A stretch of 64,000 bases of DNA from Candidatus Poribacteria bacterium (GTDB lineage Bacteria; Poribacteria; WGA-4E; WGA-3G). The notes beneath the pieces were generated by a model. That model did not search any database, had not been told where the DNA came from, and saw only the letters and a list, made by a program, of their open reading frames with translations. Below, piece after piece: positions 1 through 64,000 of the stretch (within the stretch, counting starts at the first letter, position 1; each line of letters starts with the position of its first letter). The stretch lies in NCBI GenBank assembly GCA_003635315.1, contig PYJD01000034.1, positions 62,001-126,000 on the forward strand, read 5' to 3'. Both the position numbers and the translations under genes were made by a program.

Positions 1-939
1 GAAGTTGATGAACGTAAGGAAGACCCACGCGATTTCGATATGTGGAAAGCAGCAAAACCTGGTGAACCGTATTGGGAGAGTCCATGGGGACACGGCAGAC
101 CCGGTTGGCATATTGAATGTTCATCTATGGCGATGAAGCATCTCGGCGAAACAATTGATATACACGCTGGTGGTGAAGATCTCTTGTTCCCTCACCATGA
201 AAATGAAATAGCCCAAAGTGAATTAGCAACAGGCGTTCCATTTGCACGATATTGGGTTCATGTTGCTTTCCTAAAAATAGATGGTAAACGGATGGGTAAA
301 TCCGAAAAAAACTTTATTCTATTGAGAGAAGCACTTGATAAATATCCCGCAGAAGTTATCAGGCATTTCCTCGTTTCTGCCCACTATCGTCATCCCCTTG
401 ATTATAGTATAGAGAGTTTACAAACATCTGAATCCGCACTAAGACGTTTGAACAATTGCTTAGATACATTGAAAAAATTTACAACCGATATAGATGAGTC
501 CATAGATACCCAGGACGACTTGACAACGGATGACAATTCACTGGTGTCAGCAATAGATACAATGCAATCTGGATTTATCCGAGCAATGGATACTGATTTC
601 AATACAGCACAGGCTGTCGGATCAATTTTCACACTTGTCAGTACTGTCAATAAATCAATTGCAAAAAATAATGGAATATCCAATCATATCTATACCCATG
701 CTTACAATGCACTCATTGAAACTTGTGAAGTTCTCGGAATCTATAGTACTAACGAACAAGACACTGGAAAAACTGATGAATATCTTGATCCAGTACTTAA
801 CCTCCTTTTAGATATTCGACAAGATGCGCGAAACCGTAAGGATTGGGATACATCTGATATGATTCGCGATCGACTCAAAGAACTTAATATTGAAATTCAA
901 GACACCAAAGAAGGATCAACTTGGAAATTTATTTCTTAA
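1..939 (+). CDS. cysS: Cysteine--tRNA ligase (C-terminal part)
   Basis: Class I aminoacyl-tRNA synthetase charging tRNA-Cys in the cytoplasm. The open frame runs in from the window edge, so the N-terminus with the HIGH motif is missing; about 312 residues are visible. Seen: the zinc-site region with WHIECSSMA and HAGGEDLLFPHHENE, where His, Cys and Glu ligands of the cysteine-binding zinc are expected, followed by the KMSKS-like loop KRMGKSEKN, then the helical DALR and anticodon-binding region ending in a WKF segment. The second residue of the signature loop is R and the third M-G-K-S, a tolerable variant of KMSKS. Downstream genes follow on the same strand after 67 bp with their own ribosome binding site. 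Identification is secure. Confidence 0.96.
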   Translation, partial: EVDERKEDPRDFDMWKAAKPGEPYWESPWGHGRPGWHIECSSMAMKHLGETIDIHAGGEDLLFPHHENEIAQSELATGVPFARYWVHVAFLKIDGKRMGKSEKNFILLREALDKYPAEVIRHFLVSAHYRHPLDYSIESLQTSESALRRLNNCLDTLKKFTTDIDESIDTQDDLTTDDNSLVSAIDTMQSGFIRAMDTDFNTAQAVGSIFTLVSTVNKSIAKNNGISNHIYTHAYNALIETCEVLGIYSTNEQDTGKTDEYLDPVLNLLLDIRQDARNRKDWDTSDMIRDRLKELNIEIQDTKEGSTWKFIS

Positions 940-1006
940 CCAAGACATGACAAATGTATATTGTTCGTGGTATAGTAAATTAACATTATACTAAGGAGTT
1001 TATCTG

Positions 1007-1648
1007 ATGTTTTTAAAAACGATTACCCTATTTTCTATAACTTGCTTCTCTGTAATTGTCATAGCTGGATGTAGTGTCTTGCTATCTGAACAAGAATGGA
1101 GTGAAAATTACGCCCTTCTTGAGGGCACAAATGCATCAAGTCCTCAAATGATTGATGGGAATATGAACACTATTGGGGAATCAACTTTCCCTGTAGGTGC
1201 AAACACTAATTTTGGTTCAAACCCCGCCTCAGAAGTTGTGATTACACTACCCGAAGAAAAAATCATACGACGTATTGTTATTCATTCTGAAAACATTAAG
1301 ACGTTTGACATATTTGCTGATAAGGGTGGGATTATTAAAGAGACAGACTGGAAATTGATTAAAGACGTGAAAAGTGTCAAGACAAATCCGATTGAAATCC
1401 CAGTCTTAGTTCCGTTCCCCACAAAACAGATTCGTGTACGGATTTTATCAACTACAGACGATGCTGGTCTTAGTCGTGCTCAACGAGCTCGAACAGGGGG
1501 TTTTAGACAGTATGGTCAAAACCGACGTGCACAAGCTAAAATTCGAGAAATTGAGTTATATGGCTATAAAACAGCGGAACAAACAAAGGAAAGTACTGCT
1601 GCTGAAAGTCGTGAAAAAGAGCTTGATGATCTACTGAATTTAGAATAA
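1007..1648 (+). CDS. Lipoprotein with F5/8C (discoidin)-like domain
   Basis: Predicted exported lipoprotein of 213 residues. The N-terminus has a hydrophobic signal ending in the lipobox I-A-G-C (Cys about residue 22), so it should be lipid-anchored. The body resembles a discoidin / F5-8 type C beta-sandwich: an N-terminal ASSPQMIDGNMNT segment, an EVVITLPEEKIIRRIVIH strand pair and a terminal IREIELYGY strand, the usual last strand of such carbohydrate- or surface-binding domains. An AAGGAG ribosome binding site lies at 992-997. The next gene encodes a paralogue with the same organisation. Domain assignment is by pattern only; ligand unknown. Confidence 0.72.
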   Translation: MFLKTITLFSITCFSVIVIAGCSVLLSEQEWSENYALLEGTNASSPQMIDGNMNTIGESTFPVGANTNFGSNPASEVVITLPEEKIIRRIVIHSENIKTFDIFADKGGIIKETDWKLIKDVKSVKTNPIEIPVLVPFPTKQIRVRILSTTDDAGLSRAQRARTGGFRQYGQNRRAQAKIREIELYGYKTAEQTKESTAAESREKELDDLLNLE

Positions 1649-1685
1649 CTTCAGCAACATTTATCCCATCATTAGGAGGTAATAC

Positions 1686-2273
1686 ATGCGTACTGGTTAC
1701 TTATTATTAATTCTATGCTGGATAATCGGGTTGTCTGGCTGTATTCTGGCATCAAACCCGGCACAGAACTGGAGTCAAAACATTGCAATTTCAGCTGCAG
1801 GTTCAGACTCTAAATTTCATGATGACAATATTTATACCGAAGGTGAAACTACTACTATACGTGAAGACGCAAGGGATGTTGCCTCACAACAAGAATCAGA
1901 TAATTTTACAGAGGCAATCTTAAGTTGGAATATCCCTCAAACAATACAACACGTTGTCATTAAAGCAAAAGAAGGACAATTGGAATTTTTCGAGATCCAA
2001 TATATGGACGACAACAGCGAGTGGATAACAGTGAAAGAGGTGAAAGACAATCTTCGTACAGAATATAAGACAACACTTCAGCAGCCGGTTGTTACAAAGA
2101 AATTCCGTTTAAAAGTCCCACGTAGATGGGATTCGCGACGGGTCGGAGGTCAAAGTCGTTACAAAAGATCTGAAACTGGTGCACCTACTTCTGCCGAGTT
2201 TAGAAAAATTCAGGAGATTGAACTCTATTACGCGCTTCCAACACCAACTGCTGATGCTAAACCTATACAATAA
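1686..2273 (+). CDS. Lipoprotein with F5/8C-like domain (paralogue)
   Basis: 195-residue exported lipoprotein with signal sequence and lipobox L-S-G-C (Cys about residue 19). Like the preceding gene it has AQNWSQNIAIS near the start, a central ILSWNIPQTIQHVVIKA strand and a terminal IQEIELYYA strand, so the two appear to be a tandem duplication of one discoidin-like surface protein. An AGGAGG site precedes the ATG by a few bases (1674-1679). The spacing of 37 bp to the upstream gene suggests co-transcription. Function beyond surface binding cannot be stated. Confidence 0.7.
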   Translation: MRTGYLLLILCWIIGLSGCILASNPAQNWSQNIAISAAGSDSKFHDDNIYTEGETTTIREDARDVASQQESDNFTEAILSWNIPQTIQHVVIKAKEGQLEFFEIQYMDDNSEWITVKEVKDNLRTEYKTTLQQPVVTKKFRLKVPRRWDSRRVGGQSRYKRSETGAPTSAEFRKIQEIELYYALPTPTADAKPIQ

Positions 2274-2340
2274 GCAACAGCGATACAAACTTGTTATCAA
2301 TCAAGGTAGTAAATCTGGTAAGAGGGTTCATCTTTAGACG

Positions 2341-3540
2341 ATGTTATCACCAGAAACAACGAATCTTATCCATCTAAACCTTATTCAAGGTATCGGATCT
2401 AAAACCGTTCCGTTCTTAATCGATACTTTAGGGAGTGCCGAAGCAGTATTAAACGCAACCCCACAAGAATTAGACAGAATCGAGGAGTTGACACCATCTA
2501 TACGAAAGAGTTTAGAAAATAAAAAACTCGGTTCTCCATTTGAACGTGAATTAGAGCTGATTGAAGAATATGATTGCCGTGTGGTCACATTATATGATGA
2601 GGATTATCCTCCACTGTTAAAGGAGATAGACACACCACCTTTGCTGCTGTATGTCAGAGGGGAACTGATACAGGAAGACGCTTTTAGTATTGCACTTGTC
2701 GGTTCACGAGAAGCGAAAGATTATGGCAGACGCGTGAGTTATCAATTAGCCTATCAACTTGCACAACGTGGAATTACGGTTACCAGTGGTTTTGCGAAAG
2801 GAATAGATACTTGTGCACACAGAGGTGCTCTTGAGGGAAATGGGAGGACATTAGCTGTAATGGGAAACGGTTTAAGTGTAACATATCCTTCTGGTAATAG
2901 TGAAATGGAAGAGAAAATAATAGAATCTGGCGCGCTGATCTCCGAATTCCCAATGAGTATGAAACCCAGATCTGAAAACTTCCCCAGACGAAATCGCATT
3001 ATTAGTGGTCTAACCCTTGGGACAGTTGTAGTTGAAGCATCAAACCGTAGCGGTGCACTAATTACAGCACGACTTGCTTCCGAACAAGGCAGAGAAGTCT
3101 TCGCTGTTCCAGGTGAAATTTTCTCTGAATTATCAACTGGCACTAATAAGTTAATTGATAATGGGGCTAAACTTATCAGTACTATAGAGGATTTATTAGA
3201 ATCACTTCCACATCATCTGATCAATCAAATTCCTACCGGTTCACCCGACTTACATACAGAGAAGAAACCAGAAATTGTACATACCTCCTCTCTGATAAAC
3301 AGTGAAGAAAACGAAACTCCTACTGAGGAGAAAGTATCTACTCCTACCATTCCTCCTCCAGATTTAACCGATGACGAGAAGTCTGTTTTTAATGCAATTG
3401 AAGTCCCCGCCTCACATATTGATACAATTGTTCGGACAACCCAATTGCCAATAAACCAAGTATCAGGTGTTCTATTAATGTTGGAACTCAAAGGTATTAT
3501 TCAACAGTTACCTGGGAAACAATTCACTAAGGATATTTGA
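2341..3540 (+). CDS. dprA: DNA-processing protein DprA
   Basis: RecA/SSB partner that loads RecA on incoming single-stranded DNA during natural transformation; cytoplasmic. 399 residues, typical of the long form. Seen: N-terminal helix-hairpin-like region (1-70), a DYPPLLKEIDTPPLLLYVRG linker (about 88-108), then the Rossmann DprA core with GSREAKDYGRR, SGFAKGIDTCAHRGAL, the FPRRNRIISGL motif and EASNRSGALITARLA. A proline/Thr-rich linker leads to a C-terminal winged-helix (about 345-399). It ends 13 bp before accA. Full length with all expected motifs. Confidence 0.96.
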   Translation: MLSPETTNLIHLNLIQGIGSKTVPFLIDTLGSAEAVLNATPQELDRIEELTPSIRKSLENKKLGSPFERELELIEEYDCRVVTLYDEDYPPLLKEIDTPPLLLYVRGELIQEDAFSIALVGSREAKDYGRRVSYQLAYQLAQRGITVTSGFAKGIDTCAHRGALEGNGRTLAVMGNGLSVTYPSGNSEMEEKIIESGALISEFPMSMKPRSENFPRRNRIISGLTLGTVVVEASNRSGALITARLASEQGREVFAVPGEIFSELSTGTNKLIDNGAKLISTIEDLLESLPHHLINQIPTGSPDLHTEKKPEIVHTSSLINSEENETPTEEKVSTPTIPPPDLTDDEKSVFNAIEVPASHIDTIVRTTQLPINQVSGVLLMLELKGIIQQLPGKQFTKDI

Positions 3541-3553
3541 GAGGAACTAATTT

Positions 3554-4525
3554 GTGAATTCAACAGAATTAGATTTTGAAAAACCGCTTATTGAATTAGA
3601 ACGACACCTCACACAATTGGATACTTTCAGAGAAGCTCACCCAGAGTTAGATCTTACAGAAGGTTTTGCTGCTCTGAAACATAATGCCGAAACACTTACA
3701 AAACAAACATTTCAAAAGTTAAGTCGATGGGATAAGGTCCGATTGGCACGGCATCCACAACGTCCCCAAGCCTCCTTATATATTGATGCGCTTCTTGATG
3801 ACCCTGTTGAATTACGTAGTGATAAGTTATACGGGGATGATCGAGCACTAATTGGTGGATTTGCATGGTTTGAAGATCAACCTGTCGTCTACCTTGCCCA
3901 GCAGAAAGGGACAAATCTTGTTGAACGACAAGAAATGAACTTTGGGTATACCCACCCTGAAGGCTATAGAAAAGCAAGACGTTTAATGCAGTTGGCAAAC
4001 AAATTTAACCGTCCATTACTCTGTTTTGTTGATACGCCTGGGGCACATTTTGATCTCCGATCCGAAGAATATGGTCAGGCAACAGCAATTGCAGAAAACC
4101 TCGCTGAAATGATACAGATGCGTGTTCCAATTCTTGTCGTGATTATTGGTGAAGGTGGGAGCGGTGGCGCCTTAGCAATTGCAGTTGGAAATCGTGTGTT
4201 AATGATGGAATATGCCATCTATTGTGTTGCACCACCTGAAGCATGTAGCGGTATTGTGTGGAAAGATAAAGGCGAACACGCACCTGAAGCAACTGAAGGC
4301 TATAAACCCACAGCACCCGATCTATTAAAAGTCGGTGTCATAGATCAAGTCATACGCGAACCACTCGGAGGGGCACATCGAGATCCTGATTCTGCAGCAC
4401 GGAACGTCAAACGTGCTATGCGGAAACACTTGACAGAATTGATGCAGATGACCGAAAAACAACTCATCCAACAACGTTGTGATCGCTATCGAAATCTTGG
4501 ACTTTTTGGGGAAGATGAGATGTAA
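3554..4525 (+). CDS. accA: Acetyl-CoA carboxylase carboxyltransferase subunit alpha
   Basis: Alpha subunit of the carboxyltransferase that moves the carboxyl group from biotin to acetyl-CoA, first step of fatty-acid synthesis. 323 residues, the usual length. Seen: N-terminal coiled helix (LDFEKPLIELERHL), the core FVDTPGAHFDL and IGEGGSGGALAIAVGN loop that forms an oxyanion hole, and VAPPEACSGIVWKD. The start is GTG at 3554 with GAGGAA at 3541-3546. accD is not in the window. The TAA stop (4523-4525) overlaps the first base of the inverted terminal repeat of a MITE-like element, so the element abuts the gene. Confidence 0.95.
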   Translation: MNSTELDFEKPLIELERHLTQLDTFREAHPELDLTEGFAALKHNAETLTKQTFQKLSRWDKVRLARHPQRPQASLYIDALLDDPVELRSDKLYGDDRALIGGFAWFEDQPVVYLAQQKGTNLVERQEMNFGYTHPEGYRKARRLMQLANKFNRPLLCFVDTPGAHFDLRSEEYGQATAIAENLAEMIQMRVPILVVIIGEGGSGGALAIAVGNRVLMMEYAIYCVAPPEACSGIVWKDKGEHAPEATEGYKPTAPDLLKVGVIDQVIREPLGGAHRDPDSAARNVKRAMRKHLTELMQMTEKQLIQQRCDRYRNLGLFGEDEM

Positions 4526-4800
4526 TACCATTTCTAATTTATAACGTCTCTTTTGTAGCATAAACTTTCCAGTTTGTGTTTATAATGTCTCTTTTGTAGC
4601 ATAAACTTTCCAGTTTGTGTTTATAATGTCTCTTTTGTAGCATAAACTTTCCAGTTTGTGTTTATAATGTCTCTTTTGTAGCATAAACTTTCCAGTTTGT
4701 GTTTATAATGTCTCTTTTGTAGCATAAACTTTCCAGTTTGTGCCACATTCCGCTTCATGTCTAACAATAAGTAATGGGAGAAAATTAATAGAAATGGTAT
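4525..4800. mobile_element. MITE-like element, family A, with 5 internal 41-bp tandem units
   Basis: Short non-coding element with perfect 11-bp inverted ends ATACCATTTCT (4525-4535) and AGAAATGGTAT (4790-4800). The interior holds five head-to-tail 41-bp units starting at 4540, 4581, 4622, 4663 and 4704, each with TGTCTCTTTTGTAGC, then CATAAACT-TTCC-AGTTTGTG, a short hairpin. The last unit is followed by CCACATTCCGCTTCAT as in the single-unit copies at 21134 and 21364. The ends sit next to TA dinucleotides, as in Tc1/IS630-type MITEs, but no transposase is present in the window. Confidence 0.85.
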
Positions 4801-4883
4801 AATTTATGAGTTTTTTTTACCTTCTATTCAAAATACAAAAATGAGAAACACACAAAACTGTATAAGATCTATTCTAAATAAAT

Positions 4884-6014
4884 ATGATAATTCGGACTAT
4901 TACAACAGGCATTCCGTACCCATACTCTCCATACCAACTTCAACGGGCAGCAGAATTTAACACAGCATGTCATACATGTTTTACAAACAACGGTTACGAA
5001 GTACAAACTACACGGGTAAGTAGTCAAACATGGGATGATGTCCGGCAATTAGATACCGTTCTCACATTAGAATCTGATGCAAAAGCATTAGGGATAGATT
5101 TCGTCAATTTAGGTACAATCCTACCCGAAAACCGTTCCACAGAAAGTAATCTTTCACGGGTCGTGGATGTAATTGTCCAGAGCGAAATACTCTTTACAAC
5201 CGTAACAATCACTACCCAAGCTGGATATATTAGTACAAAAACCGCTGAAAACGCCGCAAATATCATACACCAGATTGCACACCAAACGGAGGATGGTTAT
5301 GGTAACCTGCGTTTTGCCGCTCTAATGAACTGCCCACCAAATACGCCTTTCTTTCCAGCAGCATACTGGCAAGATACAAGAACTAATTTTGGAATCGGAT
5401 GGCAAGCATCAGACCTTGTACAACAAGCCTTCAAAGATGCTACCAATTTAGAGCAGGCATTGGATAATTTGAAAACTGTAATGGAAATGGAAGGACAAAG
5501 AATAGTCGCTTTAGCAGAAGAGTTGGCTCAAGAATGGGGAATCAAGTTTGTGGGTATTGACGTTTCCCCTGCCCCGATGGGTGAGGATAGTATTGCTTAT
5601 GCTATGGAGGAACAACTACCGGGACATTTCGGTGAACGTGGTACTTTGACAGTTGCAGCAGGAATAACAAGAACACTACGCAACCTATCACTTCCATTAT
5701 GTGGGTACTCAGGATTGATGCTCCCTGTCCTTGAAGATGTTGGATTGGGTAAACGCGGTGAAGAAGGTCACTTCAATTTAGACAGTCTTTTACTCTATTC
5801 GACTGTCTGTGGAACAGGTCTTGACACTATACCTATTCCAGGGGACGTTTCCATATCCCAAATTACTGCCATTCTGATCGACGTAGCGACGCTTTCAACA
5901 CAATTAAATAAACCGTTGTCTGTTCGTTTGTTCCCTGTTCCCGGTCTTAAGGCAGGTGAGATAACCCAGTTTCAATCCCCTTATCTGACAAATACTGCTG
6001 TAATGCAGATATAA
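4884..6014 (+). CDS. DUF711 / UPF0210 (PFL family) protein
   Basis: 376-residue soluble protein of the DUF711/UPF0210 family, whose founding structure resembles glycyl-radical enzymes of the PFL class but without a known reaction. Diagnostic stretches: MIIRTITTGIPYPYSP at the start, LGIDFVNLGTI, RFAALMNCPPNTPFFPAAYW, and GIDVSPAPMGEDSIAYAME followed by GYSGLMLPVLED. It lies alone between the MITE at 4525-4800 and a repeat-rich spacer; no clear Shine-Dalgarno was seen just before the ATG. Family is secure, biochemical role unknown. Confidence 0.85.
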   Translation: MIIRTITTGIPYPYSPYQLQRAAEFNTACHTCFTNNGYEVQTTRVSSQTWDDVRQLDTVLTLESDAKALGIDFVNLGTILPENRSTESNLSRVVDVIVQSEILFTTVTITTQAGYISTKTAENAANIIHQIAHQTEDGYGNLRFAALMNCPPNTPFFPAAYWQDTRTNFGIGWQASDLVQQAFKDATNLEQALDNLKTVMEMEGQRIVALAEELAQEWGIKFVGIDVSPAPMGEDSIAYAMEEQLPGHFGERGTLTVAAGITRTLRNLSLPLCGYSGLMLPVLEDVGLGKRGEEGHFNLDSLLLYSTVCGTGLDTIPIPGDVSISQITAILIDVATLSTQLNKPLSVRLFPVPGLKAGEITQFQSPYLTNTAVMQI

Positions 6015-6149
6015 TATGACATATAAACATCATCCAAATAATACGGTAGGAGCGGTTTGGAACCCCTCCATAGGTGTCAATTTAAGGATTTCCCAAACAT
6101 ATTTAGGTGATTTCTACCCTCTTGTAGGTCGGGTAGAGGAACGAAACCC

Positions 6150-6252
6150 GCCGAATTCCATACGCGGATTCGGCGTTGATTTGGACGAATTCCATACGCG
6201 GATTCGGCGTTGATTGGACGAATTCCATACGCGGATTCGGCGTTGATTTGGA
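6150..6252 (+). repeat. Three tandem hairpin units with GTTGATT tail
   Basis: Each unit can fold GCCGAAT / ATTCGGC (first copy 6150-6156 with 6168-6174) around a loop that contains CCATACGCG, and each is followed immediately by GTTGATT (6175-6181 in the first copy). Units begin at 6152, 6186 and 6219, spacing 34 and 33 bp. The same loop and tail recur with other stems at 6304 and 12572. Confidence 0.8.
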
Positions 6253-6303
6253 CATGAGACGCTTTTGTATCCTGGAAATTTTTGTTTTCTTTCGATTCGA
6301 CCC

Positions 6304-6335
6304 GTAGCATGCCATACGCGCATGCTACGTTGATT
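6304..6335 (+). repeat. Hairpin repeat, stem GTAGCATGC, GTTGATT tail
   Basis: Perfect 9-bp stem GTAGCATGC (6304-6312) with GCATGCTAC (6320-6328), loop CATACGC, followed by GTTGATT (6329-6335). The loop region and tail match the neighbouring hairpins at 6150-6252 although the stem sequence is different. Confidence 0.8.
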
Positions 6336-6383
6336 CCCTACGAGGACATGTAATCACTAAATTGATACCTATGGAGCGGTTTG

Positions 6384-6499
6384 ATGAAGTTTAATTATTA
6401 AAATCGGTAATTCTAATTTGCCGCTGCCCACGGTAGGTGCGGTTTGGAACCGCACCGGATTTCGTCAAGATCTTACCGAATGAATAACTTAATCTTCAT
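6384..6499. mobile_element. MITE-like element, family B (116 bp)
   Basis: Non-coding element with imperfect inverted ends ATGAAGTTTAATTATT at the left and, on the other strand, ATGAAGATTAAGTTATT at the right. The centre carries the palindromic core GGTGCGGTTTGGAACCGCACC-like hairpin. Close copies lie at 12410-12557 (with an insertion), 21249-21363 and 58168-58282 (opposite orientation). Here it sits between GGAGCGGTTTG and GAACCGCTCC, so a longer palindrome encloses it. Confidence 0.8.
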
Positions 6500-6612
6500 G
6501 AACCGCTCCAAATATAATATTACATGTGAATTTAAGAGAACTATTCATTAGAAATGGTATATCATTCGACAAATGAATAAATAAACCTTCATCAAACCGA
6601 TCCTACCATGGT

Positions 6613-9098
<2,486 letters not shown>

Positions 9099-9914
9099 TT
9101 ACGGATGGGGATTTGCATAGTCATACCATTCGAGGATACGCCAACCTCCGTCTTCCCGATGCTCCAAAACAAAAGCCATTCGTCCCGATGTATAAGATTC
9201 GCTACCCTCAAAAGTGAATCTTACACCGTAATTATACTCAACCATCGCAATTGTATCACTCAAAAATTCGATATCTCCATTCTTAGAGAGATCCATATTA
9301 AGGGCGCGAGTCGTATTGAAGATTCTTAATGCACCCTCACGTTCCTTTTGACCACCCCGAAATATAACATCATCATCCATATTATTAGGTGTTCCCATAT
9401 CGCTAATATAGAAGAAATCGTCTTCCCATATCGCACCCATATAACCTTCAATATCGTAAGATTCAAAGGCGTTTCTCCATTGAAGTTCTATCACCGACGT
9501 TATCTTGGATTTCTCTTGAGCATAGTCCATTCCGGTCTCTTCTATCTCGTTTTCTTTAGACTCTACTTCCTCAACAGATTCATTCTGTTTTCGATTGGAT
9601 GAGAGCCATGATTGAAATTCTTTGATGTCGCTATCCTGGCTCTGAGCTGTAGGAACATTTTCTGGTACTGATGACGTTATTGTATCACCAGATTCAACTA
9701 CCAAATTTTCTTGTTCAGTCTCTGAAACTCTTCGCGTACTGTTCTCAATAAACGGTGATTTTGTGATTCGTCGATCTTTCAATTTAACAACTTCATGTAC
9801 TTCCTCTATTTCCTGATGTGGATTGTTTAACACTTGAAAAGCAAAGAATCCAACAACAGATACACAAATCATTCCAATGATTACTTTAAAAGCCGTACCC
9901 TTTCTTACTGACAT
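9099..9914 (-). CDS. Membrane-anchored NTF2/SnoaL-like protein
   Basis: 271 residues. A single hydrophobic segment (about residues 9-28, FKVIIGMICVSVVGFFAF) follows a short basic N-terminus, suggesting an inner-membrane anchor with the rest outside the cytoplasm. Residues 30-140 are polar, acidic and low complexity (EVEEVESKENEIEE-like). The C-terminal part (about 145-271) looks like an NTF2/DUF4440 cone fold: WRNAFESYDIEGYMGAIWED, then beta strands ending in WRILEWYDY. Such domains bind small ligands or act as enzymes; no catalytic residue can be named. An AGGAGGCATT site precedes the ATG. Confidence 0.65.
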   Translation of the reverse strand: MSVRKGTAFKVIIGMICVSVVGFFAFQVLNNPHQEIEEVHEVVKLKDRRITKSPFIENSTRRVSETEQENLVVESGDTITSSVPENVPTAQSQDSDIKEFQSWLSSNRKQNESVEEVESKENEIEETGMDYAQEKSKITSVIELQWRNAFESYDIEGYMGAIWEDDFFYISDMGTPNNMDDDVIFRGGQKEREGALRIFNTTRALNMDLSKNGDIEFLSDTIAMVEYNYGVRFTFEGSESYTSGRMAFVLEHREDGGWRILEWYDYANPHP

Positions 9915-10057
9915 AATGCCTCCTAAAACAAGTAAAGTGTTAGACGAAATTTTCTACTACCACGGTAGCAAAACATCCTATATTCATATATGAGTTCTCA
10001 TGCTTAGATTATCTTCAAAAAATCAACTACTTTCTCTGGAATAACTAATTCCATTTC

Positions 10058-10509
10058 TCAATACCTTCGCCAATAATAGACATTCTGTTAGATTGCGTGT
10101 TGTAGCACATTCTGTTAGATTGTGCGTTGTAGCACATTCTGTTAGATTGTGCGTTTTGTAGCACATTCTGTTAGATTGTGCGTTTTGTAGCACATTCTGT
10201 TAGATTGTGCGTTTTGTAGCACATTCTGTTAGATTGTGTGTGTTGTAGCACATTCTGTTAGATTGTGCGTTTTGTAGCACATTCTGTTAGATTGTGCGTT
10301 TTGTAGCACATTCTGTTAGATTGTGCGTTTTGTAGCACATTCTGTTAGATTGTGCCTATTGTCAAAACAGGTTATATGGTAATTAAAAATACTTCAACGA
10401 AAACCTGAAGTTATTTTTATTCATAGAATCATACAATATCACAGAGAAATGGTAGATCAACACTATGTACTCATTCAACTGAAGCATTCAAAAATGGCGA
10501 AGGTATTGA
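10058..10509. mobile_element. Element with 15-bp inverted ends carrying a 10-copy tandem array
   Basis: Inverted ends TCAATACCTTCGCCA (10058-10072) and TGGCGAAGGTATTGA (10495-10509) bracket a 452-bp non-coding element. Just inside the left end are ten tandem units (starts 10080, 10107, 10134, then every 29 bp to 10337). Each unit starts ACATTCTGTTAGATTG and ends in TTTTGTAGC or TTGTAGC; unit length is 27 then 29 bp. A 12-copy array in opposite orientation at 61919-62254 carries the same flank (AATAATAGACATTCTG on the complementary strand), so both derive from one element type. Confidence 0.85.
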
Positions 10510-10667
10510 TTTCTAAGAAATACTATAAATTATGACATATAATTCATGGCATGCCCTAATATCTTGGTAGTACAGACATATCGTACATTTCACTTGTCAA
10601 TTCTCATATCATTTGATAGGATAGCAGACTATAACAATATAACTGTGACAAGAAGGGAAATCACCAC
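10510..10667. other. Leader region of sulfatase gene, no site recognised
   Basis: 158 bp between the inverted-repeat element and the sulfatase start. AT-rich; a purine stretch AGAAGGGAAA lies about 10 bp before the ATG and may serve as ribosome binding site. No defined promoter was recognised. Confidence 0.35.
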
Positions 10668-12125
10668 ATGTCTGACAATCCGAACGTCCTCCTCATTACA
10701 ACCGACCATTGGCCAAACTCACTCCTCGGCGTCAGTGGACATCCAACAATCCAAACACCGACACTCGACTCACTTGCGCGTGCAGGTACACGTTTCACAC
10801 GCGGATATAGTGAATGTCCCGTCTGTGTTCCAGCCAGAAAAACATTAATGACTGGAACAACCACACGGACACACAAAGACAGAGTATTCAACGATAAGAA
10901 AGGTATAAATGGACTCCCAACAGTCGCTCAGACATTTCGAGATGCAGGATATCAGGCATACGCAGTTGGAAAACTCCACGTCTATCCCCAACGTGACCGT
11001 ATAGGATTTGACGATGTAATGTTAGGTGAAGAAGGTAGAACACAATATGGCGTGATTGACGATTATGAACTCTTCCTCGGAGATAAAGGTTATGCCGGAC
11101 AACAATTCGCACACGGCATGTGTAATAACGATTATCTCAACCGTCCTTGGCACCTACCCGAAGACTGCCACGTCACCAACTGGAGCACACAGCAGATGGT
11201 GCGATACATAAAACGGCGCGACCCCACTCGTCCGAACTTTTGGTATTTATCCTACTGTCATCCCCATCCGCCATTAGCACCCCTCCAATGCTACATGGAC
11301 ATGTATCGAAACGTTGATATAGAAATGCCATATCACGGTGAATGGTCTAAAGAATTCGATAATTTACCTTTGCCATTAAAATCACGACAGATGCAAGATT
11401 CACTCTATAATGAAGATCTGATTCGTTCAGCACGTCAAGCATTTTATGCACTTTGTACTCACATTGACCATCAATTACGTTTCGTAATCGGAACACTTCG
11501 CGAAGAAGGACTCTTAAACAACACTATCATTCTCTTTACCTCTGACCACGGTGATATGTTAGGTAATCACAAAATGTGGGCAAAACGTCTCTATTATGAA
11601 GATTCTGCAAACGTTCCAATGCTCCTTGTTGGAAAAGCAGGAGACGACCAAGTTGGACATAATAGAGTAGATGACCGACTTGTTGGATGGCAGGACGTAA
11701 TGCCAACCCTCCTCCATCTCGCTGGGGTAGATATACCTGATACAGTAGAAGGAATCCCAATGGTAGGGGACAATAAACGCGAATGGTTATACGGTGAAGT
11801 AGGGGAAGGTGGTACTGCAACCCGAATGATACATGAAGGTCGTTATAAGCTGATCTACTATGGAACAGGAAACTACCGTCAACTCTTTGATTTAGAAGAG
11901 GATCCAAGAGAACTTAAGGATCTATCTGATTCACCCCAACATACAGATATACTTGATAGATTGACAGAACTTCTGATTGGGGAACTATACGGTAAGGATC
12001 TAAAATGGATCGAAGATGGTAAACTGGTGGGTCTACCTGACGGTGAGTATCGACCCTCAGCAAATCGGAGTTTATCCGGACAACGTGGAATTCATTGGCC
12101 GCAATCCCCATCTACTGGCAGTTGA
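10668..12125 (+). CDS. Formylglycine-dependent sulfatase
   Basis: Alkaline-phosphatase-fold sulfatase hydrolysing sulfate esters, probably of sulfated glycans. 485 residues. Seen: metal-binding NVLLITTDHWPNSLLG (D13), the sulfatase signature C-V-P-A-R at 53-57 whose C53 should be converted to formylglycine, GKLHVYP, and the second metal site FTSDHGDMLGNH with following K in KMWAKR. C-terminal subdomain follows normal length. No signal peptide is visible, so it may be cytoplasmic. The maturase (FGE or anSME) is not in the window. No glycan-uptake genes adjoin it. Confidence 0.92.
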   Translation: MSDNPNVLLITTDHWPNSLLGVSGHPTIQTPTLDSLARAGTRFTRGYSECPVCVPARKTLMTGTTTRTHKDRVFNDKKGINGLPTVAQTFRDAGYQAYAVGKLHVYPQRDRIGFDDVMLGEEGRTQYGVIDDYELFLGDKGYAGQQFAHGMCNNDYLNRPWHLPEDCHVTNWSTQQMVRYIKRRDPTRPNFWYLSYCHPHPPLAPLQCYMDMYRNVDIEMPYHGEWSKEFDNLPLPLKSRQMQDSLYNEDLIRSARQAFYALCTHIDHQLRFVIGTLREEGLLNNTIILFTSDHGDMLGNHKMWAKRLYYEDSANVPMLLVGKAGDDQVGHNRVDDRLVGWQDVMPTLLHLAGVDIPDTVEGIPMVGDNKREWLYGEVGEGGTATRMIHEGRYKLIYYGTGNYRQLFDLEEDPRELKDLSDSPQHTDILDRLTELLIGELYGKDLKWIEDGKLVGLPDGEYRPSANRSLSGQRGIHWPQSPSTGS

Positions 12126-12172
12126 AAATCCCAGCAAATAATGGTACTATTTTAACAGGTCATACGCACCTG

Positions 12173-12385
12173 GTAGGAGCGGTTTGGAACCGCTCCATAG
12201 CTGTCAATTTAAGGATTCTCAAATCGTATTTGGACGATTTCTACTCCTCTTGTAGGTCGGGTAGAGGAACGAAACCCGACATGAGACGCTTTGATATACT
12301 GGAAATGTTGGATTTCACCAACGATTCGACCAAACCTACGAGCACATGTAATCACTAAATTGACGCTTATTGTGCGGTTTCCAGA
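12173..12385. repeat. Interspersed repeat family R3, second copy
   Basis: Starts GGTAGGAGCGGTTTGGAACC and shares with 6047-6383 the blocks CTGTCAATTTAAGGATT, TTGTAGGTCGGGTAGAGGAA and ACATGAGACGCTTT. It ends with CACTAAATTGACGCTTATTG, an inverted, diverged copy of the start. Non-coding. Confidence 0.75.
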
Positions 12386-12409
12386 CAAATACCACACGGT
12401 GAATGTCTA

Positions 12410-12557
12410 ATGAAGTTTAATTATTAAAATCGGTATTTCTAATTTGCCGCTGCCCACGGTAGGTGCGGTTTGGAACCACGGTGAATGCCTAAATGGCATT
12501 CATACCGTTGATTCGGATTTCGTCAAGATCTTACCCAATGAATAACTTAATCTTCAT
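12410..12557. mobile_element. MITE-like element, family B, with hairpin insertion
   Basis: Same ends as the copy at 6384-6499 (ATGAAGTTTAATTATT and, inverted, ATGAAGATTAAGTTATT). About 32 bp longer because the central palindrome is replaced by a hairpin unit at 12480-12513: GGTGAATGCC pairs with GGCATTC-AT-ACC, followed by GTTGATT. This is direct evidence that the GTTGATT hairpins insert into, or exchange with, other repeats. Confidence 0.75.
12480..12513 (+). repeat. Hairpin repeat, stem GAATGCC, GTTGATT tail
   Basis: Stem GGTGAATGCC (12480-12489) with GGCATTCATACC (12495-12506), loop TAAAT, tail GTTGATT (12507-12513). Same stem type recurs inverted near 58030 and 59990. Confidence 0.75.
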
Positions 12558-12571
12558 ATGACATTCATACC

Positions 12572-12604
12572 CACCGAATTCCATACGCGGATTCGGTGTT
12601 GATT
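12572..12604 (+). repeat. Hairpin repeat, stem CACCGAAT, GTTGATT tail
   Basis: Perfect 8-bp stem CACCGAAT (12572-12579) with ATTCGGTG (12591-12598), loop TCCATACGCGG, then GTTGATT (12598-12604). Compared with 6150 the outer stem pairs differ on both arms, keeping complementarity. Confidence 0.8.
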
Positions 12605-12684
12605 CCTTGATTTGACGTATTTAGCGTTGATTTACCGTGCAGGGTATCTTATGAAATTTAGCAGAATAGGACTTTTTAAAATTT

Positions 12685-14289
12685 ATGGCAAAAAAGAAAT
12701 CAGACACCAATAATAACGGTGCAACACTCGGATTTGAAGCAACTTTATACCAAGCAGCCGACAAACTCCGTAATAACATGGATGCCGCTGAATATAAGCA
12801 TGTTGTGTTAGGGTTGATTTTCCTTAAATATATCTCCGATTCTTTTGAGGAAAAGTATAATTTTCTGCTGCAAGAGTTTGCCGATCCTCAGAGTGAACTC
12901 TACATTAAAGAGGAAATTACCCGTTATGAATATGCTGAAGACAGAGATGAATACTTAGCTGAAAACATCTTTTATGTACCGAAGGAAGCTCGTTGGGAAT
13001 ATTTGCAAGGCAAAGCCAAACAGTCTGAAATTGGCACGCTTATTGATAATGCAATGCATGCCATTGAACACGAAAATCCACGCCTCAAAGGTGTTCTTCC
13101 AAAAGACTATGCACGCCCAGGACTTGACAAACAACGCCTCGGTGAACTTATTGATCTCATCGGCACAATCGGTTTAGGTGAAGAAGAGAATCGCTCAAAA
13201 GATATTTTAGGCAGAGTTTATGAATACTTCCTTTCACAATTCGCAAGTGCCGAAGGCAAAAGAGGGGGTCAGTTCTATACCCCTCGCTGCGTTGTGCAGC
13301 TCCTTGTTGAGATGCTCGCTCCATATCAAGGACGGATTTACGACCCATGCTGCGGCTCAGGTGGTATGTTTGTCCAAAGCGAGGAATTCGTTGAAGCACA
13401 CGATGGGCAGCGCGACGACATCTCTATCTACGGGCAGGAGTCCAACCCAACCACACGACAATTAGCACTGATGAACCTTGCCATTCGCGGCATTGAGGGA
13501 AATCTCGGTCAGGAACACGCCGACAGTTTCCATGATAATCAACACCCAGACCTAAAAGTTGATTACATCCTTGCTAATCCACCCTTCAATAGTAGCGACT
13601 GGGGCGGCGAACGATTGCGTGAAGATAAACGTTGGACTTACGGCTCGCCACCAATCGGCAACGCCAACTTCGCTTGGGTACAACACTTTATCCATCACCT
13701 TGCGCCAAACGGAATCGCTGGTTTTGTGTTGGCAAACGGTTCGATGAGTAGCAATACCGCAACCGAAGGCGAAATACGTAAAAACATTATTGAGGCAGAC
13801 TTAGTGGACTGTATGGTCGCGCTGCCCGGGCAGCTCTTTTATTCTACGTCTATTCCTGTTTGTCTTTGGTTTATCACAAGAAACAAGGAAAATCCGAATT
13901 TTCGGAAACGCACAGGTGAAACGCTATTTATTGATGCGCGTAGGTTAGGAAAGATGATTGACCGCGTACATCGTGAACTCACTCAGAAAGAAATAGCGCA
14001 TATTGCTGAAACCTATCACGCATGGCGCGGTGATGAGGGTAACGTCGAATATGTCGATGTACCCGGCTTCTGTAAAAGTGCTACACTTGACGAGATTCAG
14101 GAATATGGATACGTGCTTACCCCAGGACGATATGTAGGTGCTGAAGTGCAGGAAGAGGACGACGAAGAATTTGAGGATGTAATGACAAACCTGACAAAGA
14201 AATTAACCGAACAAATGGCAGAGGCAAGGAGATTGGATGATGCCATCATGAAAAATTTACGAATGCTCGGATTTGGAGATGAGCAATGA
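12685..14289 (+). CDS. hsdM: Type I restriction-modification methyltransferase subunit
   Basis: N6-adenine DNA methyltransferase (M) subunit of a type I R-M system. 534 residues. Seen: N-terminal helical HsdM domain (about 14-150), AdoMet motif I in [10 protein letters not shown] (219-227), the catalytic N-P-P-F at 298-301, and [16 protein letters not shown]. It opens a tightly packed row of genes: the next gene overlaps its stop by 4 bp (ATGA). The ATG at 12685 lacks a strong Shine-Dalgarno; it follows an AT-rich leader. Two related repeats lie immediately upstream. Confidence 0.96.
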
Positions 14290-15566
14290 ATTTCAGTGAC
14301 GAAGAAATCAAACGCCAATTACGGTTAGGTGAAGATAGCCTCTGTGAATTCAAGGAAATTATGTTCTCAGGCAATGTGCCTAAGAGTCCACGACGTGACG
14401 ACCTTGCAGATGAACTCGCTGCATTCGCCAATACAAAAGGTGGTGTCGTATTGTGTGGTGTAAGTGATAGTGGCGATGTGCAAGGTATGACGCGCGATCA
14501 AATGGACGAATTAGAAAGACTCTTAACCGAAATTTGCTCAGACACGATTAGACCCTCAATACATCCCACTATCCTCCGAAGGGAAATAGAGATAGGCAAA
14601 CCGTTCATCCTCGTCGAAATACCACAAGGGTATGCACTGCACGATAGTCCTGGTGGTAGCTACCATCGAGTTGGCAGTACAAAACGCAAAATGACCAATG
14701 ATGAACGGTTACGTCTTGCACAGAAAGGCAGGCAGTCACGTTTCCTCTGGTTTGATAAACAGGCGGTTCCAGGAACAGGATTTGGAACATTGAATGAATC
14801 CCTTTGGAAACCTTTATTAAGTGCCGAGAGTGCCACCGACCCTGGGTTGGCTCTTGAAAAAATGGCTCTTCTAACTGAAGATGAAAACGGTACAACACGT
14901 GCAACTGTAGCAGGTGTTCTTTTGTGCACCCGCTCTCCAGAGGAATGGCTCCCCAACGCTTGTATCACTGCTACTTGTTATCAAGGAGAAGACCGCGCTT
15001 CCAGACAAGTAGACGCACAAACAATTACCGGTCCGCTGAACCGACAAATTGCTGAAGCAGTGGCTTTTGCTGTACGAAACATGCGCGTTGGGGCTTACAA
15101 GGATCCTGGTCGTACGGACCTACCGCAATACAGTGAAAAAGCACTCTTTGAAGCGATCGTTAATGCAGTTGCACATCGCGATTACACCATGCAGGGTAGT
15201 AAGATTCGACTCTCAATGTTTACAAACCGCATTGAAATTAATTCTCCCGGCAACCTGCCAAACAACCTTACAATTGATAGCATGGAAGTACGTCAATCAA
15301 CGCGAAACGATGCACTTACCTCAATGCTTGGACGCATACCCGTTGAAAGCATCCGAGGATCAGGTGATCGGCAATTTTTTATGGAACGACGCGGAGATGG
15401 TGTACCCATCATCTTCCGCGAAACGAAGGCTTTAAGTGGAGAATCACCACAGTATGAACTCATTGATGGTTCAGATCTCATTCTCAGAATTCCTGCTGCT
15501 CCCACTGAAGCGACACACCTAAAAGCTTCTGTCCAATTAAAAATGCTGGAGGCACGTAATGATTGA
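14286..15566 (+). CDS. AlbA_2 (Schlafen-like) domain / divergent ATPase
   Basis: 426 residues. The N-terminal part (about 10-130) is an AlbA_2 / Schlafen-type domain: [17 protein letters not shown], then [21 protein letters not shown]. The C-terminal part has the GHKL-like RecG-C/ATP-binding block with [24 protein letters not shown] and [12 protein letters not shown]. Proteins of this type are frequent passengers in type I R-M and other defence loci; a regulatory or effector role is inferred, not shown. It overlaps hsdM by 4 bp and the next gene by 8 bp, so all three are translationally coupled. Confidence 0.85.
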
Positions 15567-17226
15567 TCTTAATCCAAAGCATTTTGAAACAGTTCAACAT
15601 ATACTTGCCAAACATGTCCCTGGGTGTGAAGTTCGCGCTTTTGGATCGCGCGTAAAATGGACAGCTAAAGATTATTCCGATCTTGATCTTGCCATCGTTG
15701 GTAGTAAGCCGTTAACCTTGAGACAGACAGGTCAATTAGCGGAAGCTTTTGAGGAATCTAATCTTCCAATGCGGGTTGATGTCTTAGATTGGCATACGAT
15801 ATCGGAAGAATTTAAAGAAATAATTACAGAAGAATATGAAGTGATACAAGGTTCAGAAGTTGTTACAGCAAATGAAGAATTTCGTATAATTCCCATGAAT
15901 TCAACTACAAAAAATAACCGTTGGAATATTGTGGAACTCGGAGATGTTGTCCAAATTAATCCTCGGAGAACACTTACGAAAAAAGAAAAAGCATTCCATC
16001 TTGCTATGAAAGACGTTGAAGTATACAAGCGGGAAATTATCTCACACTCGTCCAGAGAATTTAGCGGATCTGGCACACGGTTTCAGAATGGAGATACGCT
16101 TTTAGCTCGTATCACACCTTGCCTTGAAAATGGTAAAACTGTCTATGTAGACTGCCTGAAATCTAATCAAGTTGGTCACGGGTCAACAGAGTTTATTGTG
16201 TTATCTGGGATTGAAGGTAAAACGGAAAACTTGTTTGTATACTATTTAGCAAGAGACCCAAGTTTTCGCACATTCGCGATTCATTCAATGCAAGGTTCCA
16301 CTGGACGCCAACGAGTAGATGCAAATACGTTACGTTTGTATGAATTTCCTCTGCCTCCAATTGAGGAACAACACGGCATCGCCCACATCCTCAGCACACT
16401 TGACGACAAAATTGAACTCAACCGACAGATGAATAAAACTTTGGAAGCAACAGCACGCGCAATTTTCAAGTCGTGGTTTGTAGACTTTGACCCCGTCAAA
16501 GATAAGATAAAAGGGCGTAAACCTGCATGCATGGATGCCGAAACTGCTGCTTTATTTCCATCTGCATTCCAAGATTCTTCACTGGGAAAAATTCCAGATG
16601 GATGGGAAGTTGGAACACTTGGCGATTTGTCCCATCAACCTCAATACGGATATACTGCATCGGCAAAAGATGAAATTGTCGGACCAAAATTCCTCCGTAT
16701 TACTGACATCAACAAGCAAGCGTGGGTTGACTGGAGTTCTGTACCTTACTGTGAGGTTACAGACAAAGATGTTGACAAATACCGTTTGTATAAAGGGGAT
16801 GTTCTGATTGCTCGTATGGCGGATCCTGGTCACGGTGTAGTAATTGAAGAAAATCAAGAGGCAGTTTTCGCGTCTTATCTGATTCGTTTTCGTCCTATAC
16901 AGGATCAATATGCGCGTTTTTTACAATACTGGCTTCGATCAAATAGTTATTGGGAATTAGTGAAGGGGAGAGAACTAGGAACGACTCGCGCGAGTCTCAA
17001 TGCTAAAACATTAAGTGGATTCCCGCTTGTAATCCCACCCCTGGAAATTGTAGAAGTTTTCTCAAGCCAGATTAGTAACCTACGCGATCGCATAGTGGCA
17101 AACACATCTGAAACAGAATCGCTTTCTAGCTTGCGTGACACCTTGTTGCCAAAACTATTGTCCGGTGAAATTCGCGTAAACGATACAAATGAGATTTTGG
17201 AGGAAAGAGATGGCAGACAATCCTAA
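15559..17226 (+). CDS. hsdS: Nucleotidyltransferase-HsdS fusion, type I specificity subunit
   Basis: 555 residues. Residues 1-100 form a minimal nucleotidyltransferase (MNT, DNA pol beta fold): GSR at 29-31 and DLD at 41-43, with a third acidic position in MRVDVLDW (about 74). From about residue 122 a full HsdS follows: first target-recognition domain beginning NRWNIVELGDVV, a conserved helix (EEQHGIAHILSTLDDKIELNRQMNKTLEATA region), the SWFVDFDPVK motif, a second TRD starting IPDGWEVGTLGD, and a C-terminal helix. The frame is continuous, so this is a true fusion. The next gene starts inside its last codons. Confidence 0.88.
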   Translation: MIDLNPKHFETVQHILAKHVPGCEVRAFGSRVKWTAKDYSDLDLAIVGSKPLTLRQTGQLAEAFEESNLPMRVDVLDWHTISEEFKEIITEEYEVIQGSEVVTANEEFRIIPMNSTTKNNRWNIVELGDVVQINPRRTLTKKEKAFHLAMKDVEVYKREIISHSSREFSGSGTRFQNGDTLLARITPCLENGKTVYVDCLKSNQVGHGSTEFIVLSGIEGKTENLFVYYLARDPSFRTFAIHSMQGSTGRQRVDANTLRLYEFPLPPIEEQHGIAHILSTLDDKIELNRQMNKTLEATARAIFKSWFVDFDPVKDKIKGRKPACMDAETAALFPSAFQDSSLGKIPDGWEVGTLGDLSHQPQYGYTASAKDEIVGPKFLRITDINKQAWVDWSSVPYCEVTDKDVDKYRLYKGDVLIARMADPGHGVVIEENQEAVFASYLIRFRPIQDQYARFLQYWLRSNSYWELVKGRELGTTRASLNAKTLSGFPLVIPPLEIVEVFSSQISNLRDRIVANTSETESLSSLRDTLLPKLLSGEIRVNDTNEILEERDGRQS

Positions 17227-18724
17227 AGTGTTTATTTCATATTCCCATGACTCTCCAGAACATAAGCAGTGGGTATCTGAACTTGCTGCACATCTTCGTC
17301 GCAATGGAATCGATGCAATACTTGACCAGTGGGACCTTGGACTCGGAGATGATATAACACGATTCATGGAACGTGGCATTGTGGACGCTGATAGGGTATT
17401 GGTTATATGTACAAACAAATACGTGAGCAAAGCAAATGCAAATGAAGGTGGTGTTGGCTACGAGCGAATGATTGTAAACGCCGAACTTGTCCAAAATTTA
17501 GGAACAGATAAGTTTATTCCTATCATCCGTCAGGTATCAGGAAAAGAGAAAACGCCAACATTTTTAGGAACGCGGGTTTATGCTGACTTTAGAAAAGACA
17601 GTCAATTTAATATTGAGTGTGAGAAGTTAATTCATGAACTTCATGAAATGCCAATTATAGATAAACCTCCTTTGGGCAAAAGTCCATTTCCTCCTGTTGA
17701 ATTAGACAGACAATTGGTTGATATTCCAGAGCATGTTGTATCTGTATCCGAGGCTTACAAGGTAGCAACTAAGCTTGCACGTGCAGGGGATACACTTGGA
17801 TGGAGGCAACTCATCAAGAGAATTCGCTCCCCTATATTCAGATCTTTAGTCCAATGGCAGCAAGATGAATTGGATAAACTGGAACCAAAAAGAGAAGAAC
17901 CTTTTCAGATTGTAGATAAAGCTGTTGAAATTATTTCACCTTTAATTGTTGTTGCATTAGCAGGTGTTGAATCCGGTAGAGAGGAATTTAAAGACCAAAG
18001 ATCTTTGCTTGATGACCTACAGTATCTTGCCAGACGTAACCTTGCTGGTTTTTGGGTTGACATTCCGCGCGCTTTAGGATATGTATACCATAGTTTGCAT
18101 GGAAGTCTCTGCCTGACTACAAACCAGTTAGACCTTGCCGTGAGTCTTATACAGGTCAAAATTTCTGATGTGTATACAATGGAACACTATAATCTATGGG
18201 AAATACCTGAATTGATGGGGTGGTCTAAATCAATAAGTGGCACTGGTGGTGGAAATTGTGTAGAAGGTTGGAAGTATTTAGTTAACGCTTTTGAAAGATG
18301 GGAATGGTTGTCTTCCATATTCGGGGATGAATCGGAAGAATACCGGGCTGCATTGGTTGCTTATTACATGGCATTAAATATCCATGAATTAGCAGCGAGC
18401 ATTGCTTTGGTTCAACAGGAAATGTCAAACACAAATGATTATACATGGTTTTCACCTGACCCCGACAAAGTGCCATTGATGTTTATGTCTGAAAACCATG
18501 ATATATACCAACGTGCAATTACACTATTACGTAGTAATCCAGAGGCAGTCATACGGTTATGGACAAGATTAAATGTTACACATGAACAAATGAGGAACTC
18601 ATGGGGCAAATGGATACGCTCATGTGACAATTGGTTAAGGAATGCCTCTATATCTTCATCTGTTAGTAGACTAACTTGTTATCAAAATGTTGTTCATCAT
18701 CAAGACTTTTTTAAGATGCTGTAA
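17210..18724 (+). CDS. SEFIR-domain protein with unknown C-terminal region
   Basis: The start at 17210 (MADNPKVFIS) is preferred: GGAGG at 17199-17203 is correctly spaced, and it matches the start of the paralogue at 18851. 504 residues. Residues 1-150 form a SEFIR domain (TIR-related signalling fold): KVFISYSHD, GIDAILDQWDLG, and RVLVICTNKY. The remaining about 350 residues are mostly helical with no recognised motif. It overlaps hsdS by 17 bp. SEFIR/TIR domains in bacteria occur in phage-defence proteins; whether this copy is an NADase or a docking module cannot be told. Confidence 0.75.
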   Translation: MADNPKVFISYSHDSPEHKQWVSELAAHLRRNGIDAILDQWDLGLGDDITRFMERGIVDADRVLVICTNKYVSKANANEGGVGYERMIVNAELVQNLGTDKFIPIIRQVSGKEKTPTFLGTRVYADFRKDSQFNIECEKLIHELHEMPIIDKPPLGKSPFPPVELDRQLVDIPEHVVSVSEAYKVATKLARAGDTLGWRQLIKRIRSPIFRSLVQWQQDELDKLEPKREEPFQIVDKAVEIISPLIVVALAGVESGREEFKDQRSLLDDLQYLARRNLAGFWVDIPRALGYVYHSLHGSLCLTTNQLDLAVSLIQVKISDVYTMEHYNLWEIPELMGWSKSISGTGGGNCVEGWKYLVNAFERWEWLSSIFGDESEEYRAALVAYYMALNIHELAASIALVQQEMSNTNDYTWFSPDPDKVPLMFMSENHDIYQRAITLLRSNPEAVIRLWTRLNVTHEQMRNSWGKWIRSCDNWLRNASISSSVSRLTCYQNVVHHQDFFKML

Positions 18725-18850
18725 ACTTAATCTTTGTTTTGTTAACCTTCTTGAACAGTTGAATACTCTCCAAATCTGATACGGATTCATGACCAACAGA
18801 TAGTAGAGGCAATAGGTATAGGATATCAGCTGAGGTGCTGGAGGTAAAAC

Positions 18851-20521
18851 ATGGCAGAAAATCCTAAGGTATTCATTTCATATTCTCAGGATTCTGTAGT
18901 ACAGAAGCAGTGGATATCAGAACTCGCTGCAAAACTTCATCACAATGGTGTTGACACGATACTCGACCAGTGGAACCTCAGTCCAGATGATGATGTCACT
19001 CAATTCATGGAACGGGGGATCAGGGATTCTGATTGGGTGTTAGTTATTTGCACAAACAGTTATGTGAGAAAGGCAAACGCTGGTGAAGTTGGTATTGGAT
19101 ATGAGCCGATGATCGTAACCAAAAAACTTGTTGAAGATTTGGGAACTAACAAATTCATCCCTATAATTCGCCAGACGGAATATGAGGATAAAATCCCTGC
19201 TTTTTTGAAAGACAGAGTTTTCATAGACTTTACGGACGACAACCAATTTGATACAAAATTTGAAGAACTGCTCCATGAACGGCTTTTAGTCCCACCCATA
19301 CAACCACCTGATGTCCCACACATTGAAGCATTGTGCATAAAAAACTACCGAGCACTACGAGATATAGAATTGAAACATCTCAAACCGCTAACTGTCTTGT
19401 TAGGCGCAAACGGGAGTGGAAAATCCACTGTCTTTGATGTATTCGCATTCCTCTCTGAATGTTTCACGGTCGGGTTGCACCAAGCTTGGAACAAAAGAGG
19501 TGGACTTAAAGAACTGAGGAGTCGCGGTTGTGATGGACCAATTGAATTTGAACTCAAATATCGTGAGAAACCAAAATCACCAATTATCACCTACCATCTG
19601 TCTATTGATGAAAACATGGAGGGACCCTTTGTTGCTAACGAGTGGCTACAGTGGAGAGTGGGTAGAGGTGGAAAGCATGTTCGTTTTCTTGATTTTGAAC
19701 GTGGAACAGGTACTGTTATCCCAGGTGAAAAACCGGATAAATCAGGAACTCTAATTAAAGATAAACTTGATGATCCATCTACACTTGCTGTCAACATGTT
19801 TGGTCAATCCGCACAACATCCCCGCATCAGTGCACTCCGTCGTTTTATTTCAGATTGGCATCTATCCTATCTTTCCACCGATGCCACACGCCAGACCACT
19901 GACGATGGACCGCAAAAAAGACTATCCCCAACAGGGGACAATCTGCCTAACGTAATCCAATATCTTCAGGAAAGATATCCAGAACGTCTGGAGAAGATTA
20001 TATCCCTACTATCGGATAGAGTGCCACGTTTAGAATCGGTTGATACAGAACTAATGATGGATGGAAGACGTTTGCTGAAAATCAAAGATGCCCCCTTTGA
20101 ACAACCGATCTTAGCAAAGTTCGCCTCCGACGGTACGTTAAAACTACTATCTTACTTAATCCTGTTTCATGATAGGCAACCACCGCAATTGATAGGCATT
20201 GAAGAACCTGAGAACTATCTACACCCGCGACTTCTGACCCGTTTAGTGGGGGAGTGTCTTAGGGTGTCAATATCTTCTCAACTCATAATTACCACACATT
20301 CCCCTCGTTTTGTCAACGAATTGAGTGCTGATGAAGTATGGGTACTCTTTCGGAACGAGCAAGGTTTCACAGAGGGCAAACGCGCTTCGGATATGCTCGG
20401 AATAGAACAGCTTTTGGATGCAGGTGTGAATTTAGGGAAACTTTGGATGGAGGGTTATTTTGAATTCGGGGATCCGTTGACCAATGCAGGAGGTCCAAAG
20501 CGAGAACTGCATGCACATTAA
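18851..20521 (+). CDS. SEFIR-AAA (OLD-like) ATPase fusion
   Basis: 556 residues. Residues 1-145 are a SEFIR domain closely similar to that at 17210 (shared KVFISYS, ILDQW, FMERGI, VLVICTN, KFIPIIRQ). From residue 158 an ABC/RecF-like AAA_21 ATPase begins: KNYRALRDIELKHL, Walker A GANGSGKS (185-192), Walker B with the acidic IGIEEPENYLHP, and the TTHSP switch. No TOPRIM nuclease is fused; the next gene, which overlaps by 11 bp, probably supplies the partner. Start has GGAGG at 18840-18844. A sensor-ATPase of an abortive-infection system is the inferred role. Confidence 0.85.
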   Translation: MAENPKVFISYSQDSVVQKQWISELAAKLHHNGVDTILDQWNLSPDDDVTQFMERGIRDSDWVLVICTNSYVRKANAGEVGIGYEPMIVTKKLVEDLGTNKFIPIIRQTEYEDKIPAFLKDRVFIDFTDDNQFDTKFEELLHERLLVPPIQPPDVPHIEALCIKNYRALRDIELKHLKPLTVLLGANGSGKSTVFDVFAFLSECFTVGLHQAWNKRGGLKELRSRGCDGPIEFELKYREKPKSPIITYHLSIDENMEGPFVANEWLQWRVGRGGKHVRFLDFERGTGTVIPGEKPDKSGTLIKDKLDDPSTLAVNMFGQSAQHPRISALRRFISDWHLSYLSTDATRQTTDDGPQKRLSPTGDNLPNVIQYLQERYPERLEKIISLLSDRVPRLESVDTELMMDGRRLLKIKDAPFEQPILAKFASDGTLKLLSYLILFHDRQPPQLIGIEEPENYLHPRLLTRLVGECLRVSISSQLIITTHSPRFVNELSADEVWVLFRNEQGFTEGKRASDMLGIEQLLDAGVNLGKLWMEGYFEFGDPLTNAGGPKRELHAH

Positions 20522-21134
20522 ATTCTTCTTGGAAGAGCCTTCTGCTGAGGAAGCATTAAGGTGTATCTTGCCGAAAATATTTTTACCAGATGTTATTTGT
20601 TTCTTCCATGCATTTGAAGGAAAGGATGATATGCTTGAAGAATTGCCGAAGTATTTGAAAGGACACCAATGGATACCTGATAACTGGCGAATTGTTGTGC
20701 TTATAGATGAAGATCGGAAAGACTGCCACGAGCTTAAGGTATTCTTAGAAAAAGCAGCACACGATGCGGGTTTTGTGACAAAATCCAGTACATCCACAGA
20801 CAAAGATTTTCAAATTGTCAATCGAATTGCAATAGAAGAGTTAGAAGCATGGTTTTTTGGAGATATTGAGGCTTTGCGTGCAGCGTACCCCAAAATCCCA
20901 AAAAACTTACAATTTAAGGCAAGATTCCGGAATCCTGATGCAATCCAAGGTGGGACGTCAGAAGCATTGAGTGACCTGCTAATTCAGAGAAAATACTTTA
21001 CAGGGCGGATACACAAACCTACGGTAGCACAAAACATTGCACAACACATGGAACTGAATAGGAACAGATCAAAAAGTTTTCAGGTGTTTGTTGATGGACT
21101 TAAAGCATGCGTAGGAGAGGAATTGTTGGTGTAA
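20511..21134 (+). CDS. DUF4276-like protein, partner of SEFIR-ATPase
   Basis: The start at 20511 (MHIKFFLEEP) is chosen because DUF4276 proteins begin with a short strand and acidic E-E-P/E-G-P-T-E loop; GGAGG at 20489-20493 is 17 bp upstream, slightly far. 207 residues. Seen: FLEEPSAEEAL, VVLIDEDRKDC (strand with acidic DxD-like turn) and an IAIEELEAWFFGD segment, which fit a TOPRIM-like fold with E and D clusters. DUF4276 genes usually follow AAA_21 ATPase genes, as here. The TAA stop overlaps the terminal repeat of a MITE. Confidence 0.72.
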   Translation: MHIKFFLEEPSAEEALRCILPKIFLPDVICFFHAFEGKDDMLEELPKYLKGHQWIPDNWRIVVLIDEDRKDCHELKVFLEKAAHDAGFVTKSSTSTDKDFQIVNRIAIEELEAWFFGDIEALRAAYPKIPKNLQFKARFRNPDAIQGGTSEALSDLLIQRKYFTGRIHKPTVAQNIAQHMELNRNRSKSFQVFVDGLKACVGEELLV

Positions 21135-21248
21135 TACCATTTCTGATATATAATGTCTCTCTTGTAGCATAAACTTTCCAGTTTGTGCCACATTCCGCTT
21201 CATTTCTAACAATAGGTAATGGAAAAAAAAATTAATAAGAAATGGTAT
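21134..21248. mobile_element. MITE-like element, family A, single-unit copy
   Basis: 115 bp with ends ATACCATTTCT (21134-21144) and AGAAATGGTAT (21238-21248). One internal unit with TTGTAGCATAAACTTTCC and AGTTTGTG, then CCACATTCCGCTTCATTTC. Its first base is the last base of the preceding stop codon, as at accA. Confidence 0.9.
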
Positions 21249-21363
21249 ATGAAGTTTAATTATTAAAATCGGTAATTCTAATTTACCGCTGCCCCGGTAG
21301 GTGCGGTTTGTAACCGCACCGGATTTCGTCAAGATATTACCGAATGATTAAATTAATCTTCAT
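21249..21363. mobile_element. MITE-like element, family B, between two family A copies
   Basis: 115 bp, ends ATGAAGTTTAATTATT and (inverted) ATGAAGATTAATTTAAT. Directly abuts a family A copy on each side with no intervening bases. Central palindrome GGTGCGG-TTTGTAA-CCGCACC. Confidence 0.85.
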
Positions 21364-21475
21364 ATACCATTTCGGATAAAGAATATCTCTCTTTGTAGCA
21401 TAAACTTTCCAGTTTGTGCCACATTCCGCTTCATTTCTAACAATAGGTAATAAAAAAAATAATAAAAAATGGTAT
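21364..21475. mobile_element. MITE-like element, family A, second single-unit copy
   Basis: 112 bp, ends ATACCATTTC and AAAAATGGTAT; interior identical in plan to 21134-21248 (TTTGTAGCATAAACTTTCC, CCACATTCCGCTTCATTTC). Ends 20 bp before the hsdR start codon. Confidence 0.88.
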
Positions 21476-21495
21476 AACTTGGTAAAGACAATAAT

Positions 21496-24400
21496 ATGAA
21501 TCTTGATAAGATCTACGAATCAGACATTGAAGAAACGACACTCGGTTGGCTTACCGACTTGGGTTATACTGTGTTACACGGTCCTGACATCTCCCCAGAC
21601 ACACCTAATGCTGAACGTTCTACCTACAAAGAAGTTGTTTTGATAAACCGCCTAAGAGATGCCGTTGCGCGCCTAAATCCAAACATACCTGCCGATGCAC
21701 AGCAAGAAGCAATACGCAAAGTGCTTAATCCAGATTCTCACACGTTGACTCAGAACAACCGGGTATTCCATCAGATGCTTGTTGACGGTATAGAGGTAGA
21801 ATATCGACAAACAGACGGGACTGTCCGCGGGGATCGTGTGCGTTTAGTCGATTTTGATACCCCAGAAAACAACGATTGGCTTGCAGTCAACCAGTTCACA
21901 GTCGTAGAAACAAGCGAATACCGTCCGGACATTGTGATGTTTGTCAACGGACTTCCCTTAGCCGTAATAGAACTCAAGAATCCCACTGACGAGAAAGCCA
22001 CTACCCTAACAGCATTTCGCCAAATCCAAACCTATAAACAGGAAATTTCAGCACTATTCACCTACAACGAAGTTATCGTTATCTCTGATGGATTAGAGGC
22101 ACGCATCGGGTCTTCAACTGCCGACACAGAATGGTTTCTACCGTGGAGAACAATTGAAGGGGAGAACGAAGCACCATCAACCGAATTAGAGTTAGAAATA
22201 TTGATTAAAGGTGTCTTTGACAAACGTCGTTTGTTGCGTTATCTTAAACACTTTATCGTCTTTGAAGAAACAGAGAGCGGAGCAATTGCCAAAAAGATCG
22301 CTGGTTATCACCAATTCCATGCCGTCCAAACCGCAGTTGAAGCGACATTAAAGGCGTCCTGTCCTGAAGGTAATCAACAGTGCGGTGTTGTTTGGCATAC
22401 GCAAGGTTCTGGCAAAAGCTTAACGATGGCTTTTTATGCGGGTAGCATCGTCCAACATCCGCAGATGGAAAACCCAACGTTTGTCGTTATAACTGATACA
22501 AACGATTTAGACGACCAACTGTTTGGCACATTTGCGCGATGTCACCAACTTTTACGACAAACACCCACACAAGCACAGAGCAGGCGGCACTTACGCGAAC
22601 TCCTAAATGTTGCCTCTGGTGGTGTAGTCTTTACTACGGTTCAGAAGTTTTTTACTGAAGGTGAGGAAACCCGTTTTCCGGAACTGTCCGATCGCCGAAA
22701 CATCGTGGTAATTGCTGACGAAGCGCACCGTAGCCAGTACGGTTTTATTGACGGGTTTGCCGCTCACATACGCAATGGTCTACCAAATGCGTCTTTTATC
22801 GGTTTTACCGGTACACCTGTTGAACTCACTGATCGTGATACTGTTGCTGTCTTTGGAAATTACATCAGCATCTACGATATCCAGCAAGCCGTTGATGATG
22901 GGGCAACTGTACCGATTTATTATGAAGGTCGCCTCGCCAAAATTGAACTTGATGAAGACGAAAAACCCCACATTGACCCAGAATTTGAGGAACTTACCGA
23001 AACCGAAGAGGTAACACAGAAGGAAAAACTCAAGTCTAAATGGGCACAACTTGAAGCGTTGGTAGGAACAGAAAAACGGTTAGGACTCATCGCAGATGAC
23101 ATAATTAAACACTTTGAAGAACGGTTAGAAACAATGGATGGTAAAGGGATGATTGTCTGTATGAGCCGTCGTATTTGCGTTGACCTCTACAATGCAATTA
23201 TTAAACTTCGTCCGAATTGGCACAACGATGATGACAAGGACGGTGAGATAAAAGTCGTCATGACTGGATCATCTTCTGATGAACCATCATGGCAACAACA
23301 TATTCGCAACAAAACACGACGAGAAGGGTTGGCAACCCGATTTAAGAATTCAGATGACCTGTTGAAACTTGTTATCGTTCGTGATATGTGGTTAACCGGC
23401 TTTGACGCGCCAAGTCTTCATACCATGTATGTCGACAAACCGATGCGTGGACATGGACTGATGCAGGCAATTGCACGTGTTAATCGTGTGTATGGTGATA
23501 AACCGGGTGGTTTAATAGTAGACTACATCGGACTTGCTTACCATCTGAAACAAGCAGTAGGTAATTACACCAAAAGTGGAGGGAAAGGTGACACTACACT
23601 TGACAAATCTGAAGCGGTTGCCGTAATGATGGAAAAGCATGAAATCTGCTGCAACTTGTTTCACGGATTTGACTGGTCATTGTGGATTACAGGGAACGCG
23701 GAAAATCGTCTCAGGTTGCTACCTGCAGCGCAGGAACATATCCTGCAACAAGAGAACGGGAAAGCGCGCTTGCTGGAAAATGTATCAGCACTAACAAAAT
23801 CATTTTCGTTGGCTGTTCCACATGAAAAAACAACCGAGATACGCGACGATGTATCCTTTTTTCAAGCAGTCAGAAAAGTCTTGGCTAAGCCATCAGCTGC
23901 AGAAGAAGCACAGTTGGATACAGCCGACCAAGCAATTAAGCAGTTGGTATCCAAAGCTGTTGTTCCGGAAGGTGTAGTTGATATATTCTCTGCGGCTGGA
24001 CTGGAAAAACCTGATGTTTCTATTCTCTCCGATGAATTCCTTGATGAAGTACAAGACCTACCCCATAAAAACGTTGCAGTTGAACTCTTGGAAAAACTCC
24101 TCAGCGGAGAAATTAAAACGCGCGCACAGAAAAACGTCGTCCAAAGCCGGTCATTTGCAGAAATGTTAGAACGATCAATCCGTTCCTATCAGAACCGAAC
24201 AGTTGAAGCTGCACAAGTTATTGAAGAACTTATTGAAATCGCAAGGGATATGCGTCAAGCGGAAGACCGAGGTGAAGAATTAGGATTATCAGAAGAGGAA
24301 TTAGCATTTTATGATGCACTCGAAACTAACGATTGTGCGGTTGAAGTACTCGGTGATGAAACCTTGAAAAACATCGCTATTGAGCTTGTAGAAACCGTCC

Positions 24401-24576
24401 GAAGAAGTGTGACCATAGACTGGACAATGAAAGAGAGTGTTCGTGCTAAGATAAGAATAGCGGTAAAACGTATCCTTCGTAGACACGGTTATCCACCTGA
24501 TAAACAAGAAAAAGCCACCCAAACTGTTTTAGAACAAGCCGAAGTATTATGTAAGGATTGGGTAATAGCAAATTGA
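21496..24576 (+). CDS. hsdR: Type I restriction endonuclease subunit R
   Basis: 1026-residue motor and nuclease subunit that translocates and cuts unmodified DNA. Seen: N-terminal PD-(D/E)XK nuclease with a [20 protein letters not shown] stretch (D...E-x-K), helicase motif I TQGSGKS (about 306), motif II DEAH in [20 protein letters not shown] (motif III), and the second RecA lobe with [10 protein letters not shown] and MQAIARVNR (motif VI). The C-terminal helical domain is complete. It is separated from the hsdM-hsdS block by 6.8 kb: two SEFIR genes, a DUF4276 gene and three MITEs. Confidence 0.96.
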
Positions 24577-24799
24577 AAACAACCTTCCAACATTCTGTGA
24601 AAACTTTAATTCTGTTCATTTAATTTAAAATCAAAACAGAAATTCTTGTTTACGAACATACTCAATAACACAAAGACATTCAATTTTCCAGTTTAACCAA
24701 ACGATTATAATACCATTCCCAATTCATAAACTCTCTTTTTTGTAGCACAAACTTTCAGTTTGTGTCTTCCCTGTTTCATTGTAAACAACTCAACACAAA
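24577..24799. repeat. Spacer with partial family A repeat unit
   Basis: Contains one terminal repeat (ATACCATTCCC at 24710) and one internal unit whose core is the perfect hairpin CACAAACT-TTC-AGTTTGTG (24746-24764). No matching right end was found, so it is a fragment. It shows the probable ancestral form of the units at 4540 and 10080. Confidence 0.65.
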
Positions 24800-24971
24800 A
24801 CCCTCCCTTAAACTAAAATATTTACAAATTAAAATAAAAAATAATGAAGAAAATCTATACACGAACAACTAAAGTAACATATGTGAAAAATAAGCTTGCA
24901 AATACATTATGCATATGTTATAATATTTTTGTATATAATAGGATATATAAGAAATATAAGGTTATTATGTT

Positions 24972-25127
24972 ATGATATACTATGAATCCAAATCTAAAAT
25001 GATAAATATTAGGAAATTCTATATAATCCTTTTACCCTACTCTGTTTATAGCAGATTGAGCAAAAAACACAGTTTTCAAGTTTTTCAAATTATTAAAAAA
25101 TCACCTGTTTGTAATGATACGCTATGA
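24972..25127 (+). CDS. Small ORF1 of the 1.4-kb repeated element
   Basis: 51 codons, starting MIYYESKSKMINIR and ending with SPVCNDTL. The same frame is intact in the other element copy at 59420-59575 with roughly equal numbers of silent and replacement differences. Basic and aromatic; no domain recognised. Its stop codon overlaps the start of a second frame that is truncated by a stop in this copy. It may be a real gene of the element or a chance frame. Confidence 0.35.
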   Translation: MIYYESKSKMINIRKFYIILLPYSVYSRLSKKHSFQVFQIIKKSPVCNDTL

Positions 25128-25404
25128 ACACAGGTCCAGACTTACTGAAAGGCACTTCAAAATCGGATATTTTTAAAACCGACTAAAAAAACTTGAAAAA
25201 CTAAAAAACGAGGATATCAAATCACTAATTGACACTTATGGTGGATATAAAAATGAAACTAACAGACGACATAAAGAAAATAAAAGAAAGTTTTACTACA
25301 CCACCCTCCACTGGACTAAGATGGATGATACAAAGTTTGGAAATCATAATGAATCAATTTATTAACAATTGTGAAAATATAGCACAAAAACAGAAATAAC
25401 ACAA
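25114..25404 (+). pseudogene. Relics of small ORF2 and ORF3 of the repeated element
   Basis: Counterparts of 59314-59433 and 59021-59293. ORF2 begins MIRYEHRSRLTERHF at 25114 but meets TAA after 20 codons, beyond which NRLKKLEKLKNEDIKSL is still readable. ORF3 begins MKLTDDIKKIKES at 25254 and stops after about 49 codons where the other copy reads on. Decay fits an inactive element copy. Confidence 0.45.
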
Positions 25405-26190
25405 AAACGAGAAAATTCGTAATTTTACTTTCTTCAATATTTGGGGCAATAAACCCAGTACAGTACTGGGATGAAAGCCACAATTATACCGTAAATCAAT
25501 GACACACGATGTGACAAAAAGTGTAACTTTTTCCCGTTTTTCGATGCTTTATAAATCACTGAACCGAAACACTTGAGAAGAGATTGATAACCAAAATAAA
25601 TTAACGATTAAGTAATTAATAGAAATGGCATAAGTATAAAAGCTTATAGGTGACAAATTAGGTTAACATAAATATCAGGACTTACCCCGAAATAAATATT
25701 CGGATAAAAGATAGGGAAAGATGGAACCCACCATCCAAGTTCCACCCTTCCAATCTTCCAATTCCGTACTTTTATGGGAAGTATATAATTAGAAAATAAA
25801 TGGTGATTATCTATAAAAACGATCCTAAATACAAAGACATTAATTATGTCAAAAATCTGCTTTAATATGCAGTTTGAAAAACACAAAATCAGCACTGACA
25901 ACAAAAACACAAAATCACACTTTTAAGAAATTCTGATAAAGTCAATTTTAAGCGGGGTAAAGTCAGTCTATGACAGAGGTTAGAAGGGTAATTTACACCA
26001 ATTTAAATCCTACAGAATGTAGGAAAAAGTGTAACTTTTTTCCCTTTTTTGTCACCTTTCAACGCATTGAGTAAATCAACATTTTCACGATTTATTATCA
26101 GGGAATTTAGGATTAAAGGGCTGTTTTTGCACCCTATTCGTTTGTCTGGATATTAGGATTAAATGTTCAATTTACGACTATGAATTCTAA

Positions 26191-26423
26191 TCTTATTTCT
26201 AAATGAAAATGTCTCTTTTTTATGCATAACCTTTAGGTAGTGCAGTATGGAGGTGACATCCTACATAAACCTGTAATACGGCATCATTTCTTAGAAACGG
26301 TATTAGATGCCAGAGCATTCGTGAAATGCGACGCGATTCGGAGATCGCACCTACAGAAGAAAGCAATATCGGAATGTATTTAATCGAAAAACAGAATCGC
26401 TCTGTTCAATAGTCAGTAGATTC
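26191..26423. other. Spacer, no gene recognised
   Basis: 233 bp between the repeated element and the promoter of the STAS gene. A weak inverted pair (AATACGGCATCATTTCT and TAGAAACGGTATT, 26276-26307) recalls the ends of the MITE families, but no interior unit is present. Confidence 0.4.
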
Positions 26424-26452
26424 TTGACATAACTACAAGGATTCGTTATACT
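26424..26452 (+). promoter_or_regulatory. Predicted sigma-70 promoter of STAS gene
   Basis: TTGACA (26424-26429) and TATACT (26447-26452) are separated by exactly 17 bp, a near-perfect consensus. Transcription would start near 26459, leaving a leader of about 170 nt before the ATG at 26628. Confidence 0.65.
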
Positions 26453-26525
26453 AACGGTATTAAACTATCTCCGCGTTTATAGTGGATTTATATTTTACTA
26501 TACATTACTCATTCCTGCGGTGAAT

Positions 26526-26556
26526 CGATGGTAAGTATACTTACGGAATTCATCGG
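26526..26556 (+). promoter_or_regulatory. Palindrome in leader of STAS gene
   Basis: Perfect 14-bp palindrome GTAAGTATACTTAC (26531-26544), flanked by CGATG (26526-26530) and CATCG (26551-26555), which can extend the stem. Could be an operator or a leader hairpin. Confidence 0.45.
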
Positions 26557-26627
26557 GGAAACGCACTCATCGGGAATTGTTATTTACCTGACACACCGTA
26601 AATGCGGAATATTTATAAGGAAAAAAT

Positions 26628-26987
26628 ATGTTAGCAGAAATTCGTCATAGAGAAGGTGTAATTGTTATACGTCCCACAGGTCGTATGATTGGTCCAGCCA
26701 ATGTTGAAATTAGACAACAAATACATGAAGAACTTGAGGAACACTTCGATTCCCCAAATGTTATATTTAACCTTGAAGAAGTTACACGGATGGATAGTAG
26801 TGGTTTAGGCACACTTGTTTCAGTTCACGTTACGATCACACGTAAAGGTGGACGGACTGCCCTGGTAAACGCAGGAGCACATATTCGAAATCTACTCGTT
26901 CTTGGAAGATTAGCAACTGTCTTTGAGAATTATGATAGTGAAGAAGAAGCTATACTTGAACTAAGTGCTGATAATCCAGACAAATAG
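26628..26987 (+). CDS. STAS-domain anti-sigma factor antagonist
   Basis: 119 residues, a single STAS domain of the SpoIIAA/RsbV type. These proteins bind an anti-sigma kinase and are switched off by phosphorylation of a serine. The site is present: R-M-D-S-S-G-L-G at 54-61 with the candidate phospho-acceptor S57. RBS AAGGAAA lies 6 bp upstream. No cognate RsbW-type kinase or PP2C phosphatase is next to it; its partner must be elsewhere. A long leader with a palindrome and a strong promoter precede it. Confidence 0.9.
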   Translation: MLAEIRHREGVIVIRPTGRMIGPANVEIRQQIHEELEEHFDSPNVIFNLEEVTRMDSSGLGTLVSVHVTITRKGGRTALVNAGAHIRNLLVLGRLATVFENYDSEEEAILELSADNPDK

Positions 26988-27073
26988 ATTAGTTTTCTTT
27001 TATGTTTTTACTGTCCACATAGCAATAATACCTAACATCTATAATTAGCAAGATCGGTTTTTTAAGGAGATTC

Positions 27074-28237
27074 ATGGCAAATCAGAACGACCTAACACTT
27101 ACAGTCAACGCAGATTTCCACAACCGGGATGGGTGTCCTGTTGTCGTTAACACAGACCATCCCGGTGTAAGTGAACTTATCGACCAAGATGTCATTTTAA
27201 CTGATTCAGAAACCGGAGATGTTATAGCAGCCCAGTGCTATGCCAGCGATGACGGAGAATCTACATCTTTAGCATGGATACTTAATGATCTCAACGCAGA
27301 AACCTCTCGAACCTATTCACTCTCTGCGGGAACTGTTCCGCAAGAAGCAGGGGTTGCGTTAAACAACGAAGCAGAATCAATTGACATCACTCTTAATGGC
27401 AGACATTTTACAACATTTCGCTATGCCAAATCACAATACCGTCCCTATTTCTTCCCTGTTTTAGGTCCAAACGGTTGCGAAGTGACTCGCGGAGAAACAA
27501 GCGAAATCTCCAAAGACCATGTCCATCACCGATCACTCTATGTAGCATACGGTGAAGTGAATGATGTTGATTTGTGGGGAGAAGGTGCAAATTCCGGTAG
27601 AGTCGTTCATCAAGGTTTCACACAACAACACGGTGGCTCGGTTCTCAGTAGAATTTATACAGATAACAATTGGGAAACTAAAGATGGAACAGTCTTGATG
27701 ACCGATAAACAGAACTTCCGCATCTACAACCTACCGGAAGATGGATCATTCGTTGATCTTGATTTAAGCTTTATCGCCTCGGCAGGAGATGTACACTTTG
27801 GTGATACGAAAGAGGGTGGCATCATGTCAATTCGGGTACATCCATCAATGAATGCCTCAGATGGAGGTAAAATTGAAAACGCATTCGGTGGAATCAACGA
27901 AGGTGAAACTTGGGGTAAACGCGCTAACTGGTGTGATTATTCTGGGGTTGTTGATGACACGCCAGTAGGGATTGCAGTATTCGACCATATTGTAAATCCA
28001 CGGTATCCAACCTATTGGCACGTTCGCAATTATGGATTAATGGGAAGTAATATCTTTGGGGGAGGTACATTTGAGCGCGACCCAGCCAAAGATGGTTCTT
28101 ACATCCTTAAAGATGGTGAGGAAATGCACTTCAGGTTCCGTGTATTGATTCATGCCGGTGATGCAACTGAAGGTAAGGTTGCACAAAAATATCACGACTT
28201 CATCAATCCACCAACTGTAGAATTTTCCCAAGATTAA
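27074..28237 (+). CDS. DUF6807 (PmoA-like) family protein
   Basis: 387-residue protein of the family once labelled 'methane oxygenase PmoA', now DUF6807, common in sugar-catabolic clusters of Planctomycetes-like and poribacterial genomes. Seen: RPYFFPVLGPNGCEVTRGE, then D-H-V-H-H-R-S-L (about 152-159), WGEGANSGRV, and HPSMNASDGG plus YWHVRNYGLMGSNIFGG near the end. The paired histidines of DHVHHRS are the most conserved point of the family. No signal peptide. The next gene, a Gfo/Idh/MocA oxidoreductase, follows after 47 bp, the usual partner. Confidence 0.82.
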   Translation: MANQNDLTLTVNADFHNRDGCPVVVNTDHPGVSELIDQDVILTDSETGDVIAAQCYASDDGESTSLAWILNDLNAETSRTYSLSAGTVPQEAGVALNNEAESIDITLNGRHFTTFRYAKSQYRPYFFPVLGPNGCEVTRGETSEISKDHVHHRSLYVAYGEVNDVDLWGEGANSGRVVHQGFTQQHGGSVLSRIYTDNNWETKDGTVLMTDKQNFRIYNLPEDGSFVDLDLSFIASAGDVHFGDTKEGGIMSIRVHPSMNASDGGKIENAFGGINEGETWGKRANWCDYSGVVDDTPVGIAVFDHIVNPRYPTYWHVRNYGLMGSNIFGGGTFERDPAKDGSYILKDGEEMHFRFRVLIHAGDATEGKVAQKYHDFINPPTVEFSQD

Positions 28238-28284
28238 TTTATACGAATTGATCAAACTGTTTTGACTTCCAAAGGAGACTGAAT

Positions 28285-29352
28285 ATGCCAATACCTACCA
28301 TTCATGTTGGCTGCACACATTTTGCACACGGACGTTTACAGGCACAAGTCAATACCCACAATCTTGAACCTGTTGCCTGTGTGGACATCAATCTTGAGGC
28401 TGCAAAGAACGGAGTTGAATCAATAGATGGGGCAGCAGAAGGTTTATCAGAACGCATTTATACAACGATAACCGAAGCAAAAGAGAAACATGAAGCCGAA
28501 GCATGTCTGATCTATGCATCAACAACAGTCCATGCCCAACTAATCGTTGAAAGTTTAAATCTCGGTATGCACACCCTCTGTGTAAAACCGATCGCGACAA
28601 CCCAAGCAGAATTTCACGATATAATTCAAGCACACAAAGCAAATCCTGGAACAATTTTGGTTCAAGGACAAAACAAACGTTGGAATCCTGCTGCTGCGAA
28701 AATGCGGGAATGGCTCAGAGAAGATGATGGTATAGGTGAAATGTTGGGTGGAGAATGTCGATTCTGGATACGACAAAATCTATTTACCGGTCCCGATTCT
28801 CGACAACCAGATGCCTATGTGGATGGACTCTATTTCCATGCTGGTTGTAGCCATCAGCTTGACCAACTTGTTGCTGCTAAAGGACTCCCAAAATATGTTA
28901 CAGCACATGTACATAACCGCCGTGATCCCGATTTAGGACAGATAGAAGCATGGGGAACAGCTGGTGGTAATGCCTTGATGGAATATGCCAATGGTGCTCC
29001 ATTTACATATGCTGGTACGCGTGCTGGACACATGGGCGCATTTGGATGGAGCGGTAGTTGGACATTCCATGGTGAAGAAGGAGACATACGCCGAGATGGT
29101 GGACACTTGCAACTCTTCCGAACTGGAAAAGAAATTGAAAACATCACACTACAAGATCTACACGGAGGTCTGATTGAAGACGACAGGCTCCAATTTGATG
29201 CTTTCGGTGAAGCTATCACTACTGGGAAAGACCGTGAGTGGATACAGGATACCACATTAGGCACATGGATATTGATGGAAGCATGTAACGAATCTGCTCG
29301 AACACACGAACGCGTTGATGTAGAAGCATTTGCAGCGAAGATGTTAGGATAA
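28285..29352 (+). CDS. Gfo/Idh/MocA family oxidoreductase
   Basis: 355 residues. NAD(P)-dependent dehydrogenase with an N-terminal Rossmann fold and C-terminal alpha/beta substrate domain. Seen: a start IHVGCTHFAHGRLQAQV, acidic residue at the second strand end (VACVDIN), then the family motif CVKPIATT (EKP-like, Lys about 99) and QGQNKRWNPA. RBS AAAGGAG precedes the ATG. Clustered with DUF6807 upstream and gamma-glutamyltransferase 15 bp downstream, suggesting co-transcription. Substrate, probably a sugar or polyol, cannot be deduced. Confidence 0.88.
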   Translation: MPIPTIHVGCTHFAHGRLQAQVNTHNLEPVACVDINLEAAKNGVESIDGAAEGLSERIYTTITEAKEKHEAEACLIYASTTVHAQLIVESLNLGMHTLCVKPIATTQAEFHDIIQAHKANPGTILVQGQNKRWNPAAAKMREWLREDDGIGEMLGGECRFWIRQNLFTGPDSRQPDAYVDGLYFHAGCSHQLDQLVAAKGLPKYVTAHVHNRRDPDLGQIEAWGTAGGNALMEYANGAPFTYAGTRAGHMGAFGWSGSWTFHGEEGDIRRDGGHLQLFRTGKEIENITLQDLHGGLIEDDRLQFDAFGEAITTGKDREWIQDTTLGTWILMEACNESARTHERVDVEAFAAKMLG

Positions 29353-29367
29353 TACGGAGGATTCCCA

Positions 29368-30996
29368 ATGCAATCACCCCACGGTTCAGCGTTCCGTCCA
29401 TCTATAATGGGCAAAAATGGTATGGTGGCATCAGGACATGTACTTGCATCACAAGCAGGTATACAAACGATGATGGCAGGTGGTAATGCTGTTGATGCAG
29501 CAATCGCAACTGCTGCTGCAATCGGGGTTGTTGAACCTGCTGGATCTGGTCCAGGTGGGGATGGTTTTATTCTCATCTATTGGGCAGAAACAGGCGAAGT
29601 CGCAGCTGTCAATGCAACAGGACCTGCTCCCGGTGCAGCGACTCGTGAAACCTACCTTAAGAACGGTGGTATACCTATGAAAGGTATACGAAGTGTTTCT
29701 GTTCCTGGCATTGTTGATGGGTGGCTCCTTGCACATGAAAAGTATGGTACAATCAAAATGGAAGAAGTTTTTGCCCCTGCAATCTCACTTTGTGAAGAAG
29801 GATTTCCTGTCAGTCATAGACTCGCAGGTGGACTACGGGGTGAAAACGAACGATTCGCTGCTGAACCAGACAGTCGAGAAATCTTCACAAAGAATGGTGA
29901 ACCGATACCATCTGGTGAACTCATTTCAAATCCTAATCTTGGTAAGACCTTTCACAAAATTGCCAAATATGGTAGAGATATATTCTACGAAGGTAACATC
30001 GCGAAAACTATTGGTGAATTTAGTCATGCTCATGATGGACTCCTAACAGCAGATGATCTGGCAAGTTTTCACGCACATTGGGATGACCCAATACAGATAA
30101 ACTACCGTGGTTATGACGTTTATGAGATGCCACCCAATTCAAGTGGACATATCCTATTGCAAGAATTGAACGTAGTCGAACTGTTTGACTTACAAGCATT
30201 GGGGTGTAATTCAGTCGAAAGTGTACATTTGATGGTCGAGGCAAAAAAACTTGCTTTTGCCGATCGAGAAAAATACATGGCTGACCCCAATTGGATAGAT
30301 GTTCCAATAGAGGGTTTGCTATCTAAATCATACGCCGTGGAACAAGCTGGACGGATTGATTTGGAAAAAGCATCAGTAGACGTTCCCGCTGGATTGCCTG
30401 AATCACACGAAGATACAACATGCTTCTGTGCTGCGGATAGTGCTGGAAATCTTGTTTGCATTCTACAGAGTATTCAATCAGGTTTCGGTTCCGGTTTAGT
30501 GGCTGGAGATACAGGCATCTTACTAAATAACAGGATGACCTATTGGCATCTTGAGGAGGACCATCCAAACTGTTTGATCCCAGGGAAACGTGTACGCCAT
30601 ACGATGAATCCAGTCATTGTGACAAAAGACGGCAAACCTGTACTAACGTGTGGAACACCTGGTGCAGATACACAGGTTCAGACAAATCTACAGTTAGTCA
30701 CCCATATCCTTGATTTTGGAATGACACCACAAGAAGCTGTTTCAGCACCAAGATGGCGAAGTCTACAGAACCCAATGGAATCAACAATACCCCACACCTG
30801 CTCAAATCACCTTCAGTTAGAAACCCGTTTTCCCACTGATGTTCGAGAACAATTAGCAGAAAGAGGACATGAAATACAACCCGTTGGAGATTGGGGTGGT
30901 CCAGGAAGTGCACAAGCCATCATGGTACATCCTGAGTCTGGGGCACTAATCGGTGGCTCAGACCCAAGAACTGACGGTTACGCAGTCAGTTTCTAA
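29368..30996 (+). CDS. Gamma-glutamyltransferase family protein
   Basis: 542-residue Ntn-hydrolase that should cleave itself into two subunits before the catalytic threonine, T350 in E-D-T-T-C-F-C. Seen: GHVLASQAGIQTMMAGGNAVDAAIA at the start, VEPAGSGPGGDGF (substrate loop), GTPGADTQVQTNLQL, and a C-terminal GSAQAIMVHP with DPRTDGYA. No signal peptide, unlike periplasmic E. coli Ggt, so it may be cytoplasmic. Co-directional with the preceding oxidoreductase (15-bp gap). It could act on gamma-glutamyl compounds or be a related acylase. Confidence 0.9.
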   Translation: MQSPHGSAFRPSIMGKNGMVASGHVLASQAGIQTMMAGGNAVDAAIATAAAIGVVEPAGSGPGGDGFILIYWAETGEVAAVNATGPAPGAATRETYLKNGGIPMKGIRSVSVPGIVDGWLLAHEKYGTIKMEEVFAPAISLCEEGFPVSHRLAGGLRGENERFAAEPDSREIFTKNGEPIPSGELISNPNLGKTFHKIAKYGRDIFYEGNIAKTIGEFSHAHDGLLTADDLASFHAHWDDPIQINYRGYDVYEMPPNSSGHILLQELNVVELFDLQALGCNSVESVHLMVEAKKLAFADREKYMADPNWIDVPIEGLLSKSYAVEQAGRIDLEKASVDVPAGLPESHEDTTCFCAADSAGNLVCILQSIQSGFGSGLVAGDTGILLNNRMTYWHLEEDHPNCLIPGKRVRHTMNPVIVTKDGKPVLTCGTPGADTQVQTNLQLVTHILDFGMTPQEAVSAPRWRSLQNPMESTIPHTCSNHLQLETRFPTDVREQLAERGHEIQPVGDWGGPGSAQAIMVHPESGALIGGSDPRTDGYAVSF

Positions 30997-31138
30997 TAAT
31001 AGTGGAATCCGAATCTATGTTTAGATTCTGTGGTAGGAACCCGCATCACCCACTTGTAAAGGTTAGGTAATCCAACCCATACAGCGCGTGCAATAGTTAT
31101 GTGATTTACTATAAACAACTACTCATTAGGAGATAATT

Positions 31139-31990
31139 ATGCTTACCAATACTATAAAAAGGTTATTACATATAGTTCTTGTGATAACCCTTAGTCTTAC
31201 TTCACATATAATTTGGAGTGCTGATGTAGTACTTTTTGAAGAAGACTTTGATGACGTAGAACTTAAAGACAGTATAGCTGAAGGGGTTAAAGGGACTAAC
31301 GTTTGGTCCGACACAGGACCTGATGGATGGGAAATTACAAACGAAAATCCCAAAGACCTTGGTATGCCTGAATGGCGAACATTTGCAATTGTTAAGCTTG
31401 AATGGTGGGTACAAACAGCAGAAGATCAAGAACGGAGTCAGTTCACTTCTAAGGAGAAAAATGGTAAAGGGGTTGGTAATGGTGTTGTTTCAGACCCTGA
31501 TGAATGGGATGATTGGACGCAAAACGGCGACCCTGATTCTATAAGCGATTGGAACGGACACATTATTACCCCACCCATTAATATCCAAGGAGCTGGGGCA
31601 AATTCATTGGTCTTATCTTTAGATTCGAGTTGGCGTCCCTATGATAATCAAACCGCAGAAATCACCGTTAGTTTTGATGGGAATAAGGAAGAACGAATCC
31701 TTTTATTCGCAAGTTCTGGTGAACAAACTCTTGTTACCATTCCTACTCTAAACAAATCAGAAGTAGTCGTAAACGATTTAGAACAAACAAATGAATCGTT
31801 AGAAATTCCTATTGACAATCCTGATGGTGCGGATGAAATAGTAATTAGCTTTGGTCTTCTTACTGCCAAAAATGATTGGTGGTGGGCATTTGATAATGTC
31901 AAACTTGTGAGTACTGCCTTTGTTGCGACTGATGTACAATTAAAAGACAAATTAACCGTAAAATGGGCAGAATTAAAATCGATAAAATAA
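31139..31990 (+). CDS. Secreted protein, paralogue 1 of 3
   Basis: 283 residues. A signal peptide (1-28, LLHIVLVITLSLTSHIIW) leads into a beta-rich body with VLFEEDFDDVELKDS at the mature start, GWEITNENPKDLGMPEW and D-P-D-E-W-D-D-W; near the end N-D-W-W-W-A-F-D-N. It looks like a LamG/concanavalin-type sandwich with acidic, possibly Ca-binding loops. The last residues, KDKLTVKWAELKSIK, match a motif shared with four other secreted proteins of this window. RBS AGGAG at 31129-31133. No precise family was recognised. Confidence 0.7.
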   Translation: MLTNTIKRLLHIVLVITLSLTSHIIWSADVVLFEEDFDDVELKDSIAEGVKGTNVWSDTGPDGWEITNENPKDLGMPEWRTFAIVKLEWWVQTAEDQERSQFTSKEKNGKGVGNGVVSDPDEWDDWTQNGDPDSISDWNGHIITPPINIQGAGANSLVLSLDSSWRPYDNQTAEITVSFDGNKEERILLFASSGEQTLVTIPTLNKSEVVVNDLEQTNESLEIPIDNPDGADEIVISFGLLTAKNDWWWAFDNVKLVSTAFVATDVQLKDKLTVKWAELKSIK

Positions 31991-32066
31991 TCTTATTCGT
32001 AATTTTGATTAATTAGGAAGAAGATACTTTCTATTCGAGAGACTTATTTACTGAAAACCTTAGGAG

Positions 32067-32915
32067 ATGAATATGAAAAAATGGATTATAAAATCCAGTA
32101 TAAACACTATACTTGCGATAGCTTTGTGTCTTACTCCCATTGCAATATACGGAGAGGATACAGTACTTTTTGAAGAAGATTTCGAAGGTGTAAAACTTGA
32201 AGATAGCATACAAGAACAAGTAAAGGGAGCTAAAGTATGGACAGGGACACCACCTGAAGGATGGGAAATTACAAACGAAAATCCTAAAGACCTTGGTATG
32301 CCTGAATGGAGAACTTGGGCAATTGTTAAGCTTGAATGGTGGACACAAACTGCGGGAGACCAAGAACGAACTCAGTTTACTTCAAAACAGAAAGACGGTA
32401 AAGGCATAGGGAATGGAGCAGTTGCTGATCCTGATGAGTGGGATGATTGGGAAGTAAATGGTAAACCCGAAGCCAAAAGTGACTGGAATGGACACTTGCT
32501 CACGCCTCCTATAAATATCAAAGGCGCAGCCGCCGAATCTCTTGTGCTAAAATTCGACTCCAGTTGGCGTCCTGAAGATACGCAAACTGCAGAAATCACT
32601 GTAAGTTTCGACGGTGGTAAAGAGGAAAGAATCCTATTGTATGAAAGTTCAGGAGTGCAAACACTTGCTACAATTCCTACTCTAAACCAAAATGAGAAAA
32701 AGTTTAACGATTTAGAACAGGTGAACGAAACGTTAGAAATTCCCATCGACAATCCTGCGGATGCATCTGAGCTGGTTATTAGTTTTGGTGTTATTGATGC
32801 TAAAAATGATTGGTGGTGGGCAATAGATAACATTAGTCTTGTAAGTACTTCGTTTGATGTTGAACCGAAAGATAAATTGGCTGTGAAATGGGCAGAACTA
32901 AAATCTATAAAATAA
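32067..32915 (+). CDS. Secreted protein, paralogue 2 of 3
   Basis: 282 residues, closely similar to the gene at 31139 along its length: signal peptide, VLFEEDFEGVKLEDS, GWEITNENPKDLGMPEW, SDWNGHLLTPPINIKG, KNDWWWAIDN and C-terminal KDKLAVKWAELKSIK. Preceded by GGAGATGA. Separated from its neighbours by about 75 bp each. High similarity with silent differences points to recent tandem duplication with maintained function. The repeated tryptophans could form a carbohydrate-binding face; this is a guess. Confidence 0.7.
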   Translation: MNMKKWIIKSSINTILAIALCLTPIAIYGEDTVLFEEDFEGVKLEDSIQEQVKGAKVWTGTPPEGWEITNENPKDLGMPEWRTWAIVKLEWWTQTAGDQERTQFTSKQKDGKGIGNGAVADPDEWDDWEVNGKPEAKSDWNGHLLTPPINIKGAAAESLVLKFDSSWRPEDTQTAEITVSFDGGKEERILLYESSGVQTLATIPTLNQNEKKFNDLEQVNETLEIPIDNPADASELVISFGVIDAKNDWWWAIDNISLVSTSFDVEPKDKLAVKWAELKSIK

Positions 32916-32988
32916 TTCTATACTTTTAAATAAAGTTTAGTCTGCTACCATACTATTAATTTGGTTAAACCATCGGAGGATCAATCTG

Positions 32989-33828
32989 ATGAACAGTACT
33001 ATAAAACTTATTAAATATGCAATTATACTCACAACTCTCTTTATCAGTGGACAGACAATTTGGGCAGCAGACACTGTTCTTTTTGAGGAAGATTTTGAGC
33101 GTGTGAAACTTGGAAATAGTATAAAAGAAGGTGTTAAGGAAAATAAAGTCTGGTCTGGAACAGGACCGGATGGTTGGGAAATTAAAAACGAGAATCCTGA
33201 AGACCTTGGAATGCCTGAGTGGAGAACATGGGCAATTGTTAAACTTGCCTGGTGGACACAAACTGCTGAAGACCAAGAACGAAGCCAGTTTACCTCTAAA
33301 GCGAAAGATGGCAAAGGTATCGGGAATGGGGCAGTTGCCGATCCAGATGAATGGGATGATTGGGAAGGCAACGGAGATCCTGATGCTCTAAGTGATTGGA
33401 ATGGACACATGATTACTCCATCCATAAAAATCAAAGGTGCAGCAGCAAAATCACTTGTCTTATCATTAGATTCAAGTTGGCGTCCTTATGATAATCAAAC
33501 TGCTGAAATTACAGTGAGTTTTGACGGTGGTAAAGAAGAACAGATCCTTTTGTTCGCAAGTTCTGGTGAGCAAACGCTTGTTACTATTCCTACTCTTAGG
33601 AAAAATAGAGAAAAATTAAACGATTTAAAACAAGTTAACGAATCTTTAGAAATCCCTATAGACAATCCGGCGGATGCTGCTAAGATGGTTATTAGTTTCA
33701 GTCTAACTGATGCTAAAAATGATTGGTGGTGGGCAATAGATAACATCGAACTCGTAAGTACTGCTTTTAATGTTGAACCGAGAGATAAATTAGCGGTAAC
33801 ATGGGCAGAACTAAAATCCTTACAATAA
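32989..33828 (+). CDS. Secreted protein, paralogue 3 of 3
   Basis: 279 residues; third member of the tandem array, with signal peptide ending near AAD (about residue 28), VLFEEDFERVKLGNS, EDLGMPEWRTWAIVKL, NDWWWAIDN and the C-terminal tail RDKLAVTWAELKSLQ. RBS GGAGGA at 32974-32979. A strong hairpin terminator follows 57 bp downstream, ending the array. It is closest to copies 1 and 2 in different segments, so exchange between copies is possible. Confidence 0.7.
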   Translation: MNSTIKLIKYAIILTTLFISGQTIWAADTVLFEEDFERVKLGNSIKEGVKENKVWSGTGPDGWEIKNENPEDLGMPEWRTWAIVKLAWWTQTAEDQERSQFTSKAKDGKGIGNGAVADPDEWDDWEGNGDPDALSDWNGHMITPSIKIKGAAAKSLVLSLDSSWRPYDNQTAEITVSFDGGKEEQILLFASSGEQTLVTIPTLRKNREKLNDLKQVNESLEIPIDNPADAAKMVISFSLTDAKNDWWWAIDNIELVSTAFNVEPRDKLAVTWAELKSLQ

Positions 33829-33884
33829 TCTCTTTTACAGCTATGACCAACTTTAGTCTATCAACAATTTTGGTATGAATCGTT

Positions 33885-33927
33885 AAAGAGTGATCCATTT
33901 AAATAAATGAATCACTCTTTGTGTTTA
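33885..33927 (+). terminator. Rho-independent-like terminator
   Basis: Long hairpin AAAGAGTGAT (33885-33894) with ATCACTCTTT (33911-33920), continued inward by CATTTA/TAAATG with one C-A mismatch and an AA loop, followed by GTGTTTA. Ends the secreted-protein array. Confidence 0.75.
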
Positions 33928-33982
33928 TAGTGAACAATAAAGTAAATACTACATTTTCTATTGGCTTAACTTACGTTCGCGT

Positions 33983-34160
33983 CCCACACCTCTTTTGTAG
34001 GAGCGACCTCCTGGTCGCGATCGACAGGTTGCTCCTACAAGTACTGTGTCTAATTAAATCTAAAGTTTACTCCCACACCTCTTTTGTAGGAGCGACCTCC
34101 CGGTCGCGATCGACAGGTTGCTCCTACAAGTACTGTGTCTAATTAAATCTAAAGTTAACT
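33983..34160 (+). repeat. Two 89-bp direct repeats with internal hairpin
   Basis: Units 33983-34071 and 34072-34160 are nearly identical. Each carries an inverted pair TGTAGGAGCGACCT ... AGGTTGCTCCTACA with GGTCGCGATCGAC between, then AGTACTGTGTCTAATTAAAT. Non-coding; ends 24 bp before the epimerase start. Confidence 0.85.
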
Positions 34161-34183
34161 ATAATTGAATTTAGGAAATATGT

Positions 34184-35236
34184 ATGAAAATATTGGTTAC
34201 TGGTGGCACAGGTAGAATCGGCTCAAACCTTGTAAAAAAGCTAATCGAAAAGGGACATGAAATAAGAAGTTTTACATACCCAGAGGATAAAAACCGTGTT
34301 GGACGGTGGGATAATCATGACAGAGTTGAAACTGTTCTTGGGGATCTCCGAGAATATGAAGATGTAAAAAAGGCTGTTGAAGGTGTTGATGCGATCTATC
34401 ATATTGCTGCTGCCTTCGGTGGTCCATTTAATAACCGGGATTATTTAGCTATAAACGGTATGGGAACACTTAATATTTTAGAGTGTATCCGAGAATTCAA
34501 CCCAAATATTCACCGACTTGTATATGCTTGTACGGAAGCCATTTATTGGGAATTAACTGAGAAAGGCAGACTTTTTGACGAATTAGTCACTGAAGATATG
34601 GTCGCAAAATACCATAACATGCCTTATTTCCTTACAAAGTGGATAGGTGAAGAACTATGTATGAGTTATCATCACCAATACAATGTTCCTTGCACAGTCT
34701 TCAGATTTACGACCGTTGTCGAACCCAGTGAATTTCTAAATGAAGACGGATTGCCTAAACTGTTTGTCTTTAGTACTATCTACAATCGATATAAGAACTA
34801 TAAGGGTAATGATCCTGCTGAATTAGAAATAGCAAAAATTGTGAAGGATGCTTGGAATGGAGAGGAACAATTCATCCTAAAACGTAACCCTGACGGACGT
34901 CCATATAAGGAGCATTTCACAGATATACGAGATATCGTTCAAGGTTTGATTTTAGGTATAGAAAAAGATGACGCTGTTGGACAAGAGTTTACTCTTGGTG
35001 GAAACGGTATATTCAACCAAGAAGAGGTAATTCCATATCTATGTGACCGTTATCAGAAGGATTCTGTTGATATTAAACTTACAAACGCCAACTATTTTGA
35101 GTTCGATTTAACTAAAATCAAGACCATGTTAGGTTTTGAACCACAACATGATTTGTCAAGTATCCTTGATGCTGCTGAAGCGATACGGCGTGGTGAAGAT
35201 GTAGGTATTATTCCCACAGGTGTCCGTTGGGATTAA
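34184..35236 (+). CDS. NAD-dependent epimerase/dehydratase (extended SDR)
   Basis: 350 residues. Extended short-chain dehydrogenase: N-terminal VTGGTGRIGSNLV (G-x-x-G-x-x-G, residues 6-18), D-L-R-E at about 56, and an active-site region with YACTEAIYW and the Y-x-x-x-K equivalent Y-F-L-T-K (about 156). C-terminal substrate domain present. Acts on a nucleotide-sugar or related sugar, specificity unknown. Start ATG at 34184, weak SD. It follows the 89-bp repeats and is followed by a lipoprotein gene on the same strand after a gap of 79 bp. Confidence 0.88.
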   Translation: MKILVTGGTGRIGSNLVKKLIEKGHEIRSFTYPEDKNRVGRWDNHDRVETVLGDLREYEDVKKAVEGVDAIYHIAAAFGGPFNNRDYLAINGMGTLNILECIREFNPNIHRLVYACTEAIYWELTEKGRLFDELVTEDMVAKYHNMPYFLTKWIGEELCMSYHHQYNVPCTVFRFTTVVEPSEFLNEDGLPKLFVFSTIYNRYKNYKGNDPAELEIAKIVKDAWNGEEQFILKRNPDGRPYKEHFTDIRDIVQGLILGIEKDDAVGQEFTLGGNGIFNQEEVIPYLCDRYQKDSVDIKLTNANYFEFDLTKIKTMLGFEPQHDLSSILDAAEAIRRGEDVGIIPTGVRWD

Positions 35237-35315
35237 TACGGCAATTCACTTGAAAACCGATATAAAATTGGTTAAACTTAAAACATACTTACTTTTTAGT
35301 CTTAAGGAGACCATC

Positions 35316-36938
35316 ATGAAGAAAACACATTGGATGATATACCGAAATTGGTTGTTGTTTCTTGCTTTGGTGTTTTTGGTAGTTAGCTGCACTGCTGTAC
35401 CAACAATGAATACTAAGAATATATACATACCGTCAAGTTCTAAACATCTTGATAGGCATATTGATGCGGTTTTAAAAAGGGAAGGATTAAAACCTTCTAA
35501 ACAAACCAGTGATGCAGCATTTTTAAGACGGATACATTTAGATATGACGGGTGTTATTCCTACACCTGAACAAGTATCTGAATTCCTTGATGATAGTTCT
35601 CCGAACAAACGATCAAGAAAAATTGATGAACTTATTAAGAGTAAAGAATCTGTTGAGTATTGGACAGGTATCTGGATAAACTGGTTAATTGGCAGGCGTG
35701 ATGATGGTGATGATCGACGTGTTGGATTAGAAAGTTGGGTGAAAAAAGCTCTCAGAACAAACATGCCATACAATATGTTTGTCAAAGAACTCGTTGCTGC
35801 CGATGGGGAATTACGCGACAATGGTGCGGGTAATTATGTCCTGCGTTATGACCGTTCACCAGTCTTTTTGACTTCTCATACATCCAGATTGTTCCTTGGA
35901 CTTCCAATGCAATGTGCTGAATGCCACGATCATAAAACAGAAGCATGGCTACAGAAAGATTTTTATGGTGTTGCTGCCTTCTTCACGGGTATTCAAAGTG
36001 AACAAAAGGGGATGATTCAAGAAATTAACATGATGGGTGAGGAAGAGGAAATTGAGAACTTTCTCATTACCAATTCGCCAAAACAGAATCGAGAAATATA
36101 TGTCGATAGTATGAAGGAATCTGTTCCTCCGCGTTTCCTTGATGGCACAGAATATAAGGGTGAACTTACCAAAAAACGTCAAGCCTTAGCAGAATGGATG
36201 ACTGCAAAATCGAATCCTTACTTTAGTAAAGCCATCGTAAATCGGATATGGAAACACTTTATGGGACGCGGTTTTGTTGAACCTGTTGATGGCTTTGGTG
36301 AGGAGTATCCTGCCACGAATCCTGAACTTCTGACATGGTTAGCAGAGGATTTCGTTATTCACGGATACGACTTACAACATCTTATGCGGATTATCCTCCA
36401 TTCTAAAGCATACCAGAGAAGTTCTGAAACAAACGAGAGTAACAAGGACGACGAAATTTATTATTCACACGCCTATATGAAACCTTTGACAGCTGAGCAA
36501 TTCTTCTCCTCTATGCTCCAAGCCACTATTTTGGGTAGACTGGAAATGAGCAAAACTGCTATTCAACTCAAGAGAATGAAACGAAATTATCTAAATCAGT
36601 ATCTTTTCCTACTGGATAATGGCGAGATGGAAGAAATTGAAGCATTCAATGGAACTGTTCCGAAAGCACTAATGATGATTAACGGTTCTCTCGTCAATGA
36701 CAGTGCGAATTATAAAGCACGTGATAGTTTCATCCGATATGTCCTTGACAATTGGCGTGAAACAATTGACAGGGTTCAGTTTATCTATCTTACAGTACTT
36801 TCCCGTAAACCAACCAGTCAAGAACAGAATTTTTTCCAACGTTATTTAGAACGAAGTCTATACAGAAGTAAAGACTTAGCCTACGAAGACTTATATTGGG
36901 TTTTGCTGAATTCAGCAGAATTTGCTCACAACCATTAG
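35316..36938 (+). CDS. DUF1549/DUF1553 lipoprotein (PSD1 family)
   Basis: Start at 35316 is preferred over the upstream frame start because AAGGAGA lies at 35303-35309 and the protein then begins with a lipoprotein signal (MKKTHWMIYRNW..., lipobox V-V-S-C, Cys about 25). 540 residues. DUF1549 part: DAAFLRRIHLDMTGVIPTPE and the cytochrome-like C-A-E-C-H-D-H at about 190. DUF1553 part: RQALAEWMTAKSNPYFSKAIVNR, GFGEEYPATNPELL. Family members usually carry an extra N-terminal cytochrome domain, absent here. The partner DUF1501 gene is also absent. Common in planctomycetes and relatives; role unknown. Confidence 0.82.
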   Translation: MKKTHWMIYRNWLLFLALVFLVVSCTAVPTMNTKNIYIPSSSKHLDRHIDAVLKREGLKPSKQTSDAAFLRRIHLDMTGVIPTPEQVSEFLDDSSPNKRSRKIDELIKSKESVEYWTGIWINWLIGRRDDGDDRRVGLESWVKKALRTNMPYNMFVKELVAADGELRDNGAGNYVLRYDRSPVFLTSHTSRLFLGLPMQCAECHDHKTEAWLQKDFYGVAAFFTGIQSEQKGMIQEINMMGEEEEIENFLITNSPKQNREIYVDSMKESVPPRFLDGTEYKGELTKKRQALAEWMTAKSNPYFSKAIVNRIWKHFMGRGFVEPVDGFGEEYPATNPELLTWLAEDFVIHGYDLQHLMRIILHSKAYQRSSETNESNKDDEIYYSHAYMKPLTAEQFFSSMLQATILGRLEMSKTAIQLKRMKRNYLNQYLFLLDNGEMEEIEAFNGTVPKALMMINGSLVNDSANYKARDSFIRYVLDNWRETIDRVQFIYLTVLSRKPTSQEQNFFQRYLERSLYRSKDLAYEDLYWVLLNSAEFAHNH

Positions 36939-36993
36939 AACTGTTAGGTAGTTCACTTTATTATGTGAACACTTTTGAAAAGGAGCATTGTCA

Positions 36994-37713
36994 ATGAAGA
37001 ACTTTGGATTAGTTATCCTCTTAGTATGTTTAACTTTCGGTATTGCTACAGGGGTATTGTCGCAAATCTATTTTGAGGATAATTTTGATAACGCAAATAA
37101 ATCAAAAGATAAATGGGTCCCCTTATGGGGTGAATGGGAATTCAAAGATAAAGAATACCACCAACTCTCAAATGATTCCAATTGTATGAGGGTTGTAGCA
37201 GATGACTTCTGGGATGAGGAGTGGAACGATTATACCTATGAAGTTAAAGGCAATAAAATAGGTGGTGCAGAAGGTTTCCTCATCATGTTCCGGTGCCAAG
37301 GTCCTATGGAACCTCGTGGAAAGGCACTTAAAGAACATCCACCGCGTATGCAAAAACAGGCACGGTTAGAATACTGGTGGAATCTTGGTGGTTGGGGAAA
37401 CAGCCGTTCACAGGTGGAAGCATGGGGTGGTGGAAAAGCAGGTGCACATAGCAATCACACTATTGCTACAGGTGATTGGTATGACATTAAAATTGTTATT
37501 ACCCCCACCAGTTACACACTGTTTCTGAATGATGAACAGGTCGCTGAGGTTGATGATGCTACCAAAAATGGTGTCGGTAGAATCGGGGTTGCGACATGGG
37601 CAACTACTGCAAGATACGAGGATGTATTAGTGTATGGACCTGACGGTCCGTTACCAGTTAATCCAAAAGGCAAAGTCTCAACTACATGGGGACTTCTAAA
37701 AGCTGGTAGGTAG
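36994..37713 (+). CDS. Secreted DUF1080/LamG-like protein
   Basis: Start at 36994 (MKNFGLVIL) is chosen; AAAAGGAG at 36978-36985 fits. 239 residues with a cleavable signal peptide (about 1-25). The body is a concanavalin-like sandwich of the 3-keto-disaccharide hydrolase (DUF1080) type: YFEDNFDN, W-G-E-W-E-F-K-D, GGAEGFLIMFRCQ, then GDWYDIKIVI and a terminal VLVYGPDG strand. It ends KGKVSTTWGLLKAGR, another example of the shared C-terminal motif. A hairpin terminator follows. Enzymatic residues cannot be confirmed. Confidence 0.75.
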   Translation: MKNFGLVILLVCLTFGIATGVLSQIYFEDNFDNANKSKDKWVPLWGEWEFKDKEYHQLSNDSNCMRVVADDFWDEEWNDYTYEVKGNKIGGAEGFLIMFRCQGPMEPRGKALKEHPPRMQKQARLEYWWNLGGWGNSRSQVEAWGGGKAGAHSNHTIATGDWYDIKIVITPTSYTLFLNDEQVAEVDDATKNGVGRIGVATWATTARYEDVLVYGPDGPLPVNPKGKVSTTWGLLKAGR

Positions 37714-37736
37714 AGTGTTAGGAATTTATTAAATTC

Positions 37737-37775
37737 AGGGTAGAGTCATCTTAGGTGATTCTACCCTATTTCTGT
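37737..37775 (+). terminator. Rho-independent-like terminator
   Basis: Stem AGGGTAGAGTCA (37737-37748) with TGATTCTACCCT (37756-37767), one G-T pair, loop TCTTAGG, followed by ATTTCTGTT. Ends transcription of the DUF1080-like gene. Confidence 0.75.
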
Positions 37776-37974
37776 TACTTATACCAATTCTATTTATTTT
37801 TGTCATTCTTTCGTAGGATCAAATCAAGAAATCAGCGGTATGAATGCGGGTATGGCATTCACCGTTAACCTGTGGAGAGGTGTGCTTTTGCACCTTCAGG
37901 TAAACTATGATGCAGATATGATTGATTTAGAGAATGATTGGTATACATTAATTTACTTTGGATATGGGATTGAT

Positions 37975-38465
37975 TTACAAGAATATGTTTTCTGTAGTTC
38001 GAAATTTGAGAGAATCTTCTATCTCAATCTCGGTAATAACCTTTCTTACATCAGACACATTTAAAATATCTAACTGCCAAAGTGCTCTAAGAATTTCACT
38101 TAGATTAGTGGTGCGAATCTCATACGCCTTGCAGTGGTGTGCTACCCGTCTTTCATTACTTGCAAAAAGTGCTTCGAGTCGCTTACATATTGCCATAGAT
38201 TCACGTTCACCTGAACCCAACGTATCCGGCAGAGAAACCATAAAACTATCATCAACTGTGATTGGATGATGTATTTGAATCTGTCCTTGTGCCCACATTT
38301 CTGCAATTGCTTTGGCAAAAGGAAATCCCTTTGAGACACCTATGTTAATTTCATCTTCTACAGCAGCGGAAATGTTGAGTATATCTTGATCAAAACTGAA
38401 AACAATAATGGTAAACGATGTATTTTGGAGAAAATTGAAAGGATATCAGTATCAACAAAAACCAA
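37975..38465 (-). pseudogene. PIN-domain toxin (DUF3368-like), frameshifted
   Basis: Reading from TTG at 38465 gives LVFVDTDILSIFSKIHRL, the start of a PIN ribonuclease with the first catalytic Asp in VDTD. After LLFSV (about 38390) the frame must shift by one base to continue as DQDILNISAAVEDEI, G-E-R-E-S-M-A-I-C and LFASNERRVAHHC, then to the stop at 37975. So one short indel destroys the gene. The antitoxin relic immediately upstream is also broken. PIN toxins of this type cut RNA; this copy should be inactive unless the indel is a sequencing error. Confidence 0.78.
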
Positions 38466-38471
38466 GGTTTA

Positions 38472-38818
38472 CTATTCCTCTGCTTTTCCTTGACCTTTGT
38501 GGTAACTCTTGATAATGGAAACACCTTCCTTCAATTTCTCAGCAGAGTCTACCTCAACAACTTTGAATATCCCTCTATCCTTCAGAACGGATTCAAACTC
38601 AAAGCGGTGCTTCCCGGCGAGTTCTGAAGCCCTTTGGAGTGTCACCTTACCTGATTGATATAGTTGGATTGAAGCATCAAGACGCGACTTTTTTTACTTC
38701 GCACTAATTCATTAAGCGCATCGATTATCAAGGAATCAGGATCTGGATAGAGTCCTACACCAATCAAAGCATCAACTTCCTTTTCAAGTTCGGGTGATTT
38801 AATTTCAATCCGTATCAT
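38472..38818 (-). pseudogene. UPF0175-like antitoxin, frameshifted
   Basis: Starts ATG at 38818 (MIRIEIKSPELEKEVDAL). In the middle, two shifts are needed to join NELVRSKKSR with LDASIQLYQ and then GKVTLQRASELAGKHRFEF, the LYxxGKxxLxxAAELAG signature of UPF0175 antitoxins, usually partners of DUF3368 PIN toxins. The tail VVEVDSAEKLKEG ends at 38474-38472, 7 bp before the toxin start, so the pair was an operon. Both genes being broken argues for real decay. Confidence 0.75.
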
Positions 38819-39407
38819 TGGGTAACCCCTTCCAGTATGTGTAAGAGTTTTGTCTAAAGGGTTGTCGGTTGTTTAAAATATGGAATTTGTATACCGAGTG
38901 AAAATTACACTATTTACGTATTATATACTATAGTTTGGACAGTTTTGTCAATATCGCGCTTTGTTTCCGTCATCTTTTTTCTTTTTATTGTTTCGTACAA
39001 ATACGTATCCCGCTATAAATAAACTCGGACGACCCTAATAGCAGCCCCGTAGGGGCGAAATGTCTATAGAAAAGGCGGTACACCCACCACCAAGCCCCGT
39101 AGGGGCGAAATGTCTATCCCGTTAAAAAGTGTCCAAAGTTTAGTAATTGGTGAGTTAAGCCACAGCATGAAACCTGCAAAAAAAAAGAATGTTATAGACC
39201 AAATCGGCAGCACCAGCGGTGCGGAATGTGTATAGAAACGTAAATGACTCCAGTAACCAAGCACCAGCGGTGCGAAAGGTGTATAAAAAACAGTTGCAAG
39301 AGAAAATACGAAAATTGTCCAAACTTTAGTATTATATAGGATAACATATTCCTCATGGTATTTCAATTCAGTAGACAGATTCCAGGATTAAATTCCATTT
39401 TACCTGC
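38819..39407. other. Spacer with two repeat types
   Basis: No gene recognised. Contains two copies of a short repeat with a GCCCC-GTA-GGGGC hairpin followed by GAAATGTCTAT (39043-39067 and 39093-39117), and the repeat block 39124-39318. Confidence 0.6.
39124..39318. repeat. Repeat block, inverted copy at 61649-61835
   Basis: Bounded by GTGTCCAAAGTTTAGTA and TTGTCCAAACTTTAGTA. Inside are two CACCAGCGGTGCG hairpin motifs and GTTAAGCCACA. The reverse complement occurs at 61649-61835 with the same order of motifs. Confidence 0.75.
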
Positions 39408-40448
39408 CTACCGATTTTCAAACTGTTCGCGCGTCGGTTGTTTCTCTGGGACATCGGGTTCTGGACGCTGATCCAACCACCACGAAAACAATACCACCAA
39501 ACACGATAAAATAATTGCACTGAATGCTAATATATTACCACTCGGTTTCTCTCCCTCAATATTCCGTTCTGCATGCATCCGAATTTGGAAAAATGCTATA
39601 ATCGCTGATAATACCACAACTACAGCTAACACAGCGTTTGCCTGCCATGGTACCCGAAATAATACAGCAAGAAGAGAAATAACTGCTACTGTTATACTTA
39701 ACTGTGCGAACCCGTTGAAAGGTGTCCCATCCATTTCATCATCCATACTTTCAGTATATTGACGATGTGTAACCGGAATGGGTGAACCATCTTGATATGT
39801 CATCTCAATGAGTCGTGTAAATTCTGATAGTAGTTTTTCATCTTGGATCCAATCATAGAGTGCGGGATATTCATGCCGAAGAAGCATTACAAACTCTTGT
39901 CGTTGGGCACTAAAATCCGTAAATTCTTCCCAGTCATTATCAGAAACGGTAATATAAGGTTCAGGTCCAACACGAAGTTCGTACCCTTGTCCCTCAACAT
40001 GGACAACGCTCCCAATATCTTCTCTATGTGCTAAGAGAGTTTCACCAGATTCAGTCGTCAATTGTGGATTCTCCTCTGGCACTGCTGCCATATCCCTTTG
40101 TTGTAACGCTTCAGCGGTCTCTTTAGATTGCATTGTCACTTCATTATCTGCAATTGCGACATCAATTCGACTCACCAGTTCCATGGCAGTAACTTCATGC
40201 TCAGGAGGGACAAAAAGCACAGTTTGACGTTGCTTTTTTACTTGTATGGGACGACAGCGAATCTGTTGCGCAGCCAAAGTAGCAAGAATGAGTTTAACTT
40301 CCCACTCATCAGCAGTACGATATATCTCAATCCAGTTGGAAGTGTCACTAACCTCCTCATCTATAAATTCAGACATGTCGTTCAATCTTCCTTGACTCAC
40401 CTGCGTTCCTTGAATAGGATTTCTTGATTTTCCTGTCCCATCGTTCAT
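39408..40448 (-). CDS. DUF2007-domain membrane protein
   Basis: 346 residues. Residues about 36-95 form a DUF2007 (putative signal-transducing) domain: WIEIYRTADEWEVKLILATL and VLFVPPEHEVTAMELV. A long polar middle follows, then three hydrophobic segments near the C-terminus (about 255-330: LSITVAVISLLAVLF, ANAVLAVVVVLSAIIAFF, ILAFSAIILSCLVVLFSWW). So the N-terminal domain is probably cytoplasmic and tethered to the membrane. No neighbour explains its role. Downstream, across 263 bp, lies a glycosyltransferase on the same strand. Confidence 0.7.
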   Translation of the reverse strand: MNDGTGKSRNPIQGTQVSQGRLNDMSEFIDEEVSDTSNWIEIYRTADEWEVKLILATLAAQQIRCRPIQVKKQRQTVLFVPPEHEVTAMELVSRIDVAIADNEVTMQSKETAEALQQRDMAAVPEENPQLTTESGETLLAHREDIGSVVHVEGQGYELRVGPEPYITVSDNDWEEFTDFSAQRQEFVMLLRHEYPALYDWIQDEKLLSEFTRLIEMTYQDGSPIPVTHRQYTESMDDEMDGTPFNGFAQLSITVAVISLLAVLFRVPWQANAVLAVVVVLSAIIAFFQIRMHAERNIEGEKPSGNILAFSAIILSCLVVLFSWWLDQRPEPDVPEKQPTREQFENR

Positions 40449-40711
40449 TTCAAATTCTCCAAAACCTTAAAATCATACACAAGTTTCAGTCGAAATAAGT
40501 GTATTACATAATTTACTTTAAGTTATAATCAATATAGATTTCACAACCCCACACTTTAACTAAAGAATTAGCTTAAAATATATCAATATATATGTAACCT
40601 AAACTGTTAGAATGCGTTACCACACACTTTAACTGAGAAAAAGTTTTAATTTTAATGCAATTTCGAATGTTTTAAGTATGTACATAAAAAGTTATGCACA
40701 TGTTATCAACA

Positions 40712-41917
40712 TTATGTCAATAATTCAGTATACACGGACTCTGTTAATGCCATGTTCTTCTGAATATTAAATAACTCTTCAGCACGTTGACGTGCGGACT
40801 CTCCCATTACAGTTAACTGATTGTTATCTTTTGAAAGCGTTTTAATTGCAGATGCAAATGCTTTTGGATCTTCTGGTGGAACTAAGATACCTGTCTCTGG
40901 TGTAACTAACTCCTTACTCCCACCAAGTGGTGTTGCAATCACAGGTCTACCCACTGCCATCGCTTCAATAATAGTCCGTGGACATGCTTCTGGAATGATA
41001 GAAGGCACTAATATTATATCAAGCAGAGTGGTTACTACACGGGTATCAGGTAAAAACCCAGTGAAGATCACAGAATCCTCAACACCTAATTCGGTTACTT
41101 CCTGTTTTAGTGACTCCAAATATTCGTGATCTTTTTGAAAATAAGGACCCCCAACAATAAGAAGTTTAACATCCACACTCCTCTCTAAGTGAGACTTTCT
41201 TAACTCTGACATAGCTCTCACAAGAATATGAATACCTTTTTCAGGTGTTATCCTTGTCACAACCCCAACGAGAATAGGGGATGTGGATTCGCTATCCGCT
41301 TTATTCTCATTATCGGTTATGAGTTCAGCCCGTAGATTATCTACTTCAGTCTGAGAGGCTTGGAACGCTTCTAAATCGGCTCCGTTATAGATTAATATCT
41401 GTTTTGAATCGGATGCAAAATCCCAACGTGTTGCCTCGGACACCAGAATAACACGATGAAGTAGTTTTTCACATATTTTGTCTAAAATACCGTAGGATGT
41501 AGCATATCGCTTATGCATCAGAATTGGTATACGATTGATTCTCGCAACAATCCCACTAAGAAGTGCAACAGCAAGGGAATTGGCATGGATTAATCTTATT
41601 GAATGTTGCTTTACAACGCGATGGAGTTGTGGAATAACCTGAAGCAGCCTGAAATCACTGAACAAATCTTGGAATGTAAATCTCTTGACCTTATCAGTCT
41701 TATTATGTGCTTCAGGCAAAGATAGTGGTATGATCTGTGCATCAGTCTTCGCCACTTCCTCGGCAAACGGACTCCCTCCGAGACAACCAACAAAAGGTGT
41801 AAAACGTTGTTTGTCTAACATCTGCAGCAGAAGTAGTAAACTACGTTGTCCACCACCGATCCCAGAACCACTATCAAGGTATAAAATGTTGTATTTTGAT
41901 GGATCGGGTATTTTCAT
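40712..41917 (-). CDS. Glycosyltransferase family 4
   Basis: 401 residues, GT-B fold retaining glycosyltransferase, likely for polysaccharide, lipid-sugar or envelope glycans. Seen: N-terminal GSGIGGGQRSLLLLL with glycine loop, HANSLAVALL, the second domain start GVVTRITPEKGIHILVRA, and the nucleotide-sugar site E-A-C-P-R-T-I-I-E-A-M-A-V-G-R-P-V (E-x7-E). No membrane segments. It starts inside the end of tsaE (44-bp overlap), so it is translated with it. Confidence 0.9.
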   Translation of the reverse strand: MKIPDPSKYNILYLDSGSGIGGGQRSLLLLLQMLDKQRFTPFVGCLGGSPFAEEVAKTDAQIIPLSLPEAHNKTDKVKRFTFQDLFSDFRLLQVIPQLHRVVKQHSIRLIHANSLAVALLSGIVARINRIPILMHKRYATSYGILDKICEKLLHRVILVSEATRWDFASDSKQILIYNGADLEAFQASQTEVDNLRAELITDNENKADSESTSPILVGVVTRITPEKGIHILVRAMSELRKSHLERSVDVKLLIVGGPYFQKDHEYLESLKQEVTELGVEDSVIFTGFLPDTRVVTTLLDIILVPSIIPEACPRTIIEAMAVGRPVIATPLGGSKELVTPETGILVPPEDPKAFASAIKTLSKDNNQLTVMGESARQRAEELFNIQKNMALTESVYTELLT

Positions 41918-42305
41918 CTTCCCACGTTATATAAATTCTAATACTGGTTTCTGGCAAGCCTTCTTCCATACGTTCTGCCCATTCAATAATACAGATCCCA
42001 TCACTCTCCACGTATTCACCTATGCCGAGATCTGCAATCTCCGCGATATTTTCAAGACGATATAGATCAATATGATATATTGGAATCTTCCCCTTATATT
42101 CGTTGATAAGAATATAGGAAGGACTGCTGACGACTTCATCCGCAGCGATACCAATACCCCGCGCAATCCCTTGTGTTAAGCAGGTCTTTCCTGTACCGAG
42201 GTCACCGATCAAGGCAACCACATCTCCAGATTTCAAAGTTTTACCGAATTCTTCTCCAAGATTTTGTGTCTCCTCAGGACTCTCAGTCCTATATTCCTTT
42301 TCCAT
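41874..42305 (-). CDS. tsaE: tRNA threonylcarbamoyladenosine biosynthesis ATPase TsaE
   Basis: The start at 42305 gives MEKEYRTESPEETQNLG and overlaps the stop of the ABC gene as TAATG, a typical coupled start; the longer frame (from 42323) adds only MCCRCV. 143 residues. P-loop GDLGTGKT (about 35-42) and the I-I-E-W-A-E-R motif near the end are diagnostic. TsaE acts with TsaB and TsaD in making t6A37 on ANN-decoding tRNAs; tsaB lies at 55878-56561 in this window. Confidence 0.93.
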   Translation of the reverse strand: MEKEYRTESPEETQNLGEEFGKTLKSGDVVALIGDLGTGKTCLTQGIARGIGIAADEVVSSPSYILINEYKGKIPIYHIDLYRLENIAEIADLGIGEYVESDGICIIEWAERMEEGLPETSIRIYITWEDENTRSIKIQHFIP

Positions 42306-43834
42306 TACGCACCTGCAGCACATCGCAGGATATCCTCCTGTGTCAAATTGTCAATTATAAATTCCCCTGTGATTCTACCTTCATGTAATACCAAAACTCG
42401 ATCACTCATACCTAAGATCTCTGGCAGTTCCGAAGAAACCAATACAATCGCCACACCTTCATCAGCCAATTGTGCAGTCAAAGAATGTATTTCTGATTTC
42501 GCTCCAACATCTATACCTCGTGTAGGTTCATCTAAGAATAGCACTTTTGGACGGGTCATCAACCATTTACCTAAAACAACTTTCTGTTGATTCCCGCCAC
42601 TCAATTGGCGGACAGGTAGATCATACGATGCCGTTTTTATACGAAGTGAATCCACATATTCTTTACTCTTTCCATAGGAAACACCGCGATTTATGATCCC
42701 AAGCGATGTAATTCCTCCTGCCGAAGTTAGATTTGCCAGCGTCATATTCCGAACAACATCGTCATCTAAAATAAGTCCATAACGTTTTCGATCTTCACTA
42801 ACTAATGCCATTCCTCGTTGTATAGCATCTCTCGGCGAACGAATTTCAACACGTGCTCCGTTCCTGTATATATTTCCATCCCATTTTCCAGTATTTGCAC
42901 CAAAGATAGTATTTATTAGTTCTGTTCTCCCTGCCCCCATGAGTCCAGCGATCCCAAGGATCTCACCAGTTCGTACCTCAAATGAAATATCTTTTAGAAA
43001 CGGAGGTTCATGCGGATAGGTGTTTATGTTTTCAACCTGTAGTGCTACTTCCTTAACTGTTGATGCTCCGGATGGATGTTCACGTTCAGGAAATAGTTTG
43101 GTCAACTCACGTCCAACCATTTGTGAAATTAATTTGTCTTCGGTACATTCATCAATTGATTGTGTACCGACTGTTTTTCCGTCTCGTAATACTGTTACAC
43201 GATCAGCAATCTGAAATATCTCTTTTAATTTATGGGTAATATATATGCAGGCTACTCCTATTTCCCGTAACTGGTCCAAAATCTGATAAAGGATGTCGAC
43301 CTCACTTTGGGTTAACGCTGCTGTAGGTTCATCAAGCACAAGTAAACGTGCGTTTCGTGACAAGGCTTTGGCTATCTCAACAAGTTGCTGTTGACCGATA
43401 CCAAGTTTATAGACTTGTCCTTGTAATGGTATATCCAATCCAAATTGAGCTAATAATTCTTCTGCATCTTTGTATAGGCGAGATTTATCAATTACCCCAA
43501 ACCTGCGTGGTTCTTTACCAAGGTATATATTTTCCGCAACAGTCATCTCTGGAATGAGAGCCAACTCCTGATGAATGACAGCAATACCAGAAAGTTCTGC
43601 ATCCCGTACATTTCGGAATCTTTGTGCAGTTCCATTTATGTGCAATTCCCCTGCATAAGTTCCATAAGGATGTATACCACCGAGTATTTTTATTAGAGTT
43701 GATTTCCCAGCACCATTCTCCCCACAAAGTGCATGTATCTCACTGGATTGCACATCAAAGTTGACATCATCAAGTGCACGCACACCTGGAAAATCTTTTG
43801 TAATGGTCTTCATATTGAGTAGTGAGGATGTCAT
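42305..43834 (-). CDS. Sugar ABC transporter, double ATP-binding subunit
   Basis: 509 residues with two ABC domains, as in XylG/RbsA/MglA. Domain 1: Walker A G-E-N-G-A-G-K-S-T (about 39), signature LGIGQQQLVEIAKAL, Walker B LLVLDEPTAALT. Domain 2: G-L-M-G-A-G-R-T, signature SGGNQQKVVLGKWL, Walker B VLFLDEPTRGID. Such subunits energise import of pentoses or other sugars. No permease or binding-protein gene adjoins it in the window, which is unusual. Ends in a TAATG overlap with tsaE. Confidence 0.92.
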   Translation of the reverse strand: MTSSLLNMKTITKDFPGVRALDDVNFDVQSSEIHALCGENGAGKSTLIKILGGIHPYGTYAGELHINGTAQRFRNVRDAELSGIAVIHQELALIPEMTVAENIYLGKEPRRFGVIDKSRLYKDAEELLAQFGLDIPLQGQVYKLGIGQQQLVEIAKALSRNARLLVLDEPTAALTQSEVDILYQILDQLREIGVACIYITHKLKEIFQIADRVTVLRDGKTVGTQSIDECTEDKLISQMVGRELTKLFPEREHPSGASTVKEVALQVENINTYPHEPPFLKDISFEVRTGEILGIAGLMGAGRTELINTIFGANTGKWDGNIYRNGARVEIRSPRDAIQRGMALVSEDRKRYGLILDDDVVRNMTLANLTSAGGITSLGIINRGVSYGKSKEYVDSLRIKTASYDLPVRQLSGGNQQKVVLGKWLMTRPKVLFLDEPTRGIDVGAKSEIHSLTAQLADEGVAIVLVSSELPEILGMSDRVLVLHEGRITGEFIIDNLTQEDILRCAAGA

Positions 43835-44008
43835 AAGTTGAGTATTCCAATAGTGAAAATCACTTTATTATATCAAATATAAAGGGTCAGTTCAAGTTCT
43901 CACGATGCTTAGTTCAGAAACATCTGCTTGAAGTATAACGAAAAAAATGGTATGATTAGTATATTAAATCACACAATATATATATATTTTTATAAGTCGG
44001 AGGCATTT

Positions 44009-44866
44009 ATGTCTGAAGAAAAGAAGGAAGAAATAGTTCCAGTTTCGACAGAATTTGAAGTTGTGGATCAAGTTGACGATCAATCAATCGTAGAACTAAT
44101 GACTGGACAGACAATTCAGGATTACGTTTACTCTTTCAAACAGGGAGGACGCGTTGTTGAAGGGTTAACATTAGCCGGAATTAACGAAGCTGCGAACAGA
44201 AGGGGTGGAATACAAGTAGAAGATGTGGAATATGAAGAACGTGAAAACTCCTGGATTGCAACCGTCAAGGCAGTAGACACTATCACAGGTTCGTCTCGTT
44301 GGGGTGCGTGTGAACAGGCAAAAATGAATGGGAGTCGTCCAGATCCTTACGCATTTCCAAAAGCAATTCATAAAGCACAACGAAATGCTATTAAACAGTT
44401 ATTACCTGTTCCTGTGATAAGAGAAGTATTGAACTTCTACCTGAATCGTAAAGCAGGTGGTGGTAATATAAAGCAACCACAAAAATTACAGTCAGGTGAT
44501 AACATTTCAAATGCACAAAAAGCGACTTTTGCTATTGCCAATCAATTGACTGAACAACTCGAAAAAGCGGGTGTTAGTAAAGCCGACTTATGGAACTATA
44601 TGAAATGTAAATGCAGTGTAGAATCCAAAAACGATATATCCGAACGACAGTGGACAGAACTTTCTGCTGAGTTTAAGGCTGCTGAAACGACGCCAACACT
44701 ATTTGAGGACCTATGTAAACGGGTGAAGCAATTAACAACAGCAAAGGATGAAAGTGAAGTACCACCCTCCGAAGAAATACAGGAAACCGAGACGTTATAT
44801 GACACCGATAATGATGAAAAGGAATCTAAAACTGACGAAGCTGAATCAAAAGCAGCACCATTTTAA
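44009..44866 (+). CDS. Putative single-strand DNA annealing protein
   Basis: The start at 44009 (MSEEKKEEIVPVS) has CGGAGG at 43998-44003; the frame extends further but without an RBS. 285 residues. The N-terminal domain contains RVVEGLTLAGINEAANRRGG and the pattern A-F-P-K-A-I-H-K-A-Q-R-N-A, seen in phage and archaeal annealing-type proteins. A C-terminal helical module (ISNAQKATFAIANQL..., VESKNDISERQW) resembles those on RecT/Erf-like proteins. The protein ends in an acidic tail closing with A-A-P-F, reminiscent of the SSB C-terminal tip. Function is inference. Confidence 0.45.
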   Translation: MSEEKKEEIVPVSTEFEVVDQVDDQSIVELMTGQTIQDYVYSFKQGGRVVEGLTLAGINEAANRRGGIQVEDVEYEERENSWIATVKAVDTITGSSRWGACEQAKMNGSRPDPYAFPKAIHKAQRNAIKQLLPVPVIREVLNFYLNRKAGGGNIKQPQKLQSGDNISNAQKATFAIANQLTEQLEKAGVSKADLWNYMKCKCSVESKNDISERQWTELSAEFKAAETTPTLFEDLCKRVKQLTTAKDESEVPPSEEIQETETLYDTDNDEKESKTDEAESKAAPF

Positions 44867-44880
44867 CCTATAATAACATT

Positions 44881-46224
44881 ATGTCTATGATAGCCGGATC
44901 CGCAACATCAAATATCACCCCTCCACTCGGAACAGCAATTCCGGGAGGATTTCGACCGCGATATGCACAGAACATTGATGATGAACTGTTGGCAAAAGCG
45001 CTTGTTATTGAGAACGATTCCACACGTATTGCTCTGGTTACCTGTGACTTGATCGCTGTAACAGAACAGATGGTTGATCAGGCAAAACAGCGTATAGCAG
45101 ATCGATGTAACATTCCTCCTGAACATGTAATGGTAAACGCGACACATACACACACAGCCGTGGCTGTGGCTAACTTACTCGGTGTTGATGAAGATGCCTA
45201 TTACACTGATTGGGTTCCACTGAAGATCGCAGATGCTGTTGAGTTAGCAGTAATACGTTTAAAACCGGCTCGTATTGGTTTTTCAAGTGTTAATGAAGAC
45301 CGAATCACTTTCAACCGGCGATGGCACATGAAAGACGGGACTGTTCGTATGAATCCTGGGGTTGAAAATCCTGATCTTGTGAAACCTACCGGTCCGATTG
45401 ATCCTGAAATTGGAATGATATATGTTGAAGCAGAAGATAGTACACCTATTTCAGCAGTTGCTAACTTTTCACTACATTATATTGGCACAGACAACGGAAG
45501 TGCGATTTCAGCAGACTACTTTGGTCACTTTGACAGACTGATGCGACGATATTTAGGTGAATCTTGTATATCTCTTCTCTGGAATGCGGCATCAGGACAA
45601 ATCAATAATATAGACTTCAGTGGAAAAACGAAATGGACGGCAGGTGGACATAAACAAGCGGTGAAAATGGCAAATGTCATCGCAGGGCATTTCATCACCG
45701 AGATGCAGTTTATGGAGATGCAGGATGCCTTACAGCTCAATGGTAAACTTGGAACCTTAACATTCCCACGGAAACAAATCACGGATGACGATTTAACCGT
45801 AGCAGAAAAGATTTTAGCAGTGGAACCGGGAACTTATGATGCTTATGAAACTGGTCCGTTTAGTTGGGTTGTCGGCCAACCCATTCCAAATGCTCTTGTT
45901 GATGTTTACGCTCTTGAATGCCAACGTTTAGCTGCCTTACCGGAACAACTAACTTCCCCGGTACAAGTCCTACGTCTTGGAGAAGCTGCAATTGTTGCTC
46001 TGCCCGGTGAAGTATTCGTTGAGACAGGAATAAACATCAAAGCTAAATCCGATGCTAAGCCGCTGTTTCTTGTTAGTTTGGCAAACGGATATATTGGTTA
46101 TATTTGTACAGATGAAGCATTAACCGAACAGGGGGGTTACGAAACTTGGGCAGCAATGTCATCTCTTCCTGATGTCGGCACAGTACCGACAATGGAAGCA
46201 CTGGTTGCTTCACTATTGGCTTAG
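44881..46224 (+). CDS. Neutral/alkaline ceramidase-like hydrolase
   Basis: 447 residues. N-terminal domain of the neutral/alkaline non-lysosomal ceramidase family: AGSATSNITPPLGTAIPGGF, then V-N-A-T-H-T-H-T (about 89-96), the zinc-binding histidine block, and NFSLHYIGTDNG further on, plus PGEVFVETG near the end. The long C-terminal Ig-like domain of true ceramidases is absent, so substrate may be another amide or lipid. No signal peptide. Lies 15 bp after the preceding gene; no strong RBS seen. Confidence 0.85.
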   Translation: MSMIAGSATSNITPPLGTAIPGGFRPRYAQNIDDELLAKALVIENDSTRIALVTCDLIAVTEQMVDQAKQRIADRCNIPPEHVMVNATHTHTAVAVANLLGVDEDAYYTDWVPLKIADAVELAVIRLKPARIGFSSVNEDRITFNRRWHMKDGTVRMNPGVENPDLVKPTGPIDPEIGMIYVEAEDSTPISAVANFSLHYIGTDNGSAISADYFGHFDRLMRRYLGESCISLLWNAASGQINNIDFSGKTKWTAGGHKQAVKMANVIAGHFITEMQFMEMQDALQLNGKLGTLTFPRKQITDDDLTVAEKILAVEPGTYDAYETGPFSWVVGQPIPNALVDVYALECQRLAALPEQLTSPVQVLRLGEAAIVALPGEVFVETGINIKAKSDAKPLFLVSLANGYIGYICTDEALTEQGGYETWAAMSSLPDVGTVPTMEALVASLLA

Positions 46225-46235
46225 ATCTTAACGTC

Positions 46236-47144
46236 TTAACATCTAAGTAGATATTCTCTGCTGTTTATTGCATCAATTAAAGAGTGTTTAGTAGCCGTAT
46301 TTTCAAGTAACAGATCCCCCGTATAATTTCTTGATTTTAGATACTTTTTAATTGCCTTAAAATCTACATATCCCTCCCCTACCTCTGATAACACACCCTC
46401 TTCTGTTTTCTGCTTAAAGTGTATAGAAGTAAGGTCGTCCATCTTAACGTTTGCCCAGAATTCTTCGGGTGTATTTAGAGTAGTCCCATCAGAACGGTAG
46501 GTGTTTGTCTCGTCATAAGTCAGTTTTGCCCCTCCAGCCACAGCTAACTTTAGGGTCAAAGATGCTGACTGTCGTGCATTTTCCACAGCAAAAGTCATTG
46601 GATAATCTGGCAATATGGAAACGTAGCGTCTTATATTTGCTATTGCAGCGTTTTCATCAATTTTTCCTTCCGTATCCAAATCTACAAGTCGTAACCTTGC
46701 CCCCGATGGACACATTATATATGCTAATTTCTTGGCTATGACAATTTGCTGTGTATCCATTTCAAAATCATCCGGTGCAGATAACCATGGATGAGACATG
46801 GCATAACTAAGTGTTATTCCTACAGCTTTCCGAGCAAAAACAGCCACCTCATTAAATAGTTCAGGATGTTTGGTATTGTTCGCGTCATAATTTTGCTGTG
46901 TCCTAACACAATCCCATAACATATCACAGATAGTCTTGAATTCTGAATCGGTGTAGGTCAACATTGCATCTTCCAAGCTGTCAATCAATTGTCCAAAACC
47001 TGAGTTGCGTAGATAATCTCCTTCACGTACCTCCATATCTTTAAATCCGTTTTCACCGAATTCGACCATTAGATCACTAAAACGTGCCCCATTTTCAATC
47101 TCTTTTGCCCAGATATTCGTAACAATTCCAAGTTTTTCAAACAT
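46236..47144 (-). CDS. TIM-barrel sugar isomerase/epimerase-like protein
   Basis: 302 residues, xylose-isomerase-like TIM barrel (AP endonuclease family 2 fold). Seen: first strand KLGIVTNIW, metal-region E in GFKDMEVREGDY, the barrel strand MTFAVENA (glutamate), HFKQKTEEG and a terminal DLLLENTATKHS with glutamate. The gene is convergent with the ceramidase-like gene and divergent from tenA, 60 bp apart. Substrate unknown. Confidence 0.78.
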   Translation of the reverse strand: MFEKLGIVTNIWAKEIENGARFSDLMVEFGENGFKDMEVREGDYLRNSGFGQLIDSLEDAMLTYTDSEFKTICDMLWDCVRTQQNYDANNTKHPELFNEVAVFARKAVGITLSYAMSHPWLSAPDDFEMDTQQIVIAKKLAYIMCPSGARLRLVDLDTEGKIDENAAIANIRRYVSILPDYPMTFAVENARQSASLTLKLAVAGGAKLTYDETNTYRSDGTTLNTPEEFWANVKMDDLTSIHFKQKTEEGVLSEVGEGYVDFKAIKKYLKSRNYTGDLLLENTATKHSLIDAINSREYLLRC

Positions 47145-47204
47145 TTTGACATCCTCAATGTATTTAAGGTATTATGAATAACATATACAATCTTATCATA
47201 ATCA

Positions 47205-47891
47205 ATGGATAATATGGGACAAATGACAAAATTCACTGATGAACTCAGGCAATATGCTGCACCAATTTGGGAAGCAGATCTCAAACATCCATTCGTTCGA
47301 GGAATGGCAGATGGAAGTTTACCTAAAGAAAAATTCAAGTTTTATTTAATTCAGGATTATCTTTTTCTATTGGATTATAGTCGGGTCTTTGCATATGGTG
47401 TTATAAAAGCTCCTGACGAATCAACAATGGCACTTTTTGCTAACTTACTAAACGAGACATTAAATACCGAAATGGACTTACATCGTGGGTATTGTAAAAA
47501 ATTCGGTATCTCTCCTGAAGAAATGGAAGCAGCACCAATGGCACCAACCACACACGCTTACACCCGTCATCTACTTCAAGTCGCACAAATCGGGACGTTA
47601 GCAGACGTAATAGCAGGTGTATTACCATGCCAATGGGGTTATGCTGAAATCGGAACTACTCTTTCGAAAGAAGGGGGTTCACCCGACCCGCTTTATCAAG
47701 AGTGGATAGATATGTATGCTTCTCCTGAATTTCTTGCTTTAGGTGAATGGCTGAGGAGTTTGTTAAACAAAATTACAATCGAAAGTAGTGCTACAGAGAA
47801 AGAAAGAATTCAGCATAATTTTCTGATGAGTAGCCGGTATGAATACCTTTTCTGGGAAATGGCATGGACAGAACAGGAGTGGCAAATTTAG
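47205..47891 (+). CDS. tenA: TenA family thiaminase II
   Basis: 228 residues of the TenA/PqqC helical fold. TenA hydrolyses aminopyrimidine from thiamin breakdown products for salvage. Seen: HPFVRGMADGSLP, F-Y-L-I-Q-D-Y-L-F (D51), and the catalytic-cysteine region L-P-C-Q-W-G-Y-A-E-I-G (C142). No thiamin genes and no TPP riboswitch adjoin it. Its 3' end overlaps the convergent histidine kinase gene by 4 bp. The start could be the first or the third Met (47220/47223). Confidence 0.9.
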   Translation: MDNMGQMTKFTDELRQYAAPIWEADLKHPFVRGMADGSLPKEKFKFYLIQDYLFLLDYSRVFAYGVIKAPDESTMALFANLLNETLNTEMDLHRGYCKKFGISPEEMEAAPMAPTTHAYTRHLLQVAQIGTLADVIAGVLPCQWGYAEIGTTLSKEGGSPDPLYQEWIDMYASPEFLALGEWLRSLLNKITIESSATEKERIQHNFLMSSRYEYLFWEMAWTEQEWQI

Positions 47892-49678
47892 GTTGGAATA
47901 CCAATCGGTAATGCGAAGTGAAACACAGTTCCTTGACCCAATTCACTTTCCAACCATATACGTCCGTTGTGGCATAACAAGATATGTTTTGCAATAGCCA
48001 ATCCTAAACCGGTTCCTCCCATTTTTCGCGCTCGTCCTTTATCAACACGATAAAACCGTTCAAAAACACGAGGTTGTGATTCTGATGGAATTCCGATGCC
48101 CGTATCCTGAATATGTACGACAACTTCGTTTCCAACATCAGCGTTTGTCCCAATCAATTCAGCAGAAACCGTAATCACACCACCGTCAGGAGTGTATTTA
48201 ATTGCATTATCAATCAGATTTACAAATACCTGCATAAAAAGTTGAATATCAACGCTAATCTGGGGGAAATCCTCTGGTATATTCCATTCAAGAGTTACCC
48301 CAGATTCTTCTAACACCGGTTCAAACACCTCTAAAACCTGTTTATGAAATTCCTTTAGATGACACTGTGTTCTCTTCAATTCGACATCACCTGCTTCAAG
48401 CCGCGCCAATTCCAGCAAATCAGTAACTAAACGTGAAAGACGTTCAGAGTGTTTTAGGATTTTAACAAGAAATTCTTTCCGCTTTTTAGTTTTTGTATTA
48501 CCATTCGTCAACAGTGTTTCAGCGTATCCATGTATTGTCGTGAGAGGCGTGCGTAGCTCATGGGAAACATTTGCGACAAAATCTGCTCGGATCCGTTCCA
48601 ATCTACGTAGTTTACTGACATCATGGATGACGATCACATATTCACTTTGTGAAGCGACAGGTACAACTGTAACCTCAGCTTCGGATTCGTTTAGATTGGC
48701 GAGACGAATTTCGGCGAAAGCGAGTTCCTGTGTTTTCTCTGCATTACGAACTAATCCTTGTAGTTGAGGAATACGGTTAATTTCAATTAAGGCTCTCCCC
48801 ACATAATTCTCTGGAAGATTTAACATGGTAATAGCAGCTGGATTTGCATAGGTTATTTCAGAAGGTCCCTTAACCAATAGGACACCTTCACTCATACTGT
48901 TTAAGATGGTTTCTAAACGTTGGTTCTCTAATGATATTCTTTCAATCTGTGTCTGAACTCTATCTGTCATCAGGTTGAAATTTCGAGCAAGTTGTCCTAA
49001 TTCATTTGCGGAATTAACTTCGACAGGAGTCGTTAGTTCACCTGAAGCAACGGACTGTGTCATCTGGGTTAACTTCTTGATGGGTTTTACAATCGCACCG
49101 GTTGTAAAGACAGTAATAATGATGACCAGAAGCGAACCTGCAATACTCACTAACAGAAGTATCTGTCGGACTATACTCATTGAGTTATTCAGTGTTTCCT
49201 TGGGCATAGCGACCCGTGAAAACCCAATCAAGTTTTCTCCCTTCTTTATAGGTAGTGTAAAGTAACGAAACTCTGTCTGGGTTGTTTCACTAAAGCGGTC
49301 TCTGATACCTTTCCCATCTTTGATAGCATCTTGTACCTCTGGACGATTAAGGTGGTTATCCATCTCAATAAGTGATTGTCCATCTCGCTCTGTATCCCCC
49401 CATACTCTACCATCCTCACCGATGAATGTTAAACGCACCTTCCCTGTCTCACCAAGTCTATCCACCAGACCATCTATTGCCTCGTATGTGAATTCATTTT
49501 TATGTGGAAGTTCCTCAATCAAGAATTCTCTGACAAGCGATGCCTGTGTTTCTAATTCATCAGTGATATGATTATTGAGCAGTCCCTCAAGTGTAACCTC
49601 AAGAATCATGTACATCGCAAATAATACAAGCAATACGATACCTATATAACTAAGTGTCAGTTGAGTTCGAATATTCAT
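47888..49678 (-). CDS. PhoR-type sensor histidine kinase
   Basis: 596-residue membrane sensor kinase. Order: TM1 (about 7-28), periplasmic sensor region with VRLTFIGEDGRVWGDTE, TM2 (about 175-195), HAMP (KPIKKLTQMTQSVASGELT), PAS (LETILNSMSEGVLLVKG), HisKA with phospho-acceptor His in VSHELRTPLTTIHGYAE, and HATPase_c with N box DNAIKYT, G1 DTGIGIP and G2 GGTGLGLAI. No response regulator adjoins, so it is an orphan here. In PhoR systems the regulator is usually next door; its partner is unknown. Confidence 0.93.
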   Translation of the reverse strand: MNIRTQLTLSYIGIVLLVLFAMYMILEVTLEGLLNNHITDELETQASLVREFLIEELPHKNEFTYEAIDGLVDRLGETGKVRLTFIGEDGRVWGDTERDGQSLIEMDNHLNRPEVQDAIKDGKGIRDRFSETTQTEFRYFTLPIKKGENLIGFSRVAMPKETLNNSMSIVRQILLLVSIAGSLLVIIITVFTTGAIVKPIKKLTQMTQSVASGELTTPVEVNSANELGQLARNFNLMTDRVQTQIERISLENQRLETILNSMSEGVLLVKGPSEITYANPAAITMLNLPENYVGRALIEINRIPQLQGLVRNAEKTQELAFAEIRLANLNESEAEVTVVPVASQSEYVIVIHDVSKLRRLERIRADFVANVSHELRTPLTTIHGYAETLLTNGNTKTKKRKEFLVKILKHSERLSRLVTDLLELARLEAGDVELKRTQCHLKEFHKQVLEVFEPVLEESGVTLEWNIPEDFPQISVDIQLFMQVFVNLIDNAIKYTPDGGVITVSAELIGTNADVGNEVVVHIQDTGIGIPSESQPRVFERFYRVDKGRARKMGGTGLGLAIAKHILLCHNGRIWLESELGQGTVFHFALPIGIPT

Positions 49679-49808
49679 TTTCAGTTTCGACCTTCGGTTT
49701 GTAGTTTCTCAAAACATCAGATCATTGCGTATCAGCCCCGTAGATTGTATGTGTGAAGTATCAGGATTGAGGTAGTTTCGCCGTCTATAATACCATATTT
49801 AGAAGTTA

Positions 49809-49837
49809 TTGACATTTAAAATAGGCTTTGCTAAACT
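49809..49837 (+). promoter_or_regulatory. Predicted sigma-70 promoter
   Basis: TTGACA (49809-49814), 17-bp spacer, TAAACT (49832-49837), about 40 bp before the dapA-like start at 49877. AAAGAGG (49865-49871) is the likely ribosome binding site. Confidence 0.6.
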
Positions 49838-49876
49838 GAAATCAGTATAACTTAGGGATACATAAAGAGGCATATA

Positions 49877-50776
49877 ATGAATATCCGTTATGAGGGAATT
49901 TTTACACCGACAATTACACCGCTTGATCAAAAAGAACGTGTTGATGAATCAGGATTTATACGACAACTTAATCGCTTGATAGAAAACGGTGTTCACGGGA
50001 TTTATCTATTAGGATCTTCTGGTGAATTTACGACTTTAACAAATGCAGAACGCGAACGTGCTTTGGATATTGCAACCAAGACAATCGCAGGCCGTATCCC
50101 TATAATCTGTTGTGTAATGGATACCAGTGCACAACGCGTGATACAGAACATCCAACTCGTAGAGCAGTATGAAGTTGATGCAGTCGCTGCAACGCCTGGT
50201 TATTACTACCCCTCTACTGATGATGCTGACATCATCCAGTTCTATCATGAAGTTGCTGCAAGCACAGAACTTCCCGTACTCATCTACAACATTCCCTCAA
50301 CTGTCAAAACAGCGATAAAACCTCAAATTGTGGTTCAACTTGCAGATGATTGCGACAATATTGTTGGTATTAAAGATAGTTCGGGTGATTGGGCAAATAG
50401 TATCAATCTAATTGCCTTGTTAGGTGTTCGGGATGATTTTACAATTATGCTTGGTTCACATTTTGCATTGGCTGCTGCCTTGTTATTTGGTGCCGATGGT
50501 GGTGTCATATCAATTGCAAATGTTGCGCCGAAGGAATCTGTAGCACTTTACAACGCAGCAAAGGCACGTGACCTTGATGAGGTTAATCGGCTACAAAATT
50601 GGATGATTAAACTCAGTCAAATGTATACGTACGGACAAGGTGTAAGCGGTATGAAAGCGTGCTTGGAGATCTTAGGCGTCTGTAACGCATACACAACCAG
50701 TCCATTGCTACCCTTAGATGATACCGCCAAAGCAGAACTTAGAGAATTGCTGACCGAATTAGGACTCCTGTCCTAA
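49877..50776 (+). CDS. DapA-family class I aldolase/lyase
   Basis: 299 residues of the dihydrodipicolinate synthase / N-acetylneuraminate lyase superfamily. Seen: GIYLLGSSGEFTTLT (equivalent of the GTTGE motif), catalytic Tyr region TPGYYYPSTDD, and the Schiff-base lysine in VGIKDSSGDW. Alternatives to DapA proper (sugar-acid aldolases, hydroxyproline-pathway lyases) cannot be excluded, so no symbol is given. aroA starts 5 bp downstream, and both are probably co-transcribed. Confidence 0.88.
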   Translation: MNIRYEGIFTPTITPLDQKERVDESGFIRQLNRLIENGVHGIYLLGSSGEFTTLTNAERERALDIATKTIAGRIPIICCVMDTSAQRVIQNIQLVEQYEVDAVAATPGYYYPSTDDADIIQFYHEVAASTELPVLIYNIPSTVKTAIKPQIVVQLADDCDNIVGIKDSSGDWANSINLIALLGVRDDFTIMLGSHFALAAALLFGADGGVISIANVAPKESVALYNAAKARDLDEVNRLQNWMIKLSQMYTYGQGVSGMKACLEILGVCNAYTTSPLLPLDDTAKAELRELLTELGLLS

Positions 50777-50781
50777 GTGAT

Positions 50782-52056
50782 ATGATCGAAATACAACCGA
50801 TTCACGACCCACCCAACGTAGAGATAGAAGTTCCTGGCTCTAAAAGTTATACCAACCGCGCCTTGTTAGTAGCCGCTCTGGCACAAGGAAATTCTACATT
50901 GACAGGTGCGCTTTTTAGCGATGATACTTACTATATGTGCGATGCTCTCCAAAGACTTGGTGTCCATATTACTGAAGATTCAGAACAAGCCACCTTTTAC
51001 ATCGCTGGCAATGGTGGAAATATACCAGTTCATGGAGCGGAACTTTATGTTGGCAACTCAGGCACAACGACTCGATCCATAATCAGTTATATTTCTCTTG
51101 GACACGGTGAGTTTGTAATTGACGGTGATGAACCGATGCGTCATGGTCGTCCTATATCCGATTTATTGGAAGCCTTACAGCAGCTTGGTGTCTCGGCACA
51201 TTCACAATATGAAAATGACTATCTTCCTGTTATTGTCAAAGCAAATGGACTCAATGGTGGTAAAACAACACTTGACACCAGTAAGAGTAGTCAATTTTTA
51301 ACCTCATTGATGCTCAGTGCCCCTTATGCTAAGAAAGGCATGGAAATAGAAGTTATTGGAAATCTCAAGACACCCTATATTGATATTACGATAGCAGTTA
51401 TGGAGGCTTTCGGTGCACAAGTTATCAACAAAGATTATCAATATATCCACATTCCGGGTGGACAACAGTATCAACCCCAACCCTATCATATTGAACCTGA
51501 TGCTTCCAGTGCTTCCTACTTTTTCGGTGCCGCTGCAATCACGGGTGGATGTGTTACGGTAAAGCATTTATCCACAGATTCTGCACAAGGGGATATTCAA
51601 TTTGTGCACGTTTTAGAACAGATGGGATGTCAGGTGTCTGTATCTGATAGAGGTATTACGGTTAGGGGACCGAATCAGTTGAAAGGTATTGATGTCGATA
51701 TGAAAGATATATCTGATACATCATTAACCTTGGCGGCAATTGCTCCCTTTGCGGATAGTAAAGTGTCTATCCGAAATATCGAGCATACCCGATGGCAAGA
51801 AACGGACCGAATTCATGCTATGGTTACCGAACTTAGGAAGTTAGGGGTATCGGTGGATGAACACCAAGACGGACTTGATATTATACCTTCCTCTATTACT
51901 GATGCTACAATTGACACCTATAATGACCACCGTGTGGCAATGGCATTTTCGCTTATTGGGTTGAAAATCGCAGGAATCAAAATTAATGATCCTGGGTGTG
52001 TTAGTAAGACATTTCCTAACTATTTTGATGTTTTGCAGAGATTGTATTCACATTAG
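50782..52056 (+). CDS. aroA: 3-phosphoshikimate 1-carboxyvinyltransferase (EPSP synthase)
   Basis: Sixth step of the shikimate pathway. 424 residues, full length. Seen: P-G-S-K-S-Y-T-N-R-A near the start (PEP and shikimate binding), the G-N-S-G-T-T-T-R-S motif, DTSKSSQFLTSLMLSAP, the R-W-Q-E-T-D-R signature, and D-H-R-V-A-M-A-F near the end. The last about 75 coding bases and 20 bases beyond the stop are duplicated at 52901-52995. Confidence 0.96.
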   Translation: MIEIQPIHDPPNVEIEVPGSKSYTNRALLVAALAQGNSTLTGALFSDDTYYMCDALQRLGVHITEDSEQATFYIAGNGGNIPVHGAELYVGNSGTTTRSIISYISLGHGEFVIDGDEPMRHGRPISDLLEALQQLGVSAHSQYENDYLPVIVKANGLNGGKTTLDTSKSSQFLTSLMLSAPYAKKGMEIEVIGNLKTPYIDITIAVMEAFGAQVINKDYQYIHIPGGQQYQPQPYHIEPDASSASYFFGAAAITGGCVTVKHLSTDSAQGDIQFVHVLEQMGCQVSVSDRGITVRGPNQLKGIDVDMKDISDTSLTLAAIAPFADSKVSIRNIEHTRWQETDRIHAMVTELRKLGVSVDEHQDGLDIIPSSITDATIDTYNDHRVAMAFSLIGLKIAGIKINDPGCVSKTFPNYFDVLQRLYSH

Positions 52057-52075
52057 TCATATAACTGTATCTCAC
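51981..52075 (+). repeat. 95-bp direct repeat, copy 1 (aroA 3' end)
   Basis: 92 of 95 positions match 52901-52995 (differences G/A, T/C, T/C). The functional stop of aroA lies in this copy. The two copies are 920 bp apart and bracket the gene at 52189-52800. Confidence 0.95.
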
Positions 52076-52188
52076 GAAGTTTGACTATTTTACCGTAGTA
52101 AGTTATACTTATTGATAGTTTTTGGAAACATTCTATTGATTTTAAACACGGTTTGCCGGTGTTTTGGTGTGAATAGAGAGGTAATATC

Positions 52189-52800
52189 ATGGCGTTTAGC
52201 GATTTTAAGACAATCTCTGAAGTACAAGAAAGGTTCAGAGTTACCTACGTGGAAGATGACTTCGTTAAAGCTGAACCGTCAACACCTTCGGTGGAGTTCC
52301 TGCATGACTTTGAATTTACCCGTGAACATATCAATGTCTTTGGGTCTGAAGCGTCACGGTGTGAGACGATTATCTTTCCTGTTTTGAAGGAGAGTTATAA
52401 AGCTTATGTTGATCGTTACGCTCTCTGGATAAAACAATCCATCACTTACGATGAGATCTTGAACGGAACGCCAGATTATTTTATCTCTACAAAATCTGAA
52501 TTAGGTAAGACAGTTGTTGGGAGTCCGTTGATCCTGCTCGTTGAGGCAAAGAAAAACGACTTTGAGCAGGGATGGGGGCAATGTCTGGCGGAGTTGGTCG
52601 CCGTCCAAAAAATAAATGCTAAAAAAATGAATGAGGGGGCAGCCTTGCCCGTATACGGTATTGTCACCGATGGCACATTATGGCAATTTGGACGGCTTAT
52701 CGGTGATACCTTTACACAGAATAGGACAGACTTTGGATTGGCTAATTTATCGACGCTTTTTGGAGCAGTTGATTCTGTATTCAAATCCATAACCCTATAA
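52189..52800 (+). CDS. PD-(D/E)XK nuclease-like protein
   Basis: 203 residues. The C-terminal half has a restriction-endonuclease-like core: P-D-Y-F-I (Asp of the PD motif, about residue 94), then L-L-V-E-A-K-K (E-x-K, about 117-121), followed by GQCLAELVAVQKINA and YGIVTDGTLWQFGR, typical of DUF-type nucleases related to HsdR N-termini. The N-terminal segment resembles no known domain. RBS GAGAGGTAA at 52176-52184. The gene is bracketed by 95-bp direct repeats and is probably a laterally acquired cassette. Biological target unknown. Confidence 0.7.
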   Translation: MAFSDFKTISEVQERFRVTYVEDDFVKAEPSTPSVEFLHDFEFTREHINVFGSEASRCETIIFPVLKESYKAYVDRYALWIKQSITYDEILNGTPDYFISTKSELGKTVVGSPLILLVEAKKNDFEQGWGQCLAELVAVQKINAKKMNEGAALPVYGIVTDGTLWQFGRLIGDTFTQNRTDFGLANLSTLFGAVDSVFKSITL

Positions 52801-52900
52801 ATTGAAAGTCCCCTGAGAAGGTAGATGTCAGTTGAAGGACGAGGCATAGAATGAAATCCACGCGAGTGTCCAGTAGAGGGTTGTTTATAGGAAGTCCAAG

Positions 52901-52995
52901 AATTAATGATCCTGAGTGTGTTAGTAAGACATTTCCTAACTACTTTGATGTTTTGCAGAGATTGTATTCACATTAGTCATATAACTGTATCCCAC
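52901..52995 (+). repeat. 95-bp direct repeat, copy 2
   Basis: Duplicate of the aroA 3' end (see 51981-52075). Not preceded by the rest of aroA; sequences on its left (52801-52900) are unlike aroA. Confidence 0.95.
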
Positions 52996-53037
52996 CAATA
53001 AGGATTCCTAATAATATCAGTGATTCACTATGGCATT

Positions 53038-53397
53038 TTAAATGTTCAGTTCTCCAAGACATGTACTCAGCATATTTTCAACGTCTTGGCGTGTATCATC
53101 TCGCAAGGGTCCGGATAGTACAGCACGATAGAGATTTACTGCTCGTTCTAAATCCCCTGCTTTCTCATAACAAGAGGCAGCACTGATGCGATGTATAGAT
53201 GCCTCTAACTCTCGTCCGAGAACATCAAGCATTGGTGCAATGTGTTCCTCATAGTTAGCAGCGGATAACCAGAGCGAATGTGCAGTTTCAGATATACCTA
53301 CTTCTGTAAGGGCTTGTGCTTTGGAAAGAATTTCTGACTTCCGACTCATCATTTCTTCCAACGTCTTGGTATAGGGTTTAGTTTCAAGATTTTGCAT
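53038..53397 (-). CDS. Small helical protein, TPR-like
   Basis: 119 residues, predicted all-helical; the pattern A-S-C-Y-E-K-A-G-D-L-E-R-A-V-N-L-Y-R resembles one TPR motif, preceded by further helices. No signal peptide or active-site residues. A purine-rich site (GGGAGGAGT) precedes the ATG. It lies after the aroA duplication and is convergent with it. Function unknown; probable protein-protein contact. Confidence 0.6.
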   Translation of the reverse strand: MQNLETKPYTKTLEEMMSRKSEILSKAQALTEVGISETAHSLWLSAANYEEHIAPMLDVLGRELEASIHRISAASCYEKAGDLERAVNLYRAVLSGPLRDDTRQDVENMLSTCLGELNI

Positions 53398-53520
53398 GTG
53401 GTGACTCCTCCCAAGGATGATATGAAAAAAGGATGCGATGACCTGATGTTGAAAAACAGCATACGACTTTCCCTACCTTATTAACTGGCATAAACCTATT
53501 TTACCATAAACAGATCAGAA

Positions 53521-54936
53521 CTACTCCAACTCTGTCTGAAATTCACCTAAGAGGTATATTCCACCACCATAAAACAATACAGCCAACGGAATCAGAATTA
53601 AGACTGAAATTATCCCTTTTAGTAATACCAAAACTATCCCCATAAATGCAGAGATTACGATTGTTTTAAATATGAAACTTGTGGTTGTGAGCTTGGTAAT
53701 GTATTTTGAAATATAAGAAAATCCTATTATAAGTACATAAGCTTCACTGACAACCATGGCTACTGCTGCACCCACATGACTATATCGTGGAATCAAATAT
53801 ACATTCAATAAGATGTTCAAGAGTGCGGTTGTTCCCATTAGAATTGAAAAAGCGCGCCGTTTATCTGCTGCACGTAGGACTGTCAATACAACACTTGTCA
53901 GAAAGATCATCCCACCGGATATGCCTAACCATTGCAATGCAGAAGCGATTTTCTCTATGGTATTAAGAGATTTGGTTGCGAACAGTAGGATAGCAATTTC
54001 ATGAGAGAGTGTTGCCAAACCTACGGCTAACGGCACACCAGTAATCGTCATCCATCGCACACCAAATGTGTATGTATCTGCTAACTTATCGCGTTCCTGT
54101 TCATAAGCACGAGAGAGTACTGGAAACATTGCTCCCATCATAAATGCTCCAGGTATTATTGTGAAGGCATTTACAATCGTATAGGGTAAACCGTACCACG
54201 TATTCGCATCTACACCGTAAGGACTCAGTTTCGACAACATAATCGCATCTACCCGGAAGTAGATCAGATTGAATAAATTTCCGATAGCGAAAGGTAATGC
54301 CTGTTGCATCAGCACAGTTACAATTTTACGGCTTGGTTCAAAACGAAGGGGTGTGAAACGGTATCGTGTAAAACCTACACTCATAAATAGATTAACACCA
54401 CTTGCAATTAACAAGACCTGACAGACATTTAGGAGATCATACCCACGTAGTATTAATGCGGCACCAACGAGAAAGAATATCCCTCGTTCAACAATCACCG
54501 TTAGTCCTTCATATTTCATCTCTTCATGTGCTCGGAATACACACCGATATAGTTGCGCGATAGAATTAACTATCTCAGCTAATCCTAAATAGGCAATCAT
54601 CATAAGGATTATTGAACTATATCCAAGAGATATACCGACAACAATCATAAGTCCATAGGCAATTACTGATAATCCAAGCCGAACAAGAAGTGCATTTCCA
54701 AGGTAGTGGCGTGTTTGTTCACGGTGTAGTGTCATCTCGCGTATCAAAGGATTCTGCATACCGAGTTCTGTTAGACTTGCGATGAGATTCGTGAGTGCAA
54801 TGGCAACAAAATAGCCACCTTGTGCATTCTCAGTAAAGAAACGAGGCATCAACCAGACTGTGATTACGAGCGATGCAAAACGACCAATTATATGTGCACT
54901 CAAAAGGGAGGACGTGTTTCTAATAATACGATTCAT
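53521..54936 (-). CDS. Oligosaccharide flippase (MATE/Wzx-type)
   Basis: 471-residue polytopic membrane protein with about 12-14 hydrophobic segments, matching the polysaccharide-biosynthesis (Wzx) branch of the MOP superfamily. Seen: start IRNTSSLLSAHIIGRFASLVI, FFTENAQGGYFVAI, ALPFAIGNLFNLIYFRVDAIML (the typical first helix of the second half) and GAAVAMVVSEAYVLI. Flips lipid-linked sugars across the inner membrane. No sugar-synthesis cluster adjoins it; a glycosyltransferase is 12 kb away. Confidence 0.88.
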   Translation of the reverse strand: MNRIIRNTSSLLSAHIIGRFASLVITVWLMPRFFTENAQGGYFVAIALTNLIASLTELGMQNPLIREMTLHREQTRHYLGNALLVRLGLSVIAYGLMIVVGISLGYSSIILMMIAYLGLAEIVNSIAQLYRCVFRAHEEMKYEGLTVIVERGIFFLVGAALILRGYDLLNVCQVLLIASGVNLFMSVGFTRYRFTPLRFEPSRKIVTVLMQQALPFAIGNLFNLIYFRVDAIMLSKLSPYGVDANTWYGLPYTIVNAFTIIPGAFMMGAMFPVLSRAYEQERDKLADTYTFGVRWMTITGVPLAVGLATLSHEIAILLFATKSLNTIEKIASALQWLGISGGMIFLTSVVLTVLRAADKRRAFSILMGTTALLNILLNVYLIPRYSHVGAAVAMVVSEAYVLIIGFSYISKYITKLTTTSFIFKTIVISAFMGIVLVLLKGIISVLILIPLAVLFYGGGIYLLGEFQTELE

Positions 54937-54995
54937 TGGTCATCACGTCGTGCCTTGTTATAGGAAGGGATTGTGTGTTAAACACATCTATTATA

Positions 54996-55856
54996 TTATA
55001 ACTTGGAGAGTTGTTCCAGGATTTGTTCGCGGGAGGGACGGTCAGTATTTCGTTTGCCGACATAAAGCCATTTTAAATTGCCTTCTTTATCCACTAAGAA
55101 TGTCGCAGGTAGATACATGTCTCGTCTATGGAAGCGATAAGGTTTGATAAGACCGAAGGCTTCATGAACAGAAGATCCTGGATCAGCAAGTATGGGAATA
55201 TCCATAGTTACAGGATCTTTAAATGTCTTTACAATTGCATGGGGTTCTGGTTTAATCATTAGAATAACAGTATCGTATTCTTCGTCAAATAGTTGCTTAT
55301 CTGTCGCAAACTGCGACGTGTAGTTTGCACATACCGGTCAGTAGGTTTGGAGGAGTAGGTTAACAAGTACGTTCTTTTTATTTCTGTAATCGGATAGAGC
55401 ATATTCTGTTTTTGCATCAGTATCTGTTAATCTAAAATCTGGGACAGGTGAATCAATAGATAATGGCGTACTTCTTTTGAGTTTGCCAAGTTCTGTCAGT
55501 AGATCTTGTGCCTTGAAATCTAAGGTTTGATATAAGTATTTCCAACGGACATATCCAGACTTATCCACAATTACCATACCAAAATCATTACTCTCTGGTT
55601 GGAGTCTCCACACAATCGTGGTATCATATTTCTTACTAAATTGTTTTGTAATCTCCTTCGATTCTTTCAATTCAGGTGAATATATTACAAGTATATTCAC
55701 TTTCCCATAATATTTCTCGGAATATTGAATATCATTAGCCAGATCCGAAGAAAACAGGCGTGTACCGATTTTCACTGCATGTACGATTGATGAAGAACAC
55801 AGACTTAGAATTATAACGAAGAAAAATGTAATCACATACCTATGAATGTGTACCAT
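54996..55856 (-). CDS. Redoxin-domain selenoprotein (TGA read as Sec)
   Basis: A single frame of 286 residues with one in-frame TGA (55340-55338) at residue 173. Signal peptide 1-26 (ITFFFVIILSLCSS). Residues 30-140 form a first thioredoxin-like domain without cysteines; residues 150-286 are an AhpC-TSA/redoxin domain: FRLTDTDAKTEYALSDYRN, VLVNLLLQTY-[TGA]-PVC, then DIPILADPGSSVHEAFGLI and ATFLVDKEGNLKW. The TGA sits exactly at the first Cys of a CxxC site, giving U-P-V-C. A hairpin with loop G follows (55306-55328). Read as two genes it would be a broken redoxin; one codon being decayed exactly there is unlikely. Confidence 0.82.
55306..55328 (-). promoter_or_regulatory. Candidate bacterial SECIS hairpin
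   Basis: On the coding (minus) strand, 10-16 nt after the TGA: GCAAACT, a 9-nt loop ACACGTCGC, then AGTTTGC, a perfect 7-bp stem. Loop Gs lie 21 and 24 nt after TGA, in the range used by SelB-dependent SECIS elements. Confidence 0.6.
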
Positions 55857-55877
55857 AAATATAGAACTCCTTAGGAA

Positions 55878-56561
55878 TTAGTATAATCCCTCTCTAACAT
55901 AATTGGGGACTATGGTCCAATAACTATCACTATCTCCTTTTTTGAGACGTTGTGCCCCGAGGAGTGCAATTGTCGCTCCTCGGGGAACATTGAAAATTGA
56001 TTCGGCAAAATATGCTCTTTCACCAAGCCTTTCTCGGATAGCATCTCCGTAGGATGTAAGTCCATCACCAACAAAATTAACGTTAGCGTTAGAAGTGGTG
56101 TGTTTGTCCAATTGATCTAAAAAAGCATCAATTGGCAGGCATAGATCGTCTGTCAAACGTTTCCAATTTGTACCTCCATGGAAAATACATCCATAGATCT
56201 CACTCCTTCGTGCATCAAGGATCGGACATACTAATCCATTTGTCCACCGAAGGTTATAGCCAATTGCCTCTAAAGTAGATATGCCTACAATTGGTTTGTC
56301 AACAGCATAACACAACGATTTAGCAGTTGCTACACCGATACGAATCCCCGTAAATGATCCTGGACCAATTCCAACAGCACATCCATCTAAATCCTTTGGT
56401 GTTATACCTCCCCATTTTTTTAGGACTGTATCTATGGCAGGCATGAGTCTTGAGGAGTGTGCTTGGACGATATTTAGTGTGTGTGCAGCAACAATGTTAT
56501 CATCCTCTATGAGAGCCACACTCCCTATAGGTGTAGAGGTATCAATTCCTAAGATTTTCAT
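55878..56561 (-). CDS. tsaB: tRNA threonylcarbamoyladenosine biosynthesis protein TsaB
   Basis: 227 residues, ASKHA-fold partner of TsaD in t6A synthesis. Seen: start MKILGIDTSTPIGSVALIED, the H-S-S-R-L-M-P motif, CAVGIGPGSFTGIRIGVATAK and PILDARRSEIYGC. Catalytic activity resides in TsaD. Lies directly upstream of the redoxin selenoprotein gene on the same strand (about 20 bp), probably co-transcribed; downstream neighbour of a LamG protein gene. Confidence 0.93.
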   Translation of the reverse strand: MKILGIDTSTPIGSVALIEDDNIVAAHTLNIVQAHSSRLMPAIDTVLKKWGGITPKDLDGCAVGIGPGSFTGIRIGVATAKSLCYAVDKPIVGISTLEAIGYNLRWTNGLVCPILDARRSEIYGCIFHGGTNWKRLTDDLCLPIDAFLDQLDKHTTSNANVNFVGDGLTSYGDAIRERLGERAYFAESIFNVPRGATIALLGAQRLKKGDSDSYWTIVPNYVREGLY

Positions 56562-56592
56562 TATAGGTGATCAATGATTGTATCTCATAATT

Positions 56593-57375
56593 CTACATAG
56601 TCTTTAATCTTGCCCAAGTGGTGGAGAGTTTGCCATGAGCTTCAACATCAAGAGTATTTGGCATCAGTCTTTTTATCTCTGCTTGACTTAGAACTGTGGC
56701 ATAGATCCGTGAATCTTCAATTTGAACATCAAGGTCTCCTGGACCACCGGCGACACTCCCGTGGCGTTTACCCCAAATTACTTCAGCGTCCTTGTTTGCA
56801 AAGACAACAAATTGCCCAAAAGTATAGTCTCCAATTTTGTCTCCGTTCCGATATAAAACTACGTGTGCGGTGCCGTTATCATCCCCGTAGGAAATAGCTA
56901 TCATAACCAACTCACCAGTTTTCTTTTCTTCAAACCCTGGTTCAGGATCTTTTGTTCGGTGAAACCAACCACTTCCAGCCATCCAACGACGTTTTTGTCG
57001 TTCTCCAAAAACAATACCGTCAAATGTTGGATCGGATAGACGATCAATAGTCAAAATTGAGCCAGCTTGTACGTCAAGATCGTCCATGATAACCCAAGAA
57101 ACCAAAGTTTTTTCCTCAATATCTGGACCGGTATATCCACTTGTAATTGCCCATTTACCGGGGTCAATGTTCAATTTTCCATCTTCAATTGCAGCCTCTT
57201 TGAGGGTAATTTCAGGAAAGTTTCCTGTAAGATCCTCAAATTCCTCACCTTTTTCAAATGTCCAATGTCCTACAAGGGTTTCTGCTTTTTCTCCTTGTCC
57301 AAATGTCGGTGTAACAATGGTAATTAAAAGAAGTATAGAGCAACCCAACATGTAATAACTATTATGGTAACACAT
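56593..57375 (-). CDS. Secreted LamG-domain protein
   Basis: 260 residues. Signal peptide 1-26 (SILLLITIVTPTFGQ), then a LamG/concanavalin sandwich: LVGHWTFEKGEEFEDLTG (the typical first strand), GSILTIDRLSDPTFDGIVFGER, ELVMIAISYGDDNGTAHVVLYRNGDKIGDY and a terminal IEDSRIYATVLSQAEIKRLM, the last strands of LamG. It ends AHGKLSTTWARLKTM, sharing the KL-x-x-x-W-x-x-LK motif with four secreted proteins. Sugar or surface binding is the likely role. Confidence 0.8.
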   Translation of the reverse strand: MCYHNSYYMLGCSILLLITIVTPTFGQGEKAETLVGHWTFEKGEEFEDLTGNFPEITLKEAAIEDGKLNIDPGKWAITSGYTGPDIEEKTLVSWVIMDDLDVQAGSILTIDRLSDPTFDGIVFGERQKRRWMAGSGWFHRTKDPEPGFEEKKTGELVMIAISYGDDNGTAHVVLYRNGDKIGDYTFGQFVVFANKDAEVIWGKRHGSVAGGPGDLDVQIEDSRIYATVLSQAEIKRLMPNTLDVEAHGKLSTTWARLKTM

Positions 57376-57693
57376 AAATCACTCCTTGATTGCAGACTCT
57401 TATATTGTTAGAAATTATAATAATGGTTGGACTTACGCAAAATCCTTTTCTTTCCTGCGAATTTGGAAGATTGGAAGGGTGGAAGTATGGATGGTGGAAT
57501 TCATCCTTCTCTGCCTTTCCTCCAAATATACGCTTTCTGTGTAATACCATTTCGAAATATAAAATCGTCATAAATTACATGCAATTTTATATTCGGAACG
57601 TTTTCAAACCGCTCCTACTGGGGTGGGTGAATGATGTTTATATGTCATAATTATCTTAGAAATGGTGTAAGTTCTGTATGGTAAAATATGTGT

Positions 57694-57721
57694 AAAAAAG
57701 TTACGAAATCGTAACTTTTTT
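57694..57721. terminator. Perfect 13-bp hairpin AAAAAAGTTACGA / TCGTAACTTTTTT
   Basis: Arms 57694-57706 and 57709-57721, two-base loop. The A-tract and T-tract make it terminator-like on both strands, but no gene ends next to it. Similar AAAAAGTGTAAC motifs occur inside the 1.4-kb element copies. Confidence 0.55.
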
Positions 57722-58017
57722 CTGTAACCCCCATTTTCTATGTATACTAATAAACCCACTCCCCACCTGTTTTTATAGACAATTTTACGATTATTGTAAA
57801 AATAATAAAAAAGTTACTCAATCATAGAACCCTTAGTGTTTTTTGTATCAATTTTGGACGATTATTTGCTGATTTCTGTGTGATTGTTTTTATACTCTTC
57901 ATACAATTTACCAGTATTATACCATTTCTATATGTATAGTTGTCATAAATTCAGATATTATACGATTTCTCAGAAGTGATGTCTCTAAAATTCATATGTA
58001 ATATTATGCTCGGTGAA

Positions 58018-58085
58018 TCAAGGAATCAACGGTATGAATGCCATTTAGCATTCCCCGGATATGAATGCCTTATAACATTCATATC
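58018..58085. repeat. Two hairpin repeats with GTTGATT (and its complement)
   Basis: AATCAACGGTATGAATGCC with ATTTA loop and GCATTC, then GATATGAATG with CATTCATATC and GTTGATTCACG. The first is inverted relative to the second, so both tails point outwards. Confidence 0.7.
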
Positions 58086-58167
58086 GTTGATTCACGCTTA
58101 CTGTGGAAAAATGATATGGAATTTCATAAAATAGATTGATTCCCACGCGGAAAACCCGGTTCGGTTT

Positions 58168-58282
58168 ATGAAGATTAAGTTATTCATTCGGTAAGATCTT
58201 GACGAAATCCGGTGCGGTTACAAACCGCACCTACCGGGGCAGCGGTAAATTAGAATTACCGATTTTAATAATTAAACTTCAT
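58168..58282. mobile_element. MITE-like element, family B, inverted copy
   Basis: 115 bp, ends ATGAAGATTAAGTTATT and (inverted) ATGAAGTTTAATTATT, centre GGTGCGGTTACAAACCGCACC-like. Opposite orientation to 6384 and 21249. It is flanked by CGGTTT and CAAACCG. Confidence 0.85.
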
Positions 58283-58573
58283 CAAACCGAACCTACCGGG
58301 GGTGGGCAAAGGTGCTAAATTGACGCTTATGGAGCGGTTCCAAACTGTTCCTACCGGGTTTGTTGGTTGATGTTTATAAGACATAATATTTCTTAGAAAT
58401 TGTATTAAAACTCATAGTCGTAAATTGAACATTTAATCCTAATATCCAGACAAACTAATAGGGTGCAAAAACAACCCTTTAATCCTAAATTCTTAGATAA
58501 AATAATCGTGAAAATGTTGTATTTTTCCGTATGTCTCAAAGTGTCGAAAAAGGGAAAAAAGTTACACTTTTTC

Positions 58574-58807
58574 CTACATTTTGTAGGATTTAAATTGGTG
58601 TAAATTACCTCTCTTACCTCTGTCATAGACTGACTTTACTCCACTTTGAATTAACTTTTTAAGAATTTGCCAAAAGTGGGATTTTGTGTTTTTGTTGTCT
58701 TTGTGGAATTTGACAATTCCGTCCTGCATATTAAAGCAGATTTTTTGACATAAAGTCTTCTTATATTTTGGTTTGTATTTAGGATCGTTTTTATAGATAT
58801 TCATCAT
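58574..58807 (-). CDS. Small ORF4 of the repeated element
   Basis: 77 codons, MMNIYKNDPKYKPKYKKT start, lysine-rich and ending with GNLHQFKSYKM. The corresponding region of the other copy is broken. A nucleic-acid-binding character is possible from the charge but no domain is recognised. Confidence 0.35.
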   Translation of the reverse strand: MMNIYKNDPKYKPKYKKTLCQKICFNMQDGIVKFHKDNKNTKSHFWQILKKLIQSGVKSVYDRGKRGNLHQFKSYKM

Positions 58808-59020
58808 TTATTCTCTAATTATATACTTCCCAAAAAAGTACGGAATTGGAAGATTGGAAGGGTGGAACTGTGGATGATGGGTTCCATTCTTCCTTAAAGA
58901 GACATTTGCATTTAAACATTGCACATTATTAATTACTTTATCGTTAATTTATTTTGGTTATTAATCTTCTTTCAAGTGTTTCGGTTCGGTAATTTAAAAA
59001 GCGTCGAAAAACGGAAAATG

Positions 59021-59293
59021 TTACACTTTTTGACACATTGTGTGACATTGAATTCCGATATAATTATGGCTTTCAGACCAGTACTGTACTGGGTTTACTG
59101 CCTTAAATATATGAAAAAGTAAAATTTCTAATTTTCTCATTTTTGTGTTATTTCTGTTTAGTGTTAAAATTTCACATTTGTTAATATATTGATTCATTTT
59201 TATTTCCACACTTTGTATCCTCCATCTTGCTTCAGTGGAGGGTGGTGTAGTTGAAGTTTCTTTTATTTTCTTTATATAGTCTGTAAGTTTCAT
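59021..59293 (-). CDS. Small ORF3 of the repeated element
   Basis: 90 codons starting ATG at 59293 (MKLTDYIKKIKETSTTPPS), with AAGGTGG 8 bp upstream as good ribosome binding site. Ends CHTMCQKV. The copy at 25254 is truncated after about 49 codons. No family recognised. Confidence 0.45.
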   Translation of the reverse strand: MKLTDYIKKIKETSTTPPSTEARWRIQSVEIKMNQYINKCEILTLNRNNTKMRKLEILLFHIFKAVNPVQYWSESHNYIGIQCHTMCQKV

Positions 59294-59313
59294 TTTTATA
59301 TCCACCTTAAGTG

Positions 59314-59433
59314 TCAATTTAGTGATTTGATATCCTCGTTTTTTAGTTTTTCAAGTTTTTTTAGTCGGTTTTTATAATCTCTGATTTCGAAGTGCCTTGA
59401 AGTAAGTCTGGTTCTGTGTTCATAGCGTGTCAT
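59314..59433 (-). CDS. Small ORF2 of the repeated element
   Basis: 39 codons, MTRYEHRTRLTSRHFEIRDY followed by a lysine/leucine-rich helix LKKLEKLKNEDIKSLN; its start overlaps the end of ORF1. Possible coiled coil. The copy at 25114 has a stop. Confidence 0.35.
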   Translation of the reverse strand: MTRYEHRTRLTSRHFEIRDYKNRLKKLEKLKNEDIKSLN

Positions 59434-59575
59434 TACAAACAGGTGATTTTTTAATAATTTGAAAAACTTGAAAACTGTGTTTTCTGGTCAATCTGCTATA
59501 AACCGAATACGGTAAAGGGATTGTATAGAATTGTCTTATATTTATCATTTCAGATTTAGATTTATAATTTATCAT
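59420..59575 (-). CDS. Small ORF1 of the repeated element
   Basis: 51 codons, beginning MINYKSKSEMINIRQFY, ending SPVCNDTL; intact in both element copies. Confidence 0.4.
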   Translation of the reverse strand: MINYKSKSEMINIRQFYTIPLPYSVYSRLTRKHSFQVFQIIKKSPVCNDTL

Positions 59576-59755
59576 AACATAATAAACCTTTGTTTTTTAG
59601 GTATCCTATTATATGTAAGATTATTTTAACATATACATAATGTGTTTGCAACCTTATTTTTCACGTATGTGACTTTAGATGTTAGTGTATAGATTTTTCT
59701 TCAATAATTTTTTGTTTAATTGGAGATATTTGATTTTAAGGGAAAATTTGTGTAT

Positions 59756-60084
59756 TTTTGTCTGAATTATGGATTACGCGGGGAAGAGGAATTGAGGTAA
59801 GGTGAATGGTTTTGTGGAAGGATGGTTTCTTGTTTGTCTGAATCACGGATTACGCGGATTACGCGGAATACGCGGATAAGAGGTGTTTTGTGTGATAATG
59901 TTTCTTTGGTATTCCATATACCTTATCTCGTATACAAAGATATCTATCCTACAGAGGGGAGTATAATCGCGATTCGGAAATCGAATCAACGGTATGAATG
60001 CCTTATTGGCATTCCCCACCTACAGAGGAGAGTATAATCGCATATAATCAATATGAGCGATTATTAGTTTTTAGGATTGTATTA
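59756..60084. other. Spacer with hairpin repeat
   Basis: No gene recognised. Contains AATCAACGGTATGAATGCC-TTATT-GGCATTC (59986-60012), an inverted GTTGATT hairpin, and two copies of CTACAGAGG-GGAGTATAATCGC (59951 and 60021 regions). Also a run of GGATTACGCGGATTACGCGG-like repeats at 59845-59876. Confidence 0.5.
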
Positions 60085-60918
60085 TCAGTTCATTTTTGCG
60101 ATTATTCTTCGGAGTATTCTAATATTCTCAATGACATTCTCTTCGCTATTTGGACTGTCTATACCATTTAGATAGGTTTCAAAGGCATCTAAAGCTTCAT
60201 TATAATCGCCAACTTGATAGAACAGGTTGCCGAGTCGACGGTATGGTGTCATATATTGTGGAGTTAGCCATGTAATCCGTTTTAAGGCTTGTATTGCCTT
60301 ATCATACTCGTTATCATCTGTATATATGCGTGCGAGATTGCGTAAAATCCGTGCTAAGGTTTCTTTATTGGCATCCTCATTTAGGAATCGACGTTGGAGA
60401 CCTGCTTCTTCACCGAATACAAGTTCTAACTTCTCTTGAAATGCCTCTTCAGACATAATATTGCCTTCGTCGCCTAAGTCCAAGAAAATATCAAAATGTT
60501 TGAATTTGTACCGGACAATACAATAAGATGGTAAGTTTATAGCAGAAAGGGGTAAACCAGCTTTCCTGCCAATTTCTATATAGAGAATATAGAGGGTTAC
60601 ATCAATCCCTATTTTTCTATCAATAACATCGTTGAGGAAATTATTTGCAGGATCATAAAAGCCGATGACTTCTCTTCTGAACCTATTTTCATCAAAGAAA
60701 TACCGATTGTATTCAGCGATCTGCTCGTGAGGTAAAGCAATTTCAGATATTCTCTCTCTAACCTCTTGAGCCATCTCGTCTAATTTATGAATGTAATTGT
60801 CTATATCGACCTCGGGATATTCACTTTTGGCAATAAGTAGTGCCCCGATTGCGAGTCCGACCTCACTATCGGGTTGATCTGCGAAATTAAAAAAGATATC
60901 AGGTTCGCTTTTATCCAT
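60085..60918 (-). CDS. SirB1-family transglutaminase-like / TPR protein
   Basis: 277 residues. N-terminal helical transglutaminase-like domain of the SirB1 type: GLAIGALLIAKSEYPEVDIDNYIHKLDEMA, FFDENRFRREVIGFYDPANNFLNDVIDRKIG, and LPLSAINLPSYCIVRYKF. C-terminal TPRs: LARIYTDDNEYDKAIQALKRITWL and LGNLFYQVGDYNEALDAFETYL. SirB1 proteins lack proven enzyme activity. It is followed downstream by no gene on its strand; a tRNA gene lies divergently. Confidence 0.83.
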   Translation of the reverse strand: MDKSEPDIFFNFADQPDSEVGLAIGALLIAKSEYPEVDIDNYIHKLDEMAQEVRERISEIALPHEQIAEYNRYFFDENRFRREVIGFYDPANNFLNDVIDRKIGIDVTLYILYIEIGRKAGLPLSAINLPSYCIVRYKFKHFDIFLDLGDEGNIMSEEAFQEKLELVFGEEAGLQRRFLNEDANKETLARILRNLARIYTDDNEYDKAIQALKRITWLTPQYMTPYRRLGNLFYQVGDYNEALDAFETYLNGIDSPNSEENVIENIRILRRIIAKMN

Positions 60919-60986
60919 CTTATTTGAAGTCCTAAAATTATTTGCTTTTTTAGCAGGGATATGTTATTATTAAATTGTTCTTATGT

Positions 60987-61059
<73 letters not shown>

Positions 61060-61064
61060 TCATT

Positions 61065-61565
61065 TTATTTTAATATATTAGACAGTGGTTGTTCAACAGA
61101 AGTTGAATTATCGCTGTTTTTTTGTTCGACTTTTTTATTTGTCTGTGTTCTTGTCGTTCTACGCGGTAGACCATTATCTAAAATACCGAATACCGTCAGG
61201 TGAAGTTGTGCGCGAGGTGATAGGTGTTTAATGAGTGTTTCCTCAGCTTTATCAATCTTATCCTGCATCTCTTTTCGTTTTGAGCGTACCTTCTCCAGTG
61301 TTTCCTTAATCTCTTTCTCGCTCATGAGTGTATCTTTAACATACCGGTTTAAAGTCTTCAAATCTTCAACAGCTTGTCTATGCTTTTGTAGTTTTAGTTT
61401 CCACATAGCATCTATTTGAGATTTCTGCTCTGGTGTTACGCCAATCTCAGCCAAAGAGATCCTTCCTTGTTGGGTTTCACTGTTCTTTTGTGCCCATGCA
61501 AAGATGCTACATAAGGCGATGCACCCCAAAATCGGTATAAGGTATATATTACGTTTTTTCATCAT
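61065..61565 (-). CDS. Spy/CpxP-like periplasmic protein
   Basis: Start at 61565 or the next ATG (MMKKRNIYLIP) follows GGAGGGAGT and a signal peptide (hydrophobic IPILGCIALCSIFAWA). About 166 residues. Mature part is highly helical and charged: LAEIGVTPEQKSQIDAMWKLKL, then EKEIKETLEKVRSKRKEMQDKI, the LTPEQ-x-LxxIxxxW pattern resembling the Spy chaperone / LTXXQ family, though the second LTxxQ is replaced. Possible periplasmic chaperone or metal sensor. Ends against the tRNA gene. Confidence 0.65.
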   Translation of the reverse strand: MMKKRNIYLIPILGCIALCSIFAWAQKNSETQQGRISLAEIGVTPEQKSQIDAMWKLKLQKHRQAVEDLKTLNRYVKDTLMSEKEIKETLEKVRSKRKEMQDKIDKAEETLIKHLSPRAQLHLTVFGILDNGLPRRTTRTQTNKKVEQKNSDNSTSVEQPLSNILK

Positions 61566-61648
61566 AACTCCCTCCTGTCTAAAGGATACCATAACTAAGG
61601 AAAAATTTCTACTTACGGGTATGTCCCGTTAGGGTTATTTAGTTTTAC

Positions 61649-61835
61649 TATAGTTTGGACAATTTTCGTATATTCTTTAACAATTGTATACATACACCTT
61701 TCGCACCGCTGGTGCTCGGTTACTGGTGGCATTTACGTTTCTACACACCTTCCGCACCGCTGGTGCTGCCGATGTGGTCAATAGTAAACTTTTTCGTCAA
61801 GTTTAGGTTGTGGCTTAACTCATCAATTAATCAGT
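61649..61835. repeat. Repeat block, inverted copy of 39124-39318
   Basis: Starts ACTATAGTTTGGACAATTTT, contains two CGCACCGCTGGTG motifs and GTTGTGGCTTAACTCATCAA, the reverse complement of the block at 39124. Confidence 0.75.
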
Positions 61836-61918
61836 TTTTATCAAAGAATAGTCTGATAAGTGCTATTTATAGTGAACTTTAGAATTAATTGAACACATCT
61901 ATTAAAGGATCTCTGCAT

Positions 61919-62262
61919 GCACAATCTAACAGAATGTGCTACAACACACAATCTAACAGAATGTGCTACAAAACACACAATCTAAAAGAATGTGCTACAA
62001 AACACACAATCTAAAAGAATGTGCTACAAAACACACAATCTAACAGAATGTGCTACAAAACGCACAATCTAACAGAATGTGCTACAATGCGCACAATCTA
62101 ACAGAATGTGCTACAATGCGCACAATCTAACAGAATGTGCTACAAAACACACAATCTAACAGAATGTGCTACAAAACACAATCTAACAGAATGTGCTACA
62201 ATGCGCACAATCTAACAGAATGTGCTACAATGCGCACAATCTAACAGAATGTCTATTATTAG
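61919..62262 (-). repeat. 12-copy tandem array, inverted relative to 10080-10362
   Basis: Twelve units of 26-30 bp containing CACAATCTAACAGAATGTGC and TACAAAAC or TACAATG between; two units have AATCTAAAAGAATG. The right flank CTATTATTAGTGAAGGTATT matches, on the other strand, the left end of the element at 10058, but no matching second end was found upstream. So this copy is truncated or diverged. Confidence 0.85.
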
Positions 62263-62530
62263 TGAAGGTATTGAAAGCACATAGATGTAGTTTTGAATTC
62301 TGAATTCAGATTCGTTCTTAAACGTATAGTAACCTATTCTTCTACGATGTAGTTACGTATCATTATCTTTATAGTTTAATTGAATTTATAAAGACATTTT
62401 ATTCGGTTAAAGAACTATAGTCTATATAAACTCTCCTTGCGAGTTTAATGATATGATCGTGGTAAGCAGATTGCCAAATCGGACCGCTACTCCCCAAACA
62501 TGCATTAATCTGTTTCACCGGGTTGCTATT
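62263..62530. other. Spacer, nothing recognised
   Basis: AT-rich spacer between the tandem array and the promoter of the thioredoxin-TPR gene. No gene, tRNA or clear site was found. Confidence 0.4.
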
Positions 62531-62560
62531 TTGGACAATCTAACTAAAATATGATATTAT
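62531..62560 (+). promoter_or_regulatory. Possible promoter of the thioredoxin-TPR selenoprotein
   Basis: TTGGAC and TATTAT with 18 bp between, about 93 bp before the ATG at 62654. Weak match. Confidence 0.35.
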
Positions 62561-62653
62561 TTTGATAATTACAGAAACAATACCGATTTGCGTCTCTATT
62601 CAAACCGTTTAGGAGATACTTTGATTTGTAGTCCTACAATAAGGAGAAAATTA

Positions 62654-63859
62654 ATGGCACAAGAAGCGGAAAAAGCCGAGGTCAAATGGGGAACGTCTAT
62701 TGAAGAGGCAATGAAACAATCTGCTGAAACCGGTAAACCAATGATGATGGACTTCTATACAGATTCGTGATACTGGTGTAAGCGGCTGGATGCCGACACC
62801 TATACCAACGCAGATGTTATCACCCTTTCTGAAAAGTTTATTCCAGTCAAAGTTAATCCACAAAATAAAGAACAACCCATCAACGCAGAAACAAACGACA
62901 AGTTTGGCGTTAGTTTTTATCCTACTACCCTTTTTGTAAGTCCGGATGGTGGTCTCATTTCGGAACACCTTAGTGGTTACGCGCCACCTGAGAAATTCTT
63001 ACCTGTGATGCAAGAAATATTGAAAAAAGAGAAGACATTTCAGGAGAAATTAACAGAATTGAAGAAAGCACCTGATGATGTTAAACTGAAGCGTGAAATC
63101 GCAATTCTCTATGTCCAACGCCACCAAATTGTGAAAGCAGAACCGATTCTTGAAATGATGTCTGATGATATAGATCTGAACCGAGAATTCGGTATCTTCT
63201 ATCTCAGTAAGAATGAAATTGAAAAGGCACTTAAAATAAGTGAAATGATGCCTGACGATGTGAAGCTAAATTACGAATTTGCAGTGACGTATCTGGAGCA
63301 AGAACAGATTGAGAAGGCACTTCCATATAGTCAAAAGGTCTTAGATAAAGATCCTGAAAATACGATGGGATTACTTCCTAATCTACACTTGGAAATCGGA
63401 TCTTCTTACGCAAGTATGATTCCGGGTAGTTCGGGAAAAGTCAGAGACAGATATGTGAAAAATGCTGTTAAGCACCTCCAAAGTGTCATTGAAAATTACT
63501 CGGATAGCAATGTCTTTGAATCTGCACAATATAATCTGGGTGTTACGTATTCACTGACAGGTGATTTTGACAAGTCAATTGAAGTACTTGAAAAGTTGAT
63601 GAATCACGCCACTGATCAAGTGATAAAGGAGACTCTACCAAATGAGATAATAGAGGTTAAACAGTTGGCTGCGTTTAAAGCTGCACAAGATTATGTGGGT
63701 GTTACGTTTTCAGCCATTACACAGGATTTTGAAAAATCAATTGAAGTACTTGAAAATTGGATGAATCGTTACAACACTGATGAACGGATAAAGCAGGCTG
63801 TACAGAAAGAATTCAGAAAGATCAGAGAGTTAGCTGCGGAAGTAGAAACGAGTGAATAG
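62654..63859 (+). CDS. Thioredoxin-fold / TPR selenoprotein (TGA read as Sec)
   Basis: Start at 62654 (MAQEAEKAEVKW) with AAGGAG at 62641-62646. One in-frame TGA at residue 39 (62768-62770); otherwise open to 63859 (401 residues). N-terminal thioredoxin_7-like domain: KPMMMDFYTDS-[TGA]-YWCKRLDADTY, KFIPVKVN, V-S-F-Y-P-T-T-L-F (cis-Pro). The TGA replaces the first Cys of the WCxxC site, giving U-Y-W-C. C-terminal TPR units follow (LNREFGIFYLSKNEIEKAL, LNYEFAVTYLEQEQIEKAL, AQYNLGVTYSLTGDFDKSI). A hairpin is present at 62775-62800. No signal peptide. Confidence 0.85.
62775..62800 (+). promoter_or_regulatory. Candidate bacterial SECIS hairpin
   Basis: GGTGT (62775-62779) pairs with ACACC (62796-62800); above a small AAG bulge, CGGC (62783-62786) pairs with GCCG (62792-62795), leaving loop TGGAT. 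Loop Gs lie 18 and 19 nt after TGA, close to the E. coli fdhF geometry. Confidence 0.65.
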
Positions 63860-64000
63860 GAGGAACGCCGACATTGCTACGCTATGTCGGATTATTATCG
63901 AATTAATACATTAATCTTCATATGAACTCAAGATGGTATATACACTTTTGCTATAAACATTCCGTCCCTACCAAATCAACGCCAAATGCACATTTGGCAT
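63860..64000. repeat. Terminal spacer with hairpins
   Basis: Contains GCCGACAT...ATGTCGG hairpin (63867-63892), an ATTAATCTTCAT end of family B type (63910-63921), and at the edge AATCAACGCCAAATG-CA-CATTTGGC (63974-63998), an inverted GTTGATT hairpin. Confidence 0.55.

Follow-up and report, generated by a model that had tools for sequence, protein, structure and literature searches.

Two open reading frames close to the right-hand end of the window (the whole stretch of DNA analysed, 64,000 nucleotides of a Candidatus Poribacteria bacterium contig) run in the same phase and are joined by a single TGA, and the locus raises the question of whether this codon is read as selenocysteine (Sec) and, if so, what the resulting protein does. 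The source assembly, of 50 contigs totalling 4.33 Mb, has a completeness of 90.2%. Sponge symbiosis is common among the Poribacteria, being found in many members.

Translation across the TGA at 62768-62770 gives FYTDS-U-YWCKRLDADTY, and the TGA falls at the first catalytic cysteine position of a Thioredoxin_7-type domain, both as an earlier note on the sequence had claimed. Downstream of the TGA no stop interrupts the frame between 62771 and the TAG at 63857-63859, and position 63005 is merely the first start codon within it. The open reading frame 62588-62770 is likewise a mechanical one only, and the gene likely starts at ATG 62654, judging from the sequence, in agreement with the extent of 62654-63859 given earlier. 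AAGGAG or AAGGGG also precedes the start codon of the five other copies of the family that, like this one, have no signal peptide. The features of the locus are as follows.

62654..63859, forward strand: gene read as a selenoprotein, 401 residues with one selenocysteine, Thioredoxin_7-type domain and TPR repeats, signal peptide absent.
62641..62646, forward strand: Shine-Dalgarno-like AAGGAG, 7 nt ahead of ATG 62654, assigned from sequence.
62687..62944, forward strand: thioredoxin domain, Pfam Thioredoxin_7 (PF13899), 46.2 bits against a cut-off of 27.
62768..62770, forward strand: TGA as selenocysteine codon, residue 39, first position of U-Y-W-C; TGA in 78/78 copies.
62777..62779, forward strand: resolving cysteine, residue 42, of the U-x-x-C motif; sole Cys codon in the gene.
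62774..62807, forward strand: SECIS hairpin, lower stem 62774-62780 / 62801-62807.
62783..62795, forward strand: SECIS apical stem-loop CGGC-UGGAU-GCCG, loop 62787-62791, 16 nt from TGA to loop.
63080..63856, forward strand: helical repeats of TPR type, with helices predicted from residue 143 onward.
62529..63861, forward strand: block common to the window and the signal-less copy of genome G032 (L003) by blastn; the match stops at 63848 in L004-L006.

Several TPR models scored above cut-off in the same frame as Thioredoxin_7 in the read-through protein, and the thioredoxin and TPR parts are conserved together in one frame across the family; the possibility raised earlier, that the N-terminal part is unrelated to the TPR part, did not materialise. 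An annotation that terminates at TGA would cut this gene in two.

The genome encodes the complete gene set expected of a bacterium that makes selenoproteins, and all of selABD and tRNA-Sec, which the earlier note had named as the genes to look for, are present. SelA (518.2 bits) and SelB (368.5 bits) were over their cut-offs, SelD (365.5 bits) has its own in-frame TGA within KCAGUASKL, and a tRNA-Sec (76.5 bits, anticodon TCA by ARAGORN) lies 36 bases from the selB match. As a control, the same searches in 14 named genomes gave SelA over cut-off in 2, SelB in 2, SelD in 2 and tRNA-Sec in 5. Within the phylum Poribacteria SelB exceeded its cut-off in 75 of 84 genomes. In one sponge, SelA is found together with SelB in most of the symbiont bins, according to the available text of PMC5649159.

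Other genes of the same genome also carry in-frame TGA codons. Among 22 AhpC-TSA matches, seven contain one TGA, each at the peroxidatic position by eye (L126, L127, L130-L133 and window 55067-55453). The last of these is the case that had been reported first in the window, and it looks real: a peroxiredoxin-type AhpC-TSA gene at 54996-55877 on the reverse strand, with TGA at 55338-55340 and U-P-V-C at the apparent peroxidatic position. A formate dehydrogenase-type protein (L139, G000:C18) has the motif CSRAUHAPT, which we take to be a classical Sec site. Five family searches gave at least 11 Sec candidates in this genome, SelD and both copies of the Sec-thioredoxin-TPR gene included, and the genome may therefore be selenoprotein-rich.

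The distribution of the gene was determined with a family profile built from 15 copies and searched in 84 genomes of the phylum, of which 74 matched at 1e-15. We analysed the 78 copies that cover the Sec site, which come from 72 of the 84 genomes; left out were contig-edge matches without the Sec column (G030:C293, G074:C55 and G061:C53, of which the last is apparently the C-terminal half of a copy already included), matches that are second halves of copies already included, and matches of Cys type, whose frames measure about 590-800 aa. The gene was found in 71/72 genomes of the window's order and in 1/12 other genomes of the phylum. A second search at a laxer threshold in 13 genomes, including the 12 without a copy, revealed no more family copies among the matches listed, and G039, of the same genus and 95% complete, has none. 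Nine of the 12 genomes without the gene have SelB over cut-off, and Sec use therefore does not require it. Conversely, SelB over cut-off is missing in 6 of the 72 gene-bearing genomes, which are 73-83% complete. The relatives in named genomes (n=15) comprised 14 Poribacteria MAGs and one LCP-89 genome.

At the Sec site the codon is TGA in all 78 copies and Cys in none, with Cys at +3 in every copy; the motifs were UGFC (27), UGWC (22), UGAC (9), UGSC (6), UGYC (4), UYWC (3) and others (7). In the comparison with Cys homologues that had been suggested, TGT or TGC stood at this site in all four distant relatives examined, three from the phylum (L117-L119) and one from LCP-89. An in-frame UGA where homologues have UGA or Cys, the pattern by which a selenoprotein is recognised, is thus what the family displays. 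The best-scoring Cys relative among the matches listed (111 bits) is L117 (G018:C6:52500-55500), whose 799-aa frame includes a similar thioredoxin domain in which TGC takes the place of the Sec codon. Another locus, L115 (G027:C50:2900-3800), encodes a short Sec thioredoxin, possibly a lipoprotein that lacks TPR, with the lipobox-like N-terminus LLSSGC, 68 residues from Sec to its TGA and two Cys further on.

Immediately 3' of the TGA, a two-part hairpin had been described earlier, and such a hairpin is present. Its lower stem as noted then (GGTGT/ACACC, from the fifth nucleotide after the TGA) folds in some copies, and the slightly different pairing 62774-62780/62801-62807 is better kept across the family. 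The window hairpin has a 5-nt loop, UGGAU, with G second, above a 4-bp stem, lies 16 nt from the UGA and folds at -13.9 kcal/mol. All four values fall within the bacterial SECIS model as given in the available text of PMC13188914 (loop of 3-9 nt with G in the first two positions, upper stem of 4-16 bp, 16-37 nt from the UGA, at most -7.5 kcal/mol). With one mismatch allowed, 0.01 occurrences of the 13-base stem-loop are expected in the window, where it is found once. Taken by itself, the fold energy is weak support: z is -2.74 when 38 nt are trimmed to the hairpin and -0.71 for a looser stretch of 57 nt; given the latter value, we relied on comparison between copies instead.

Silent sites are nearly frozen at codons +5 to +8 (77 distinct sequences), where CGG, CTG, GAT and GCC make up 0.99, 1.00, 0.96 and 0.90, respectively, of the cases with that residue; at the other 37 conserved positions the fraction of the commonest codon ranged from 0.29 to 0.93, and was 0.38 for Leu at +19. 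Across the family 97.4% of cells in the apical stem CGGC/GCCG are paired. Furthermore, one pair is compensated: A-U stands for G-C in seven copies, where Gln CAG replaces Arg CGG and Ala GCT replaces GCC. None of 500 shuffles reached seven, a figure that does not give a probability when the sequences shuffled are related, and the seven copies may represent one event because they are related. With the lower stem (columns 16-22 / 43-49) 79.9% of cells are paired and the covariation score is 0.177; after sliding, these values are at most 44.7% and 0.086, respectively, and shuffles give a score of 0.138. An alternative lower stem (columns 17-21 / 38-42) was rejected as weaker, its helix being 62.1% paired against 69.9%. 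Two of five covariation measures were not above shuffles (pairs with two-sided change, 294/500; pair types, 500/500), and RNAalifold on the 78 copies gave 3 pairs only. When seven sequences were folded singly, three (L010, L113 and L116) lacked the 4-bp stem, with L113 at -7.0 kcal/mol, and Rfam models run over the window at their gathering thresholds matched only a tRNA. The search for a SECIS that had been proposed yielded a SECIS-like hairpin that is constrained at silent sites and in which one pair is compensated. Together with the Sec genes, the Cys relatives and the invariant TGA, it strongly supports selenocysteine use; the observation is confirmed, and the gene is read as a selenoprotein.

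A hydrophobic, signal-peptide-like N-terminal segment, called by hydrophobicity from a script-chosen start, is present in 72 of the 78 copies and absent in six, including the window copy. The earlier note did not show that the genome holds two copies, a signal-less paralogue in the window and a second one with a signal peptide. The six signal-less copies form one clade (FastTree support 1.0), whose neighbours in the tree are the signal-bearing copies from G041 and G032. Five of them begin MAQ(E/K)A(E/G)KA(Q/E)VKW, compared with MFNSVF...AMPAIAQDTPEAEKAQVKW in L007, as if the signal peptide alone had gone, and the sixth starts MFQKAEKAQVKW. In G032 and G030 the signal-less copy sits directly upstream of a copy with a signal-bearing start, and the signal-less form probably arose at this tandem. 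Both forms are seen in tandem at L003 5052-7803 (G032) and, as far as the contig reaches, at L046 (G030).

The gene order in L012, where eight flanking ORFs were scanned, is yidC-jag-mnmE-[gene]-rsuA type-HAD-pdxJ; mnmE and the rsuA-type gene also adjoin the second copy of the window's own genome, and ORF sizes suggest the same neighbourhood in L003, L009, L010 and L013. These neighbours look like housekeeping genes and hold no pointer to function. Around the window copy, blastn of 59001-64000 outside the shared block gave just 28-91-base matches and copies of the gene's own parts. A repeated sequence, aatgcgcacaatctaacagaatgt, lies at 62200-62260, about 270 bases upstream of the shared block, and just past the right end of the window (L037 8746-12595) are three adjacent genes whose translations, by eye, resemble subunits of a molybdenum enzyme of the xanthine dehydrogenase/CO dehydrogenase type.

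Rates of substitution were compared between the two forms. The 15 pairs of signal-less copies gave dS values of 0.09-0.22, the signal-bearing copies of the same genomes 0.83-2.03 (10 of 15 pairs, the G030 copy being cut), and between G000 and G032 both mnmE and the rsuA-type gene are saturated or close to it. Apparently the signal-less clade has spread horizontally, and recently, between Poribacteria species. Beyond the TGA, omega in the signal-bearing copies was 0.14 for the thioredoxin part and 0.18 for the TPR part (29 pairs, overall dS 0.08-0.4), indicative of purifying selection. In the signal-less clade the corresponding values were 0.24-0.32 and 0.81; the latter could mean relaxed or diversifying selection, with the low TPR dS (0.117) contributing to it and recombination among repeats perhaps also playing in. 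Motif Cys alone was found in 73/78 proteins, counted from 25 residues before the motif to the end. Four of the six signal-less copies have Cys residues in the TPR part, and among the other 72 only the short L115 has a Cys outside the motif in the stretch counted; this is as expected if the six left an oxidising compartment.

Both marks of a thioredoxin-fold oxidoreductase, a CxxC-type motif and the cis-Pro position, were found, the former as U-x-x-C in 78/78 copies and the latter as Pro90, which is invariant in 15/15 aligned copies and which by its position we take to be the site of the thioredoxin cis-Pro. An AlphaFold2 model (mean pLDDT 78.6) has a thioredoxin-like half, of lower confidence, and a long helical-repeat arm. 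The best explanation as a whole, to which we give a probability of about 0.7, is a thiol-disulfide reductase that uses Sec and has a TPR arm for binding clients, cytosolic in the case of the window copy. SelB with Sec-tRNA(UCA) would bind the hairpin just 3' of the UGA, and selenocysteine would be inserted at the attacking position of the U-x-x-C motif. Since Sec39 and Cys42 are the only such redox residues, the chemistry should run via a selenenylsulfide between them, and the C-terminal TPR superhelix, to judge from the domains and predicted fold, would hold client proteins. Most members of the family carry a signal peptide and should be exported. The window copy, from the clade that lost this signal and would have moved between species, should act in the cytosol. 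If the protein works in this manner, selenium would serve protein quality control in these bacteria.

A more specific proposal is that the TPR arm is a holdase which passes clients to GroEL/DnaK in oxidative stress, as in CnoX. Foldseek ranked E. coli YbbN/CnoX (3qou) and its Salmonella relative (3qdn) first among solved structures by E-value, followed by IFIT1 and consensus TPR proteins, with DsbD C-terminal domains further down. TM-scores to YbbN are low (0.18/0.25, rmsd 21.7), and the match therefore concerns domain order, not placement. In domain order, an N-terminal thioredoxin then C-terminal TPR, the window protein resembles the CnoX/YbbN chaperedoxins with a redox-active motif, and it shares with them the lack of a signal peptide; by this analogy holdase activity is possible. 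Moreover, the CnoX of Caulobacter, which carries a CXXC motif, functions as an oxidoreductase (PMC8129009, available text). However, CnoX/YbbN has a classical thioredoxin with SXXC/CXXC, whereas the thioredoxin half here is of Thioredoxin_7/DsbD type with a selenocysteine U-x-x-C, and the window protein has no second Cys to match Cys63 of E. coli CnoX. We take the family content of CnoX/YbbN to be a PF00085 thioredoxin half with TPR_20 at the C-terminus; the window protein scores below cut-off for both (21.9 vs 23.5 and 22.8 vs 25 bits) and for this reason is not placed in CnoX, while the genome's other copy passes PF00085 at 33.7. The signal peptide of 72/78 copies is a further difference, and those copies would not meet GroEL. 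We therefore regard a holdase of this kind as a tentative reading that the evidence somewhat disfavours. The same doubtful standing applies to the history that would go with it, in which an exported, order-wide selenocysteine chaperedoxin gave rise, through tandem duplication and loss of the signal peptide alone, to a cytosolic paralogue that spread horizontally, its arm diversifying (omega near 0.8) and its Sec site fixed.

It is unlikely that the signal-less copy is merely a decaying duplicate, with function residing in the signal-bearing copy only. Loss of the export signal and the TPR omega of 0.81 in the six copies are what such decay could produce, but all six frames are open for 362-376 codons past the TGA, and omega in their thioredoxin part is still 0.24-0.32. 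Each of the six retains the TGA, the Cys and the apical stem, apart from the outermost pair in L044, and the gene has been kept at different sites in different genomes. For the reductase with a client-binding arm, the presence of both copies in one genome and a naturally compensated hairpin allow a direct test of what Sec in place of Cys, the compartment and the SECIS each contribute.

We reject as hardly credible that the TGA truly ends translation, stems from a sequencing error or marks a pseudogene, a view that has the stop codon itself and nothing more in its favour against TGA in 78/78 copies from 72 genomes, the Sec gene set and the constrained hairpin, and equally that UGA encodes another amino acid genome-wide, for although several genes of the genome contain TGA, those inspected sit by eye at catalytic Cys/Sec positions (7/7 AhpC-TSA, CSRAUHAPT and SelD), the TCA tRNA is the tRNA-Sec beside selB, and TGA is the terminal stop in family members of related genomes (e.g. 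L056, L063 and L092).

With regard to other known systems, the nearest NCBIfam models for the thioredoxin half include DsbD (NF001419), at 41 bits against a cut-off of 330, and the rhodanese-DsbD-like selenoprotein TsoB (NF045694), at 59.5 against 805; only the last part of either model is matched, and the window protein has the TPR arm instead. The Trx7/PDZ domain-containing selenoprotein (NF041199) by its name likewise combines a Thioredoxin_7-type Sec domain with a protein-binding domain, but the window protein scores 26.8 bits against a cut-off of 300, and the motif tabulated in the available text of PMC13188914 is CxxU, compared with UxxC here. UxxC is also the motif of the thioredoxin-like selenoproteins Trx-like 1, 2 and 3 from marine metagenomes (PMC2398784, available text), which were compared by description only; no TPR fusion is among the fusions named in that text. 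In the open-access literature no Poribacteria selenoprotein or Sec-thioredoxin-TPR fusion was found among the matches listed; the available text of PMC13188914 contains none of 'tetratricopeptide', 'Poribacteri' or 'sponge', and PMC12013277 does not contain 'Poribacteri'. Thioredoxin-like selenoproteins as such are already known. New against the literature searched is a Sec thioredoxin in the chaperedoxin domain order, in a family that extends through an order (71/72 genomes), has TGA in all 78 copies and thus Sec in every copy examined, and exists in signal-bearing and signal-less forms.
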